Source: Burkholderiaceae bacterium
Lineage (GTDB): Bacteria; Pseudomonadota; Gammaproteobacteria; Burkholderiales; Burkholderiaceae_C
Reading direction: 5' to 3'
NCBI GenBank assembly: GCA_024710165.1
Contig: JANJVG010000024.1
Span: 1 to 64,000 of the forward strand
Length of the DNA: 64,000 bases
Under the pieces are notes generated by a model that was given only the letters and a program-made list of their open reading frames with translations, was not told where the DNA came from and made no database searches. Of this stretch, positions 1-64,000 are shown piece by piece. The first letter of the stretch is position 1, and every line of letters begins with the position of its first letter. The translations under genes and the position numbers were made by a program.

Positions 1-401
1 TGCACCGGACGCGGGCGGCCTTCGGCGTCGATGGCCACATAGGTCAGCAGCGCCTCGGTCACCTTCACGTAGCGGCCCTGCTCGGTGAAGCGCTCGGCAA
101 ACACTTCCACATCCACGGTGATCGAGGTGCGGCCGATGCGCTTGACGCTGGAGAAGAACGAGAGAATGTCGCCCACGCGCACGGGGTGCTTGAAGATGAA
201 CTCGTTCACTGCCACGGTGGCCATGCGGCCCTGCACGTAGCGTGCAGGCAGCACCGAGCCGGCCAGATCGACCTGGGCCATGACCCAGCCGCCAAAGATG
301 TCGCCGTTGCCGTTGGTGTCCGCCGGCATGGGGATGACCTTGAGCACCAGTTCTTTGTCAGCGGGTAATGGGGCGGCGGGGCGGTTGGAATGCTGGGACA
401 T
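1..401 (-). CDS. acyl-CoA thioesterase (hotdog fold, YciA-like), 3' end outside window
   Basis: Reverse-strand translation MSQHSNRPAAPLPADKELVLKVIPMPADTNGNGDIFGGWVMAQVDLAGSVLPARYVQGRMATVAVNEF... has the hotdog thioesterase NGDIFGGW motif. Confidence 0.9.
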   Translation of the reverse strand, partial: MSQHSNRPAAPLPADKELVLKVIPMPADTNGNGDIFGGWVMAQVDLAGSVLPARYVQGRMATVAVNEFIFKHPVRVGDILSFFSSVKRIGRTSITVDVEVFAERFTEQGRYVKVTEALLTYVAIDAEGRPRPV

Positions 402-442
402 GGGCACAATCTCTGTCTTGGTAACTCCCTGCATTCTCACCC

Positions 443-2284
443 ATGCGCCGCCACGGCGAATCTGCCCCCCCCAATCTCCCCGGCGCCCCTGCACGCGCCC
501 ACTCTGACTGGGCCACGCTCGGCCGCCTGCTGCCGTACCTCTGGCAATACAAATGGCGCGTCATCGCGGCCATCGTCTTCATGGTGGGTGCCAAGCTGGC
601 CAATGTGGGCGTGCCCCTGCTGCTCAAGCAACTGGTGGACACCATGAACCTGCCGCCCGGCGATGCCACCGCGCTGCTGGTGGTGCCCGTCGGCCTGCTG
701 CTGGCCTACGGCGCGCTTCGCCTGTCCACCTCGCTGTTCACCGAGCTGCGCGAGCTGGTGTTTGCGAAGGCCACGCAGGGGGCGGCGCGCAGCATTGCGC
801 TACAGACTTTTCAGCACCTGCACGCACTCAGCCTGCGCTTTCACCTCGAGCGCCAGACCGGTGGCATGACGCGCGACATCGAGCGCGGGGTGCGCGGCAT
901 CGAGTCGCTGATCTCGTTCTCGCTGTTCAACGTGTTTGCCACGCTGATCGAGGTGGTGCTGGTGCTGACAGTGCTGGCCGTCAAGTTCGACGCCTGGTTT
1001 GCCTGGATCACGCTCACGGCCCTGGTGCTGTACATCACTTACACCGTGCTGGTGACCGAATGGCGCACCAAGTTCCGCCGCGAGGCCAACGAGTTCGACT
1101 CGGCGGCGCACACCAAGGCGGTGGACTCGCTGCTCAACTACGAAACTGTCAAGTACTTCAACAACGAGCAGTTCGAGGCGCAGCGCTACGACGAGAGCCT
1201 GGAGCGCCTGCGCCTTGCACGCCTCAAGAGCCAGACCACGCTGTCGATGCTCAACACCGGGCAGCAGCTCATCATTGCCACCGGGCTGGTGGCCATGCTC
1301 TGGCGTGCCACGCAGGGTGTGGTCGATGGCCGCATGACGCTGGGCGACCTGGTCATGGTCAACGCCTTCATGATCCAGCTCTACATTCCGCTCAACTTTC
1401 TCGGCGTGATCTACCGCGAGATCAAACAGAGCCTGACCGACCTGGACAAGATGTTCACCCTCATGGACCGTGAGCGCGAGGTGGCCGATGCGCCCGGTGC
1501 GCAGCCACTGGCCGGGCTCGACCAGCCCACGGTGCTTTTCGAGGACGTGCATTTCGCCTATGAGACCCGAACGGACAAGGGCGGTGGCCGTCCCATCCTG
1601 CAGGGCGTGAGCTTCGAGATCCCGGCGGGCAAGACGGTGGCCGTGGTCGGCCCCTCGGGCGCGGGCAAGTCCACGCTGGCACGGCTGCTGTTCCGCTTCT
1701 ACGACATCCAGCAAGGCCGCATCACCATCGCCGGGCAGGAAATTCGCGCGGTCACGCAGGCCAGCGTGCGCCAGGCGATCGGCATTGTTCCGCAGGACAC
1801 TGTGCTGTTCAACGACACCGTGGCCTACAACATCGCCTACGGCCGCCCCGGCGCCACGCAGAGCGAAGTGGAGCAGGCTGCGCGCGCGGCGCGCATCCAC
1901 GACTTCATCGCATCCACCCCCAAAGGCTACGCCACCATGGTGGGCGAGCGCGGGCTCAAGCTCTCGGGCGGTGAAAAACAGCGCGTGGCCATTGCGCGCA
2001 CGCTGCTCAAGAACCCGCCGGTGCTGGTGTTTGATGAAGCCACCTCGGCCCTGGACTCGGCCAACGAGCGCGCCATCCAGGCCGAGCTGCGCCAGGTGGC
2101 GCAGGGCAAGACCACGCTGGTGATCGCGCACCGCCTCTCCACCGTGGTCGATGCGCACGAGATCCTGGTCATGGACGCGGGCCGCATCGTCGAGCGCGGC
2201 ACGCACGCCGCATTGCTTGCGGCGGGCGGGCGCTATGCGCGCATGTGGGCACTGCAGCAGTCCGGCGAGGTGCTGGAAGATTGA
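443..2284 (+). CDS. ABC transporter ATP-binding/permease, ATM1/heavy-metal exporter type
   Basis: 613 aa; N-terminal TM domain, Walker [10 protein letters not shown], signature LSGGEKQR, Walker [13 protein letters not shown]. Confidence 0.93.
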
Positions 2285-2342
2285 GATATTTTTGGCCTCA
2301 AGCGCCCACTGGATAAGCGTCATTAGCTACTAAAGTAGCAGC
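2285..2342 (-). repeat. dispersed double-hairpin palindromic repeat, copy A
   Basis: Reverse complement gctactttagtagctaatgacgcttatccagtgggcgcttgaggccaaaaatatc matches the other copies (AATAGCTnnnnGCGCTT..AAGCGCTAGAGGCCAAAAAT). Confidence 0.75.
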
Positions 2343-2345
2343 AAA

Positions 2346-2370
2346 AAAAGCCCCGCATTGCGGGGCTTTT
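2346..2370. terminator. bidirectional intrinsic terminator
   Basis: aaaagccccgca-t-tgcggggctttt perfect hairpin flanked by A and T tracts, between convergent genes. Confidence 0.9.
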
Positions 2371-2391
2371 GACTGGGGTGCTGTCGCTGGC

Positions 2392-3429
2392 TCAGGGCTT
2401 GCGCGCGGCAATCGACTTCTCCGCCTGGTTCACCAGATCGGCGCCGATCTGCCCCTTCCACTTGGCGTACACCGGGCGCGTGGCCTTGACGAATTCTTCG
2501 CGCTCCGCGGGGCTGAGCTGGGTGACGGTCACGCCCAACCCTTCGATCTGCTTGATCAAGGGCTTGTCGGCCTCAATGACGCCTTTGCGGGCAATGGCGA
2601 TCTGTTCCTTGCCGGCGTCCACGGCGGCCTGCTTGACGATCTCGCGATCGGCCGGGGTCCAGCTGTTCCAGATTTCCTTGTTCACCACGAACACCAGCGG
2701 GTCGTTCACGTAGCCCCACAGCGTCAGGTGCTTCTGCGCCACGGTATGCAGCTTGGCGGCGGTGAAGATGGCCAGCGGGTTTTCCTGGCCGTCGACGGCG
2801 CCGCTGGCGAAGGCGGGTTGCGCGTCGGCCCAGCTCATCTGCGTCGGGTTGGCGCCCAGTGCGGTGAAGGTGTCGAGAAACAGGGGCGAGCCGACCACGC
2901 GGATCTTCAGGCCCTTGAGGTCAGCCGGGCTCTTGATCTGCTTCTTGGAGTTGGAGATCTCGCGGTAGCCGTTCTCGCCCCAGGCCAGAGGCACCACGCC
3001 GGCCTTGTCCAGCGTCTGGAAGATGCTCTTGCCCACCTCGCCCTGGGTCAAAGCGTCCACGGCTGCGTAGTCTGGAAACAGAAACGGCAACGAGAACAGG
3101 TTGAGCTGCTTGACCTGGGGCGACCAGTTGATGGTCGAGCCAATGGCCATGTCGATCACGCCCTGGCGCAGCGCGGAGAATTCGCGCGTCTGGTCGCCCT
3201 GGATCAGCGAGACGCCGGGGTAGAGCTTGATGTTGATGCGGCCCTGCGTGCGCTCGCGCACCTTGTTGGCCCACAGTTCACCGCCCTTGCCCCAGGGGAA
3301 GGCCGGGCCCAGCACAAGCGACATGCGGTATTCGCTCTTGTACGCCGTCTGTGCCAGGGCGCCAGGTGCGGTAAAGGCCAGGGCTGCGGCGGCGGCCACA
3401 GCGGAAGTCAGGAAGGTACGCAGTTTCAT
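2392..3429 (-). CDS. dctP: TRAP transporter substrate-binding protein (DctP family)
   Basis: 345 aa, signal peptide MKLRTFLTSAVAAAAALAFTAPGALAQ, DctP-family sequence; adjacent to DctM/DctQ. Confidence 0.9.
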   Translation of the reverse strand: MKLRTFLTSAVAAAAALAFTAPGALAQTAYKSEYRMSLVLGPAFPWGKGGELWANKVRERTQGRINIKLYPGVSLIQGDQTREFSALRQGVIDMAIGSTINWSPQVKQLNLFSLPFLFPDYAAVDALTQGEVGKSIFQTLDKAGVVPLAWGENGYREISNSKKQIKSPADLKGLKIRVVGSPLFLDTFTALGANPTQMSWADAQPAFASGAVDGQENPLAIFTAAKLHTVAQKHLTLWGYVNDPLVFVVNKEIWNSWTPADREIVKQAAVDAGKEQIAIARKGVIEADKPLIKQIEGLGVTVTQLSPAEREEFVKATRPVYAKWKGQIGADLVNQAEKSIAARKP

Positions 3430-3476
3430 CGGTCAGTCTCCTTGGAAAAAATCGGTCGAATACAGGGTGTCCGGCA

Positions 3477-4775
3477 TCAGTAGCCCAGCTTGGCGGGCAG
3501 CCACAGTGCCAGCTGCGGGAAGGCAATCACGAGCACCATCACGAGGAACATGGCCAGCAGCATCGGGCCGACCCAGCGCACGGTGGACTCCATGCGCACA
3601 CCGGCGATGCGGCAGGACACCATCAGGTTCACGGCCAGCGGCGGCGTGAACTGGCCCAGTGCCACCTTGAGCGTCAGGATGACGCCGAACCACACCGGGT
3701 CCCACTGGTAGTGGTTCATGATGGGCAGCAGCAGTGGCACGAAGATCAGGAAGATGGAAATGCCGTCGAGAAACATGCCCACGGTGATGAGCAGCACGAT
3801 GAGCAGCGCGAGCACGCCGTATTCGCCCAGGCCCGAGTTCACGATGGCGTTGGCCACCGGGTCGATCACGCCCAGGGTGGAAAGCGAGTAGGCAAAAATG
3901 CCTGCGAGCGACACCACCAGCAGGATCACGGCCGAGAGCTCGCCCGATTCGCGCAGGATGGGGAACAGGTCGCGCACCGAGATCGTGCGGTGGATCACCA
4001 TGCCCACGAACAGGCCGTAGAAAACGGCGACCACGGCCGCTTCGGTGGGCGTGAACCAGCCCGCGCGCATGCCGCCCAGGATCAGCACGGGCGCGGCCAG
4101 GCCCCACAGCGCCTCGCGCAGGCTCTTCCAGAATGGTGGGCGCGGCATGCTGGCTTCGAGCTGGCCCATGTTGTGGTGCCGCGCCATCCACACCGCCGGC
4201 ACGATCAGCGCCACGCCGGCCAGCAGCCCTGGCACCATGCCGGCGGCGAAAAGCGCGGGCACCGAGGCGCCCGGCACCAGCACCGAGTAGATGATGAAGG
4301 CCACCGAGGGCGGGATCAGGATGTCGGTGGCCGCCGCCGCCCCCACCACGCTGGCGGAGAAGCTGCCGGGGTAGCCGGCGCGCGACATGGCGGCGATCAT
4401 CACGCCGCCCACCGCGGCCGCGTTGGCCGGGCCCGAGCCCGAGATGCCGCCCAGGAACATGGCCACGGCAATAGCCACCAGCGGCAGCATGCCCGGGCCG
4501 CGACCGACCATGGCCACGGCAAAGTTCACCAGGCGCAGTGCCACGCCCGAGCGATCGAAGATCGAGCCGACCAGCACGAACATCGGAATGGCCAGCAGCG
4601 GGTATTTGCCCAGGCCGGCATAGAAGTTCTGCGGCACGGCGAGCAGGCCGAACCACTGGCTGTCGGCATTGGCCAGCGCGATGGCGGTGGCGCCCGCCAG
4701 ACCCAGGGCCGCGCCGATGGGCACGCCCAGGAACATCAGCCCCAGGAAGGCGACGAACAGCAGGGTGGCAATCAT
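3477..4775 (-). CDS. dctM: TRAP transporter large permease (DctM)
   Basis: 432 aa highly hydrophobic; FLGVPIGAALG, GPANAAAVGGVMIAAM, DctM motifs. Confidence 0.92.
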   Translation of the reverse strand: MIATLLFVAFLGLMFLGVPIGAALGLAGATAIALANADSQWFGLLAVPQNFYAGLGKYPLLAIPMFVLVGSIFDRSGVALRLVNFAVAMVGRGPGMLPLVAIAVAMFLGGISGSGPANAAAVGGVMIAAMSRAGYPGSFSASVVGAAAATDILIPPSVAFIIYSVLVPGASVPALFAAGMVPGLLAGVALIVPAVWMARHHNMGQLEASMPRPPFWKSLREALWGLAAPVLILGGMRAGWFTPTEAAVVAVFYGLFVGMVIHRTISVRDLFPILRESGELSAVILLVVSLAGIFAYSLSTLGVIDPVANAIVNSGLGEYGVLALLIVLLITVGMFLDGISIFLIFVPLLLPIMNHYQWDPVWFGVILTLKVALGQFTPPLAVNLMVSCRIAGVRMESTVRWVGPMLLAMFLVMVLVIAFPQLALWLPAKLGY

Positions 4776-5332
4776 GGCTGCTGCTCCCCGTCACGGGGGC
4801 TTGGGGCGCCTTCCAGGACTTCCACGTCCGGCGGCACCCGGCTGCGGCGCAGGAACAGGCCGATGGCGCGCCAGGTGATGAGCGCCGAGAACACCGGCAG
4901 CCAGACCGAATACCACCACTGCGGCACGCCGATGCCCGGCGAGGTTTCGCCGAAGCGGTAGTCGTCCCAGACCACGCGCACGCTGAGCACAGCCATGGTG
5001 CCGAACAGCAGCGCCACGAGCAGCGCGCCGAGTTGCGACAGCCGCTGGCGCCGCGCCATGGAGCCGCTCTCGGCAAAGTACTCGATGCGGATGTGGCGGT
5101 CGCGCGCGACGGCGGCCGAGCCGGCCACCATGGCCAGCACGATCATCAGGAAGATGGAGATCTCTTCAGTCCAGGCAAACGACGAGTCGGTGAAGTAGCG
5201 CACCAGCACGTTGGCGAAGGTGATGAGGGCGAGCAGCGCCATCACGATGACGGTAAGCCAGTCCTCGATGCGCAGCGACCGGGGCTCGCTGTCCTGTGCG
5301 TGATCCGGTCCGGAGGTGGGTGGGGTGGACAT
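4772..5332 (-). CDS. dctQ: TRAP transporter small permease (DctQ)
   Basis: Start MSTPPTSGPDHAQDSEPRSLRIEDW; FAWTEEISIFLMI DctQ motif; 4-nt overlap with dctM. Confidence 0.9.
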   Translation of the reverse strand: MSTPPTSGPDHAQDSEPRSLRIEDWLTVIVMALLALITFANVLVRYFTDSSFAWTEEISIFLMIVLAMVAGSAAVARDRHIRIEYFAESGSMARRQRLSQLGALLVALLFGTMAVLSVRVVWDDYRFGETSPGIGVPQWWYSVWLPVFSALITWRAIGLFLRRSRVPPDVEVLEGAPSPRDGEQQP

Positions 5333-5437
5333 GGTGCGGGAGGGTCTGGCGCAGTGCAGCAGAAGAAAGCCAGACATTATGCGACGCGAGGCGGCGCGCC
5401 GGCCACCCTGGGTGGGCTGCGCAGATAATGCAGCCCC

Positions 5438-6388
5438 ATGGAAACCAAGTGGCTCGAAGATTTTGTCAGCCTGGCCGAAACGCGCAGTTTCAGCCGGTCG
5501 GCGCAGTTGCGCCACGTGACGCAGCCGGCGTTCTCGCGCCGCATCCAGGCGCTGGAAGCCTGGGCCGGCACCGATCTGGTGGACCGCAGCTCCTATCCCA
5601 CGCGCCTGACCACGGCCGGCAAGACGCTGTACGACCAGTCGCTGGAAGTGCTGCAGGCTTTGCAAAACACCCGCGCCATGCTGCGTGCGCACGGCACCTC
5701 GAGCCAGGACATGATCGAGTTTGCCGTGCCGCACACGCTGGCCTTCACCTTCTTCCCGACCTGGGTGTCGGGCCTGCGCGCCAGGTTCGGGCCGTTCAAG
5801 AGCCGCCTCATTGCCCTCAATGTGCACGACGCGCTGATGCGGCTGGTGGAGGGTAGCTGCGATCTGCTCATCACCTACCACCACGACTCACAGCCCTTCC
5901 AGATCGACGCCGATCGCTACGAAATGGTCAGCCTGGGCAAGGAGGTGCTCTCGCCCTACAGCAAGCCCGATGCCGATGGGCAGCCCCTGCATTGCCTGCC
6001 GGGCCAGCCGGGCCAGCCCTTGCCCTACCTGGGCTATGCACCGGGCGCCTATCTGGGGCGCGTGACCGAGCTCATCCTCAAGCAGTCGGGCACGCCCATC
6101 CACCTCGATCGCGTGTACGAGACCGATATGGCCGAAGGCCTCAAGGCCATGGCGCTGGAGGGGCAGGGCGTGGCCTTTCTGCCCTACAGTGCAGTCAAGA
6201 AGGATCTGCGCGCCCGCCGCCTGGTGAGTGCTGCGCCGCCGCTTTCGCAAGATCTGCAGATGGTCATGGATGTGCGCGCCTACCGCGAAAAGCCCACGCC
6301 CAAAGACGCGGCCAAGGGCATGGCGCAGGCGCTGTGGGACTACCTGCTGGCGCAGGCGGGCGCCCACCCGGACGCGATGCTGGTCTGA
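5438..6388 (+). CDS. LysR-family transcriptional regulator
   Basis: 316 aa; N-terminal wHTH METKWLEDFVSLAETRSFSRSAQLRHVTQPAFSRRIQALE; divergent from TRAP operon. Confidence 0.93.
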   Translation: METKWLEDFVSLAETRSFSRSAQLRHVTQPAFSRRIQALEAWAGTDLVDRSSYPTRLTTAGKTLYDQSLEVLQALQNTRAMLRAHGTSSQDMIEFAVPHTLAFTFFPTWVSGLRARFGPFKSRLIALNVHDALMRLVEGSCDLLITYHHDSQPFQIDADRYEMVSLGKEVLSPYSKPDADGQPLHCLPGQPGQPLPYLGYAPGAYLGRVTELILKQSGTPIHLDRVYETDMAEGLKAMALEGQGVAFLPYSAVKKDLRARRLVSAAPPLSQDLQMVMDVRAYREKPTPKDAAKGMAQALWDYLLAQAGAHPDAMLV

Positions 6389-6809
6389 GAAGGTGTGAGC
6401 GAACCCGCCATGTCCGATCATTCCGCCAAAGCACATCCGTTTGTCGTTCCAAATGCGCGCCATAGCACGCGCTTGTGGCTTGCTTTGCGCCTCGATCGAC
6501 CGCGTTTTTGCGGCCTGCTCTGGCACGCCGGATTCATTCACACCTTCTGAGCACCGGGCTGTTGGCCCGCGCACAGTCCGGGAATACCCGCAACAAACAG
6601 CGCATGAAAGCCCTGTTTCGGCAGCGCATCTGCCGGTATGCTTTTTGCTCAGGGGTTTGTGGTGCCCAGCCGCCGACCTGTTGCATTGCGGAGCCCGGCG
6701 CGCACGCGCTCCACAATGCGCATTGCATGGGGATTCCGCCCGGCCTCAGCGCCGGGTGCACGATTTCCTGGAATGCACTTTTTTCTGGTTCACCCACAAG
6801 GAGATAAGT

Positions 6810-7709
6810 ATGAAAAAACATTTGCTGGCAGCCGCCATTACCCTTCTGGCCGCAAGCAGCGCCATGGCGCAGGCCGGTGACACCCTGGCCAAGATCAAAT
6901 CCACGGGCAGCATCACCCTGGGCGTGCGCGAGTCCTCGGGCCTGTCCTACACCCTGGGCGGCGGCAAATACGTGGGCTTCCACACCGAGATGGCCGAGGT
7001 CATCATTGCCGACCTGCAAAAGCAGCTCGGTCTGGCCAAGCTGGAAACCAAATACCAGCCCGTCACCTCGCAAAACCGCATTCCGCTGGTGACCAACGGC
7101 ACCGTAGACCTGGAATGCGGCTCCACCACCAACAACGCCGCGCGCCAGAAGGACGTGGCCTTTGCCGTGACCACCTACGTGGAAGAAGTGCGCATGGTTG
7201 TCAAGGCCAATTCGGGCATCGCCTCGATCAAGGACCTGAACGGCAAGAGCGTGGCCACCACCACGGGCACCACCTCGGTGCAGACCCTGCGCAAGAACGA
7301 GCGCGCCGGTGGCATCGACTTCAAGGAAGTCTATGGCAAGGACCACGCCGACAGCTTCCTGCTGCTGGAAACCGGCCGTGCCGACGCCTTCGTGATGGAC
7401 GGGTCCATCCTGGCCGCCAACATCTCCAAGTCCAAGAACCCGTCAGACTTCAAGATCGTCGGCGAAGTGCTGAACGTGGAGCCCATCGCCTGCATGCTGC
7501 GCAAGGACGACCCGGCCTTCAAGAAGGCGGTGGACGATTCCATCAAGCGCCAGATTGCCGACGGTTCGCTGGCCAAGCTGTACGACAAGTGGTTCATGCA
7601 GCCTGTGCCGCCGACCAACACCAAGATTGGTCTGCCGCTGTCGGAAGCCACCAAGGCTGCGTGGGCCAACCCCAACGACAAGCCCATGGAAGACTACGCC
7701 AAGAAGTAA
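6810..7709 (+). CDS. gltI: glutamate/aspartate ABC transporter substrate-binding protein
   Basis: RBS gagataag then MKKHLLAAAITLLAASSAMAQAGDTLAKIKSTGSITLGVRESSGLSYTLG; SBP_bac_3 family; followed by gltJKL. Confidence 0.92.
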   Translation: MKKHLLAAAITLLAASSAMAQAGDTLAKIKSTGSITLGVRESSGLSYTLGGGKYVGFHTEMAEVIIADLQKQLGLAKLETKYQPVTSQNRIPLVTNGTVDLECGSTTNNAARQKDVAFAVTTYVEEVRMVVKANSGIASIKDLNGKSVATTTGTTSVQTLRKNERAGGIDFKEVYGKDHADSFLLLETGRADAFVMDGSILAANISKSKNPSDFKIVGEVLNVEPIACMLRKDDPAFKKAVDDSIKRQIADGSLAKLYDKWFMQPVPPTNTKIGLPLSEATKAAWANPNDKPMEDYAKK

Positions 7710-7723
7710 TTGCGCACCAGGCC

Positions 7724-7758
7724 GCCCCTTCAAGCCGCGGGTTTGAAGGGGCTTTTTT
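7724..7758 (+). terminator. intrinsic terminator/attenuator inside the glt operon
   Basis: gccccttcaa..ttgaaggggc stem followed by TTTTTT, between gltI and gltJ. Confidence 0.8.
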
Positions 7759-7812
7759 GTTGGGCGCCAGTGGCGGCGCCCGACACCCTCCGTTTGAAGA
7801 AGGAGCGATCCT

Positions 7813-8568
7813 ATGAGCTGGGATTGGCAGGTGTTCTGCGAAGACACCATAGAGCGGCAGGTGGTGCAGGGCTGCTTTGGCAAGGGCGGTGACATCACCT
7901 ATCTGGACTGGATGCTGTCGGCCTGGGGCTGGACGGTGTCGGTATCGGTGCTGGCACTGTTGCTGGCGCTGGTGTTGGGGTCGTTCATCGGCACGCTGCG
8001 CACCCTGCAGGACCGGCCGGGCATCGTGCGCCTGGGCAACGCCTGGGTGGAACTGTTTCGCAACATCCCGTTGCTGGTGCAGATTTTTCTGTGGTACCAC
8101 GTGGTGCCCACGCTGTTCCCGGTGATGCAGGGCGTGTCCGGCTTCGTGCTGGTGGTGCTGGCGCTGGGCTTCTTTACCTCGGCACGTATTGCCGAGCAGG
8201 TGCGCTCGGGCATCCAGGCCCTGCCGCGTGGGCAGCGCTATGCCGGCCTGGCCATGGGGTTCACCACGTTTCAGACCTACCGCTATGTGCTGCTGCCCAT
8301 GGCGTTTCGCATCATCATCCCGCCGCTGACCAGCGAGACGATGAACATCTTCAAGAACTCGTCCGTGGCTTTTGCCGTATCGGTGGCCGAGCTGACCATG
8401 TTCGCCATGCAGGCACAGGAAGAAACCTCGCGCGGCATCGAGGTTTACCTGGCCGTCACGGGGCTGTACATCGTGTCGGCCTTTGCCATCAACCGCGTCA
8501 TGGCATTCGTCGAGAAGCGCTCGCGCGTGCCCGGCCTGATCGTGGCCGGCGGATCGGGAGGCCACTGA
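7813..8568 (+). CDS. gltJ: amino acid ABC transporter permease GltJ
   Basis: 251 aa; TM protein, permease EAA-like ARIAEQVRSGIQALPRGQRYAGLAMG. Confidence 0.92.
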   Translation: MSWDWQVFCEDTIERQVVQGCFGKGGDITYLDWMLSAWGWTVSVSVLALLLALVLGSFIGTLRTLQDRPGIVRLGNAWVELFRNIPLLVQIFLWYHVVPTLFPVMQGVSGFVLVVLALGFFTSARIAEQVRSGIQALPRGQRYAGLAMGFTTFQTYRYVLLPMAFRIIIPPLTSETMNIFKNSSVAFAVSVAELTMFAMQAQEETSRGIEVYLAVTGLYIVSAFAINRVMAFVEKRSRVPGLIVAGGSGGH

Positions 8569-8569
8569 A

Positions 8570-9241
8570 ATGAACCTCGCCATCGACTTCTCCTTCTACA
8601 ACTGGGACCTGATCAGCAACTTCGTGCTCAAGGGGCTGTACTTCAGCCTCATGCTCACGGTGGTGGCCACGATCGGTGGCGTGCTCCTGGGCACGTTGCT
8701 GGCGCTCATGCGCCTGTCGGGCCGCAAATGGCTGGTGGTGCCCGCCACCATCTATGTCAACGGCATGCGCAGCATTCCGCTGGTGATGGTGATCCTGTGG
8801 TTTTTCCTGCTGGTGCCCGCCATCATCGGGCGGCCCATTGGCGCCGAGATGTCGGCCGTCATCACCTTCATTGCCTTCGAGGCGGCGTATTTCAGCGAGA
8901 TCATGCGCGCGGGCATCCAGTCCATTCCGCGCGGCCAGGTGTTCGCGGGCCAGGCCTTGGGCATGACCTACAGCCAGAACATGAAGCTGGTGGTCCTTCC
9001 GCAGGCCTTCCGCAACATGCTGCCGGTGCTGCTCACGCAGACCATCATCCTGTTCCAGGACACCTCGCTGGTCTATGCCATCGGCGCCTACGACATGCTC
9101 AAGGGCTTCGAGGTGGCAGGCAAGAACTTCGGGCGCCCCATCGAAGCCTATCTGGCGGCGGCGGTTCTGTATTTCGTGATGTGCTATGCGCTCTCGTGGA
9201 TGGTCAAGCGCCTGCACCAGAAGATCGCCATCATCCGCTGA
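8570..9241 (+). CDS. gltK: amino acid ABC transporter permease GltK
   Basis: 223 aa; ...FSEIMRAGIQSIPRGQVFAGQALGMT. Confidence 0.92.
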   Translation: MNLAIDFSFYNWDLISNFVLKGLYFSLMLTVVATIGGVLLGTLLALMRLSGRKWLVVPATIYVNGMRSIPLVMVILWFFLLVPAIIGRPIGAEMSAVITFIAFEAAYFSEIMRAGIQSIPRGQVFAGQALGMTYSQNMKLVVLPQAFRNMLPVLLTQTIILFQDTSLVYAIGAYDMLKGFEVAGKNFGRPIEAYLAAAVLYFVMCYALSWMVKRLHQKIAIIR

Positions 9242-9265
9242 AGCGCAAGAGACAGAGGAACAAAA

Positions 9266-10003
<738 letters not shown>

Positions 10004-10021
10004 GCGTGCAGCTCCCCGGTT

Positions 10022-10045
10022 CAGCGGCGCCCACGGGCGCCGCTG
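10022..10045 (+). other. GC-rich hairpin downstream of gltL
   Basis: cagcggcgcc-cacg-ggcgccgctg 10-bp perfect arms, no T tract. Confidence 0.6.
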
Positions 10046-10130
10046 CTGTGAGCGGCCGGGTTCAGCCGGTAAGATGCGCAAGGCCGGAATCTTCCGGCGT
10101 GGCCCGTACGGGCCCAACGAGAAACCGACA

Positions 10131-10322
10131 ATGAAGCAACCCGTGGTCATTACCGCCGAACTCACGCCCGAAAATGCCCAGGCGCTGGCGCAGTTCATCA
10201 AGCACGTCAGCCACGAGGCCATCCGTGCCTGTGTCCGCGACGATGCAGAAACCTTCCTGGTGCGCGATGCCCTGGATTCGCTGCGCGAAGCGCTCGATCT
10301 GGCGGGATTCGATCCCAAGTAA
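10131..10322 (+). CDS. conserved small hypothetical protein (63 aa)
   Basis: [63 protein letters not shown]; plausible coding ORF immediately upstream of pyrC. Confidence 0.7.
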
Positions 10323-10353
10323 GCCGGCGCCCGTGCAGGGGAGTGATGGGACA

Positions 10354-11403
10354 ATGGCGGCCATGACCGCCGCCCAAAACACCCTCACGATCACCCGCCC
10401 CGACGACTGGCACCTGCACGTGCGCGACGGCGCGCCGCTGCACACCGTGGTGCCGCACACCGCCGCCCAGTTCGGCCGCGCCATCATCATGCCCAACCTG
10501 CGCCCGCCCGTGACCACGGCACAGCAGGCCCTGGAGTACAAGCAGCGCATCCTGGCCGCTGTGCCGCAGGGTGTGGCGTTCGAGCCGCTGATGACGCTCT
10601 ACCTCACCGACAACCTGCCGCCCGACGAGATTGCCCGGGCCAAAGAGGCCGGTGTCGTCGCCGCCAAGCTCTACCCGGCTGGTGCCACGACGAACAGCGA
10701 CGCGGGCGTGACCGACCTGCGCAAAACCTACAAAACGCTGGAGGCCATGCAGAAGGCGGGCCTGCTGCTGCTGGTGCATGGCGAGGTGACCAGCCCCGAC
10801 ATCGATCTGTTCGACCGCGAAGCCGTGTTCATCGAGCAGCAGCTCATCCCGCTGCGCCGCGACTTCCCCGAGCTGAAAATCGTTTTCGAGCACATCACCA
10901 CCAAGGAAGCGGCCGACTATGTGCAGGAGGCCGACCGCTTCACCGCCGCCACCCTCACCGCGCACCACCTGCTCTACAACCGCAACGCCATCTTCACCGG
11001 CGGCATCCGCCCGCACTACTACTGCCTGCCGGTGCTCAAGCGCGAAACGCACCGCCAGGCGCTGGTGCAGGCCGCCACCAGTGGCTCGGCCAAGTTCTTC
11101 CTGGGCACCGACAGTGCGCCGCACCCCGCGCACCTCAAGGAACACGCCAGCGGCTGCGCCGGCTGCTACACCGCGCACGCGGCCATCGAGATGTACGCCG
11201 AGGCCTTCGACAATGCGGGCGCGCTCGACAAGCTCGAAGCCTTCGCCAGCTTCCACGGCCCGGCCTTCTACGGCCTGCCGCGCAACAGCGGCACCATCAC
11301 CCTGCGCCGCGAATCCTGGACACCGCCCGACAGCTTTGCCTTTGGCGAGGCCGAGCTCAAACCTCTGCGCGCGGGTGAAGCGCTGCCGTGGCGGCTGGTC
11401 TAG
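10354..11403 (+). CDS. pyrC: dihydroorotase
   Basis: [26 protein letters not shown]...; [11 protein letters not shown] and GTDSAPH motifs. Confidence 0.95.
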
Positions 11404-12155
11404 ATTTTTCTGCCATCGACTGGCACGCCCCCTGGCTGGCCCCCTGGCGCGAGCGCGGCCTGCCGCTGGCCCGGCAGGTGGTCGCCGGTACTCCGGTGGC
11501 GCAGGTCCTGGGGTCCGTGCCCGATGCTTCGGTGCGCTTCGTGCCGCAGGAGATGCTGCCCCCGGGCCAAGCCTACGAGCCGTTCATTTTCGAGACCCGC
11601 CAGGTGCCCACGCGCGACAACCTGCACGATTTTTTCAACGGCCTGGTCTGGCTGCACCTGCCCCGCGCCAAGCGCCGCATGAACCAGTTGCAGGCCCAGG
11701 CCATTGCCGCACAGGGCGTGGGGGCGGTGCGCGGGCCGCTGCGCGATGCAGTCACGCTATTCGACGAAAACGGCGCCGTGCTCGATGCGCCCGCACCGTT
11801 GTGGGGGGCGCTGCATGCGCGGGACTGGCGCCGCCTCTTCATTGACCTGCGGCCCCTGTGGGCGCAGGCACGGCTGGTGCTGGTGGGGCATGCGCTGATG
11901 GAAAAACTGGTTTTTGCACGAAAAGGCATCACAGCGCATGTCTATCAAGCGCCAGTAGCTATTGAATCAATAGCAAATCTGGATGCCTGGCTGGCCCACG
12001 AACTGCAGCCTCAAGATTGGACGCGCAAGCCCTTCCTTCCTTTGCCCGTCATGGGGATACCGGGCTGGTGCCACGAGAACGAGAACTTTTCCTTCTATGA
12101 TGACTCAGCCATATTCCGTGTGCGCCCGGGTTTGCCCGGCACCGGCACGGCTTGA
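11388..12155 (+). CDS. DUF3025 domain-containing protein
   Basis: 255 aa, overlaps pyrC end; [21 protein letters not shown] typical of DUF3025. Confidence 0.75.
11920..11978 (-). repeat. dispersed double-hairpin palindromic repeat, copy B (inside the DUF3025 gene)
   Basis: Reverse complement atttGCTATTgattcAATAGCTactgGCGCTTgatagacATGCGCTgtgatGCCtttt. Confidence 0.75.
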
Positions 12156-12223
12156 AGGACTGCATGGCGCCCCCATGTAATCCGTCCCAGTTCTGACAAC
12201 CCACCACCCATCCGTGGAGAGCC

Positions 12224-13093
12224 ATGAAACGCATCATCCTGTTCCTGTTGACCAACATCGCCGTCGTGGCGGTGCTGGGCATTGTTGCCAGCCTGCTCGG
12301 CGTGAATCGCTTCCTCACGTCCAACGGACTGAACCTGGGCGCGCTGCTCGGCTTTGCGTTCATCATGGGCTTTGGCGGCGCCATCATTTCGCTGCTCATC
12401 AGCAAGCCCATGGCCAAGTGGAGCGCCGGCGTGCAGATCATCGACGGCACGCGCTCGGTGGACGAGGCCTGGATCGTTGAAACCGTGCGCCAGTTTGCCG
12501 ACAAGGCCGGCATCGGCATGCCCGAGGTCGGCATTTTTGAGGGCGACCCCAATGCCTTTGCCACCGGCGCTTTCAAGAACTCGGCCCTGGTCGCCGTGTC
12601 CACCGGCCTGCTGCAGAACATGACCCGCGAGGAAGTCGAGGCCGTCATCGGCCACGAGGTGGCGCACATCGCCAACGGCGACATGGTCACCATGACGCTG
12701 ATCCAGGGTGTGATGAACACCTTTGTGGTCTTCCTCTCGCGCGTGATCGGCTACGCGGTCGACAGCTTTCTGCGCAAGGGCGACTCGGAAAACACCGGCC
12801 CCGGCATCGGCTACATGATCACCACCGTGGTGCTCGACATCCTGCTGGGCTTTGTGGCCGCCATCATCGTGGCCTGGTTCTCGCGCCAGCGTGAATTCCG
12901 TGCCGACGCCGGTGCCGCCCAGCTCATGGGCCGCCGCCAGCCCATGATCAACGCTCTGGCCCGCCTGGGCGGTGTGCACACGCAAGAGCTCCCCAAGAGC
13001 ATGGCCGCCATGGGCATCGCCGGGGGCATTGGCAAGCTGTTCAGCACCCACCCGCCGATTGAAGAGCGCATCGCCGCGCTGCAAAAATCCTGA
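12224..13093 (+). CDS. htpX: protease HtpX (M48B)
   Basis: 289 aa; [30 protein letters not shown] zinc motif. Confidence 0.96.
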
Positions 13094-13198
13094 CCGTTTT
13101 CAGGGTTTCCCGAGGTCATTTCGCGAGCGGAAGGCCTCCAATTCCTTTATATACTCCCACCCGGCATTTTCGTTACGCAACGTAAAAGAGAGGGTGGG

Positions 13199-13561
13199 AT
13201 GCTTCGTTCAAAATCTCTGGCGGCTTCGGTGCTCCTGCTGGCTGCCCTGGGCGCGCACGCGCAGGGTTTCGTGACCGCACCCATGGGATCGCGCACTGCG
13301 CTCAAAGCCTACCCCGATGCGGATGGCAAGAGCGAGCCAGCGACTTTGCATGTCAAAGACATTGCCTTTCCGCTCCAGGTTTTTGAGATTTCGGATGCTG
13401 GATTCGTGCGTGTCAAGGTCGGCGGAGCCGATGTCTGGCTGGACCGCAAACAAGTCCGCATGCCCCCTGTCTCGCTGGAAGTCACTTGCGCAACGGTCGA
13501 TGCCTCCAACGCCAAACTGGTGTCGGGTGGCATTCGTGGCGCCAATGCGGGTTGCAAGTAA
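13199..13561 (+). CDS. secreted small protein, SH3-like
   Basis: Signal peptide MLRSKSLAASVLLLAALGAHAQ then FEISDAGFVRVKVGGADVWLDRKQV (SH3b-like). Confidence 0.65.
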   Translation: MLRSKSLAASVLLLAALGAHAQGFVTAPMGSRTALKAYPDADGKSEPATLHVKDIAFPLQVFEISDAGFVRVKVGGADVWLDRKQVRMPPVSLEVTCATVDASNAKLVSGGIRGANAGCK

Positions 13562-13609
13562 TTTTTCTGGCCTTCGCCTGCTGGGCGGGCGCATTGCAGG
13601 AGCTTTGGC

Positions 13610-15199
13610 ATGATCAAGGTATATTCGTCGCCCGCAGGGCGTCCATGTGTGCTCGTTGGTGCCGCACTCAGTGTGTTCCTGCTCATGCCGATGCAGGCAT
13701 CAGCCCAGGACCAGGCCATCGAACCGGCGCCGGTATCCCCGTCTGGCGGTGGACTGGGCAGTTTCCTCGGCGGTCTTGGTCAATCCTTCACCAGCGTCGT
13801 GTCCGGCTTCCGTGACAAGCCGCAGATCCTTGATTTGGCCCCGGGCGTGTACCAAAAGTCGAATGAGGCGATTGGAGAAGAGCGGGATGTTGACGAAAAC
13901 CGGATTACACGCGGGCTGTTGGCGCTGCCCAGCTTTACCAATTACGCCAACAACGTGCTGGACAAGCTCAAGCGGGCCAGTGGGGTTGAGCAGGTGCCGG
14001 GCAAAGTGCTTATCGTGGCCAACGACCAGATGGACGCCGGTGCCACGGCGGATGGCAATGTTTTCATTTCCAGCGGTTACATCCGTGAGTTGAAAAACGA
14101 AGACCAGTTGGCGGCGTTGCTGGCCCATGAGCTTGCACATGTGCTGCTCAAGCACCATGACTCCAACGCCTTCACTCGCATCCAGAAGCAGGTGTCCTCG
14201 CTCTTGCAGGCGGGCGTGGGTCTTCGAAATGCAGTGGAAAAGGCTACAGGGGGTGCTTCATCCAATGCCCTGTCCCCCTCGCAAAAAGACCTGATTCTCA
14301 AAATGGAGCTGCTCATCAAGGTGAGCGATGTTGCGCTTCATCCTGCCTGGGGACGGCGGCAGGAGGCTGAGGCGGACCGCCTGGGCATGGATCTTCTGGT
14401 GAAGGCCGGTTACAGCTACCAGGAGGGGTTTATTCCCTGGCTTGAAGCGGTGGCCAAATGGGATGCGATGCTCGATGCCCAGCGTGCTGCCAACGCGGCC
14501 AAGCAGGACGTGTTGATGCAGTCCATGCTGGAGACGGGCAGGTTTGACGAGACGCTGAAACAAAGCCTGGGGTTTGCCCTGACAGAGGCAAAGTCCCAGC
14601 TCTCTGCCAGTCATGAAGGCGGTGAGAAGCGTCTTGCCGACATGGATGCCTATTTCATCAAGGCTTACAACGAAAACGTACCCCAGGTGACACCAACCGT
14701 CCAGCCGTATGTGCAGGCCAGAAGCCAGCGGGACGTTCTGCCCGTGCTCACGGCGTACAGCCGGGTGTTTCAGGCCCGCAATCTGATCGGTGATCAGAAA
14801 TATGCTGATGCGCAAGCGCTCTTGAAACCCCTTGTGGAACCCCGTTCCCCCATCGCATCCCATGCACTGCCCAATCAGTTGATGTTCGAAGCAACCAGGG
14901 GCCTGGGCGGCACTGCCCGAGCAGAGCCATTTCTGGTCAAGAGCCTGAGTTCGGATAACTCTGTCTGGGAGGTCTATGACTCGGCGGCAACCTACTACCG
15001 TGACAAGGGCGACGTGGGCGCGATCACCAGGGTGGGAAAAGGCGCATTTCAGCGTTTTTCTGGGGCTCCCTCGGCCTATCCAAAGTTGATTGCTCTTTAT
15101 CGCCGCAATGGCCTGGCCAAGGACATGAACTCGGTGTTGAGCGAGTGCCTGCTCAAGCAGGCCGACAAACGTGACCAGTGCGTTGATGCAGCCAAGTAA
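13610..15199 (+). CDS. M48 family metalloprotease with C-terminal repeat region (BepA-like)
   Basis: 529 aa; signal peptide, LLAHELAHVLLKHHDSNAF zinc motif. Confidence 0.85.
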   Translation: MIKVYSSPAGRPCVLVGAALSVFLLMPMQASAQDQAIEPAPVSPSGGGLGSFLGGLGQSFTSVVSGFRDKPQILDLAPGVYQKSNEAIGEERDVDENRITRGLLALPSFTNYANNVLDKLKRASGVEQVPGKVLIVANDQMDAGATADGNVFISSGYIRELKNEDQLAALLAHELAHVLLKHHDSNAFTRIQKQVSSLLQAGVGLRNAVEKATGGASSNALSPSQKDLILKMELLIKVSDVALHPAWGRRQEAEADRLGMDLLVKAGYSYQEGFIPWLEAVAKWDAMLDAQRAANAAKQDVLMQSMLETGRFDETLKQSLGFALTEAKSQLSASHEGGEKRLADMDAYFIKAYNENVPQVTPTVQPYVQARSQRDVLPVLTAYSRVFQARNLIGDQKYADAQALLKPLVEPRSPIASHALPNQLMFEATRGLGGTARAEPFLVKSLSSDNSVWEVYDSAATYYRDKGDVGAITRVGKGAFQRFSGAPSAYPKLIALYRRNGLAKDMNSVLSECLLKQADKRDQCVDAAK

Positions 15200-16862
15200 G
15201 CCGCACGGCGCATCGTGGCGCTGGGATGTCTACGTGGTCGTGTGTACGGTGGTCACGGGCCTGTTTTTGGCGTGGCTGTCCAACAAACTGCTGGTTGATG
15301 AGGTCGTCAAGCGGGCCATGACCCGGGTCTATGCGCCCTTGCTGTCCTTGAACTACCCGGTCAGCGGCCAGAACAGCATCGCTGTGCTGACGGTGGACGA
15401 CTCGGACCTCAGAGAATACGGACTGAGCTGGCCGGTACCGCTGGATTTTTACCAGCGCCTGATTGATGGTGTCGTCAAACGCCAACCCAAGGCGATATTT
15501 CTCGATGTGGTCTTTCTGGACAATAAACCGCCCCGAGATATCGATGCATTGATCGGGGCTGCTTGCCGTTCCGCCGAAGCAGGCGTTCCGTTTTTGCAGG
15601 CAACCTTTGCGCGTGGCGCGCTCACCTCCAATGTCGAGCGCCGGCTGTTCGAAGCGCGCACGGCATCGGGTCTGCCTTGTGCTGAACCGGTTCGCTCCAA
15701 CGTGACGCCGGATTCCCTGGACCAGTCACAGTGGGCCTATCCCTTGCGCCCCCGTACGGAGGATGAGGCGAATCACAACGGCAACTTGCCGGATTCGGTG
15801 GCCCTCAGCCTCTACTGCCGTTTTTATGCTGCCAGCTGTCCGGCGGATACCCAAGTGCCGCTGGCGCTGGTATGGGCCACCCGTGCGGCGACGACCAACA
15901 TGGAAACCATGGTCACACGCGACGCCAGCGGGGCCTTGAAATCAGTCTGCCGCGGTTTATGGAACTGGTGGGAAGTGATTCCGGGGGCCAACTTGTTGCT
16001 GGGCTTGGCGGGCCATCCCAGTCTGCCTTTGTGCCCCTATCACCAGGTGATTCCGATCCGTGCATTCAAAGGGCAGGGTTTTTCAGCGGATGAGCTGAAC
16101 GAGGCAATGACCAACAAGGTGGTCATGATCGGTGCTGATCTCAAAGCAGTGGGTGACAACGCCTTCTCGCCGTTACACGGTCGCTTGCCGGGCGTGCACG
16201 TTCATGCCATGGCGCTGGACAATCTGATTTCCTTCGGTGGACAGTACCGTGCCAACGGCGATTTCGAGTGGCAAGAGTGGTGGGATTCTCCGGCTAACAG
16301 GTTCATTTTCCTGAGCCTGCTGTTGACAGCTTCGGTGATGGTCTTCTGGAAGCGTTGGAAGGTTCGCGTCACCCCGCCAAACTTGTCCGGCGAGCTGGTG
16401 AGTCAGGGTGATTTTCATCAGTGGCCTCTGGTGCGCAGGCTTCAGGGTGTGGGTGACCGTTATCCGGGGAATCGGCCTATCAGGGCCTTGGTATCCGGGG
16501 GGATGGTGTGCATCAAGGTCCTGGTTCGACTGCCCATGCTGCTTGCCCTGCCGCTGTTGCTGGTTTTGGGCTGGCCCCGCCTGGGCTCAACCGAAAAGTC
16601 GCGCCATGAATTCAAACAGGCGCTCTGGGGTGCCGTGATTTACCTGGTGCTTGGAGGCGTGGTGTTTTACCTGGGCTACTACGTGTTCTTTCAGGGGCCC
16701 CTGTCCATCATCGAATATGTGCTCTTTCCCCTGATGTCGCACTTCTTGCACCTGGGTGAGCAATTTGCAAACCGCTCCAGGCAACTCTGGTCCGCTCTTG
16801 GTGCCTCCAACCCCTGGGCCGAGTGGGCCCGTCAATCCAGCAAAGCACATCGCGAACCCTGA
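15186..16862 (+). CDS. CHASE2 domain-containing membrane protein
   Basis: Extracytoplasmic region PVSGQNSIAVLTVDDSDLREYGLSWPVPLDFYQRLIDGVVKRQPKAIFLDVVFLD (CHASE2), C-terminal TM segments, no kinase/cyclase domain; alternative GTG start at 15171. Confidence 0.8.
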   Translation: MQPSKPHGASWRWDVYVVVCTVVTGLFLAWLSNKLLVDEVVKRAMTRVYAPLLSLNYPVSGQNSIAVLTVDDSDLREYGLSWPVPLDFYQRLIDGVVKRQPKAIFLDVVFLDNKPPRDIDALIGAACRSAEAGVPFLQATFARGALTSNVERRLFEARTASGLPCAEPVRSNVTPDSLDQSQWAYPLRPRTEDEANHNGNLPDSVALSLYCRFYAASCPADTQVPLALVWATRAATTNMETMVTRDASGALKSVCRGLWNWWEVIPGANLLLGLAGHPSLPLCPYHQVIPIRAFKGQGFSADELNEAMTNKVVMIGADLKAVGDNAFSPLHGRLPGVHVHAMALDNLISFGGQYRANGDFEWQEWWDSPANRFIFLSLLLTASVMVFWKRWKVRVTPPNLSGELVSQGDFHQWPLVRRLQGVGDRYPGNRPIRALVSGGMVCIKVLVRLPMLLALPLLLVLGWPRLGSTEKSRHEFKQALWGAVIYLVLGGVVFYLGYYVFFQGPLSIIEYVLFPLMSHFLHLGEQFANRSRQLWSALGASNPWAEWARQSSKAHREP

Positions 16863-16915
16863 TTCCTGTCGCGAAACGTGCGCCGCTCCCTTCCCAGGCC
16901 TGTGGCCGGGCCTGG

Positions 16916-18646
16916 TCAACCATTCAGCAGGCTGCTTGCCACGGCCTCACCCACCTTGATGCCATCCACCCCCGCCGAGAGGATGCCGCCCGCGTAGCTG
17001 GCGCCTTCGCCCGCCGGGTACAGACCGGCAGTGTTGAGGCTCTGGTAGTTTTCGCCCCGGCCGATCTTGAGCGGTGACGAGGTGCGCGTCTCCACGCCGG
17101 TGAGCACGGCGTCGTGCATGTCGAAGCCCTTGATCTTGCGGCCAAAGGCCGGCAGGGCCTCGCGCAGCGCCTCGGTGGCGTAGCCGGGCAGGGCCTCGCG
17201 CAGGTCGCAGGGCGTCACGCCGGGCTTGTACGAGGGCTCCACGCTGCCCAGCGCCTGCGAGGCGCGGCCCGCAATGAAGTCACCGACGAGCTGGCCCGGC
17301 GCGTTGTAGTTGCAGCCGCCCAGCACATACGCGTTGGATTCGAGCTGGCGCTGCAGCACGATGCCCGACAGCGGGTGGTGCTCGCCGTTCTTCAGCGTCT
17401 CCACGCCGTAGGTGGCGCCGAGCTGGGCCTCGAAGGCGGCGGGGTCGGTGGGGTAGTCCTGCGGATCAATGCCCACCACCATACCGGCGTTGGCGTTGCG
17501 CTCGTTGCGCGAATACTGGCTCATGCCGTTGGTCACCACGCGGCCGGGCTCGCTGGTGGCCGCCACCACGGTGCCGCCGGGGCACATGCAGAAGCTGTAG
17601 GCCGTGCGGCCGTTGCTGGCGTGGTGCACCAGCTTGTAGTCGGCCGCGCCCAGCAGCGGGTGGCCGGCGTGGCGGCCCCAGCGCGCACGGTCGATCACAC
17701 CCTGCGGGTGCTCGATGCGAAAGCCCACCGAGAACGGCTTGGCCTGCATGTGCACGCCGCGCGCGTGCAGCATGGCAAAGGTGTCGCGCGCGCTGTGTCC
17801 CAGCGCCATCACCACGTGGCGGGCCTCCAGCTCGTGGGTCTGGCCCGTGGCCTGGTCGAGCACGCGCAGGCCGCGCAGCTGGCGCCGTCCGGCGCCGTCC
17901 TGCTCGATCAGCACATCGGTCACGCGCTGCTGGAAGCGCACCTCGCCACCCAGCGCGATGATCTGCTCGCGCAGCGTCTCGACCACCTTCACGAGCTTGA
18001 AGGTGCCGATGTGCGGGTGCGCCACGTACAGGATCTCGGGCGGTGCGCCGGCCTGCACGAACTCCTCCATCACCTTGCGGCCCAGGTGGCGCGGGTCCTT
18101 GATCTGGCTGTAGAGCTTGCCGTCGGAGAACGTGCCCGCGCCGCCCTCGCCGAATTGCACATTGCTTTCGGGGTTCAGCGCACGCTGGCGCCACAGGCCC
18201 CAGGTGTCCTTGGTGCGCTCGCGCACCGCCCGGCCGCGCTCCAGCACGATGGGCCGAAAACCCATCTGCGCCAGCACCAGTGCCGCGAAGATGCCGCAGG
18301 GGCCAAAACCCACCACCACCGGGCGCTCGCGCAGACCGGCGGGGGCCTGGCCCATGGGGCGCCAGGCCATGTCGGGCGTGGGCTGGATGTGCGGGTTGAC
18401 GCTGTGGCGAGAGATCAGGGCCGCTTCCTGCGCCGGATCAGCGAGGGCGATATCCACGATGTACACCGCCAGCAACGCCGCCTTGCGCGCGTCGAAACTG
18501 CGTTTGAAGACCTGCAACGTGGCGATGTCGGTATCGGCCAGACCGAGCACCTGCGCGGCCTGGGCACGCAGGGCCGCTTCAGGATGGGTGTCGGGGTCGG
18601 ACGGCAGCGCGGACAGCGGCAGCCGGATTTCAGAGAGGCGGATCAT
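16916..18646 (-). CDS. NAD(P)/FAD-dependent oxidoreductase (COG2509-type dehydrogenase)
   Basis: 576 aa; RPVVVGFGPCGIFAALVLAQMG dinucleotide motif, SDGKLYSQIKD, YPAGEGASYAGGILSAGVDG. Confidence 0.88.
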   Translation of the reverse strand: MIRLSEIRLPLSALPSDPDTHPEAALRAQAAQVLGLADTDIATLQVFKRSFDARKAALLAVYIVDIALADPAQEAALISRHSVNPHIQPTPDMAWRPMGQAPAGLRERPVVVGFGPCGIFAALVLAQMGFRPIVLERGRAVRERTKDTWGLWRQRALNPESNVQFGEGGAGTFSDGKLYSQIKDPRHLGRKVMEEFVQAGAPPEILYVAHPHIGTFKLVKVVETLREQIIALGGEVRFQQRVTDVLIEQDGAGRRQLRGLRVLDQATGQTHELEARHVVMALGHSARDTFAMLHARGVHMQAKPFSVGFRIEHPQGVIDRARWGRHAGHPLLGAADYKLVHHASNGRTAYSFCMCPGGTVVAATSEPGRVVTNGMSQYSRNERNANAGMVVGIDPQDYPTDPAAFEAQLGATYGVETLKNGEHHPLSGIVLQRQLESNAYVLGGCNYNAPGQLVGDFIAGRASQALGSVEPSYKPGVTPCDLREALPGYATEALREALPAFGRKIKGFDMHDAVLTGVETRTSSPLKIGRGENYQSLNTAGLYPAGEGASYAGGILSAGVDGIKVGEAVASSLLNG

Positions 18647-18738
18647 GGTCTTGCGGGCCCGTGGTTATCGGGCGAAGGGCAATGCGGGAGAGGGATTTTA
18701 CTGGCCCGGGCGTTGGCAGGCACGACCTGGGACATGAC

Positions 18739-19182
18739 TCAACGGTATACCAGCACCGGGATTGTGGAATGTGTCAGCACCTTCTGCGTTTCGCTGCCCA
18801 GCAGCAGCGCGCTGACGCCTGAGCGCCCGTGCGATGCCATGAAAATCAGGTCGCAACCGTGGGTGCCGGCCGCCGCAATGATGAGTTCATAGGGCCTGTT
18901 GCCCGTCAGCACCACACGCTGGCATGTGGTGCCTGCCTCGCGCACCACCGCTTCTGCCGCGTCGAGCACTTCCTGGGCGGCTTCACCCAGGCGGGTGTGG
19001 ACGTCTTCGGTGAGGTGCGGGCTGCTCACTGCGCCCAGTCCGGCGTAGGCCGAGGGCGCCTCGGGCTGGGCGTAGAACAGCGTGATACGGGCGCCGGTTT
19101 CAATGGCGTAGGACGCCGCCCGCGCCACGTTGCCCAGCGACAACGCCGAGCCATCGGTGGGAACCAGGATGTGTTTGAACAT
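18739..19182 (-). CDS. universal stress protein
   Basis: MFKHILVPTDGSALSLGNV... GCDLIFMASHGRSGVSALLLGSETQKVL. Confidence 0.93.
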   Translation of the reverse strand: MFKHILVPTDGSALSLGNVARAASYAIETGARITLFYAQPEAPSAYAGLGAVSSPHLTEDVHTRLGEAAQEVLDAAEAVVREAGTTCQRVVLTGNRPYELIIAAAGTHGCDLIFMASHGRSGVSALLLGSETQKVLTHSTIPVLVYR

Positions 19183-19203
19183 GGCTGTGCCTTTCAATAA
19201 ATG

Positions 19204-20760
19204 TCAGTGTCCACCGGCGCCGGGCTCGATGGTGCGCGCAGGTTTGGGCGCGATCCAGATGATGGCGGCGGCGATGAAGAACATCACGGCGATGCCGGTC
19301 ATGACCTGGTTGGTCGACAACATGCCGCTTTGCGAGACGATCAGATAGTCCACCACCTGCGTGGCCACTTCGGGCGGCGTGCCCGACTGCTGCAGCAGGG
19401 CTTGCACGCTGCCATCGCGGTCGGCCAGGCCCACCAGTTCGGCGTGGTTGCGCGTGGTCTGGTTGGCCCACACGGTGGTCACCACCGAGGTGGCAAATGC
19501 GCCCGACAGGGTGCGCAGGAAGTTCATCAGCCCGGCGGCAGAATCCATCTCGCGCTCCTCCACGCTGCCCAGGGCGATGCCCGTGGTGGGGATGAAGAAA
19601 AACGGCAGCGCAAAGCCCATCACCGCCAGCGGAATGGCAATGTCCCAGAACGCCATGTCGCTGTTGACCACCGTGCGCCACAGCGTCACCAGCGCCATCC
19701 AGAGCACGCCAAAGAACACCAGCGCGCGCGGGTCGCGCTTGCTGTTGGCCACCATGGGCGCGACGAACAGGGCGGTCACGCCGGTCCAGGCGGTGGCCAG
19801 GCCCGCGTCGGTGGCGGTATAGCCCATGAAGCTCTGCAGCCACAGCGGCGTGAGCACGCTGACACCAAAGAAGGCAGCGTAGGCCACGCTGACGGTGATC
19901 ACCGCCGCGTTGAAGCCGCGGTGGCGGAACACGCGCAGATCGACCACCGGGTGCTTCTCGTGCAGCTCCCAGATCAGGAAGGCGGCAAAACCGACCACGG
20001 CGATGATGCTCAACGCCACGATCTGGCTGGAGGCAAACCAGTCGAGGTTCTTGCCCTCGTCCAGCACCAGCTGCAGCGCCACCACCCAGACCAGCAGCAG
20101 CACCAGGCCGACCTTGTCGAACGGGTTACGCACGGGGCTGTCCTGGTAGTGCTGTAGCAGCTTCCAGGCGCCCAGGCCAAAGCCGATCGCAATGGGCGCG
20201 TTGATCAGAAACACCCAGTTCCAGGCGTAGTCGTCCACCAGCCAGCCGCCCAGGATGGGGCCCACCACGGGCGCCACCAGTGTCGTCATCGACCAGATAC
20301 CGATGGCCGTGCCCGCCTTGTCCTTGGGGAAGATGCGCAGCATCAGCGTTTGCGACAGCGGCATCAGCGGGCCACCGCTCAGCCCCTGGAACACGCGCGC
20401 CACCACCAGCATGCCAATTGAGGTGGACAGGCCGCACAGGATGGAGAAGATGCCGAACAGCACCATCGACACCACGAACACGCGCACGGCGCCAAAGCGC
20501 GCCGCAAACCAGCCCGTCAGCGGCACGGTGATGGCCTCGCCCACGGCGAACGAGGTGATGACCCAGGTGCCCTGGCTCGCAGCGGCGCCCAGGGCACCGG
20601 CGATATTGGGCAACGCCACGTTGGCGATGGTCATGTTGAGCACTGCAATGAAGTTGGCCGAGGCCAGCATCAAGGCGGCGACGATCAGCATGGGGCCGCT
20701 CAGCGGCGCCGGGGCAGCATGGGCGGCGGGCGTGCCGGGCGCCGTGGTCGCTTGACTCAT
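19204..20760 (-). CDS. DHA2-family MFS efflux transporter permease (EmrB/QacA)
   Basis: 518 aa, 14-TM type; MTIANVALPNIAGALGAAASQGTWVITSF. Confidence 0.93.
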   Translation of the reverse strand: MSQATTAPGTPAAHAAPAPLSGPMLIVAALMLASANFIAVLNMTIANVALPNIAGALGAAASQGTWVITSFAVGEAITVPLTGWFAARFGAVRVFVVSMVLFGIFSILCGLSTSIGMLVVARVFQGLSGGPLMPLSQTLMLRIFPKDKAGTAIGIWSMTTLVAPVVGPILGGWLVDDYAWNWVFLINAPIAIGFGLGAWKLLQHYQDSPVRNPFDKVGLVLLLVWVVALQLVLDEGKNLDWFASSQIVALSIIAVVGFAAFLIWELHEKHPVVDLRVFRHRGFNAAVITVSVAYAAFFGVSVLTPLWLQSFMGYTATDAGLATAWTGVTALFVAPMVANSKRDPRALVFFGVLWMALVTLWRTVVNSDMAFWDIAIPLAVMGFALPFFFIPTTGIALGSVEEREMDSAAGLMNFLRTLSGAFATSVVTTVWANQTTRNHAELVGLADRDGSVQALLQQSGTPPEVATQVVDYLIVSQSGMLSTNQVMTGIAVMFFIAAAIIWIAPKPARTIEPGAGGH

Positions 20761-20774
20761 TGTTTCGGTTCCGC

Positions 20775-21959
20775 TCAGTTTGCAGCTGTGCGCGGGGCTT
20801 GCGCAGCGGCTGCGGCCGTGGCCTGCCTGTCGCCGGTGCGCGTGTCAATCTCGGCGCTCATCGACAAGCCCACCTTGAGCGGGTTGGCCTGCAGTTCGGC
20901 CGCGTCGAGCTTGACGCGCACGGGCAGGCGCTGCACCACCTTGATCCAGTTGCCCGTGGCGTTCTGCGCCGGAATGGCGGCAAAGGCCGAGCCCGAGCCG
21001 CCCGAGAAGCCTTCCACCACGCCCTGGTAGGTGACGCCCTTGCCGTAGATGTCGGCGTGCAGCTTCACGCTCTGACCCACGCGCACTTTTTCCAGTTGCA
21101 CTTCCTTGAAGTTGGCGTCCACATAGATCTCCTGCACGGGCACCACCGCCATCAGCGGCATGCCGGGCTGCACGCGCTGGCCCAGCTGCACCCTGCGTTG
21201 GGCCACCACGCCGTCGAGCGGCGCGCGGATCACGGTGCGCGCCAGGTCCACCCTGGCCTGGTCGAGGCGGGCACGGGCCGCCTGCACTTCGGGGTTGGTG
21301 TCCACGGTGCTGTGGCTGATGAGGGCCGCATTGGCCTCCTTGGCGGCGACGGCCGAGCGCTGGTTGGCGGTGACCTGTGCGGCGGCTGCCTTGGCGGCGG
21401 CCAGCTGGGCGGTGGCGGCGTCAAAACCGTTCTTGGCGCGCGTCAGCTCATCGCCCGACACCGAGCCTGAAGCGACCAAAGCCTGGCGGCGCTGCAAGTC
21501 CACCTTGGCGCGCTCGAAGTCGGCCTGGGCAGCGGCCAGCTGGGCGCTGGCGCGCTGGGCGTCGGCCTCGCGGGCGCTGATCTGCGCGCTCAGGTTGGTG
21601 TCGTTGGCCATGTAGCTTTTGACGCGGCGCGTGGCGCGGTCGAGCTCTGCCGTGGCCTGGGCGACGGCCAGCTTCGCGTCGGTGGGGTCGATGACCAGCA
21701 ACACGTCGCCCGCCTTCACCGCGTCGGTGTCGCTCACCTTCACCTCCAGCACGGTGCCGCCGACGGACGGCGTGATCTGCGCCACTTCCGCCGCGGCGTA
21801 GGCGTTGTCGGTGGAGACGTAATGCGAGGCGTGCAGCTTCCAGTAGGCGCTGCTACCCACGGCGGCCAGCACCACCACGCCGCCCAGCAGGGCCAGGCGG
21901 GCGTTGCGGCGCTTTTTGACGATGGCATCAGCGGCAGACAGGGTGTTGTTTTCAGACAT
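20775..21959 (-). CDS. HlyD/EmrA-family periplasmic adaptor
   Basis: MSENNTLSAADAIVKKRRNARLALLGGVVVLAAVG... YVSTDNAYAAAEVAQITPSVGGTV. Confidence 0.93.
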   Translation of the reverse strand: MSENNTLSAADAIVKKRRNARLALLGGVVVLAAVGSSAYWKLHASHYVSTDNAYAAAEVAQITPSVGGTVLEVKVSDTDAVKAGDVLLVIDPTDAKLAVAQATAELDRATRRVKSYMANDTNLSAQISAREADAQRASAQLAAAQADFERAKVDLQRRQALVASGSVSGDELTRAKNGFDAATAQLAAAKAAAAQVTANQRSAVAAKEANAALISHSTVDTNPEVQAARARLDQARVDLARTVIRAPLDGVVAQRRVQLGQRVQPGMPLMAVVPVQEIYVDANFKEVQLEKVRVGQSVKLHADIYGKGVTYQGVVEGFSGGSGSAFAAIPAQNATGNWIKVVQRLPVRVKLDAAELQANPLKVGLSMSAEIDTRTGDRQATAAAAAQAPRTAAN

Positions 21960-22011
21960 GGGAATTCCTTGTTCGATGTTCTTGGGGGCCGGGCGTGGCG
22001 GGTTGTTGTGC

Positions 22012-23493
22012 TTACTGGCGGGCGCTGGCCAGGGTGCTGGCGGGGGCTGTCTGGTAGCCGCCACCCAGTGCCCGCTGCAGGCCGATGTCGAGCGTGAACG
22101 ACGCCGAGCGCAGGTTGGTCTGGGCGCTCAGGGCGCCCAGCAGGCTGTCTTCGGCGGTGAGCACTTCGAGGTAGGTGGCCAGGCCGCCCTCATAGCGGTT
22201 GCTGGCCACGCGGTGCGCCTCGGTGGCGGCGTCTACGGCTTCTTGCGCTTTGCCCAGGCGCTGGCCCAAGGCTTTCTGGCGGATGGCGTTGTCGGCCACG
22301 TCCTGCAGCGCGCGGGCCACGGTGGCGTTGTACTGGGCCACGGCCTCGGCATAGCTGGCGTGCGCGCCGCGCAACTCGCCCTGCAGGCGGCCACCGCTGA
22401 AGATCGGCAGCGAAATTGCCGGGCCAAAGCTGGCAATGCCCGAGCCGCCCTTGGCCAGCATGTCCAGCCCGAGCGACTGCACGCCGATCAGCGCCGACAG
22501 GTTCACGTTGGGATAGAACTCGGCCTTTTTCTGCTCGATGCGGCTGCCCAGCGCCTCGGTGCGCAGGCGCGCGGCCACCACATCCGGGCGGCGGCCCAGC
22601 AGGTCGGCCGATATTTCTGCGGGCAGGCCGAAGGCGCGGTCGAGCTTCAAAGTCGGCGCGGCAATCGACAGCGCACGGTCCGGCCCCGCGCCCAGCAAGG
22701 CCGCCAGGCGGTTGCGTTGCAGCGCGATCTGCTCGTCCAGCGCCAGCAGCTCGCCTTCGGCCACGGCGCGGCGGGCGTCGGCATTGCGCAGGCCGCCGCG
22801 CGTCTCCAGCCCGTTGTCAAAGCGCTGGGTGAACAGGCTGGCGGTTTTCTGCCGAATCTCCAGCGCGCGGGCGGCGGTGTCGCGGTTGGCGTGCAGGCGG
22901 CTCAGCTCGGCATAGTGGGCCGCCACGCCGGCGGCCAGCCACAGGCGCGCCTGCGCCAGTTCGGCACGGCTGGCTTCCACGTCGGACGTGGCAGCAGCCA
23001 GCGCGGCGCGGTTCTTGCCCCAGAAGTCCAGCTCCCAGCGCATATCCAGCGTGGCGCGGCCGTAGTCGTTCAGGCCCTCGGTGGCGGGGGAGCGTGGGAT
23101 CAGGTGGTTATAGCTGAGCTTGTCGCCCGTCACGGAGGCATTGGCGCTGACCTGTGGCTTGCTGGCGGCGCCGGTGATCTGCATGACGGCATCGGCGCGC
23201 TGCAGGCGCGCGGCGGCGGCGGCCAGGTCGGGCGCATCGTCCAGCGCCTCGGCAATCAGCGCGTTGAGCTGGGCATCGCCATAAGCCGTCCACCACTGCT
23301 CGGCGGGCCACTGGGCACTCGGTGCGGTCAAGGAAGCGCTGGACTGGAAGGCCTGCGCCGGCTTGGGCCGGGGCGTGGCGCCCAGGTCCGGCAACTGGGC
23401 ACAACCGGCCAGAAACAGGGCTGCGACCAGGGCGGACAAGGGCATGCGCAGCCTGTGCAAGGCGGGCGAGGGCGGCGTGCTGCGGTGGTGCAT
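22012..23493 (-). CDS. outer-membrane efflux lipoprotein (NodT/TolC family)
   Basis: MHHRSTPPSPALHRLRMPLSALVAALFLAGCAQLPDLG lipobox; TolC-like repeats. Confidence 0.92.
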   Translation of the reverse strand: MHHRSTPPSPALHRLRMPLSALVAALFLAGCAQLPDLGATPRPKPAQAFQSSASLTAPSAQWPAEQWWTAYGDAQLNALIAEALDDAPDLAAAAARLQRADAVMQITGAASKPQVSANASVTGDKLSYNHLIPRSPATEGLNDYGRATLDMRWELDFWGKNRAALAAATSDVEASRAELAQARLWLAAGVAAHYAELSRLHANRDTAARALEIRQKTASLFTQRFDNGLETRGGLRNADARRAVAEGELLALDEQIALQRNRLAALLGAGPDRALSIAAPTLKLDRAFGLPAEISADLLGRRPDVVAARLRTEALGSRIEQKKAEFYPNVNLSALIGVQSLGLDMLAKGGSGIASFGPAISLPIFSGGRLQGELRGAHASYAEAVAQYNATVARALQDVADNAIRQKALGQRLGKAQEAVDAATEAHRVASNRYEGGLATYLEVLTAEDSLLGALSAQTNLRSASFTLDIGLQRALGGGYQTAPASTLASARQ

Positions 23494-23510
23494 CGGGATT
23501 CCATTTAAAT

Positions 23511-23575
23511 GAACTGATCGGTTTAGTTTAGCTTTGGTTTTGGGCGAATTCAAGCTAAACTGAACTAATTGGTTC
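23511..23575. promoter_or_regulatory. paired TetR operator candidates between divergent tetR and efflux operon
   Basis: gaactgatcggtttagtttagctt (23511-23534) and aagctaaactgaactaattggttc (23552-23575) form a 24-bp imperfect inverted repeat. Confidence 0.75.
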
Positions 23576-23593
23576 AAAAATAAAGGAGTTGAC

Positions 23594-24205
23594 ATGCGCG
23601 CAAAAACCGAGACAAGGCGCCAGGCCATCCTGGACGCCGCCGCCGAGGTTTTTCAGGAAACGGGGTTCGAGCGCACCACCATGGCGGCCATCTGCGAGCG
23701 CCTGGGGTACTCGAAGGCCACGCTGTACAACTACTTTGCGTCGAAGGAGGAACTGTTCCTCGCCGTGGTGTTTGGCGCCACCGAGGCCGAGTTCCAGGCC
23801 ATGCTGGCCGCGCTGGATGCCAGTGTGCAGGACATGACCGAAGCGCTGGAGAAGTTTGGCCGGGGCCTGCTCACACTGCTGTATTCACCGCAGGTGCAGG
23901 CGGTGCGCCGTCTTATCGTGGCCGAGGCCGGGCGCTCGGATCTGGGGCGCCAGTGCTACGCGCTGGGCCCTGCGCGCAACGAGGCTGCAATGGCCGTGTT
24001 TTTGCAGCACGCCATGGACACCGGCCAGCTGCGCCAGGCCGACGCCCGCATTGCTGCGCTGCATCTGCGCGGATTGCTGGAGGCCGAGTGGCTGGATCGC
24101 TTCATGTTCCAGACCCTGCAGCCCATCACCGACGACGAGATCCATGCCACGGTGCAGCGGGCCGTGGCGGCGTTCATGGCGGCGTACGGACCGATGAAGG
24201 TGTGA
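23594..24205 (+). CDS. TetR/AcrR-family transcriptional regulator
   Basis: 203 aa; RQAILDAAAEVFQETGFERTTMAAICERLGYSKATLYNYFASKEELF. Confidence 0.95.
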   Translation: MRAKTETRRQAILDAAAEVFQETGFERTTMAAICERLGYSKATLYNYFASKEELFLAVVFGATEAEFQAMLAALDASVQDMTEALEKFGRGLLTLLYSPQVQAVRRLIVAEAGRSDLGRQCYALGPARNEAAMAVFLQHAMDTGQLRQADARIAALHLRGLLEAEWLDRFMFQTLQPITDDEIHATVQRAVAAFMAAYGPMKV

Positions 24206-24221
24206 CGCTCTGCACCGGGCG

Positions 24222-24250
24222 AAAAAAAGGAGCTCGAAAGCTCCTTTTTT
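24222..24250. terminator. bidirectional intrinsic terminator
   Basis: aaaaaaaggagct-cgaa-agctcctttttt between convergent genes. Confidence 0.9.
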
Positions 24251-24306
24251 AGTAGCTACTAGCGATTGATAGATAAGCGCTAGAGCCCTATTTGGCTCAA
24301 ATTTTG
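24251..24306 (+). repeat. dispersed double-hairpin palindromic repeat, copy C
   Basis: agtagctactagcgattgatagataagcgctagagccc...caaatttt. Confidence 0.7.
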
Positions 24307-24308
24307 CC

Positions 24309-25226
24309 TTACGTCGGCAAAAAGCCTTCGACCGACAGGTAGCGCTCGCCCGTGTCGTAGTTGAAGCCCAGCACCTTGGCCCCGGCGGGCAGCTCGGGCA
24401 GTTTTTGCGCAATGGCGGCCAGTGTGGCGCCGCTGGAGATGCCCACCAGCATGCCCTCTTCGCGGGCGCTGCGGCGGGCGTATTCGCGCGCGGGTTCGGC
24501 GTCGACCTGGATCACGCCGTCGAGCAGGCGGGTGTCCAGGTTTTTGGGGATGAAACCCGCGCCAATGCCCTGAATGGGGTGCGGTGCCGGCTGGCCGCCG
24601 CTGATCACGGGCGACTGCGTGGGCTCCACGGCAAACACCTTGAGCTGCGGGAATTGGGCTTTCAGCACGCGCGCCACGCCGGTCAGGTGGCCGCCCGTGC
24701 CCACGCCAGTGATCAGCGCATCCAGCCCGTCGGGGAAGTCGGCCAGGATCTCCTGCGCCGTGGTGCGCACGTGCACGTCGATGTTGGCCGGGTTCTCGAA
24801 CTGCTGCGGAATCCAGGCACCGCGTGTTTGGGCCTTGAGTTCCTCGGCCCGGGCGATGGCGCCCTTCATGCCCTTCTCGCGCGGCGTGAGGTCGAAGCTG
24901 GCGCCGTAGGCCAGCATCAGGCGGCGGCGCTCGATGCTCATGCTGTCGGGCATCACGAGGATGAGCTTGTAGCCCTTGACGGCCGCCACCATGGCCAGGC
25001 CCACGCCGGTGTTGCCGCTGGTGGGCTCGATGATGGTGCCGCCAGGCTGCAGGGCGCCCGATTTCTCGGCGTCTTCCACCATGGCCAGCGCAATGCGGTC
25101 TTTGATGGAGCCGCCAGGGTTGCCGCGCTCGGACTTGATCCACACATTGGCGCCGGCGCCAAACAGGCGGTTGATGCGCACATGCGGTGTGTTGCCGATG
25201 GCGTGCAGGATGGTGTCAACTCTCAT
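24309..25226 (-). CDS. cysteine synthase (O-acetylserine sulfhydrylase)
   Basis: [22 protein letters not shown]...[27 protein letters not shown]. Confidence 0.94.
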
Positions 25227-25351
25227 GGCGTCTCCTCGGATGGGAAAGTGAAAAAGCGGGGATGAACGCCATTCTGAACTACTTGTTCTGCAACGCGGCA
25301 TATATGGTTATGCCCGGGCGCCGGGGCTGGCCAAGGATGGCTTGTTGCGCT

Positions 25352-25408
25352 GTTAGCTATAAAAAAATAGCTGCAGGCCTTTGCTGCAAAATGGCTGGAG
25401 CCTGAAAA
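25352..25408 (+). repeat. degenerate dispersed palindromic repeat, copy D
   Basis: tgttagctataaaaaaatagctgcaggcctttgctgcaaaatggctggagcctgaaaac; partial match only. Confidence 0.4.
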
Positions 25409-25416
25409 CACCCTGA

Positions 25417-26088
25417 TCAGGCGTGTGTGACCATGCGGGCGTGCTGCTGTTCGCTGAGGTGGGGCAAGGTGTTGAAGGTTTGCAGCATCAGCCGCTTGGG
25501 GCTGACGCTGAATTCGGTCACCGCGCTGTTGCGGATGCGCATGTTCAGCGCAATGGTGACCTCGGGCGCCGTGCCCAGCACCTCGCCCACGGCGGTGGAG
25601 ATGGGGCCGCCGCTGCTCACCAGCAGCACGTTCTGGCCTGCGTGGTCGTGGCGGACCTTGTCGAGCACGGTGCGTACGCCGCCCGCAAAGTCGTCCCAGC
25701 TCGGCATGCCCTGCGGGCTGATGACACCGGCCATCCACTGTGCGATGGCGTCGCACAGCAGGCGGAAATGGTGGCGGTACAGCTCGGGGGTGTCGGGCTT
25801 TTGCAGCGGCTCGGTGTGGATGGCGCGGATCAGCGCGTGGCTGTCGTATTCGTTCAGGCTGGGCAGGGTGACGGGTTCGGGCAGGCCCGGCAGACCCTCG
25901 GCGATGCCTTCGAGCGTCTGCACATGGCGGCGCAGCGAGCCCAGCAGCACGGCGTCAAAGCGCTGGCCGCTGTTGCGCCAGTATTCACCCAGGCGCACCG
26001 CCTGTTGGCGGCCCAGGGGGCTGAGCTGGTCGTAGTCGTCTGCGCCAAACGAGGCCTGGCCGTGGCGCACAAGGTAGAGGGTTCCCAT
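25417..26088 (-). CDS. histidine phosphatase (phosphoglycerate mutase-like)
   Basis: MGTLYLVRHGQASFGADDYDQLSPLGRQQA RHG motif. Confidence 0.92.
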   Translation of the reverse strand: MGTLYLVRHGQASFGADDYDQLSPLGRQQAVRLGEYWRNSGQRFDAVLLGSLRRHVQTLEGIAEGLPGLPEPVTLPSLNEYDSHALIRAIHTEPLQKPDTPELYRHHFRLLCDAIAQWMAGVISPQGMPSWDDFAGGVRTVLDKVRHDHAGQNVLLVSSGGPISTAVGEVLGTAPEVTIALNMRIRNSAVTEFSVSPKRLMLQTFNTLPHLSEQQHARMVTHA

Positions 26089-26167
26089 GCCGGCGATTGT
26101 GGCTTTGGATGGCCCCGCGGTCTTGTCACTGCTGCGACTGAGGGCGCCAGCCATCGCAGGCGCAGGC

Positions 26168-26869
26168 TCAGGCCCGGTCTCCCGGGTCGGCAGCGATGTG
26201 GCGCAGGATTTCGGCGCGCACCTTGCGCACATGCTGCATACCGGCGGCGTCGGCAGCGTCTACGTCGCCGTCCAACACGGCGCGGCCCATGGCCGAATAA
26301 TCCTGCAAGCGCAGCTGTTGCCGTGCCGAGAAGCGGTGCTGTGCGTACACGATGGGCATCTGGATCGAGGGAAACAGCCGCTGCAGTTCCAGGCTCCCGC
26401 TGGCCTCCAGCAGCGCGCGGTAAAAGGTGCGCCGAGCGCGGGCAAAGGCCTCGCTGTCCTGGCCCTGCCCGGCGGTGTGCAGTTGCCCGAGCGCCAGGTC
26501 AATGGGCTGCACGGCCTTCCCCGAGCGGATGCCCCGCGCCGCCGAGCGCGCCAGCAGCCCGGTCATGCGCTCGGCAACATCGAGCACGTCCAGGGTCTGC
26601 TGCACCGTGAGCGACTTGATGGCCACCCCGCGGTGGCGAACGGTGTCCACGATCCCGTCGGCCGCCAGGCGCTGCAACGCCTCGCGCACGGAGTTGCGGC
26701 CCACGCCGAACTGCCGGGCCAGATCCGCCTCGACCAGCCGCTGGCCCGGTACAAAGCGCTGCGCCTCCAGGCCGTTGACCACGCCATAAAAAACCGCATC
26801 GGCAGCGCTGCGGGCGCAGCCCGGCCCAATGGTGGAAGCGGCTTCGGTGGGGTGCTGTGGGAACATCAT
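26168..26869 (-). CDS. GntR-family regulator, FCD/FadR type
   Basis: 233 aa; PGQRLVEADLARQFGVGRNSVREALQRLAADGIV. Confidence 0.93.
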   Translation of the reverse strand: MMFPQHPTEAASTIGPGCARSAADAVFYGVVNGLEAQRFVPGQRLVEADLARQFGVGRNSVREALQRLAADGIVDTVRHRGVAIKSLTVQQTLDVLDVAERMTGLLARSAARGIRSGKAVQPIDLALGQLHTAGQGQDSEAFARARRTFYRALLEASGSLELQRLFPSIQMPIVYAQHRFSARQQLRLQDYSAMGRAVLDGDVDAADAAGMQHVRKVRAEILRHIAADPGDRA

Positions 26870-26886
26870 GCGGGGAGCTCAGGCCA

Positions 26887-26923
26887 GTGTTGGGCAAAAT
26901 TGTCCTACAATTTTGCCCAACAC
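26887..26923. promoter_or_regulatory. perfect 37-bp palindrome, GntR operator candidate
   Basis: gtgttgggcaaaattgt-cct-acaattttgcccaacac; 17-bp perfect arms between divergent gntR and acyl-CoA dehydrogenase. Confidence 0.85.
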
Positions 26924-26957
26924 CATTCATCTGTGACCCATCGGAAGGAGCGCCTCC

Positions 26958-28142
26958 ATGAACTTCGATTTGTCCCCCGAGATCCAGGAGCTGCGGGACC
27001 GGACGCGGCAGTTCATTGCCGAGCAGATCATCCCGCTCGAAAACGACGAACGCCAGAGCTCGCACGGCCCCAGCGAGGCGCTGCGCCGCGAACTGGTGGC
27101 GCGTGCACGCACCGCCGGCCTGCTCACGCCCCATGCCTCGCGCGAGATGGGGGGGCTGGGCCTGAGCCACGTGGCCAAGGCCGCGGTGTTCGAGGAGGCC
27201 GGCTATTCGTGGCTGGGCCCGACGGCGCTGAACATCCATGCGCCCGACGAAGGCAACATCCACCTGATGGAAGAGGTGGCCACGCCCGCACAAAAAGAGC
27301 GCTGGCTGCGCCCGCAGGTGGCCGGCCACATCCGCTCGTGTTTTGCCATGACGGAGCCTTCGCCCGGTGCGGGCGCCGACCCGTCCATGCTGGCCACCAC
27401 GGCCGTGCGCGATGGCGACGGGTACCGCATCAACGGCGTCAAGTGGTTCATCACCGGGGCCGAGGGGGCAGACTACGCGATCATCATGGCGCGCATGGAA
27501 GACGGCTCGGCCACCATGTTTTTGTCCGATATGGATGCGCCCGGCATCGTGCTCGAGCGCAGCATGGACGCCATGGACGCCTGCTTCACCGGCGGCCACG
27601 GCGTGTTGCGCTTTGACAACCTGCGCGTGCCGGCTTCCCATGTGCTGGGCGAGATCGGCAAGGGCTTTCGCTATGCGCAGGTGCGCCTGGCGCCCGCACG
27701 CCTGACGCACTGCATGCGCTGGCTGGGCCAGGCGCGACGTGCCCACGATGCCGCGCTGGCCTACACGCGCCGGCGCCAGGCCTTCGGCAAGCCGCTGGCC
27801 GAGCACGAGGGTGTGGGCTTCATGCTGGCCGACAACGACATGGACCTGCACACCGCGCGACTGCATATCTGGCACACGGCGTGGCTGCTGGACCAGGGCG
27901 AGAAGTGCAATTTCGAGTCGAGCCGCGCCAAGGTCGTGTGCTCGGAGGCGCAGTGGCGTGTGGTGGATCGCAGCGTGCAGATGCTGGGCGGTTCGGGGGT
28001 CACGTCCGAATCACCGGTGATGCGCATCTTCACCGACATGCGGGCCTTTCGCATCTACGACGGCCCGAGCGAAGTGCACCGCTGGAGCATGGCGCGCAAG
28101 CTGGTGCACCAGGCAGAGAAGGCCGAGGCCTTGCTGCGGTAG
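26958..28142 (+). CDS. acyl-CoA dehydrogenase family protein
   Basis: 394 aa; MNFDLSPEIQELRDRTRQFI, CFAMTEPSPGAGADPSML, QMLGGSGVTSESPV. Confidence 0.94.
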   Translation: MNFDLSPEIQELRDRTRQFIAEQIIPLENDERQSSHGPSEALRRELVARARTAGLLTPHASREMGGLGLSHVAKAAVFEEAGYSWLGPTALNIHAPDEGNIHLMEEVATPAQKERWLRPQVAGHIRSCFAMTEPSPGAGADPSMLATTAVRDGDGYRINGVKWFITGAEGADYAIIMARMEDGSATMFLSDMDAPGIVLERSMDAMDACFTGGHGVLRFDNLRVPASHVLGEIGKGFRYAQVRLAPARLTHCMRWLGQARRAHDAALAYTRRRQAFGKPLAEHEGVGFMLADNDMDLHTARLHIWHTAWLLDQGEKCNFESSRAKVVCSEAQWRVVDRSVQMLGGSGVTSESPVMRIFTDMRAFRIYDGPSEVHRWSMARKLVHQAEKAEALLR

Positions 28143-28176
28143 TCCCCGGCAGGGCGCGCGGTTTACGTGCGGATGT

Positions 28177-29052
28177 TCAGAGCCGCACCGTGCCGTGCAC
28201 GCAGGTCACGCTGTGGCCTCCCACCCAGATGTCGGCGCCCTCCTGCGCCACCTGCACGCGCCCGGCGCGGCCCAGGGCGGTGCCCTGGCTGGCCACGTAG
28301 TGCGTGGGCGCCAGGCCTGCGCCGATGAGCCACTGCGCCAGCGCGGCATTCAGGCTGCCGGTGACCGGGTCTTCGGTCAGGCCGTTGTTGCCGGGGAAGA
28401 AGGCGCGCACCTCGAAGGCTATGCCCTCGGCGTCGCTCGCACCCACCACGCCGACCTTGCCGCGCGGGCCGACCACGCCCACGTCCAGTCCGGCCAGAAT
28501 GGCGCCGTCAGGCTGGAGCTGCAGCACTTGTTCTGCCGAACGCAGCATCACGCCGCGCCAGCGCGGGCCGTTGTCGCACCAGGCGTGGTGCAGGATGTCG
28601 GCGCGCGCCACGCCCAGGCCGCGCGCAATCCGCACCACATCCTCTTCGGCCAGCGGCCCACCCCGGATCAGCGGCGGTGCGGCGAAAGCCAGCCGGTCGC
28701 CGTCCTGGCGCAGCGGCACCAGGCCCACGCCGCACTCCTGCACGATACGGCCCGCGGTACGGGGCTGGCCACCGGCCTGCAGCCAGGCGTGGCAGGTGCC
28801 CAGCGTGGGGTGGCCGGCAAAGGGCAGTTCGCGCCCGGGGCAGAAAATGCGCACGCGGTAGTCCGCCCCGGCGGCGCGGCCCTCGGGCGTGGGGGGCAGA
28901 ACAAAGGTGGCTTCCGACAGGTTGGTCCAGTGGGTGAACTGCTGCAGGGCTTCGGTGCTGAGGCCTTCACCGTCGAGCACCACGGCCAGCGGGTTGCCGA
29001 GGTAGGGCGTGTCGGTAAAGACATCGACTTGCTGGAAGGGGCGCAGGCGCAT
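28177..29052 (-). CDS. PhzF family isomerase-like protein
   Basis: MRLRPFQQVDVFTDTPYLGNPLAVVLDGEGLS...; LPFAGHPTLGTCHAW. Confidence 0.93.
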   Translation of the reverse strand: MRLRPFQQVDVFTDTPYLGNPLAVVLDGEGLSTEALQQFTHWTNLSEATFVLPPTPEGRAAGADYRVRIFCPGRELPFAGHPTLGTCHAWLQAGGQPRTAGRIVQECGVGLVPLRQDGDRLAFAAPPLIRGGPLAEEDVVRIARGLGVARADILHHAWCDNGPRWRGVMLRSAEQVLQLQPDGAILAGLDVGVVGPRGKVGVVGASDAEGIAFEVRAFFPGNNGLTEDPVTGSLNAALAQWLIGAGLAPTHYVASQGTALGRAGRVQVAQEGADIWVGGHSVTCVHGTVRL

Positions 29053-29091
29053 GGGGTGCCTCAACAGGGGTCTTCCGGGGCGCTGGCGTGG

Positions 29092-30273
29092 TCAGGCCTG
29101 GCGGGCGCGGATGGCCGCAGCCAGCGCGGCAATGCCGGTGTCGATCTGGGCGCTGCTGGCGGTCACGAACGACAGGCGCAGCGTGCGCGCGTCGGCGTTG
29201 TCGGCATAGAAGGCGGCGCCGGGCACAAAGGCCACGTTGCGCTCCACGGCCTCGGGCAGCAGCTCGATGGCGTTCATGCCCTCGGGCAGGCGCAGCCACA
29301 GGAACATGCCGCCCAGCGGGCTGTTCCAGTGCACGCCCAGGCCCGCCATTTCGCGCTCCAGCGCGGTGAGCATGGCGTCGCGCTGGTGCTTGTACAGCGC
29401 GCGGATGGTGGGCACATGGCGGTCGAGGAAGCCGCCCTTGAGAACCTCGGACACCATGCGCTGGTTGAAGCCGGGGGTGTGCAGGTCGGCGGCCTGCTTG
29501 GCCTGCAGCAGCTTGGGGTACACCGCCTTGGGCGCCACCAGGTAGCCCAGGCGCAGGCCCGGAGCCAGCACTTTGGAAAAGCTGCCCATGTAAATGCAGC
29601 CCTCGGGGTTGCGAGCGGTCAGGGGTGCGGGTGGCGGATTGTCGAACCACAGGTCGCCGTAGGGATTGTCTTCTACCAGTGGCAGGCCCAGCTGCGCGGC
29701 CTTTTCCACCAGCGCGGCGCGGCGCGCCTCGCTCATGGTGCGGCCGGTGGGGTTCTGGAAGTTGGGCAGCACATACAGGAAGCGCGCCTTGCCGGTGCCG
29801 CTACCTACCTGGGCCACCAGGTCGTCGATGAGCACGCCTTCGTCGTCACTCGCCACGGCCACCACGGTGGGCTCCATGGGTGTGAAGGCCTGCAGCGCGC
29901 CGAGGTAGGTGGGGGTTTCGACCAGCACGCGGCTGCCCGCGTCGATCAGCACCTTGGCGATCAGGTCCAGCGCCTGCTGCGAACCGGTGGTGATGAGCAC
30001 CTGGTCGGGGTCCACGTTCCAGGGCAGAAGGTCGGCAATGGCCTGGCGCAGCGGGGCATAGCCCTCGCTGGCGGCGTACTGCAGGGCGGCGGCGCCGTCG
30101 TGGCCGAGCACCACTTCGCAGGCCTTGGCAAAGGCGTCGACCGGAAAGGTCTTGGGCGAGGGAAGGCCACCCGCCAGGCTGATGATGCCCGGCTTTTCGG
30201 TGACCTTGAGGATCTCGCGGATCACCGAGGGGTTCATTTTTTCGGCGCGTGCGGCCAGGGTCCAGTTCGTCAT
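29092..30273 (-). CDS. PLP-dependent aminotransferase (class I/II)
   Basis: MTNWTLAARAEKMNPSVIREILKVTEKPGIISLAGGLPSP; Lys motif GSFSKVLAPGLRLGY. Confidence 0.93.
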   Translation of the reverse strand: MTNWTLAARAEKMNPSVIREILKVTEKPGIISLAGGLPSPKTFPVDAFAKACEVVLGHDGAAALQYAASEGYAPLRQAIADLLPWNVDPDQVLITTGSQQALDLIAKVLIDAGSRVLVETPTYLGALQAFTPMEPTVVAVASDDEGVLIDDLVAQVGSGTGKARFLYVLPNFQNPTGRTMSEARRAALVEKAAQLGLPLVEDNPYGDLWFDNPPPAPLTARNPEGCIYMGSFSKVLAPGLRLGYLVAPKAVYPKLLQAKQAADLHTPGFNQRMVSEVLKGGFLDRHVPTIRALYKHQRDAMLTALEREMAGLGVHWNSPLGGMFLWLRLPEGMNAIELLPEAVERNVAFVPGAAFYADNADARTLRLSFVTASSAQIDTGIAALAAAIRARQA

Positions 30274-30417
30274 TTCCAGTCTTCTCCAGTGGATGCGCCG
30301 GGGGATGGGGCGCAGCGTTGTCGGTCCATCAAGCCAGGGGGTGGCCGGCTGGCGGCCCGGGGTCGGGTACCGGGCCAATAGCTTAACCGCAGGGCTGCCG
30401 GGGGCTGCAGGGGGCGA

Positions 30418-31017
30418 TCAGGCACGGGCCATCCAGGCGGCGGTGAGCACCAGCACCAGGGCCATGCTGCGGTTGAACCACAGCAGGCGCCGGCCCTGCG
30501 CCAGCCACTGGCGCAGCAGCGCGCCGGTGGCGGCATAGGTCAGGTTGCTGGCAAAGGCAAACAGCAGCATCACCGGCAGCACGATGGCCAGGCGCTGCAG
30601 GGCGTCTTCGCGCCCGGCAATCCAGCCGGCCACAATCGTCAGCGCCAGCAGCCAGGCCTTGATATTGACGAACTGCAGCGCCACCCCCTGCCAAAAACCC
30701 ACGTTCAGCCGGGCTGCGTCGGCCTCGGCCAGCCGGCTGCTTTGCCCGAGCTTCCAGGCCAGCCAGAGCAGGTAGCCAATGCCAAGGCCCTTGATGGCCA
30801 GACGCAACACCGGCGCTGCCAGCACCATCGCTCCCACCCCGCCGGCGCACAGCAGCAGCAGCGCCGACCAGCCCACAGGCACCGAACAGACGAAGCGCAT
30901 GGCGTGGCGCAGGCCCCGGTTGGCCGCCAGCGCGGTCGAGAGCGTGGTGTTCGGCCCGGGCGTGAAGCTCATGGCCGTGGCAAGCAGCAGCAGGGCGGTG
31001 AATTCGGCAAAAGGCAT
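30418..31017 (-). CDS. LysE family translocator
   Basis: 199 aa; ATAMSFTPGPNTTLSTALAANRGLRHAM. Confidence 0.92.
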   Translation of the reverse strand: MPFAEFTALLLLATAMSFTPGPNTTLSTALAANRGLRHAMRFVCSVPVGWSALLLLCAGGVGAMVLAAPVLRLAIKGLGIGYLLWLAWKLGQSSRLAEADAARLNVGFWQGVALQFVNIKAWLLALTIVAGWIAGREDALQRLAIVLPVMLLFAFASNLTYAATGALLRQWLAQGRRLLWFNRSMALVLVLTAAWMARA

Positions 31018-31139
31018 CGGGCGCGGGCAGTACGGTGGTTTCTGACAGGCAAGGGTGCAACTGTACGGCCATTGCGGCTTGCCCGGGCTGGCCCGGGTTG
31101 CCGGGGCGACAGTGCCTGGGGCGCCCTTGCCCGGGCGAA

Positions 31140-31757
31140 TCAGCCCAGGTGTCCGGTCATCAGGAACAGCGGATAGCTGCGGCCATTCTGGTGCTGCATG
31201 TGCACGATGTCGGTGAAGGCGATGCCGCGCAGGCCGGCGCTCTCGGCCATGGTCTGCAGGGCCTCGGGCGCAAAGCCGAAGTGCTTCACACCCTTGGCCT
31301 CGTTGTCGCCGTGAAAGCTGCCGTCTTCCTGGTACAGGTCCACCAGGGCAATGCGCCCGCCCGGGTGCAGTACCGCCGCAAAGGCGCGCATCAGGGCGGC
31401 CACGTCGGCCACATGGTGCAGCGCCATGCAGCTGACGATGGCGTGGTAGCGGCCCGGCAGGCCGTCAAAAATGTCGCCGTGGTGCGTGGTGATGTTGGCA
31501 ACGCCTTTGTCGTTCAGCACCTGCAGCATGGCGGCGGACATGTCCAGCGCGGTGACGTGTGCCACCTTCGGTGCAATCTGCGTGGCCAGCAGGCCGGTGC
31601 CGGCGCCAAAGTCCAGTACCTGATCGGTGGGCGACAGGGGCAGTTGTGCCAACAGCAGTGGCGGCACGGCGGCCAGTTGCTGCGACATGGGGCGCTGGTC
31701 CCAGTTGCGGGCGGCTGCGTCGAAATGGGAGGTTTCGGGGGTGGGAGAGGTGGTCAC
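31140..31757 (-). CDS. class I SAM-dependent methyltransferase
   Basis: Likely GTG start (VTTSPTPETSHFDAAARNWD); VLDFGAGTGLLATQIAP SAM motif; upstream ORF extension runs antisense to rnpB and is not coding. Confidence 0.88.
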   Translation of the reverse strand: MTTSPTPETSHFDAAARNWDQRPMSQQLAAVPPLLLAQLPLSPTDQVLDFGAGTGLLATQIAPKVAHVTALDMSAAMLQVLNDKGVANITTHHGDIFDGLPGRYHAIVSCMALHHVADVAALMRAFAAVLHPGGRIALVDLYQEDGSFHGDNEAKGVKHFGFAPEALQTMAESAGLRGIAFTDIVHMQHQNGRSYPLFLMTGHLG

Positions 31758-31841
31758 GGCGAGAGCGGATTTCAGGGCAATGGATGCAAGTATGGGCGAT
31801 GCCCGGCTGCCCCCGCCCCACTCTGGGATAATCCGGCCCGT

Positions 31842-32235
31842 GAAGCGCGCCAGACCGCCGCTGGTGCAATCTGGGAAACCAGGCACTGGAGGAACGTCCG
31901 GACTGCACAGGACAGCGTAGCAGCTAACGGCTGCCCACCGTGAGGTGAGGATCAGAGCAACAGAGACGAGTCGGAGCAGGCTGCAAGCCACGGAGGGTGT
32001 TTCACCCGAAGCGGGCGGCGCCCGCTTCGGGTGAAACGGGCAATCTCTACGCGCAGCAATACCAAGTAGGCCAGCCACGGGAGCAGGGCGACCTCTCTCG
32101 ACCTTGTGGTTCCGCAGGGAGAGCTGGCGGGTAGGTAGCACCGAGCCGGGTGGGCGACCCCCGGCCCAGAGTAATGGCGGTCACGCCCGGGCAACCGGGT
32201 GCACAGAATCCGGCTTATCGGCGCGCTTCACACTT
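31842..32235 (+). ncRNA. rnpB: RNase P RNA (class A)
   Basis: ggaggaacgtccggactgcacaggacag, gaggtgaggatcagagcaacagaga, gggtaggtagcaccgagc and terminal cacagaatccggcttatcggcgcgcttcac, which pairs with the 5' gtgaagcgcgcc. Confidence 0.95.
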
Positions 32236-32242
32236 TTACCCA

Positions 32243-32300
32243 TCAAAACAGCGTCCAGCCTTTGCTGGATAAGCGCAAGCTGCTATTGTTTTGGGTAATC
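32243..32300 (-). repeat. dispersed palindromic repeat, copy E (degenerate)
   Basis: Reverse complement aaaacAATAGCagcttGCGCTTATCCAgcaaaggctggacgctgttttga. Confidence 0.55.
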
Positions 32301-33084
32301 AAAACTTCTCCCACCCCTGCAGATACCGCCACTGCCCCTCAGGCACCTTGGCCAGCGGCACGCGGCCGATGCGGATGCGCTTGAGGGCCACGACCTTCAG
32401 ACCCACGGCTTCGCACATGGCCGGGATCTGCCCGGGGCGTATGCCCTTGAGCGCAAAGCGCAGGCGGGTTTCGTTCTGCCAGCTCACCTTGATGGGGGGC
32501 AGCGGGCGGCCGTTGAACGAGAGGCCGTGGCAGAGCTTTTTCAAGCCGTTGTCGGCAATCTGGCCCGCCACCTCGACGATGCATTCCTGCTCCAGCGTCT
32601 CGATGTCCTCCTGCAGCTTGCGCGCGATGCGCTTGTCCTGCGTGTAGACCACCAGCCCGCTGGCGGGGGTGGGCAGCGGTGTGAAGCATTCCAGTTGTTT
32701 GAAGTGGCGCAGCAGCACGCGGATGTCTGCGGCATCCTCGGGCATGTGGGACGGCGCGCCCAGCAGCGTGAGGGCTGACGGCGCACCCTGGCTGCGGCTG
32801 CCGTGCGCGGCGGCGCCAGCCTCCAGGCCCAGCCCGGCCTCGTAGCCTGGGGGCTTGTGCAGCAGCAGGGTGACGGGGGTGAGTTCGAGCAGGCTGGCGT
32901 CTTTCTCCACCATCACCGCCTGGTCGGGGCGCACGCGCGCGCCGGGGAGCTCCTCCACCTGGCCTTCCACACGTACAAAGCCGCCTTCGATGAATTGCTC
33001 GGCCATGCTGCGCGAGCAGGCCAGTTGTTCGGCTACGCGTTTGGCCAGGCGGATGTGGCCGGGGTCGGAATTCTTGTCAGTCAT
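32299..33084 (-). CDS. S4-domain rRNA pseudouridine synthase (RsuA/RluF type)
   Basis: [42 protein letters not shown] (S4); ILLHKPPGYE, SGLVVYTQDKRIARKL; TEQE-like TLEQECIVEVAG. Confidence 0.88.
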   Translation of the reverse strand: MTDKNSDPGHIRLAKRVAEQLACSRSMAEQFIEGGFVRVEGQVEELPGARVRPDQAVMVEKDASLLELTPVTLLLHKPPGYEAGLGLEAGAAAHGSRSQGAPSALTLLGAPSHMPEDAADIRVLLRHFKQLECFTPLPTPASGLVVYTQDKRIARKLQEDIETLEQECIVEVAGQIADNGLKKLCHGLSFNGRPLPPIKVSWQNETRLRFALKGIRPGQIPAMCEAVGLKVVALKRIRIGRVPLAKVPEGQWRYLQGWEKF

Positions 33085-34741
33085 TGCCAGGCTCCATGGC
33101 GCGGATGCGCTCCACATGCGCGATCAGTGAGCGCTGCGCCAGCGGCCACATGCGCGGCGGCACGTCGGCATAGGCCAGCTCCACCCACTGCTCCACCGTG
33201 CCTTCGGGCAGCTGCTGCATGGCGGCGAGGACCTTGGCCTCGCGCGCCAGGCGGTGGCCCTTGAGTTGGGCGATGGCGGCGCGCGCCTCGCCCAGCACAT
33301 GGCCGTGCGCGGGCAGGATGAACTCCACGCCGTGTTCGGCGCACAGCTGGTCGAGCCGGTCGAGCGCGTCGAGGTAGTCGGCCATGTTGCCGTCGGGCGG
33401 GTTGATGATGGTGGTGCTGCCGTTGAGGATGTGGTCGCCGGAAAACAGCAGGCCGTCTTCCCGCAGCAGCAGGCACACATGGTTGGCCGCGTGGCCCGGC
33501 GTGTGCACCACCTGCAGCGTATGGGTGATTTCGCCGTCAAGCCCTTTACCGGTGAGCGTTAGCAGCTCATCATTCGATAGCGAACGGTCGGGTGTGAACT
33601 GGCTGTCGGCACGCGCCGTGGGGGCCGAGGGCCGGCCCAGGATGGGCGGCGCGGCGCGCCCCGCGCGCAGGCACATCTGCTGCAACGGCGCGGCGCCGGG
33701 AGAATGGTCGGGGTGTGAATGCGTGCACACGATCATGCGGATGTCGCCGCCCGCCGCGCGCCACAGGCGTGCCAGGTGCTCGGCGTCCGCCGGGCCGGGG
33801 TCGATGGCGATGTAGCCCGTGGCCGGGTCGCCCACCAGGTAGCTGTTGGTGCCGGGGCCGGTCATCACGCCGGGGTTGGGGGCGGTCAGGCGCTGCACGT
33901 TCTTCAAGAGCGGCACGGCGCGCTCGCTCTGCCAGTCCAGCGGGTGGGCGATCTGCCCGTCGGGGCAGACCAGGGCCAGCTCGCCGAAGGGCATTTCGTC
34001 TTCCATGTAGCGCGCGTCCTTGCCGGCCAGCAGACCCGCGCGCGGGCAGCTCGTCCACAGCGGGGCTTCGCTCACGGCGCAGGCGGCCAGCACATCGTCC
34101 ACGCGCGCGAAGGGCACCAGCCGCTGCAGCGTGCGGATGGTCGGGAAGATCATGAAGAAGCCGCCGGCCGCGTGGCGCTCCAGAGCGTCCTGCGGGCGCA
34201 CCCATTGGGGCTCGAATTGCTCGGCCTCGTCGGCCACGGGCGTCTGGCCTTCGGGCATGCGTGCCACGAGGAAGGGCACGTCAAAGCGCTTGGGCAGGTC
34301 GCGGTCGGTGATCCAGCGCGCCAGGATGAACACCCCGTCGGCGGCCAGCCGCAGGCCGCGCGCCTGGCATTGTGCGGCGAACGGGGCCTGGCGGTCGAGC
34401 GCGGCGATGTCGTCGGCATCGGCCCAGCGCCCGTCGGGATGGCGCGCCAGCAGCACGCCCAGCTCCTCGAAGCTCTCGCGGATGGCGGCAATGGCCTCGG
34501 TGAGCTGCTCGTCGCCCTGCGTGGCGCGGCGTGCGGCGGCGTGGTGCGACTGGGCATCGAGCGCGTCGATGCCGCCGCCGGGGAACACATAGGCGCCGGG
34601 CGCGAAGCTGGCTTTGGTCGAGCGCCGCGTCATCAGCACCTCCAGCCCCTGCGCGCCATCGCGCAGCAACAGCACGGTGGCGGCGGGGAGGGCGGGGACG
34701 GGCGGGCGGGGCGGGTGCAGGAGCTGGTTGGGGCGTGTCAT
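33077..34741 (-). CDS. NUDIX hydrolase - MBL-fold metallo-hydrolase fusion
   Basis: 555-codon ORF; N-terminal [13 protein letters not shown]...[13 protein letters not shown] (NUDIX), C-terminal [14 protein letters not shown]...FSGDHIL (MBL). Confidence 0.88.
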
Positions 34742-34813
34742 GCACCCATTATCGGCACAGCCTGCACCCCCACCCTGCGGCGGGGACGACGGCCAGCCCC
34801 GATAATCCAGGCC

Positions 34814-35692
34814 ATGCAAATTCGCTTTACCAAGATGCAGGGTGCGGGCAACGACTTTGTCGTGCTGGACGAAACCCAGGAACGCCTGGGGCTCACGCCT
34901 GCGCATTACCGCCTGCTGGCCGACCGCCACTTTGGCGTGGGGGCCGACCAGATCCTCACCGTGCGGCCCTCGCCGGGTGAGGGCATCGACTTCGAATACC
35001 TCATCCACAACGCCGACGGCGGCGAGGTGGAGCAGTGCGGCAACGGCGCGCGCTGCTTTGCTCGCTACGTGCGCGACAAGGGCCTCACGCCCAAAGACCG
35101 CATCCGCGTGCAGACGCTCTCGGGCGTGATCGCGCCCGAACTCACGCCCGACGGCCGTGTCACCGTGGACATGGGCCGCCCGCAGTTCGACCCGGCGCGC
35201 GTGCCCTTCGACGCCGCAGGCCTCACGCCCGTGCCCCAGGGTTTGGGGCAAAAATGGCCTCTGGCGCTTAATGGGCAAGCGCAGGTAGCTACTGTTTTGG
35301 TAGTGGTTGTCTCCATGGGCAACCCGCACGCCGTGCAATTGGTGGACGACGTGGACAGCGCTCCCGTGGCGCAGACCGGCCCGCTCATCGAATGCCACGC
35401 CCGTTTTCCCCAGCGCGTGAACGCGGGCTACCTGCAGGTGGTGGACCGCAGCCATGTGCGCCTGCGCGTGTTCGAGCGCGGCGCGGGCGAAACCCTGGCC
35501 TGCGGCACCGGCGCCTGCGCGGCCGTGGCGGCGGGCATTCACCTGGGCCTGCTGGATGCGCGCGTGGACGTGCAGACGCGCGGCGGCCTGCTCACCATCG
35601 CCTGGAGCGGCCAGGAGGCCGACTCCGTGTTCCTGACCGGCCCGGCCACCACTGTGTTCGAAGGCCAGATCGACCTCCCCGATACCCCATGA
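34814..35692 (+). CDS. dapF: diaminopimelate epimerase
   Basis: [44 protein letters not shown]. Confidence 0.97.
35249..35305 (-). repeat. dispersed palindromic repeat, copy F (inside dapF)
   Basis: Reverse complement accaaaacAGTAGCTacctGCGCTTgcccatTAAGCGCcAGAGGCCATTTTTg. Confidence 0.8.
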
Positions 35693-36378
35693 CTTCCCGC
35701 ATTCATCCCATCACCGAAGACGACATTGCCGAATTCCTGCTGCGCACGCCCGGCTTTTTTGAACGCCACGCCGAGGTGCTGGCGGGCGTGCAGCTCACCA
35801 GCCCGCATGGCCAGCGCGCCGTGAGCCTGCACGAGCGCCAGGCCGAAATGCTGCGCGAAAAAATCAAGGGTCTGGAGCAGCGCGTGATGGAGATGGTGCG
35901 CAACAGCCACGAGAACGAGGCCATCGCCCGGAAGGTGCACCACTGGACCGGCAGCCTGCTGCAGGTGCGCGACCCCATCGACCTGCCGCCGGCCGTGGCC
36001 GACGGCGTGCGCACCCTGTTCGATGTGCCGCAGGCTGCCGTGCGCGTGTGGGGCGTCTCGGGTGCCTACATCGACTGCGACTTTGCCCTGGGCGCCAGCG
36101 AGGACGCGCAGGCCTTTGCCAGCTCGCTCACCATGCCGTTCTGCGGTCCCAACCTGGGCTTCGAGCCCTCGGGCTGGCTGGAGCAGGGCGGTGCGCCTGC
36201 GGCCCAGTCCATTGCCCTGCTGCCGCTGCGCGTGGGCGCCATCGACAGCGCCACCCCGGCCTTTGGCCTGCTGGTGCTGGGCTCGCCCGACCCCCAGCGC
36301 TTTGACGCCACCATGGGCACGGACTTCCTCGCGCGCATGGCAGAACTCGCCAGCGCAGCGCTGCTGCGCTTGAGGTGA
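35689..36378 (+). CDS. DUF484 family protein
   Basis: [61 protein letters not shown]484 signature, between dapF and xerC. Confidence 0.92.
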
Positions 36379-36384
36379 TGTGAC

Positions 36385-36530
36385 CACCCCCCCCTGTGGC
36401 GCTTCGCGCCTTCCCCCTGCTCTCGCACTGCTGCGCGTTGCGGGCAGGGGGCGCCACCAGCGCGGCGGGGCGGCCCTTGCGCGGTGGCCGCTGGCTTGGG
36501 CAGCACTCGTGTTGCGGGTGGTTGGCGATG
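36385..36530. repeat. GC-rich intergenic element with nested hairpins
   Basis: CCCCCTGC...GCAGGGGG and CCACCaGCGC...GCGCGGTGG arms within gcgccaccagcgcggcggggcggcccttgcgcggtggccgc. Confidence 0.4.
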
Positions 36531-36570
36531 CTCCGTGTTGTGGAGCGATGAACCGATTGGCACGCAAGGC

Positions 36571-37530
36571 ATGACCGCCCCCGCGTCGCTGCCCCCCGAA
36601 GCCCAGCGCTACCTGGAGCATGTGCGCGTCGAAAAGCGCCTGGCCGCGCGCACTGTCACCCTCTACACGCTGGATTTGCAGCGCCTGCAGCAGGTGGCCG
36701 CACCGGTGGGGCTGCCGCTGTTGCAATTGCAGACCGCGCACATTCGCCGTGCCGTGGCGCAGATGCATGCGGGCGGGCGCAGCGGGCGCGGCATAGCGCT
36801 CATCCTCTCGGGCTGGCGGGGTTTCTACCTGTGGGCCGCGCGCCAGGGGCTGACCGAGCACAACCCTGTGCAGGGCGTGCGCGCGCCCAAGGCCCCCAAG
36901 CCCCTGCCCAAGGCCCTGGGCGTGGACGACGCCGTGCGCCTGGCCGACCATGCCGAGCCCGGCGCCGACCCCTGGCTGGAAGCGCGCGACGCCGCCATGG
37001 TCGAGCTGCTGTACGGCTGCGGCCTGCGCGTGGGCGAACTGACCGGGCTGGATGTGGCACCCGGCCCCGACACCGAACGTCTGGGGCGCGGCTGGATCGA
37101 CCTGCAGGCCGCCGAAGTGCATGTGCTGGGCAAAGGCAGCAAACGCCGCAGCCTGCCCGTGGGTTCGGCCGCGCTGCGGGCGCTGCAGGCCTGGCTGGAG
37201 CTGCGCGCCGGGCCGTTTGCGCCGGGCCGGCTCGATGCCGCACTCTTCGTGGGCCAGCGCGGCACACGCCTGTCGGCCCAGTCCATCTGGTTGCGGCTGC
37301 GCCAGCGCAGCCAGCAGGCAGGGCTGACCACGCCGGTGCACCCGCACATGCTGCGCCATTCGTTCGCCAGCCACCTGCTGCAAAGCAGTGGCGACCTGCG
37401 CGCCGTGCAGGAGCTGTTGGGCCACGCCAGCATCACCACCACCCAGGTCTACACGCGGCTGGATTACCAGCACCTGGCTCAGGTGTACGACCAGGCGCAC
37501 CCCCGGGCGCACAAAAAGCCGGCGGACTAA
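36571..37530 (+). CDS. xerC: tyrosine recombinase XerC
   Basis: 319 aa; YGCGLRVGELTGLDV, HMLRHSFASHLLQSSGDLRAVQELLGHASITTTQVYTRLDYQHLAQVYDQAHPRA. Confidence 0.95.
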   Translation: MTAPASLPPEAQRYLEHVRVEKRLAARTVTLYTLDLQRLQQVAAPVGLPLLQLQTAHIRRAVAQMHAGGRSGRGIALILSGWRGFYLWAARQGLTEHNPVQGVRAPKAPKPLPKALGVDDAVRLADHAEPGADPWLEARDAAMVELLYGCGLRVGELTGLDVAPGPDTERLGRGWIDLQAAEVHVLGKGSKRRSLPVGSAALRALQAWLELRAGPFAPGRLDAALFVGQRGTRLSAQSIWLRLRQRSQQAGLTTPVHPHMLRHSFASHLLQSSGDLRAVQELLGHASITTTQVYTRLDYQHLAQVYDQAHPRAHKKPAD

Positions 37531-39278
37531 GCGGCCTGCGTGGCGTGGGCCTCGGGCAGGTGCACGGGCAGCGACAGCGTGAAGGTCGAGCCCTCGCCCA
37601 CGGCCGATTGCATCGTCAGCGTGCCGCCCAGCAGTTCGGCCAGCGCACGCGAGAGCGACAGGCCCAGCCCGGTGCCGCCGTGCTGGTAGCTGGTGCGGGC
37701 GTTGCCCTGGCTGAACTTCTCGAAAATGACCGCGTGCAGGTCTGGCGCAATGCCCGGCCCGGTGTCCTGGATGTGAAAGCTCACCCAGCCCGCCTGGGGG
37801 CCGGGTGCCACGCGCAGGTCGATGTGGCCCTGCGACGTGAACTTGATGGCATTGGACAGCAGGTTGTTCAGAATCTGCCGCAACTTGAGGCGATCAACCA
37901 CCAGCGTGGCGGGCACGTCGGGCGCCACGCTGCTGGTGAGCCCGAGCGATTTGGCCGCAGTGCTGACGCGAAACAGTTCCGTCACCTCCGACACCAGGGT
38001 CTGCAGGTCGACGGGCTCGGGGGTCGTTCCCATGGCGCCGGCCTCGATCTTGGCCAGATCGAGAATTTCCGTCAGCAGGGCGTTGAGGTGCTCGGCACCC
38101 TGGCGGATGAGCCCCGACTGCTCCCGCACCCGGGGCTCCTGGGCGCGCAGCTCCATGAGCTCGGCAAACCCCCGGATACTCGTCAGCGGCGTGCGCAGTT
38201 CGTGCGACATGGCCGCCAGGAACTCGCTTTTGGCCTGGTTGGTACGCTGTGCCTCGGCCTCGCTGCGCTGCAGGGCCTCGTGGTTGCGAGCCAGCCGGCT
38301 GATGCTGGACAGAAAAGCCGCCACAAAGATCACCACGGCCACACTCAGCAGCGCGGTGAGCAGCAGCACGATCGTGCGCATCTCGCGCCACGACGCAAAG
38401 GCCTCCTCGGTTGACGTAGCCGTCTGCACCGTCAGGTCGTAGTCGCCCACGCGGCTGAAACCAATGATGCGCTCGACCCCGTCGGCCGACAGGGCCTGGA
38501 GGGCGCCGCGGTGTTTCAGGCCGGTGGCCTGGGTGATCACCTCGGGCAGGGGGGTCACGATCTCCGTGCTGGTGCCGCCGATCACCCGCACGCGCAGTTC
38601 GCCGTCCAGGCCGGCCAGCACCACACCGCCTTGGGCGCCGAAGTCTGCGCCCTGGTAGGTCTCGATGAAATGGTTCTGGTTGAGCGAGGCAACGATCACG
38701 CCGACGGTGTGGCCGTTTTCGGTAACGAGCTTGCGCGTGAGCTGGATGGTGCGCACCCCCGACACCTTGCCCACCAGGGGCTTGCTGACGAACAGGCCGT
38801 TCTGCATGGGCCGGGAGGTCGTGCTCTCGGGCTGCAGGTGCACGCGGATGTGGTCCCGGTCCTTCAGGCTGACGTTCTGGCTCTTGGAGCCATCCGGGTC
38901 GAGGTTGCTGCCCCGGAAGATGCCATCGGCATCCACAAAGGACAGCTGGGTGAGGATGTGCGGCACCATGCCGGTTTCGTTGGCGATGCTGATCAGATCC
39001 AGGCTCTGGACATGCCGGTCGCGAATGCTGTTCTGCACCCGCCACATGGCCTGGTCCACCGTGTCCAGAATGCGCAGCGTGTGTTCCTTGAACGCCACGG
39101 CCGCATTGGTGTTCTGGCGCATTTCAGCGTTCAGGGTTTCTTTCCACTGCCAATGCAGCATGGTGGCCATGGTGGCCCAGGCGCCCAGCAGCACACAGGC
39201 GCTGAACACGCAGGCCACCACCGAATACCTTCGGGCCGAATGCTGGCGCCACGGTGTGGTGGGTTGGGTGCGGGTCAT
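37527..39278 (-). CDS. sensor histidine kinase with periplasmic Cache-like domain
   Basis: 583 aa; two TM helices, SEFLAAMSHELRTPLTSIRGF H-box, NLLSNAIKFT, DTGPGIAPD, GTGLGLS. Confidence 0.92.
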   Translation of the reverse strand: MTRTQPTTPWRQHSARRYSVVACVFSACVLLGAWATMATMLHWQWKETLNAEMRQNTNAAVAFKEHTLRILDTVDQAMWRVQNSIRDRHVQSLDLISIANETGMVPHILTQLSFVDADGIFRGSNLDPDGSKSQNVSLKDRDHIRVHLQPESTTSRPMQNGLFVSKPLVGKVSGVRTIQLTRKLVTENGHTVGVIVASLNQNHFIETYQGADFGAQGGVVLAGLDGELRVRVIGGTSTEIVTPLPEVITQATGLKHRGALQALSADGVERIIGFSRVGDYDLTVQTATSTEEAFASWREMRTIVLLLTALLSVAVVIFVAAFLSSISRLARNHEALQRSEAEAQRTNQAKSEFLAAMSHELRTPLTSIRGFAELMELRAQEPRVREQSGLIRQGAEHLNALLTEILDLAKIEAGAMGTTPEPVDLQTLVSEVTELFRVSTAAKSLGLTSSVAPDVPATLVVDRLKLRQILNNLLSNAIKFTSQGHIDLRVAPGPQAGWVSFHIQDTGPGIAPDLHAVIFEKFSQGNARTSYQHGGTGLGLSLSRALAELLGGTLTMQSAVGEGSTFTLSLPVHLPEAHATQAA

Positions 39279-41773
39279 GTGAGCGGTGCGGGCATGGTGT
39301 CGGTGTAGTGCGCGGTGGGCAGCGCGATGTGGAAGATGCAGCCCCCGTCGGGTGCATTGCTGGCATGGATGTGCCCGCCGTGCGCGCTCAGGATTTTGCG
39401 GCAGATGGCCAGGCCCAGCCCGGTGCCCCCCGATCCGTCGCGCGTCTGGCTGGACTGCACGAAGGCCTCGAACACCGCCTCGAGCTCTTGCGGCGGGATG
39501 CCGGGCCCATGGTCGCGCACCTCGATGCGGATGGTATCGTCATCCGAGCCCTCGGCGGTGATGTCGATGATGCTGTCCTGGGGCGAAAACTTCACTGCAT
39601 TCGACAGCACATTGCGCACCACCTGCTGCAAACGTGTGGGGTCCACCTTGGCAATCAGGGGCGTACGGCCCAGCCGCAGGTCCAGGCTCAGGCGTTTGTC
39701 ACCCAGCAGCAGCTCCAGCTCGGTGCCCACGTCTTCGATGAGGTCGCGCACATCGGTGCGCTCGAAATGGAACGCGCCCACCGTGCTCTCGATCTTGGAG
39801 ATGTCGAGCAGGTCGTTGACCAGCCCGAGCATGCGCTGACCGGCCGCATGGATGTCGCTGAACATCGCCGACAGGGTGTTCTGGTGGCGCCCCCGCACCA
39901 GGCCCAGTTCGGAAAACCCCAGGATGGACTGCAGCGGTGTGCGCAGCTCGTGGCTGATGTTGGCCACAAACTCCGATTTGGTGCGCGAGGCCTGCTCGGC
40001 CATGTCGCGGGCCGCCAGAAATTCCGTGATGTCGAGTTTGGTGCTCAGAATGCCGATCGGATGGCCCTTTGGTGAGCGCAGCAGCACCTTGCTGATCTGC
40101 ACGTCGCGCACGTTGCCGTCGGGTCTGCGCACCCGCTCCTCGTAGCGCACCGGCCCGCCTTCGCGCAGCAATGGTTCTGTGTAGGCCTCGTAGGCCTGGG
40201 CCTCCTGCTCGGGCAGAAAATCAAAGCTGCGCCGGCCCAGCACCTCGGTGCGCTGTCGGCCCATGAAGCTTTCCCAGGCCTGGTTGACCGAGATGAACCG
40301 GCCTTGCATGTCGGTCAGGCTGATCGGCAGCGGGTTGCATTCCAGGATCCGCTCGGTGTAGGCCAGGTGCTCCTGCAGGCGTTGCTGCGCCGCCAGCAAG
40401 GCGGTGATGTCCGAGGCGCTGCCCGCAAACCCGCGCAGCTGGCCGTCGGGATCGGTCAGGGGCACGACCGAAAACTCCAGCACGCGCATTTCGCCCTGCT
40501 GTCCCCGCATATGGACCTGGGCCGTGCGCACCCCGGTGCCCCGGTGGGGGTCAAACAGGGCATCGACCTCATCGCTGCAGTCTGGCGCCACGGCGTCGCG
40601 CAGGCGCTGGCCGTGCGCACGCGCTTCGGGGCGCCCTGTGATCGCGCGCCAGCGGGCGTTGACGAGCTGGAGCACGCCGGCGGCATCGGTGCGAAAAATC
40701 AGCTCTTGCACACTCTTGAACAGAATGGACAGCTCCTGCTCGCGGTGTGCGGTTTCTTCCAGCGCGGCATCACGCTCGCGCTGAGCCGCTTCGCGCGCAC
40801 GGTTGCTGCGCCAGGCGGCCTGCACCATGAAGCCGACCATCGCCAGGGCCACGGTCATGAACAGCAAGGGGCCGCGCAGCGCGGCCAGCCACTGGTCGGT
40901 GGTCGCCTTGTAGGGCTGCTCCACCATCGACACCAGGGGGTGGTTGCTGGAAGCGTGCCAGGCACCCAGGCTGGGGGTCTGAAAGGTGTCGACGGGTCCG
41001 TAGCTGCCCTTGAGCGCTGCCAGGGGCGTACGGAACAGCGGGTGTGCTGCCAGGCTGCTGCCCGGTGCCAGGGTGTCGTTGCCGATCTGGGTCAGCAGGG
41101 TGCCGTCGGTCAGGGCCAGCAGCACCTGGGTGCCCGGCAGCCCGATTTCCTGCAGCTTTAGCTGGTAGTTGGCGAGCGCGTCGGGGTTGACCTGGGCCAC
41201 CAGCAGCAGCGCAGCGTCGGGCGACAGCTGCACCCGGCGCACCACCGGAATGAAGCCCAGCCCAGCCGGTGTGGCGGCGCTTGGCCGTGGGTCCTGCACC
41301 AGTCCGCGCCCTGCCAGCCAGGGACCGATGACGACCTGCCCGTCCTGCGGCGCCACGCGGGTCAGGCGTTGCAGGTCTACAAATCCCCCCCGGTCGGAGG
41401 CCGCGGTGGACGCCAGCACCATGCCCTGTTCATCAACGATGGCAATGCTGCGCAGAAACGGCAGCCCCTGCAGCCGGTACGACTGCTCTGCTTCCACCTG
41501 TGCAGGCGTGAGGCTCTCGATCCTCAGTTTTTTGGCCAGGAAGTCGAGGGCCAGCCGGGTGTTTTCAAAGACCTGGCTGGCATGGGCTTCCATCACGCTG
41601 GCCTGCAGGTCGAGCTGCTGGCGGTGCGTGGCTTGCGTGCGGCGGTGTTCCAGCCACATCAGCGATGCCGTGCCCGTGATCACGGCCAGCAGCAACAGCA
41701 TGCCACCGGCCAGCACACTGCGGCTGGCCGTTGCGATCAAGGAGGACAGGACGGCAGAGGAGGCGCGTTTCAT
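39275..41773 (-). CDS. PAS-domain sensor histidine kinase with Cache-like periplasmic domain
   Basis: 832 aa from MKRASSAVLSSLIATASRS; two PAS-like segments; SEFVANISHELRTPLQSILGFSELG, NVLSNAVKFSPQ, GTGLGLAICRKI. Confidence 0.92.
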   Translation of the reverse strand: MKRASSAVLSSLIATASRSVLAGGMLLLLAVITGTASLMWLEHRRTQATHRQQLDLQASVMEAHASQVFENTRLALDFLAKKLRIESLTPAQVEAEQSYRLQGLPFLRSIAIVDEQGMVLASTAASDRGGFVDLQRLTRVAPQDGQVVIGPWLAGRGLVQDPRPSAATPAGLGFIPVVRRVQLSPDAALLLVAQVNPDALANYQLKLQEIGLPGTQVLLALTDGTLLTQIGNDTLAPGSSLAAHPLFRTPLAALKGSYGPVDTFQTPSLGAWHASSNHPLVSMVEQPYKATTDQWLAALRGPLLFMTVALAMVGFMVQAAWRSNRAREAAQRERDAALEETAHREQELSILFKSVQELIFRTDAAGVLQLVNARWRAITGRPEARAHGQRLRDAVAPDCSDEVDALFDPHRGTGVRTAQVHMRGQQGEMRVLEFSVVPLTDPDGQLRGFAGSASDITALLAAQQRLQEHLAYTERILECNPLPISLTDMQGRFISVNQAWESFMGRQRTEVLGRRSFDFLPEQEAQAYEAYTEPLLREGGPVRYEERVRRPDGNVRDVQISKVLLRSPKGHPIGILSTKLDITEFLAARDMAEQASRTKSEFVANISHELRTPLQSILGFSELGLVRGRHQNTLSAMFSDIHAAGQRMLGLVNDLLDISKIESTVGAFHFERTDVRDLIEDVGTELELLLGDKRLSLDLRLGRTPLIAKVDPTRLQQVVRNVLSNAVKFSPQDSIIDITAEGSDDDTIRIEVRDHGPGIPPQELEAVFEAFVQSSQTRDGSGGTGLGLAICRKILSAHGGHIHASNAPDGGCIFHIALPTAHYTDTMPAPLT

Positions 41774-42584
41774 GGTGGGTTCTTTGCGTGCAGGACGATG
41801 CCGGCCAGGCCATGGCGCCGGGCTGCGGCGTCCAGCCGGCCATCCTTGCGGATACGGGCCATGAAGGCGTTCAGTGTGGCAAGCCATGCGGCGTCGCCGG
41901 GTTTGCTGGCGTGGGCGTAGGGCAGCACCTGAACGGGTTCCGGGGGCACCAGCAGGCTGGCCCAGTGGCTGCTCTCGACCAGGGCGGTGCCATGGGGATA
42001 GTCGGTCATGAACACGTCCACCCGGCCGGCCATGAGCTCGCGCTCGCGCGTTTGCGGGGGCTGGATGGACACCAGGCTGGCGTGCTGCAGCCGTTCGCGC
42101 ATGACCTGCTCCATGAAGGTGCCGGCCTGCACGCCGACCAGCACGCCCGGGCGGTCGATGTCGGCCCATTGCCGCACGACGCGGCTGGCACGGTTCGCCA
42201 CGGCGTGGATGCCGCTGTGCAGATACGGTGTCGAAAACTGCAGTTGCGCCGTGCGCTGGGGCAGCATGGCGATGCCGAACATGGCCACGTCGCAGCGGTC
42301 GCTGTGCAGGTCCTGCACCAGGGAGACAAACGACGATTCGACGAATTGCAGTCGCACCTGCAGATCGCCCGCCAGTGCGGTGGCCAGATCGATATCCAGT
42401 CCGCTCAGCTGCCCGGTCCGGGGGTCGCGGAACGAGATGCGCGGGTAGTCCGGCCAGATGCAGACCTTCAGTTCGCCCCGGGCCTGCACGCGGCTGTGCA
42501 CTTCGCCCGCCCCGGCGCCCAGCCCGAGCAGGCCCGCTGCCAGCGCCACAATCCATGCGGCCCTCGGTACTCTGGTGCGCGCGG

Positions 42585-42588
<4 letters not shown>
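41770..42588 (-). CDS. periplasmic amino-acid-type substrate-binding protein (SBP_bac_3), no adjacent transporter
   Basis: 272 aa; signal sequence then GELKVCIWPDYPRISFRDPRTGQLSGLDIDLATALAGDLQVRLQFVESSF. Confidence 0.88.
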
Positions 42589-43342
<754 letters not shown>

Positions 43343-43346
<4 letters not shown>

Positions 43347-43732
43347 GCCGCTGCGCCCGGTGTGCAGGCGTCCAGGCTGTCGATGGTTTCAATCAGTTTG
43401 AGAGGGCTGAAGGGCTTGAGCAGGTAGGCGTCGGCGCCGGCTTTGCGGCCGGCTTCGATGTCGTGGCTCTGGCCGCGCGCCGTCAGCAGCACCACCTTGG
43501 GCAGGCCCAGAGACGGGTCGTTCTTGACCATGCGGCACAGGTCCAGGCCATCCATGCTGCCAGGCATCATGATGTCCAGCAGCAGCAGATCGGGCAGCAG
43601 GTGGCGCACCGCCAGCAAGCCTTCGTCGGCGTTGGCCGCTTCGTGGATTTCGTGGTTTTCAAACTCCAGGGTCATGCGGATCAGGCGGCGGATGTCCGCG
43701 TGGTCTTCGACGATCAGGATGCGTTTGGTCAT
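43343..43732 (-). CDS. stand-alone response regulator receiver
   Basis: MTKRILIVEDHADIRRLIRMTLEFENHEIHEAANADEGLLAVRHLLPDLLLLDIMMPGSMDG. Confidence 0.93.
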
Positions 43733-43754
43733 GGTGCGTAGCGTTTTGAAGTGC

Positions 43755-43800
43755 AATTTATCAATTTTATCATATGTGTGGATTTCGAAGTGATAGAATT
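43755..43800. promoter_or_regulatory. AT-rich direct/inverted repeats in divergent signalling promoter
   Basis: aatttatca (43755-43763), aattttatca (43763-43772) and inverted tgatagaatt (43791-43800). Confidence 0.55.
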
Positions 43801-43807
43801 TCCGCCC

Positions 43808-44506
43808 ATGAATCCAAGCGACGTCATGTCTTTGCCGGCGGACTGCAGCACGCGCGATGCCGCGCGGGTGCTGGGCCTGGCCGTGCGTTCGGTCCAGCTC
43901 ATGGTGGACCGCGGCGAGCTCGAGGCCTGGAAAACGCCCGGAGGCCACCGGCGCATTGCGCGGGCCTCGGTCGAGCGCTGGCTGAGGCGGCGCCAAGGGG
44001 GTGTCGGCACTGCAGCGGCCGAGGGGGCAGCGGCGCAGGCGCCGGAGCGGGCCGCCGATGCCGTGCCGGGTGCGGTGGGCGCCCGTGCCCCGCAAGGCGG
44101 TGCACGCAAGGGGGGGGAGCCCACCCGCCGCCCGAGGGTGCTGTTGATCGAGGATTCCGCCCATTTCCAGAACCTGGTGCGCCTGATCATGGCGCACGAT
44201 TTCCCCCAGGTCGATCTGCATGTGGCCGACGATGGCATTGTGGGCCTGGCCATGGCGGGCGAATTGCAGCCCGACGTGCTGCTGGTCGACCTCCTGTTGC
44301 CCGGTATCGATGGCGCGGCCCTGATTTCCCGCCTGCGATCCCATGCGCAGTTTCAGCGCAGCCGTGTGATCGTGGTGACCTCGCTCGACGAGGAGCAGCG
44401 TGGCCCCTATGCCTTCGCGCTGACGGGCCTGCCGGTGGTACACAAGCCGCAACTGGTGCAGGATTTGCCGGCGCTGCTGACCGGCTGCCTGGGCGCCGTG
44501 GTCTGA
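43808..44506 (+). CDS. MerR/excisionase-like HTH fused to C-terminal receiver domain
   Basis: N-terminal CSTRDAARVLGLAVRSVQLMVDRGELEAWKTPGGHRRIARASVERWL; C-terminal RPRVLLIEDSAHFQNLVRL...VLLVDLLLPGIDG. Confidence 0.85.
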   Translation: MNPSDVMSLPADCSTRDAARVLGLAVRSVQLMVDRGELEAWKTPGGHRRIARASVERWLRRRQGGVGTAAAEGAAAQAPERAADAVPGAVGARAPQGGARKGGEPTRRPRVLLIEDSAHFQNLVRLIMAHDFPQVDLHVADDGIVGLAMAGELQPDVLLVDLLLPGIDGAALISRLRSHAQFQRSRVIVVTSLDEEQRGPYAFALTGLPVVHKPQLVQDLPALLTGCLGAVV

Positions 44507-44515
44507 GGGAGTCAC

Positions 44516-45238
44516 ATGCCAGCCCTGCGGGTGCTCCTGCTCGAAGACGACGCCGCCTTGCGCCTGTTCGTGGAGATGGCGCTCGAACCCTTGCCCGTGC
44601 AGCTGGTGCCCTGCGCCACGCTGGCGCAGGCGCGCCAGGCACTGGCCGATGCGGCGGTGCAGCTGGTCATGACGGACCTGGCGCTTCCCGATGGCTCCGG
44701 CCTGGAACTGCTGCAATGGCTGGCCGAGCAGGCGCGTTCGACGGGCGTGCCATGCCGCACCGTGGTGTTCAGCGGGGGCATTGATCCGGCCATGGAGCAG
44801 CAGCTCCAGGCGCTGCAGGTCTGGCGCGTGCTGCACAAGCCGGCTTCGGTGGGCAGTCTGATGGCCTGTGTGTCCGACGCCCTGGCGGCCGATGCGCCGC
44901 CTGCCCAGGTTGCACCCCCGGCCGACCCGGTGCGCACGTTTTTTGACGGCAACCGTTCGATGTACGAGGCCTACCGGGCTGCCAGCCTGGCCCAGTTTCC
45001 CAAAGACCTGGGCGACGGCGATCTGGCCGTGCAGACGGGCGATGTGCAGGCCCTGCGGCACGTGGCCCACAACCTCAAGTCGGCGCTGGCGATGCTGGGC
45101 CAGGAGCAGGCAGCCCGGCTGGCACGCACCACCGAAGAACACGCCGCCCGGTCTGCGGCAGCCGCCGCGCAGGCGAGCTGGGAACTGCTGGGCCAGCAGG
45201 TGCGTGCGCTCCTGGCGCAGGGCGGGACGGGGCGCTGA
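44516..45238 (+). CDS. response regulator with C-terminal HPt-like domain
   Basis: MPALRVLLLEDDAALRLFVEMALEPLPVQL...VMTDLALPDGSG; C-terminal ALRHVAHNLKSALAMLGQEQAARLA (HPt). Confidence 0.87.
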   Translation: MPALRVLLLEDDAALRLFVEMALEPLPVQLVPCATLAQARQALADAAVQLVMTDLALPDGSGLELLQWLAEQARSTGVPCRTVVFSGGIDPAMEQQLQALQVWRVLHKPASVGSLMACVSDALAADAPPAQVAPPADPVRTFFDGNRSMYEAYRAASLAQFPKDLGDGDLAVQTGDVQALRHVAHNLKSALAMLGQEQAARLARTTEEHAARSAAAAAQASWELLGQQVRALLAQGGTGR

Positions 45239-45290
45239 GGCCATGGCCGCGCGTCGCCCTGCGCAGAACCACTGAATCAGGGAGCGCAGC

Positions 45291-46613
45291 ATGCCCACGG
45301 AGTCTGCCGATCTTCTTGCGGGTGTTGCCGGCCCGCAAGACGGCTGGCAGATGCTGACCCAGATCGTCGACAGTGACCCCGTGCCCACGCTGGTGCTCAA
45401 CGTGCGGCACGAAGTCACCCACTGGAACCGTGCGCTGGAGAGAACCTTTGGCGTCCCGGCAACTGCCATGGTGGGCACACGGGAGCCCTGGCGGGCTTTT
45501 TACGAAGCGAAAAGCCCCATTCTGGCGGACCTCATGCTGGACGGTGCGAGCGAAGCGGTGCTGCTTGAGCTCTACGAGGGCCGCATCAGGCGCTCGGACC
45601 TCATCCCGGATGCCTGGGAGGTCGAAGGCTATTTCGCGCATCTCGACAAGTGGTTTGTCTTTACCGCCACCTTGTTGCGTGATGTGCACGGCACCGTCAT
45701 CGGAGCCATCGAAACGCTGGTGGACATCACCGAGCGCAAGAGAGTGCAGGAACAGCTCACCGAGGCGCACCAACAATTGGTGCAGGCCGAGAAACTCGCC
45801 TCGATAGGGCAACTTGCTGCGGGGGTGGCGCACGAAATCAACAACCCCATCGGGTACGTGCACTCCAACCTCAATGCCCTGGGTCGCTACCTTGGCGATG
45901 TGTTCGAGGCCCTGCAGCGGTATGAAGACCTTGTCCGCCAGGCCGAGGGACCGCCCGACCTGCAGGCGGCGCTCGAGCGTGTGCGCAAAGAGTTCGACCT
46001 GGACTTTCTTCGGGGCGACGTACCCGCGCTGGTGCGCGAGTGCCAGGAGGGCACGGGCCGTGTGAAAAAGATCGTGCAGGACCTCAAGAACTTTTCGCGC
46101 GTGGAAACCCACGAGGAATGGCAGCTGGCCGACCTGCACCAGGGCATCGATTCCACGCTCAGCCTCGCCGCCAACGAGCTCAAATACCAGGTGGACGTGG
46201 TCAAGGAGTATGGCGACATCCCTTTGGTGCCCTGCCTGCCAGCGCAGCTCAACCAGGTGTTTTTGAACCTGCTGGTCAATGCGGCCCAGGCCATGGGCGA
46301 AGGGCGCGGGCGCATCACCCTGCGCACCGGGCAGAAGCGTGGCCGGGTGTGGGTGGAGATCGAGGACAACGGCTGTGGCATCTCGCGGGAGCTGCAGCAA
46401 AAGGTGTTCGACCCGTTCTTCACCACCAAGGCCGTGGGCAAGGGCACGGGGCTGGGTTTGTCTTTGTCCTACAGCATCATCCAGAAGCACCGCGGGCAGA
46501 TTTTTGTTTCCAGCGAAGTGGGGCGCGGCACGATCTTCAGCATCTCGCTGCCCCTCATCCAGCCCCTTTTTCAGCAGCGAACCGACTCTGCCGTGGAGCC
46601 CCCCGATGCCTGA
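45291..46613 (+). CDS. PAS-domain sensor histidine kinase (soluble)
   Basis: 440 aa; AAGVAHEINNPIGYVHSNLNAL, NLLVNAAQAM, GTGLGLSLSYSIIQKH; no TM segments. Confidence 0.92.
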   Translation: MPTESADLLAGVAGPQDGWQMLTQIVDSDPVPTLVLNVRHEVTHWNRALERTFGVPATAMVGTREPWRAFYEAKSPILADLMLDGASEAVLLELYEGRIRRSDLIPDAWEVEGYFAHLDKWFVFTATLLRDVHGTVIGAIETLVDITERKRVQEQLTEAHQQLVQAEKLASIGQLAAGVAHEINNPIGYVHSNLNALGRYLGDVFEALQRYEDLVRQAEGPPDLQAALERVRKEFDLDFLRGDVPALVRECQEGTGRVKKIVQDLKNFSRVETHEEWQLADLHQGIDSTLSLAANELKYQVDVVKEYGDIPLVPCLPAQLNQVFLNLLVNAAQAMGEGRGRITLRTGQKRGRVWVEIEDNGCGISRELQQKVFDPFFTTKAVGKGTGLGLSLSYSIIQKHRGQIFVSSEVGRGTIFSISLPLIQPLFQQRTDSAVEPPDA

Positions 46614-47886
46614 CAACGCCGCGCCGCCCGCCTTCACCGTCCTGTGCGTGGATGACGAACCCAACATCCTGTCGTCGCTGCGGCGCCTTTTTCGCCCCTG
46701 TGGCTACCGGGTTCTCGTTGCCGAGAGTGGCGCGCAGGGGCTGGACCTCCTGCGCAGCGAGCCGGTCGATCTGGTCATCTCCGATATGCGCATGCCGCAC
46801 ATGGACGGGGCGCAGTTCCTCGCAGCCGTGCGCGCAGAATGGCCCGATGTCATGCGCTTTCTGCTCACGGGCTATGCCGACATGGCCTCGGCCATCGAGG
46901 CCATCAACCAGGGCCAGATCTACCGCTACATGAACAAGCCGTGGGTGGACGATGATCTGCTGATCAGCGTGCGCCAGGGCCTCGATGCACGTGCCCTGCA
47001 GCGCGACAAGGAGCGGCTGGAGGCACTGACCCGGCAGCAAAATGAAACCCTGCGCGAGCTCAATGAGTCGCTCGAAGCGAAGGTGCAGGAGCGCACGGAC
47101 GAATTGCAGAAGGCGCACGAGCAGCTCAAGCAAAGCTTTTTTGTCGCGGTCAAGATATTCACGTCGCTGATCGAGATGCGCCACCCGATCATGGCCGGAC
47201 ACTCACGCCGTGTGGCAGCGCTGGCGCGGTCCATCGCGCAACGCATGGGGCTGAAGGGCGCCGATCTGCAGAATGTTTTTGTGGCCGGGCTGTTGCACGA
47301 CATCGGCAAGATCGGATTTTCCGACGCGTTGCTCTCTCGTGCCCAGCGCACCCTCAGCGATGATGAGCGGCGCATTTACCAGAAGCACCCCGTCGATGCC
47401 GAATTGATACTTATCGGCATCGATGAGCTCTCGCCGATTGCCCAATTGGTGCGTCACCACCATGAGTGTTACGACGGCCAGGGTTTCCCGGATGGACTGT
47501 GGGGCGACGACATTCCGCTGGGAGCGCGCATTCTGCTGGTGGCCAACGACTATGACGGGCTGCAGATCGGGGCGCTCTCGGCGCTGCGTTTCAAGCCTGA
47601 AGAGGCGCTGCAAGCCATGGAAAAAGCACGCGGCGTGCGCTACGACCCGCAGGTGCTCGACGCTTTGCGCGCCTTGGTCACGGCGCCGCCCAAACCGCGG
47701 CCGAGCGAGCGCGAGGTCGCCGTCGCTGCACTCACGCCGGGGATGGTGCTGGCCCGCGAGTTCGCCCACCGCGACGGTATGCCGCTGCTCGCGGCAGGCC
47801 AAGTGCTGAGTGCCCGGCTGATCGAACGCATGCAGGACTACGAGGCCACGCAGGGCGGTGGGCTCACGGTGTACGTCAAAGCCTGA
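46606..47886 (+). CDS. response regulator with HD-GYP domain (RpfG-like)
   Basis: MPDNAAPPAFTVLCVDDEPNILSSLRRLF; GLLHDIGKIGFSD; HHHECYDGQGFPDGLWG; C-terminal extension. Confidence 0.94.
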   Translation: MPDNAAPPAFTVLCVDDEPNILSSLRRLFRPCGYRVLVAESGAQGLDLLRSEPVDLVISDMRMPHMDGAQFLAAVRAEWPDVMRFLLTGYADMASAIEAINQGQIYRYMNKPWVDDDLLISVRQGLDARALQRDKERLEALTRQQNETLRELNESLEAKVQERTDELQKAHEQLKQSFFVAVKIFTSLIEMRHPIMAGHSRRVAALARSIAQRMGLKGADLQNVFVAGLLHDIGKIGFSDALLSRAQRTLSDDERRIYQKHPVDAELILIGIDELSPIAQLVRHHHECYDGQGFPDGLWGDDIPLGARILLVANDYDGLQIGALSALRFKPEEALQAMEKARGVRYDPQVLDALRALVTAPPKPRPSEREVAVAALTPGMVLAREFAHRDGMPLLAAGQVLSARLIERMQDYEATQGGGLTVYVKA

Positions 47887-47944
47887 GCCTTGCGCCCCCA
47901 TCCGGAGTCCGGGGGGTGGCGGCGATCGGTCATGGCATCGGTCA

Positions 47945-48808
47945 TCAGCCCATGAGGTAGCTGCTCATGTACTGGGCACGGGCCTCGATGCGGCCAAACA
48001 GCGGGAGGATCTCCCCGTCCCAGACCACACCCAGCGCCTCGCAGGCCCGGGGCGACAGGTAGGACACATGCACGTTGGTGTGTCCATTGAGTTCGAGCGC
48101 GTTGCTCAGCACCTCCGCCACATGCAGCACATCGACCAACGGCTGCCCGTCGGCGGCCGCATCGGGCCGGTGGTGGCCCTGGACGGCGCTGGCAATCGAT
48201 GCCGGCAGCCCCCAGGCCTGAACCAGCCATGACCCCAGAACCGCATGGTCGGTGCCGAAAACGGCCTTCTCGGCCTGGCAGATGTCGATGCCCTCGCTGT
48301 GCACGCGTGCCCAGCAGGCGCTGCTGGCCTGCGCTGCATGCCGCAGCAACCAGAACTGCCCGATGTCGTGCAACAGCCCGGCAATGAAGGCGTGGTGGAT
48401 GGATGTGCCGGAGCGGACATGCCAGGCCAGCTCCTGCGCACACACGCCCACGGCCACGCTGTGGCGCCAGAGCGAACCCTGGGCCAGATCGTCCGTGAGC
48501 TCCCGGATGAACCCGGCCATGCTGAAAAAAAGCGCAATTTCGCGGACTGCCTGTATGCCGATCAGCGAGGTGGCGGTGTAAATGTCGTCCACCACGCGAT
48601 CGCGCTCCATGGCGGCCTTGTGGGCCGCGGCGAACACGCGGGCAGCGATGGCCGGGTCGTGGGCCACCAGGTGGGCCAGTTCGGCCATGTTGCTTTCCGG
48701 GTCGTCCACCGAAGCCAGGATGCGCTGCACCGTCCGGGGAAACGCCGGCAGCGTGTCGAGCTGCGACAACACAAAGTCCTGGGTGAGGGGGGTCTGGATC
48801 GGGGTCAT
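47945..48808 (-). CDS. HDOD domain-containing protein
   Basis: MTPIQTPLTQDFVLSQLDTLPAFPRTVQRILASVDDPESNMAELAHLVAHDPAIAARVF. Confidence 0.92.
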   Translation of the reverse strand: MTPIQTPLTQDFVLSQLDTLPAFPRTVQRILASVDDPESNMAELAHLVAHDPAIAARVFAAAHKAAMERDRVVDDIYTATSLIGIQAVREIALFFSMAGFIRELTDDLAQGSLWRHSVAVGVCAQELAWHVRSGTSIHHAFIAGLLHDIGQFWLLRHAAQASSACWARVHSEGIDICQAEKAVFGTDHAVLGSWLVQAWGLPASIASAVQGHHRPDAAADGQPLVDVLHVAEVLSNALELNGHTNVHVSYLSPRACEALGVVWDGEILPLFGRIEARAQYMSSYLMG

Positions 48809-49134
48809 CAGGTGCTCCGGAAGGCCAGCACCTGCGCCAGCAGGGCCGCGGTGCAGGGATCGGACAGGTTGGCCCCGGCGAAGAGGCGCTGCACGTGCTC
48901 GGCGGCGCGCGCATTGTCTTCTGCGATCTGCGCGTCCGGGCGCGGGTCGGGCATCGAGGCGACGATGTACTCCACGCGGTGCTGGCGAAGCTGTTGCAGG
49001 TTGTCGGCGGTCAGCACATGCCCCTGGGGCAGGCTGAATGCCCTGGAGCCTGCGGCCACTGCGTCGGCCGGTGCGGCCAGCGTCATGCCGGCCTGCGCTG
49101 CCTGGATGGCGACGTATCTTTTCCGGTACTGCAT
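48808..49134 (-). CDS. hypothetical protein partnered with HDOD gene
   Basis: MQYRKRYVAIQAAQAGMTLAAPADAVAAGSRAFSLPQGHVLTADNLQQLRQHRVEYIV; overlaps HDOD start. Confidence 0.7.
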   Translation of the reverse strand: MQYRKRYVAIQAAQAGMTLAAPADAVAAGSRAFSLPQGHVLTADNLQQLRQHRVEYIVASMPDPRPDAQIAEDNARAAEHVQRLFAGANLSDPCTAALLAQVLAFRST

Positions 49135-49517
49135 GTTCGCTCCTTGAGCCGAGGTGGCGATGTGCAGCGCTGTGCACCGCCAATGTTTCAGATTCGCTGG
49201 ACCAGGGTGGATGGTAGGCACAAACCGCTCCGGCGCGCTGTGCAGGAGCAGCTCCAGCGACTGTTGTTCGGTTTGCTGAGGGTGTCGATCACTTTCTTGA
49301 TGATCTGGCCGGGCGGGTTCGGGGCATCCTGCGTCGTCAGGGCGTCAGACCGCAGGCCGTTCATGGGGAGTAACGCATTGATCAAAATGATCTTTTTGAT
49401 GTTTTATTTATCATTTTAGCCAAATTCATGCTCTGGTGAGGGTGTGCCGAAGGCAGTGCCCTTGAAAAACGCGGCCAAGGGGCTCCCGGCTCCTGGGTAG
49501 CACGCACAATCCGGTGC

Positions 49518-50738
49518 ATGAAAACGATTCGACTTCGACCCGGCAAAGAGCGCTCGCTGCAGCGCCGCCACCCCTGGATCTTTGACAGCGCCATCGCCAA
49601 GGGCGGCGGCGACAGCGGCGAAACCGTGCGCGTGGAGTCGCACGAGGGCCAGTTTCTGGCCTGGGCGGCGTTCAGCCCGAGTTCGCGCATCCGCGCGCGG
49701 GTGTGGAGTTTTGACGAAGCGCAGCGTATTGATGCTTCTTTTTTCATAGCTGCTTGCGCTCGTGCAATAAGCGCTAGAAGCCGATTTGACATACAAAGCA
49801 ACGGCGTGCGCCTGGTGCACGGCGAATCGGATGGTCTGCCCGGCCTCATCGTGGACCGCTATGGCGACACGCTGGTGGTGCAGTTCACCAGCGCGGGCAC
49901 GGAGCGCTGGAAAGGTGTGCTGGCCGATGCGCTCTTGCAGGCCACGGGCCTGGCGCGCCTGTACGAGCGCTCGGACGCCAGCGTGCGCCAGCTCGAAGGG
50001 CTGGAGAGCAGCACCGGCTGGCTGCGCGGCGGCCCGGCGGCCGGGGGTGAGGCGCCCCCGCTGGAGTTGGAGATCCACGAGCACCAGTGGCTTCTCACGC
50101 TCAACATTGCCGAGGGCCACAAGACCGGTTTCTACCTGGACCAGCGCGACAGCCGCAAGCGCTTTGCCGACTGCGTGCAGCGCCTGGGGCTGCGCCGTGT
50201 GCTCAATTGCTATTGCTATACCGGGGGCTTTTCGGTGGCGGCGCTGGCGGGCCAGCGCGCGGCCGGGGTGGAGGACGGCGAGGTGGTGTCCATCGACTCG
50301 TCTGGCCCGGCGCTGGAGCGCGCCCGCGCGCATGTCGCGCTCAACGGCTTTGACGCCGCGCGTGCCACCTTTCTTGATGCCGACGTGAACGCCTCGCTGC
50401 GCCAGTTTCTCAAGGAAGGGCGCACTTTTGACGCCATCGTGCTCGACCCGCCCAAATTTGCCCCCACCGCCGCGCACGCCGAGCGCGCCGCGCGTGCCTA
50501 CAAGGACATCAACCGCCTGGCGCTGCAGTTGCTCGAACCCGGCGGCATGCTCTACACCTTCTCGTGCTCGGGCGGCATCAGCGCCGACCTGTTCCACAAG
50601 ATCGTCGCCTCGGCCGGGGCCGACGCGGGGGTGGACGGCTACATCCTGGAGCGCCTGGGTGGGGCGCCCGACCATCCCATGACGCTGGAGTTTCCTGAGG
50701 GCGAGTACCTCAAGGGCCTGGCCGTGATGCGCAAGTAA
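49518..50738 (+). CDS. rlmI: class I SAM-dependent rRNA methyltransferase (RlmI-like, PUA-containing)
   Basis: KTIRLRPGKERSLQRRHPWIFDSAIAKGGG, RLVHGESDGLPGLIVDRYGDTLVVQF, NCYCYTGGFSVAAL, VLDPPKFAP. Confidence 0.92.
   Translation: MKTIRLRPGKERSLQRRHPWIFDSAIAKGGGDSGETVRVESHEGQFLAWAAFSPSSRIRARVWSFDEAQRIDASFFIAACARAISARSRFDIQSNGVRLVHGESDGLPGLIVDRYGDTLVVQFTSAGTERWKGVLADALLQATGLARLYERSDASVRQLEGLESSTGWLRGGPAAGGEAPPLELEIHEHQWLLTLNIAEGHKTGFYLDQRDSRKRFADCVQRLGLRRVLNCYCYTGGFSVAALAGQRAAGVEDGEVVSIDSSGPALERARAHVALNGFDAARATFLDADVNASLRQFLKEGRTFDAIVLDPPKFAPTAAHAERAARAYKDINRLALQLLEPGGMLYTFSCSGGISADLFHKIVASAGADAGVDGYILERLGGAPDHPMTLEFPEGEYLKGLAVMRK
49732..49790 (+). repeat. dispersed palindromic repeat, copy G (inside rlmI)
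   Basis: atgcttcttttttcATAGCTgcttGCGCTcgtgcaATAAGCGCTAGAaGCCgattt. Confidence 0.78.
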
Positions 50739-50744
50739 AGATCG

Positions 50745-50803
50745 AATGCTTTAAAAATAATAGCTACTCGCGCTTGCTGAATAAGCGCTAGAGGCCAAAA
50801 ATT
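50745..50803 (+). repeat. dispersed palindromic repeat, copy H (near-canonical)
   Basis: aatgctttaaaaataATAGCTactcGCGCTTgctgaATAAGCGCTAGAGGCCAAAAATt. Confidence 0.85.
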
Positions 50804-50817
50804 CATTGAATCCTTGC

Positions 50818-50837
50818 AGCCCCTGCGCGCAGGGGCT
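50818..50837. repeat. 20-bp perfect palindrome
   Basis: agcccctgcgcgcaggggct. Confidence 0.7.
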
Positions 50838-50895
50838 TGACAGCTCGGCTACAGTTTTTGGATTCCCCCCCCCCGTTTTTCCCCCAAGGCTCCCC

Positions 50896-51999
50896 ATGTC
50901 CCTCATTCCCGTCACCATCCTTACCGGCTTCCTGGGCTCGGGCAAGACCACCTTGCTCAAGCGCGTGCTGTCCGAAGTCCACGGCCAGAAGATCGCCGTC
51001 ATCGAAAACGAGTTCGGCGAGGAGAACATCGACAACGACATCCTCGTGACCGACAGCGAGGAGCAGATCGTGCAGATGAGCAACGGCTGCATCTGCTGCA
51101 CCATCCGCGAAGACCTGCGTGAAACCCTGCAACTGCTGGCCGCCAAGCGCCGCAAGGGCCTGCTGGCGTTTGACCGCGTGGTCATCGAGACCACCGGCCT
51201 GGCTGACCCCGGCCCGGTGGCGCAGACCTTCTTCATGGACGAAGAAATCGCCGAGACCTACCTCATCGACTCCATCCTTACCCTGGTGGACGCCAGGCAC
51301 GCCCAGCAGCAGCTCGACGACCGCCAGGAGGCGCGCCGCCAGGTGGGCTTTGCCGACCAGATCTTCCTGTCCAAGACCGACCTGGTCAGCGCAGACGACG
51401 TGGACGCGCTCACCCACCGCCTCAAGCACATGAACCCGCGCGCGCCGATCAAGGCGGTGCACTTTGGCGAGGTGCCGCTGGCCGAGGTGCTGGACCTGCG
51501 CGGTTTCAACCTCAACGCCAAGCTGGACATCGACCCCGACTTCCTCAAGGACGAGGACGACCACAGCCACTGCGACCATGACCACGGGCATTGCGAGCAT
51601 GACCATGGCCATGACCATGGGCACCACCATCACCACGACCATGCGCATGGCGAGCCCTGCAACCACCCCTCGCACCAGAAGGGGCGCCACCACCACCATG
51701 ACGATGACGTCAAGAGCTTCGTCTACCGCGCCGAGCGTGCGTTCGATCCGGCCAAGCTGGAGGATTTTCTGGGCGCCATCGTCAACATCTACGGCCCGCG
51801 CATGCTGCGCTACAAGGGTGTGCTGCACATGAAGGGCACCGAGCGCAAGGTCATCTTCCAGGGCGTGCACCAGCTCATGGGCAGCGACCTGGGCCCGCAG
51901 TGGGCCGAGGGCGAGGCACGCCAGAGCAAGATGGTGTTTATCGGCATCGAGCTGCCGCGCGACATCCTGGAGCAGGGGCTGGACCAGTGCCTGGTCTGA
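50896..51999 (+). CDS. CobW/COG0523 GTPase metallochaperone with His-rich segment
   Basis: TGFLGSGKTTLLKRVL (Walker A), SNGCICCTIRED (CxCC), DDHSHCDHDHGHCEHDHGHDHGHHHHHDHAHGEPCNHPSHQKGRHHHHDDD. Confidence 0.95.
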   Translation: MSLIPVTILTGFLGSGKTTLLKRVLSEVHGQKIAVIENEFGEENIDNDILVTDSEEQIVQMSNGCICCTIREDLRETLQLLAAKRRKGLLAFDRVVIETTGLADPGPVAQTFFMDEEIAETYLIDSILTLVDARHAQQQLDDRQEARRQVGFADQIFLSKTDLVSADDVDALTHRLKHMNPRAPIKAVHFGEVPLAEVLDLRGFNLNAKLDIDPDFLKDEDDHSHCDHDHGHCEHDHGHDHGHHHHHDHAHGEPCNHPSHQKGRHHHHDDDVKSFVYRAERAFDPAKLEDFLGAIVNIYGPRMLRYKGVLHMKGTERKVIFQGVHQLMGSDLGPQWAEGEARQSKMVFIGIELPRDILEQGLDQCLV

Positions 52000-52181
52000 G
52001 CGATGCGGTGCCATCGCCGCTCGTGGAATACCCTTGTGGATATTTGCGTGTGCCACGGTTGCCGTCAGCGGGTGTCGATACAATCGCGCCCCGGTGATCA
52101 CCAGGGCTCACCACTCACCGACCTGCCTGTGTGTGCCCCGCGTACCGCAGCTGGTTTGCCCGAACTGCGAGGAGACAGGAA

Positions 52182-52916
52182 TTGAAAGCTGAAACCAGCA
52201 AACCCAAGGCGGCTGCCAAGGCCCCCTCGGCCGCTGCCAAAACCGGTGTCGGCAAGGCGCCCGCCAAGGTATCCGAGCCGGCGGTTGCCGCGCAGCCGAG
52301 CTCTGGCCAGATGCCATTGCGCAGTACTCGGCCTTCTTCTCGCCTGGCCCAATTGACCGTACCATCCATGGCCCAGTCGGTTGCATCGACTGCGGCCAAA
52401 GCGAGCTATACCAATACCATGCCCTCCACAATGCAAGTGTCGCCCTCCCTGGCCTCCACCAAGAAAGACGCCCGGCTGGCCGACAACTGGAAAACCAAAC
52501 AGCTGGAAGAGCTGACCGACGCCGAAATTCTGGCCATGCCCGACAGCGAGTACATGAACGACACGCAGATGGCGTTCTTCCGTCGCAAGCTGGTCACCCT
52601 CAAGCAGGACATGCACAACAACGCTGGCGAGACCACCGAACACCTGCGCGAGGACACCGTGGTGGTCCCCGACCCGGCCGACCGCGCCACCATCGAGGAA
52701 GAGCATGCCCTGGAGCTGCGCACCCGCGACCGCGAGCGCAAGCTGCTCAAGAAGATCGAGCAGTCGATCGCCCGCATCGATGCGGGCGACTACGGCTACT
52801 GTGACGAAACCGGTGAGCCCATCGGCGTGGGCCGGCTGCTGGCCCGCCCCACGGCCACCCTGTCGCTCGAAGCGCAGCAGCGCCGTGAGCTCAAGCAGAA
52901 GATGTTTGGCGACTGA
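52182..52916 (+). CDS. dksA: RNA polymerase-binding transcription factor DksA, non-canonical zinc-finger residues
   Basis: LKAETSKPK...; NAGETTEHLREDTVVVPDPADRATIEEEHALELRTRDRERKLLKKIEQSIARIDAGDYGYCDETGEPIGVGRLLARPTATLSLEAQQRREL; TTG start with ggagacagg RBS, alternative ATG at 52131. Confidence 0.88.
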   Translation: MKAETSKPKAAAKAPSAAAKTGVGKAPAKVSEPAVAAQPSSGQMPLRSTRPSSRLAQLTVPSMAQSVASTAAKASYTNTMPSTMQVSPSLASTKKDARLADNWKTKQLEELTDAEILAMPDSEYMNDTQMAFFRRKLVTLKQDMHNNAGETTEHLREDTVVVPDPADRATIEEEHALELRTRDRERKLLKKIEQSIARIDAGDYGYCDETGEPIGVGRLLARPTATLSLEAQQRRELKQKMFGD

Positions 52917-52952
52917 CCCCCAGCCACTGCGCCACAGATTCTTCCCAGCACC

Positions 52953-54731
52953 ATGAGCAAGGACGAAACCACCACCGGCGGCGGACTTCTGTCCAAAGTG
53001 GTGCGTTTTGTGCGCAATCCTACGGTCAACTGGAACGAGCTCGACGCTCTTGCAGAGGACAAGGAAAGCCAGTACAGCAAGCAGATGCTCAAGGAGATGA
53101 TCGAGCGCAAGCGCCGCAACGACTTCGTGCGGCGGCGGGAGTTCGATCAGCTGCGCAAGCTGCGCCAGCGCGATGCCCTCTCGGGCACGCGCACGGATGA
53201 CCCTGCCGCCCGCCCCTCGTTTTTTCAGAGCAGCCTGACCTCGCCCGACGACCGCGCCGGGACGATCAAGAAGATCGACGAGATCGAAGCGCAGATGTCG
53301 ATGCAGTGGTGGAAGAGCAAGCAGTCAGGCTCGCCCCCCGTGCAGGCCGAGGGCCCGCCGGTGACCGTGGAAGGCTCGCTGGCCGACGCAGCCGCCCCTG
53401 TCCGCAGCGGCCCCGACTCGATGCCGTCCTTTGCCCCTACGGCGCCGCTGTCCTTCCCGGCTTCGTTGTCGCCGCAGGCTGCGGCCGAGCCGCTGTTCGC
53501 CAACGACAGCATGGGCATCGAAGGCTTTGGAAGGGTGTCCTCACGCGTGTTGACGGACGAGGCCCGGGCGCCTGCGGTCGGGACCGCATGGCCGCCAGCG
53601 GCTACGCCGGCCCCTGCCCCCGAACAGGAGGAATTCGTGCACGAACCCGATCTCGAAGAAGCTGCCATCCGCTTTGCCAATGGCGACCATGCCGGTGCCG
53701 AAGCGGGCCTGCTCGATGTACTGGGGCAGCATGCGCACGACGACGACGCGTCGCTGTTCGAGATCTGGATGACGCTGTTCGACCTGTACCGGGCCACGGG
53801 GCAGCAGGACCGTTTTGACACCCTGGCCATCGATTTTGCGGCCCGTTTTTCGCGCTCGGCCCCCCTGTGGTTTTCGCTGCCCGAGCAACTGGGTCTGCAG
53901 ACCGTGGTGCAGGACGCCCCCGCACCCGTCGTGCGCCGCGATTTCACCTGGAACGCCCCGGCGGCGCTGGGCCTGCAGTCCGTGGCCGCCCTGCACGCTT
54001 CGCTGGGTCGCACGGCATCGCCCTGGACGATGACCTGGTCGGGCATCGAGTCGATCGACGATGCAGCCCTCACCGCCCTGGCCAACGAGTTCACGCGCTG
54101 GGCCGACCTGAATGTGCAGATCGTGTTTGTCGGTGCTGACGCCCTGCAGGCCCTGATGGAGGCCCGCACCCTGTCGGGAGACCGCAGCGCCAACCCCGAG
54201 TGGTGGCGGCTGCGCATGGCTGCGCTGCGCTTCATGGGCAAGCCCGACGAGTTTGAAATGGTGGCGCTCGATTACTGCGTGACCTACGAGGTCTCGCCCC
54301 CCTCATGGGCGCAGCCGCGCTGCAGCTACAGCGATGGCGCGGCGCCCGAGCCCGCCGCCCCCCCGGCGCCCACGCCCCCCCTGGTGGCCCGCACCCACTG
54401 GGCCGAACCCACCGGGCCGGCGCCCCTGAGCGGCTTCGGTGAAACACAGCCGCCGGCCGTGCAAGGGCTTTCAGGACACATCGAAGTCGATGCAGGCGCC
54501 GTGCTGTCCGCCCTGCGCGAGCACACGCCGGCCCATGAGCCGATCATCGTGCCGTGCGACAAGCTCATCCGCATCGACTTTTCTGCAGCCGGGTCCGTGC
54601 TCAACTGGGCGGCCGTGCAGCAGGCCCAGGGCCGCGAGGTGCGCTTCCAGAACCTGCACCGGCTGGTGGCGGTGTTTTTCAACGTGGTGGGCATCAACGA
54701 ACATGCCTGGGTTGTTCCACGCAAGAACTGA
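52953..54731 (+). CDS. large hypothetical protein with STAS-like C-terminal region
   Basis: 592 aa; C-terminal [52 protein letters not shown] resembles STAS; low-complexity Pro/Ala middle. Confidence 0.65.
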
Positions 54732-54787
54732 CCCTGTCCTGCCCGGGTGGCTTGCAAATGGTGCCGCCGCCCCCAAGTGCCGTCGTT

Positions 54788-55351
54788 ATGAATGCATCCA
54801 GCGAATCTCCGGTGTTCCACGGGACCACCATCCTCAGCGTGCGCCGGCAGACGGCGGACGGAATCCAGGTCGCCATCGGCGGCGACGGCCAGGTCACGCT
54901 GGGCAACATCGTCGTCAAGGGCACGGCGCGCAAGGTGCGCAAGCTGCACCATGGCAAGGTGCTGGCGGGCTTTGCCGGTGCCACGGCCGACGCCTTCACG
55001 CTGTTCGAGCGCTTTGAGGCCAAGCTGGACAAGCACCAGGGCCACCTGGTGCGCGCTGCCATCGAGCTGACCAAGGACTGGCGCACCGACCGCGTGCTGC
55101 GCCGCCTGGAAGCCATGCTGGCCGTGGCCGACCACGAGGCCTCGCTCATCATCACCGGCAACGGCGATGTGCTGGAGCCCGAACAGGGCATCGTGGCCAT
55201 TGGTTCGGGGGGCGCCTATGCCCATTCGGCGGCCAAGGCGCTGCTGAACCATACCGAACTGTCGGCCGAGGAGATCGTGCGCAAGTCGCTGGCGATCGCG
55301 GGCGAGCTGTGCATCTACACCAACATGCACCACACCATCGAGACGCTTTGA
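54788..55351 (+). CDS. hslV: ATP-dependent protease subunit HslV
   Basis: [44 protein letters not shown]. Confidence 0.96.
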
Positions 55352-55359
55352 ACGGTCTC

Positions 55360-55420
55360 AAATGCTATTGATTTAATAGCTACTAGTGCTTTATTTATAT
55401 GCGCTAGAGGCTGTTTTTAT
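55360..55420 (+). repeat. dispersed palindromic repeat, copy I (between hslV and hslU)
   Basis: aaatGCTATTgatttAATAGCTactaGTGCTTtatttatATGCGCTAGAGGCtgttttt. Confidence 0.82.
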
Positions 55421-55431
55421 TGGAATTTTCC

Positions 55432-56754
55432 ATGTCGTCCATGACCCCCCAGGAAATCGTTTCCGAACTCGATCGCCACATCGTCGGCCAGGCCGGCGCC
55501 AAGCGGGCCGTGGCCATTGCACTGCGCAACCGCTGGCGCCGTCAGCAGGTGCCCGAGGCGCTGCGCCACGAAATCACGCCTAAGAACATTCTCATGATCG
55601 GCCCCACCGGCGTGGGCAAGACCGAGATCGCGCGGCGCCTGGCACGCCTGGCCGATGCGCCCTTCATCAAGGTCGAGGCCACCAAGTTCACCGAGGTGGG
55701 CTATGTGGGCAAGGACGTGGACGCCATCATCCGCGACCTGGCCGAAATCGCCGTGAAACAGGAGCGCGAGGCCCAGGTGCGCCAAGTGCGTACGCGTGCC
55801 GAAGATGCAGCGGAAGAACGCATCCTGGATGTCCTGATCCCCACCGCCCGCACCCCCGGCGGCGAGCCTCCGGCCGACAGCACGGCACGCCAGGTGTTCC
55901 GCAAAAAGCTGCGCGAGGGCCAGCTCGACGACAAGGAGATCGAGATCGACCTTGCCGAGGCCCGTCCGCAGCTCGAAATCATGGGCCCTGCCGGCATGGA
56001 AGACATGGCCGAGCAGTTGCGCGGGGTGTTCAGCCAGATGGGCCAGGGCAAACGCAAGGCACGCAAGCTGCCGATTGCGGAGGCACGCCGCCTGCTCATC
56101 GAGGAAGAAGCGGGCAAGCTGGTGAACGAGGAAGAGATCAAGCTGCGCGCCATCCAGAACGCCGAGCAGAACGGCATCGTCTTCATCGACGAGATCGACA
56201 AGGTGGCTGCGCGGCAGGAAACCAGCGGCGCCGATGTCTCGCGCCAGGGCGTGCAGCGCGACCTGCTGCCGCTGGTGGAGGGCACCACGGTGTCCACCAA
56301 GTACGGCATGGTCAAGACGGACCACATCCTGTTCATTGCCTCCGGGGCCTTTCATCTGGCCAAACCCAGCGACCTGATTCCCGAGTTGCAGGGGCGTTTT
56401 CCGATCCGGGTGGAGCTGGGCTCGCTCTCGGTGGAAGATTTCGAGGCGATCCTGACGCAAACCCACGCCTCGCTGGTGCGCCAGTACCAGGCCTTGCTGG
56501 CGACCGAGGGGGTCACGCTGGAGTTCACGCCCGAAGGCGTCACGCGCCTGGCGCGCATCGCGTTCGAGGTGAATGAGCGCACCGAGAACATCGGTGCGCG
56601 GCGCCTGTCGACCGTGATGGAGCGCCTGCTCGATGAAGTGAGCTTTGATGCCGCGCACCGCAGCGGCCAGACGGTGACCGTGGACGCCGCCTATGTGGAT
56701 GAGCGCCTGCAGGCCTTGAGCCAGGACGAAGATCTCTCGCGCTTCATTCTTTGA
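55432..56754 (+). CDS. hslU: ATP-dependent protease ATPase subunit HslU
   Basis: [52 protein letters not shown]. Confidence 0.97.
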
Positions 56755-56776
56755 GGCAGACAGTCTTTGGTCCGCA

Positions 56777-56801
56777 CCCCGCCACCGGCGGGGATTTTTT
56801 T
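56777..56801 (+). terminator. intrinsic terminator of hslVU
   Basis: ccccgcc-acc-ggcgggg-a-ttttttt. Confidence 0.9.
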
Positions 56802-56961
56802 GCGTGCAACGATCCCTCAGGTGTTACTTTCACAGGGGTTGCTAACTGCTTTCCCTGTAACGATTTTTGCCCTTTCCCGGATGCAATGTCGCGGCTAAGT
56901 CCTTGATTTCATTGCAAGTAGATGTTGCAAGCGCCCTTGTAGGCCAGGTTTTTCCTGCTAC

Positions 56962-57001
56962 AGTGCAAAAAAGTGCACTTTAGTGGTGAAAAGTGCCATT
57001 T
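56962..57001 (+). promoter_or_regulatory. MraZ operator: four direct repeats, 10-bp period
   Basis: agtgcaaaaa agtgcacttt agtggtgaaa agtgccattt. Confidence 0.85.
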
Positions 57002-57053
57002 CCACCGGTTTGTCGTGACCGGGCGGGTCGATCGAACAACAAGGGGTTGGGCT

Positions 57054-57482
57054 GTGTTTCAAGGGGCTTCTTCGCTCAGTCTGGATGCGAAGGGTCGGCT
57101 TTCCGTGCCGACCCGGCACCGTGACGCCCTGAGCGCGCAAGCCGCCGGCCAGCTCACCATCACCCGCCACCCGCACGGCTGCCTGATGGTCTTTCCGCGC
57201 CCCGAGTGGGAGTTGTTTCGCGAGCGCATCGCCCAGCTGCCCATGTCGGCCCAGGGCTGGAAGCGCATCTTCATGGGCTACGCCATGGATGTGGAAATGG
57301 ACGCCACGGGCCGTGTGCTGGTGTCACCCGAGCTGCGCGAAGCCGCCGGCCTGACCAGGGACGCCATCCTGCTGGGTATGGGCAACCACCTGGAGCTGTG
57401 GGACAAGGCTGCCTACGAGGCCCAGGAAGCGGCTGCCCTGCAGGGCGCCATGCCCGATGCATTCAACGATTTTTCCTTCTGA
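57054..57482 (+). CDS. mraZ: transcriptional regulator MraZ
   Basis: GTG start; [27 protein letters not shown]; head of dcw cluster. Confidence 0.94.
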
Positions 57483-57485
57483 AGG

Positions 57486-58421
57486 GTGCGTGTGACTCCA
57501 ACCAGCCCACACACCACCGTGCTGCTCGATGAGGCCGTGGATGCGCTCCTGGCGGGCGCGGGAGAGGCTCCGTCGGGCACCTGGATCGACGGCACGTTCG
57601 GCCGGGGAGGGCATGCAAGGCGCATCCTCTCACGGCTGTCGCCGCAGGGGCGCCTGCTGGCGTTCGACAAGGACCCCGAGGCGATTCACGAAGCAGCGCG
57701 CATCCCGGATGCGCGTTTTTCCATTCGGCACGAAGGGTTTCGGCACATCGCCGACCTGCCGGCAGGCAGTGCCGCCGGTGTGCTGATGGATCTGGGTGTG
57801 AGTTCGCCGCAGATCGACTCGCCGGAGCGGGGATTCAGTTTTCGTTTTGACGGTCCGCTGGACATGCGCATGGACACCACGCGCGGCCAGAGCGTGGCCG
57901 AGTGGCTGGCAGACGCCGAAGTGGGGCAGATTGCGGAGGTGATACGTGAATACGGGGAAGAACGGTTTGCTGGCCCCATTGCAAAGGCGATTGTTGCTCG
58001 GCGGCAGGAAAGGGGTCCTCTCGCGACCACTGCCGAGCTGGCCGAGCTCGTGGCTGGCGCGGTCAAGACCCGCGAGGCCGGCCAGAACCCTGCCACGCGC
58101 ACATTTCAGGCTTTTCGGATTTTCATCAACGCCGAACTTGAAGAGCTGCGACAGGCGCTAGAGGCCAGCCTGGCGGTGCTGCAGCCGGGTGGAAGGCTGG
58201 TGGTGATCAGCTTTCACTCGCTGGAAGACCGCATCGTCAAGCAGTTCATTGCACAGCACTCCAAGGAAGTGTTCGACCGCCGCGCGCCCTTTGCCGTGCC
58301 GCAGCCCATGCGGCTCAAGGCGCTCGATCGCATCAAGCCCGGTGCAGCCGAAGTGGCGGCCAACCCGCGTGCGCGCAGTGCCGTCATGCGCGTGGCCGAG
58401 CGCACCGAGGTTCCGGCATGA
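57486..58421 (+). CDS. rsmH: 16S rRNA m4C1402 methyltransferase RsmH
   Basis: [34 protein letters not shown] start at 57486 or 57492. Confidence 0.96.
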
Positions 58422-58714
58422 CCCGTCTGAGTGTCGCTCTGCTGCTGGCAGTGATTGCCAGCGCGCTGTACCTGGTGCACACGCAGTATGCGTCGCGCCA
58501 GCTCTACACCGAGCTGGACCGCGCGATCGCTGAAGCACGGCGTCTGGAGACCGAGCGACAGCGCCTGGAGGTGGAGAAACGCGCGCAGGCCACACCGCTG
58601 CGGGTGGAGCAGCTGGCGCGGGCCCGGCTGCACATGCGCACGGCCACCCCCGCCATCACGCACTATGTGGTGGACCCGCTGGCGGGGCCTGCCCCCGTGG
58701 AGGCCCGGCCATGA
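58418..58714 (+). CDS. ftsL: cell division protein FtsL
   Basis: 98 aa, single TM plus coiled coil, between rsmH and ftsI. Confidence 0.92.
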
Positions 58715-60453
58715 GTCGCAGCGTGCTCTATGCCCACAGCCCCTTGCTGGCGAGCAAGACGCCGGTCTGGCGCAGCAAGTTCATCGTGGCGATGATTGCG
58801 CTGGGCTTTGTCGGTCTGGGTGCGCGGGCCGCGTATGTGCAGGTGGTGGGCAATGATTTCTACCAGCGCCAGGGCGAGGTGCGTTTTGCGCGCACGCTCG
58901 AGTTACCTGCCAATCGCGGCAAGATCCTCGACCGCAACGGGCTGATCCTGGCCTCCAGCGTTCCGGCGGCCAGCATCTGGGCCATTCCCGAGGATGTGGA
59001 GCAGGACCAGCCAGAGGTGCGCGCCAAGCTCAAGACCTTGGCGCGCCTGATGGATATGCCCCAGGCAGAGCTGCTGGCCAAGCTGGCCGATGAAGACAAG
59101 ACCTTCGTCTGGATCAAGCGCCAGCTCGACTGGGACGTGGGCCAGAAAATCGCCGAGCTCGGCATCAAGGGCATCTACCAGCGCAAGGAATACAAGCGCC
59201 AGTACCCCGAGGGCGAGGCTGCTGCGCACGTGGTGGGTTTCACCAACGTGGAAGACAAGGGCCAGGAAGGCATGGAACTGGCCTTCAATGACCTGCTGGC
59301 GGGCAAGCCGGGCTCGCGCCGCGTCATCAAGGACCGCCTGGGCCGGGTGGTCGAAGGCGTGGGCGAGGTGATCCCGCCGGTGGACGGGCGCGACATGCAG
59401 TTGTCCATCGACAGCAAGGTGCAGTTCTTTGCCTACCAGAAGCTGCGTGACCAGGTGCACGCGCACAAGGCCAAGGCCGGCAGCGTGGTGGTGCTCGACG
59501 CGATCACGGGCGAGGTGCTGGCGCTGGCCAATTACCCGAGCTATTCGCCCGGCAAGCGGCAGAACCTCACGGGCGAGCAGCTGCGCAACCGGGCCATCAC
59601 CGACACCTTCGAGCCGGGTTCGACCATGAAGCCCTTCACCGTCGGCCTGGCGCTTGAAAGCGGGCGGGTGCGGCCCGACACCCTGATCGACACCACCCCG
59701 GGGCGCCTCACCATCACCGGCTCCACCATTTCCGACACACACAGCTACGGCGTGCTCACGGTGGAGGGGGTGATCCAGAAATCGAGCAACGTGGGCACCA
59801 CCAAACTGGCGCTGCAGATGCCCGCACGCGAGATGTGGGAGACCTTTTCGGCCGCCGGTTTCGGGCAGAAGCCGCAGATCGGCTTTCCGGGTGCCGTCAG
59901 CGGTCGCCTGCGCCCCTACAAGACCTGGCGCCCGATCGAGCAGGCCACCATGTCCTATGGTTACGGCCTCTCGGCCAGCCTGTTCCAGATGGCGCGTTCG
60001 TACACCGTGTTTGCGCACAACGGCCAGATCATCCCTGCCACCATGCTCAAGACCAGCGAGCCCGCGGTGGGCGTGCCGGTGTTCTCGCCGCGCACGGCCG
60101 ACCAGGTGCGCAAGATGCTGAAGATGGCGGCCGGCCCGGGCGGCACCGGCCAGCGGGCGCAAACGCAGGGTTACTCGGTGGGTGGCAAGTCGGGCACCGC
60201 GCGCAAGCAGGTGGGCAAGAGCTATGCGGCCGGCAAATACCGCTCGTGGTTCACCGGCATGGCGCCCATCGACAAGCCGCGCATCATCGTCGCCGTGATG
60301 ATTGACGAGCCCACCCAGGGCGGCGTGTACGGGGGCCTGGTGGCTGCGCCGGTGTTCAGCGAGGTGGTGCAGCAGACGCTGCGCATGATGGGCGAGCAGC
60401 CCGACATGGATGTCAAGCCCCAGATCGTGGCTGAAGTGGAGGAATCCCTGTGA
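58711..60453 (+). CDS. ftsI: peptidoglycan transpeptidase FtsI (PBP3)
   Basis: FEPGSTMKPFTV active-site motif, KSSNVG, GGKSGTARK (KSGT). Confidence 0.96.
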   Translation: MSRSVLYAHSPLLASKTPVWRSKFIVAMIALGFVGLGARAAYVQVVGNDFYQRQGEVRFARTLELPANRGKILDRNGLILASSVPAASIWAIPEDVEQDQPEVRAKLKTLARLMDMPQAELLAKLADEDKTFVWIKRQLDWDVGQKIAELGIKGIYQRKEYKRQYPEGEAAAHVVGFTNVEDKGQEGMELAFNDLLAGKPGSRRVIKDRLGRVVEGVGEVIPPVDGRDMQLSIDSKVQFFAYQKLRDQVHAHKAKAGSVVVLDAITGEVLALANYPSYSPGKRQNLTGEQLRNRAITDTFEPGSTMKPFTVGLALESGRVRPDTLIDTTPGRLTITGSTISDTHSYGVLTVEGVIQKSSNVGTTKLALQMPAREMWETFSAAGFGQKPQIGFPGAVSGRLRPYKTWRPIEQATMSYGYGLSASLFQMARSYTVFAHNGQIIPATMLKTSEPAVGVPVFSPRTADQVRKMLKMAAGPGGTGQRAQTQGYSVGGKSGTARKQVGKSYAAGKYRSWFTGMAPIDKPRIIVAVMIDEPTQGGVYGGLVAAPVFSEVVQQTLRMMGEQPDMDVKPQIVAEVEESL

Positions 60454-61946
60454 TGCACCCTGTGGCCAACGCTTCGGCAGCCGTGCAGTGGCTGCGCACG
60501 CGCGTCACCGGCACGCTGCAGACTGACAGCCGCCGGGTGGAGCCGGGTGACGGCTTCATCGCCTGGCCCGGCGCGGTCACCGATGGCCGTGCCCATGTGC
60601 GCGATGCCCTGGTGCGCGGTGCGGCCGCCTGCCTGGTCGAGCAGGAAGGCGTGGCGCCTTTTGCATTTGCGGGCGACGACATCGCGGCGCTGCCCGGCCT
60701 CAAGGCCGCCACGGGCCTGATCGCTGCCGAATGGTTTGGTGCACCGACCGAGGCGCTGAAGGTGCTCGCCGTCACCGGCACCAATGGCAAGACCAGCACC
60801 GCCTGGTGGTTGGCACATGCGCTATTAAATTTGGAGCAATCAGCGCTTTCCCCGTGTGCGCTGGCGGGTACTTTGGGCCTTGGAATGTTGGGAGCGCTCG
60901 AAGCTACCGGCATGACCACACCCGACCCGGTGCGGCTGCAGCGCGCCTTCCGCCAGTTCACCGATGCGGGCGTGCGCAGCTGCGCCATCGAGGCCTCGTC
61001 CATCGGCTTGGCCGAGCACCGGCTCGCGGGCACGCACATCCGCGTGGCGCTGTTCACCAACTTCACGCAGGACCACCTGGACTACCACGCCAGCATGGAT
61101 GCCTACTGGCAGGCCAAGACCGCGTTGTTCGACTGGCCGGGCCTGCAGGCCGCCGTGGTCAACACCGACGACCCACGCGGCGCCGAACTGCACCCGTCGT
61201 TGGCGGGCCGTGGGCTGGACCTGTGGAGTGTTTCGATGCGGCACGACGCGCGCCTGCGCGCCACGGACCTGGGCTGGGGCGAAGGCGGCCTGCGCTTCAC
61301 CGTGGTGGAAGGCGCGCAGCAGCAGGTGCTGCAGACGGCCATGATCGGCGACTACAACGTCTCCAACCTGCTGGGCGTGATCGCAGGGCTGCGCGCCCTG
61401 GGCGTGCCGCTGCGGGACGCCGTGCAGGCCTGTGCGCAACTGGCGCCCGTGCCCGGCCGCATGGAGCGGCTGGTGGCGCCGGGCCAGCCGCTGGTGGCCG
61501 TGGACTATGCCCACACGCCCGACGCGCTCGACAAGGCCCTGCAGGCGCTGGCGCCGCTGGCGCGGGAGCGCGGCGGCCAGCTCTGGTGCGTGTTCGGCTG
61601 CGGCGGCGACCGTGACGCTGGCAAGCGTCCGCTCATGGGCGCCAGCGCCCAGCGCCATGCCGACTGGGTGGTGGTGACCAGTGACAACCCGCGCAGCGAA
61701 GACCCGGCGCACATCATCCACCAGATCCTGCTGGGCACCATTGCCGGTGAGACCGTGTGCGCCGAGCCCGACCGCGCGGCGGCCATCGCGCTGGCGCTGC
61801 AGGAGGCCGACGCGCGGGACGTGGTGCTGATCGCCGGCAAGGGCCACGAGGACACCCAGGAAACCGCTGGCGTGCGCCGGCCGTTTTCCGACCTGGCGCA
61901 GGCGCGCGAGGCGCTGCGGCGCCGGGGGGCCAGCACATGGCAATGA
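60453..61946 (+). CDS. murE: UDP-MurNAc-tripeptide ligase MurE
   Basis: VTGTNGKTSTAWWLA, TTPDPVRLQ, SDNPRSEDP, GKGHEDTQE. Confidence 0.96.
   Translation: MHPVANASAAVQWLRTRVTGTLQTDSRRVEPGDGFIAWPGAVTDGRAHVRDALVRGAAACLVEQEGVAPFAFAGDDIAALPGLKAATGLIAAEWFGAPTEALKVLAVTGTNGKTSTAWWLAHALLNLEQSALSPCALAGTLGLGMLGALEATGMTTPDPVRLQRAFRQFTDAGVRSCAIEASSIGLAEHRLAGTHIRVALFTNFTQDHLDYHASMDAYWQAKTALFDWPGLQAAVVNTDDPRGAELHPSLAGRGLDLWSVSMRHDARLRATDLGWGEGGLRFTVVEGAQQQVLQTAMIGDYNVSNLLGVIAGLRALGVPLRDAVQACAQLAPVPGRMERLVAPGQPLVAVDYAHTPDALDKALQALAPLARERGGQLWCVFGCGGDRDAGKRPLMGASAQRHADWVVVTSDNPRSEDPAHIIHQILLGTIAGETVCAEPDRAAAIALALQEADARDVVLIAGKGHEDTQETAGVRRPFSDLAQAREALRRRGASTWQ
60818..60880 (+). repeat. possible degenerate dispersed palindromic repeat, copy J (inside murE)
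   Basis: atgcGCTATTaaatttggagcaatcaGCGCTTtccccgtgtGCGCTggcgggtact; locally AT-rich in GC-rich gene. Confidence 0.4.
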
Positions 61947-63358
61947 TGACGCTGCAGCAGGCCTTCGCCTGGATTCACGCCCACGAGCCGCGCGCGCGGC
62001 TCGTGGGTGATGGCGCCGTGGCGTTGGAGCGCGTGCACACCGACACGCGCAGCCTCGTGGCGGGCGACCTGTTCGTGGCCCTGAAGGGCGAACGCTTCGA
62101 CGCCAACACTTTTCTCGCGCAGGCGCGTGCGGCTGGCGCCGTGGCCGCCATCGCCCACGGCGGGCTGGAGGCAGCCGGGCTGCCTGGCATCGAGGTGCCC
62201 GACACCCTGCACGCGCTCGGGCTGCTCGCGGCGGGCTGGCGCGCCCGGTACACCCTGCCGCTGGTCGCCGTCACCGGCAGCAACGGCAAGACGACGGTGA
62301 CGCAGATGATCGCCACCATCCTGCGCGCCCATGCGCAGGAGGCCGCCTTTGCCACCCAGGGCAACCTGAACAACGCCATCGGCGTGCCGCAGACCCTGCT
62401 GCGCCTTTCTGCGCAGCACCGCGTCGGTGTGGTCGAACTGGGCATGAATCACCCGGGCGAAATCGCCTCCCTGGCCGCCATCACACGGCCCACCGTGGCT
62501 CTGGTGAACAACGCCCAGCGCGAGCACCTTGAATTCATGCACACGGTGCAGGCCGTGGCCGAGGAAAACGGCTCCGTGCTGGAGGCATTGCCGCCAGACG
62601 GCGTGGCCGTGTTCCCGGCAGACGATGTTTACACGCCGTTGTGGCGTCAGCTCGCCGGTGCGCGCCGATGCCTCAGTTTCGGCGCCCAGGGCGCCGACGT
62701 GCGCTGCACCCGGGCCGTGTGGGACGGGGGTGCCTGGCGCGTGCAGATCGCCACGCCGCAGGGCGCTCTGGAATGCGATCTGCACATCGCCGGCCGCCAC
62801 AACGTCACCAACGCCCTGGCCGCCGCGGCCTGCGCGCTGGCGGCGGGCGTGCCCCTGGAGGCCGTCGCACGCGGCCTGTCGGCGTTCACGCCGGTCAAGG
62901 GGCGCTCGCGCGCCTTCAGCGTGGCCAGCGGCGCGCGCGCCGTCACCGTGGTGGATGACAGCTACAACGCCAACCCCGACTCCATGCGCGCCGCCATCGA
63001 CGTGCTGGCCGAGCTGCCCGCGCCGCGCCTGCTGGTGCTCGGCGACATGGGCGAGGTGGGAGATCAGGGGCCGGAGTTCCATGCCGAGGCGGGCGCCCAT
63101 GCGCAGGCCCGTGGCATCGAACACCTGTACGCGCTGGGCGTGCAATCGGCCCACGCCGTGGCGGCCTTCGGCGGCGCCCGGCATTTCAATGACATGGCAT
63201 CGCTGCAGGCAGCGGTGCGCGAAGCCCTGCCCGCCATGGGCAGCGTGCTGGTGAAGGGATCGCGGTTCATGAAGATGGAACAGGTGGTGGAGGCAATTGC
63301 CGCCACCGCAGAACAACCCGCTGCAGCGCAGGAGGCAAGCCATGGCACAACGCGTTGA
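61937..63358 (+). CDS. murF: UDP-MurNAc-tripeptide:D-Ala-D-Ala ligase MurF
   Basis: MAMMTLQQAFAWIHAHEPRARLVGDGAVALERVHTDTRSLVAGDLFVALKGE; VTGSNGKTTVTQMI. Confidence 0.96.
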   Translation: MAMMTLQQAFAWIHAHEPRARLVGDGAVALERVHTDTRSLVAGDLFVALKGERFDANTFLAQARAAGAVAAIAHGGLEAAGLPGIEVPDTLHALGLLAAGWRARYTLPLVAVTGSNGKTTVTQMIATILRAHAQEAAFATQGNLNNAIGVPQTLLRLSAQHRVGVVELGMNHPGEIASLAAITRPTVALVNNAQREHLEFMHTVQAVAEENGSVLEALPPDGVAVFPADDVYTPLWRQLAGARRCLSFGAQGADVRCTRAVWDGGAWRVQIATPQGALECDLHIAGRHNVTNALAAAACALAAGVPLEAVARGLSAFTPVKGRSRAFSVASGARAVTVVDDSYNANPDSMRAAIDVLAELPAPRLLVLGDMGEVGDQGPEFHAEAGAHAQARGIEHLYALGVQSAHAVAAFGGARHFNDMASLQAAVREALPAMGSVLVKGSRFMKMEQVVEAIAATAEQPAAAQEASHGTTR

Positions 63359-63382
63359 CCGCATGAATTCCCGGGGTGCGCC

Positions 63383-64000
63383 ATGCTGATGTGGATCGCC
63401 GAATGGCTGCAAGGCCTGTCGCCGGACCTCGGCTTTCTGCGCGTGTTCCAGTACCTCACGCTGCGCGCGGTGCTGGGCGCCGTGACGGCGCTGCTGATCG
63501 GCCTGTTCGCCGGGCCGCGCGTGATCCGGCGTCTCACCGAACTCAAGATCGGCCAGCCCATCCGCACCAACGGCATGGAGACGCACCACGTCAAGAGCGG
63601 CACGCCCACCATGGGCGGGGTGCTGATCCTGCTGTCGATCGCGACTTCCACCCTGCTGTGGGCCGATCTGTCGAACCGCTTCGTCTGGATCGTGCTGATT
63701 GTCACGCTGGGTTTCGGTGCCATCGGCTGGGCCGACGACTGGCGCAAGGTGGTCTACAAAGACCCCAACGGCATGCGCTCGCGCGAGAAGTACCTGTGGC
63801 AGTCGATCATCGGACTGCTGGCGGCGCTCTACCTGGTGTTCAGCATCTCGGAAAGCTCCAATTTCAAGGTGCTCGAGCTGTTTGTCTCCTGGGTACGCTC
63901 GGGTTTTGATGTGAACCTGCCCCCGAAGGCGGGTCTGCTGCTGCCGTTTTTCAAGGAAGTGAGCTACCCGCTGGGCGTGCTCGGCTTCGTCATCCTGACC
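63383..64000 (+). CDS. mraY: phospho-MurNAc-pentapeptide transferase MraY, 3' end outside window
   Basis: [79 protein letters not shown]; absent from ORF track because no stop in window. Confidence 0.95.

Follow-up and report, generated by a model that had tools for sequence, protein, structure and literature searches.

A CHASE2 protein without output domain encoded together with an SH3-like protein and a BepA-like M48 protease in Pseudomonadota

The beta-barrel assembly-enhancing M48/TPR protease BepA (YfgC) acts on LptD/BAM substrates. Its activity is controlled by a plug with the motif H-P-x4-R following the HExxH motif, the plug histidine binding the zinc (PMC7950410). CHASE2 domains have been described in receptors working together with proteins of the cell envelope, as in the case of the cyclases CyaD1, CyaD2 and CyaK of Sinorhizobium meliloti with the envelope protein NsrA (PMC13001267) and of a histidine kinase of Burkholderia with a LysM/FecR protein (PMC5192318); the ligands of CHASE2 domains are described as unknown (PMC5192318). 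A literature search, for which most subscription papers were out of reach, returned no description of CHASE2 together with an M48 protease or another metalloprotease. As far as we could see, the obligate combination of the three genes analysed here is undescribed, the component families themselves being known. The middle gene of the Caballeronia copy is publicly annotated as “hypothetical”.

The three genes and their predicted products

The window, i.e. the whole analysed stretch of 64,000 nucleotides, carries three consecutive genes on the plus strand exactly where the first-pass annotation had located them: an SH3-like gene (P0001, 13199..13561, 120 aa), an M48 protease gene (P0002, 13610..15199, 529 aa) and a CHASE2 gene with a GTG start (P0003, 15171..16862, 563 aa). 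The latter two overlap by 29 bases. The products of all three genes are predicted to be exported or membrane-located. Directly upstream of the trio the domain search detected an htpX-like M48 gene (12224-13093).

P0002 matches PF01435 with an E-value of 2.9e-19 (70 bits, cut-off 20.3) and shows the HELAH motif (residues 173-177) and the long C-terminal region that had been noted before, its C-terminal half being TPR-like. The proteases of the module retain their catalytic residues: all 16 of the M48 members match PF01435, and the HExxH motif and the glutamate zinc ligand are present in each of them (H173, E174, H177 and E252 are invariant). The plug extends from His335 to Arg341 in P0002 and reads HEGGEKR, which departs from the H-P-x4-R motif of BepA. 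The histidine and the arginine are found in 15/16 members and the proline in 2/16; the loss of this proline is a family-specific change in the activity-gating part. The profile of the M48 family aligns to the residues 55-431 of the 487 residues of BepA, i.e. through the TPR region, and also to consensus TPR structures over the positions 378-492, so that the M48-then-TPR architecture of BepA is present. The score of P0002 against the BepA equivalog model of NCBIfam (56.5 bits) lies far below the cut-off of 570. Inspection by eye revealed a lipobox in most M48 members and an ordinary signal sequence in the window and in the loci L006, L007, L019 and L022. The protease thus appears to be soluble in the periplasm in the clade of the window and lipid-anchored in most other members. 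The host genome encodes a second BepA-like M48 protein (G000:C105:4904-5347, open frame of 537 aa, matching the module profile at E 2.2e-16), so that proteins of this type are not confined to the module in the host.

P0001 carries a signal peptide, as recognised by eye, which agrees with the secreted protein proposed earlier. Its identity as an SH3-like protein is moderately supported. P0001 itself gave no Pfam match in the domain search, one of the 17 members of the family matches the bacterial SH3_4 domain at 8.7e-4, and the best PDB matches to its AlphaFold model (pLDDT of the core about 70-79) are SH3 domains with weak E-values (best 0.038, probability 0.99). The near-invariant cysteine residues 97 and 119 of P0001 correspond to a terminal pair which is conserved in all SH3-like proteins but those of L036 and of the odd L022 region; two C-terminal cysteines are likewise shared by the M48 proteins (the invariant residues 513 and 524 in P0002). 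According to their sequences, both pairs would fit disulfide-stabilised exported proteins.

The leader immediately 5' of the SH3-like start codon is predicted to pair into a hairpin (13155-13199; UCCCACCC...GGGUGGGA, inner stem TTTTCGTT/AACGTAAAA; -20.7 kcal/mol, z -2.5), which could exert translational control on this gene. It was discarded as a component of the module since it was seen in the window only and L006 and L007 are devoid of it. No RNA family was found at the locus, and a scan for promoters and terminators yielded nothing exceeding expectation.

P0003 matches PF05226 with an E-value of 5.7e-20 (72.4 bits, cut-off 26.3) and consists of an N-terminal transmembrane segment, the CHASE2 domain (residues 41-381) and C-terminal transmembrane segments; no other domain was detected, as the first-pass annotation had stated. 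All 17 scanned CHASE2 members of the module match PF05226 at E-values up to 0.1, L022 weakly, and follow the same layout, the CHASE2 domain being preceded by one hydrophobic segment at the N-terminus and followed by one to several at the C-terminus. None of the 17 carries an output domain of the cyclase, kinase, GGDEF or HD type. The same method does detect cyclase, kinase or HD domains in L003, L004, L038 and L033:2285-4279, and the CHASE2 matches without the trio (G001, G010, G1082) have cyclase or histidine kinase domains on the same chain. A truncated or decaying CHASE2 cyclase can be ruled out since all 17 members are intact and free of an output domain. The AlphaFold model of the CHASE2 protein, which was computed from a three-sequence alignment, is poor (pLDDT 35.5). 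Beside the trio of the genome G1093, on the opposite strand, lies a gene for an HD_5-containing CHASE2 protein (L033:2285-4279, plus strand), which is possibly a cytoplasmic partner in that genome only.

Recurrence of the trio

The survey of gene neighbourhoods revealed that the three families co-occur well beyond close relatives. Including the window, 18 loci encode a CHASE2 protein without output domain and have readable flanks, and the trio is complete in each of them (18/18), the partner genes being adjacent and on the same strand. Another CHASE2 gene (L023 in G496) is cut by the end of its contig and was excluded from all counts. The trio is sparse (about 1-2% of the genomes), and ranges over Beta-, Gamma- and Alphaproteobacteria with identities down to about 20%.

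The first scan with the CHASE2 protein retrieved metagenome-assembled genomes of Polaromonas (L006) and Rhodoferax (L007), which share the gene order of the window at about 60% identity in surroundings quite unlike those of the window. Searches at the level of the family, order and class added six loci (L008 and L018-L022), each with the trio in the order CHASE2, SH3-like, M48. Nine further loci were obtained by a search of the phylum with the CHASE2 profile and by tblastn against plasmids (L032-L037, L039 from Caballeronia, L040 from Photobacterium and L073 from the alphaproteobacterium Novosphingobium). Although these nine loci had contributed nothing to the SH3-like and M48 profiles that probed their flanks, the SH3-like and M48 genes were detected directly downstream of the CHASE2 gene in each of them. 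The weakest SH3-like matches (E 0.001-0.01 in L036, L037 and L040) are backed by position and size.

In the reverse test, a profile of eight M48 members was run on the sample of 399 genomes of the phylum that had been searched with the CHASE2 profile, and the result matched. Beside the host's own, the six best genomes (G988, G1093, G1120, G1022, G1097 and G899) were the very ones, six in all, that encode an output-less CHASE2 protein. Five of them are well separated (E 5e-74 to 1e-53) and G899 (3e-26) barely exceeds the M48 protein ranking next (5e-25). Lower down, ordinary M48 proteases are frequent (140 genomes at 1e-15) and unassociated with output-less CHASE2 proteins. The probability that two sets of six genomes coincide by chance is 1.9e-13 (hypergeometric), which is a rough value owing to the non-independence of related genomes. 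The first pass of both the CHASE2 and the M48 genome search scores few candidates per genome and either may therefore miss members.

An all-versus-all comparison of the open reading frames of 17 loci recovered the M48 and the CHASE2 family in 17/17 and the SH3-like family in 12/17 at the pairwise threshold, the remaining ones being recovered by the profiles. No fourth shared gene was found in this comparison, any other family being present in four or fewer of the 17 loci. The trees of the CHASE2 and M48 proteins have most groupings in common, and their distances are correlated (r 0.79, falling to 0.67 when two close relatives are left out; permutation p 1e-4); part of this agreement may reflect the host phylogeny. 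The usual gene order CHASE2-SH3-M48 is permuted to SH3-M48-CHASE2 in the window, L006 and L007, and since these form one clade a single rearrangement explains the difference. The trio is one unit. The reciprocal co-occurrence across classes, the shared order and the co-diverging trees bear out the module that the first-pass annotation had proposed from one locus.

Genomic site and mobility

The trio occupies a block between htpX and a gene for an FAD oxidoreductase. Its approximate extent (13087..16924) is given by the ends of the same-genus homology, which stops at 13074-13086 and resumes at 16925-16941. The junction is empty (76-114 bases) in the same-genus genomes G1133, G1135 and G1139 and holds other, unrelated cargo in G1134, G1136 and G1138; it is a variable site in the genus (L067-L072), and the cargo of G1138 includes a transposase-like open reading frame. 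The GC3 values of the three genes (0.645, 0.689 and 0.713) are lower than those of the nine flanking genes (0.754-0.92), in line with the less GC-biased codon composition reported before. The CHASE2 protein of the module is absent from nine same-genus genomes. Two of these gave weak matches (28% identity over about 80 residues) in frames of 680 and 796 aa, which resemble CHASE2 receptors of the ordinary kind. On the basis of these sequence comparisons the block is cargo acquired in the lineage of the host.

The link to htpX suggested by the first-pass annotation did not hold. The junction lacks the trio in the relatives and no htpX relative was detected in the flanks of the other module loci, which rules out a functional link; the neighbourhood of htpX is thus uninformative with respect to function.

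In Caballeronia, Photobacterium and Novosphingobium (L039, L040, L073) the trio resides on very large plasmids (0.9-2.1 Mb), all of which were typed as non-mobilizable. About 3 kb from the trio of Polaromonas two adjoining open reading frames (L006:7126-9499) resemble, by eye, an IS21-type transposase and its ATPase helper, and a umuDC-like pair, also recognised by eye, is situated between them and the trio.

Possible function and comparison with known systems

Since the CHASE2 proteins of the module lack an output domain and the loci share no cytoplasmic partner, the simplest reading is that the CHASE2 input is relayed in the periplasm to the adaptor and the protease, and such a periplasmic coupling fits the cooperation of known CHASE2 receptors with proteins of the envelope (NsrA, PMC13001267; LysM/FecR, PMC5192318). 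The trio quite possibly represents a self-contained, horizontally distributed envelope-proteolysis module in which the CHASE2 signal reaches the BepA-like protease via the SH3-like adaptor without a cytoplasmic second messenger, a reading which we prefer but hold tentatively. The CHASE2 protein would reside in the inner membrane and expose its CHASE2 domain to the periplasm, where the domain would receive a signal or bind a partner. The small disulfide-bearing SH3-like protein would relay the signal, without passage through the cytoplasm, to the M48/TPR protease, and the signal may alter either the location of the protease by docking or the opening of its active-site plug, the target presumably being an envelope protein. 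We infer the physical interaction of the products, the direction of control and the kind of target. The uncharacterised envelope-sensing/proteolysis module postulated by the first-pass annotation stands insofar as the module recurs and no publication on it was found; a sensory function of the CHASE2 protein, its control over the protease and envelope stress as the stimulus might be supposed. The CHASE2 protein could also be a mere membrane anchor or have its signalling partner at an unlinked locus. With more doubt, the trio may be regarded as a new type of signal transduction, in which an enzyme-less CHASE2 receptor drives a periplasmic zinc protease via an SH3-like adaptor and both sensing and response are extracytoplasmic.

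A constitutive accessory of outer-membrane biogenesis or quality control, i.e. an extra BepA-type protease with a CHASE2 dock and an adaptor serving one envelope client without regulated sensing, seems unlikely but deserves consideration given the BepA-like architecture, the lipobox in most M48 members and the separate BepA-like protein of the host, to which the module protease would be additional. However, the distribution in about 1-2% of the genomes is sparse for such a role, no client gene is common to the loci and conservation of the CHASE2 domain would hardly be expected in a mere anchor.

We regard it as rather improbable that the trio is a mobile conflict system cleaving incoming or damaged envelope proteins in protection against phages, toxins or competitors. 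The patchy distribution in surroundings that differ everywhere, the low GC3 and the insertion at a variable site in the host and the copies on megaplasmids would suit such a system, but a known defence system was rejected as none of the three proteins had a PADLOC match at E-values up to 1, a phage origin was rejected as no phage record matched, and no defence neighbour recurs among 17 loci.

It is more doubtful still that the CHASE2 protein, e.g. through heteromerisation of the transmembrane bundles, signals in trans to a cytoplasmic cyclase or kinase or to another CHASE2 receptor encoded at an unlinked locus, and that the protease tunes or ends the signal. Cyclase, kinase or HD domains do usually follow CHASE2, and the CHASE2-HD protein lies beside the trio in G1093, but the protein search gave only one CHASE2 match in the host genome and the loci have no recurrent cytoplasmic partner. 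That three unrelated genes have come to lie together by chance, or that they are linked to htpX, which is a neighbour in the host genome only, can practically be dismissed in view of the reciprocal co-occurrence, seen in 18 loci from three classes, and the empty htpX junction in relatives.

The trio, conserved at about 20% identity over three classes of Pseudomonadota, supplies probable partners and a likely output for CHASE2 proteins resembling enzyme-less receptors and defines a subfamily of BepA-like proteases with dedicated partners. As a compact three-gene system it would be transferable to a laboratory host, so that CHASE2 recognition becomes testable via a proteolytic read-out.

HtpX (M48B) shares with P0002 the M48 superfamily and the neighbouring position in the host; it is a polytopic membrane protein encoded by a resident gene of the genus outside the module. 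The E. coli envelope lipoproteins LoiP and YcaL, for which we know of no CHASE2 or SH3-like partner, are M48 proteases with a lipid anchor, a feature that most module proteases apparently share. The LoiP model gives weak matches to 14/16 module members (P0002 scores 31.3 bits, far below the cut-off of 365), and unlike the module protease LoiP and YcaL lack a TPR region (PMC7950410). BepA has in common with the module protease the exported M48 domain, the HExxH motif with the glutamate ligand, the C-terminal TPR region and the histidine and arginine of the plug, whereas the latter has lost the plug proline in 14/16 members, possesses the C-terminal cysteine pair, is often a putative lipoprotein and is always encoded beside CHASE2 and SH3-like genes. 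CyaD1, CyaD2, CyaK and the Burkholderia kinase resemble P0003 in the CHASE2 domain between transmembrane segments and in the envelope partner encoded or working alongside. Their output, however, is a cytoplasmic cyclase or kinase, whereas the CHASE2 protein of the module has none and its linked effector is a predicted extracytoplasmic protease.
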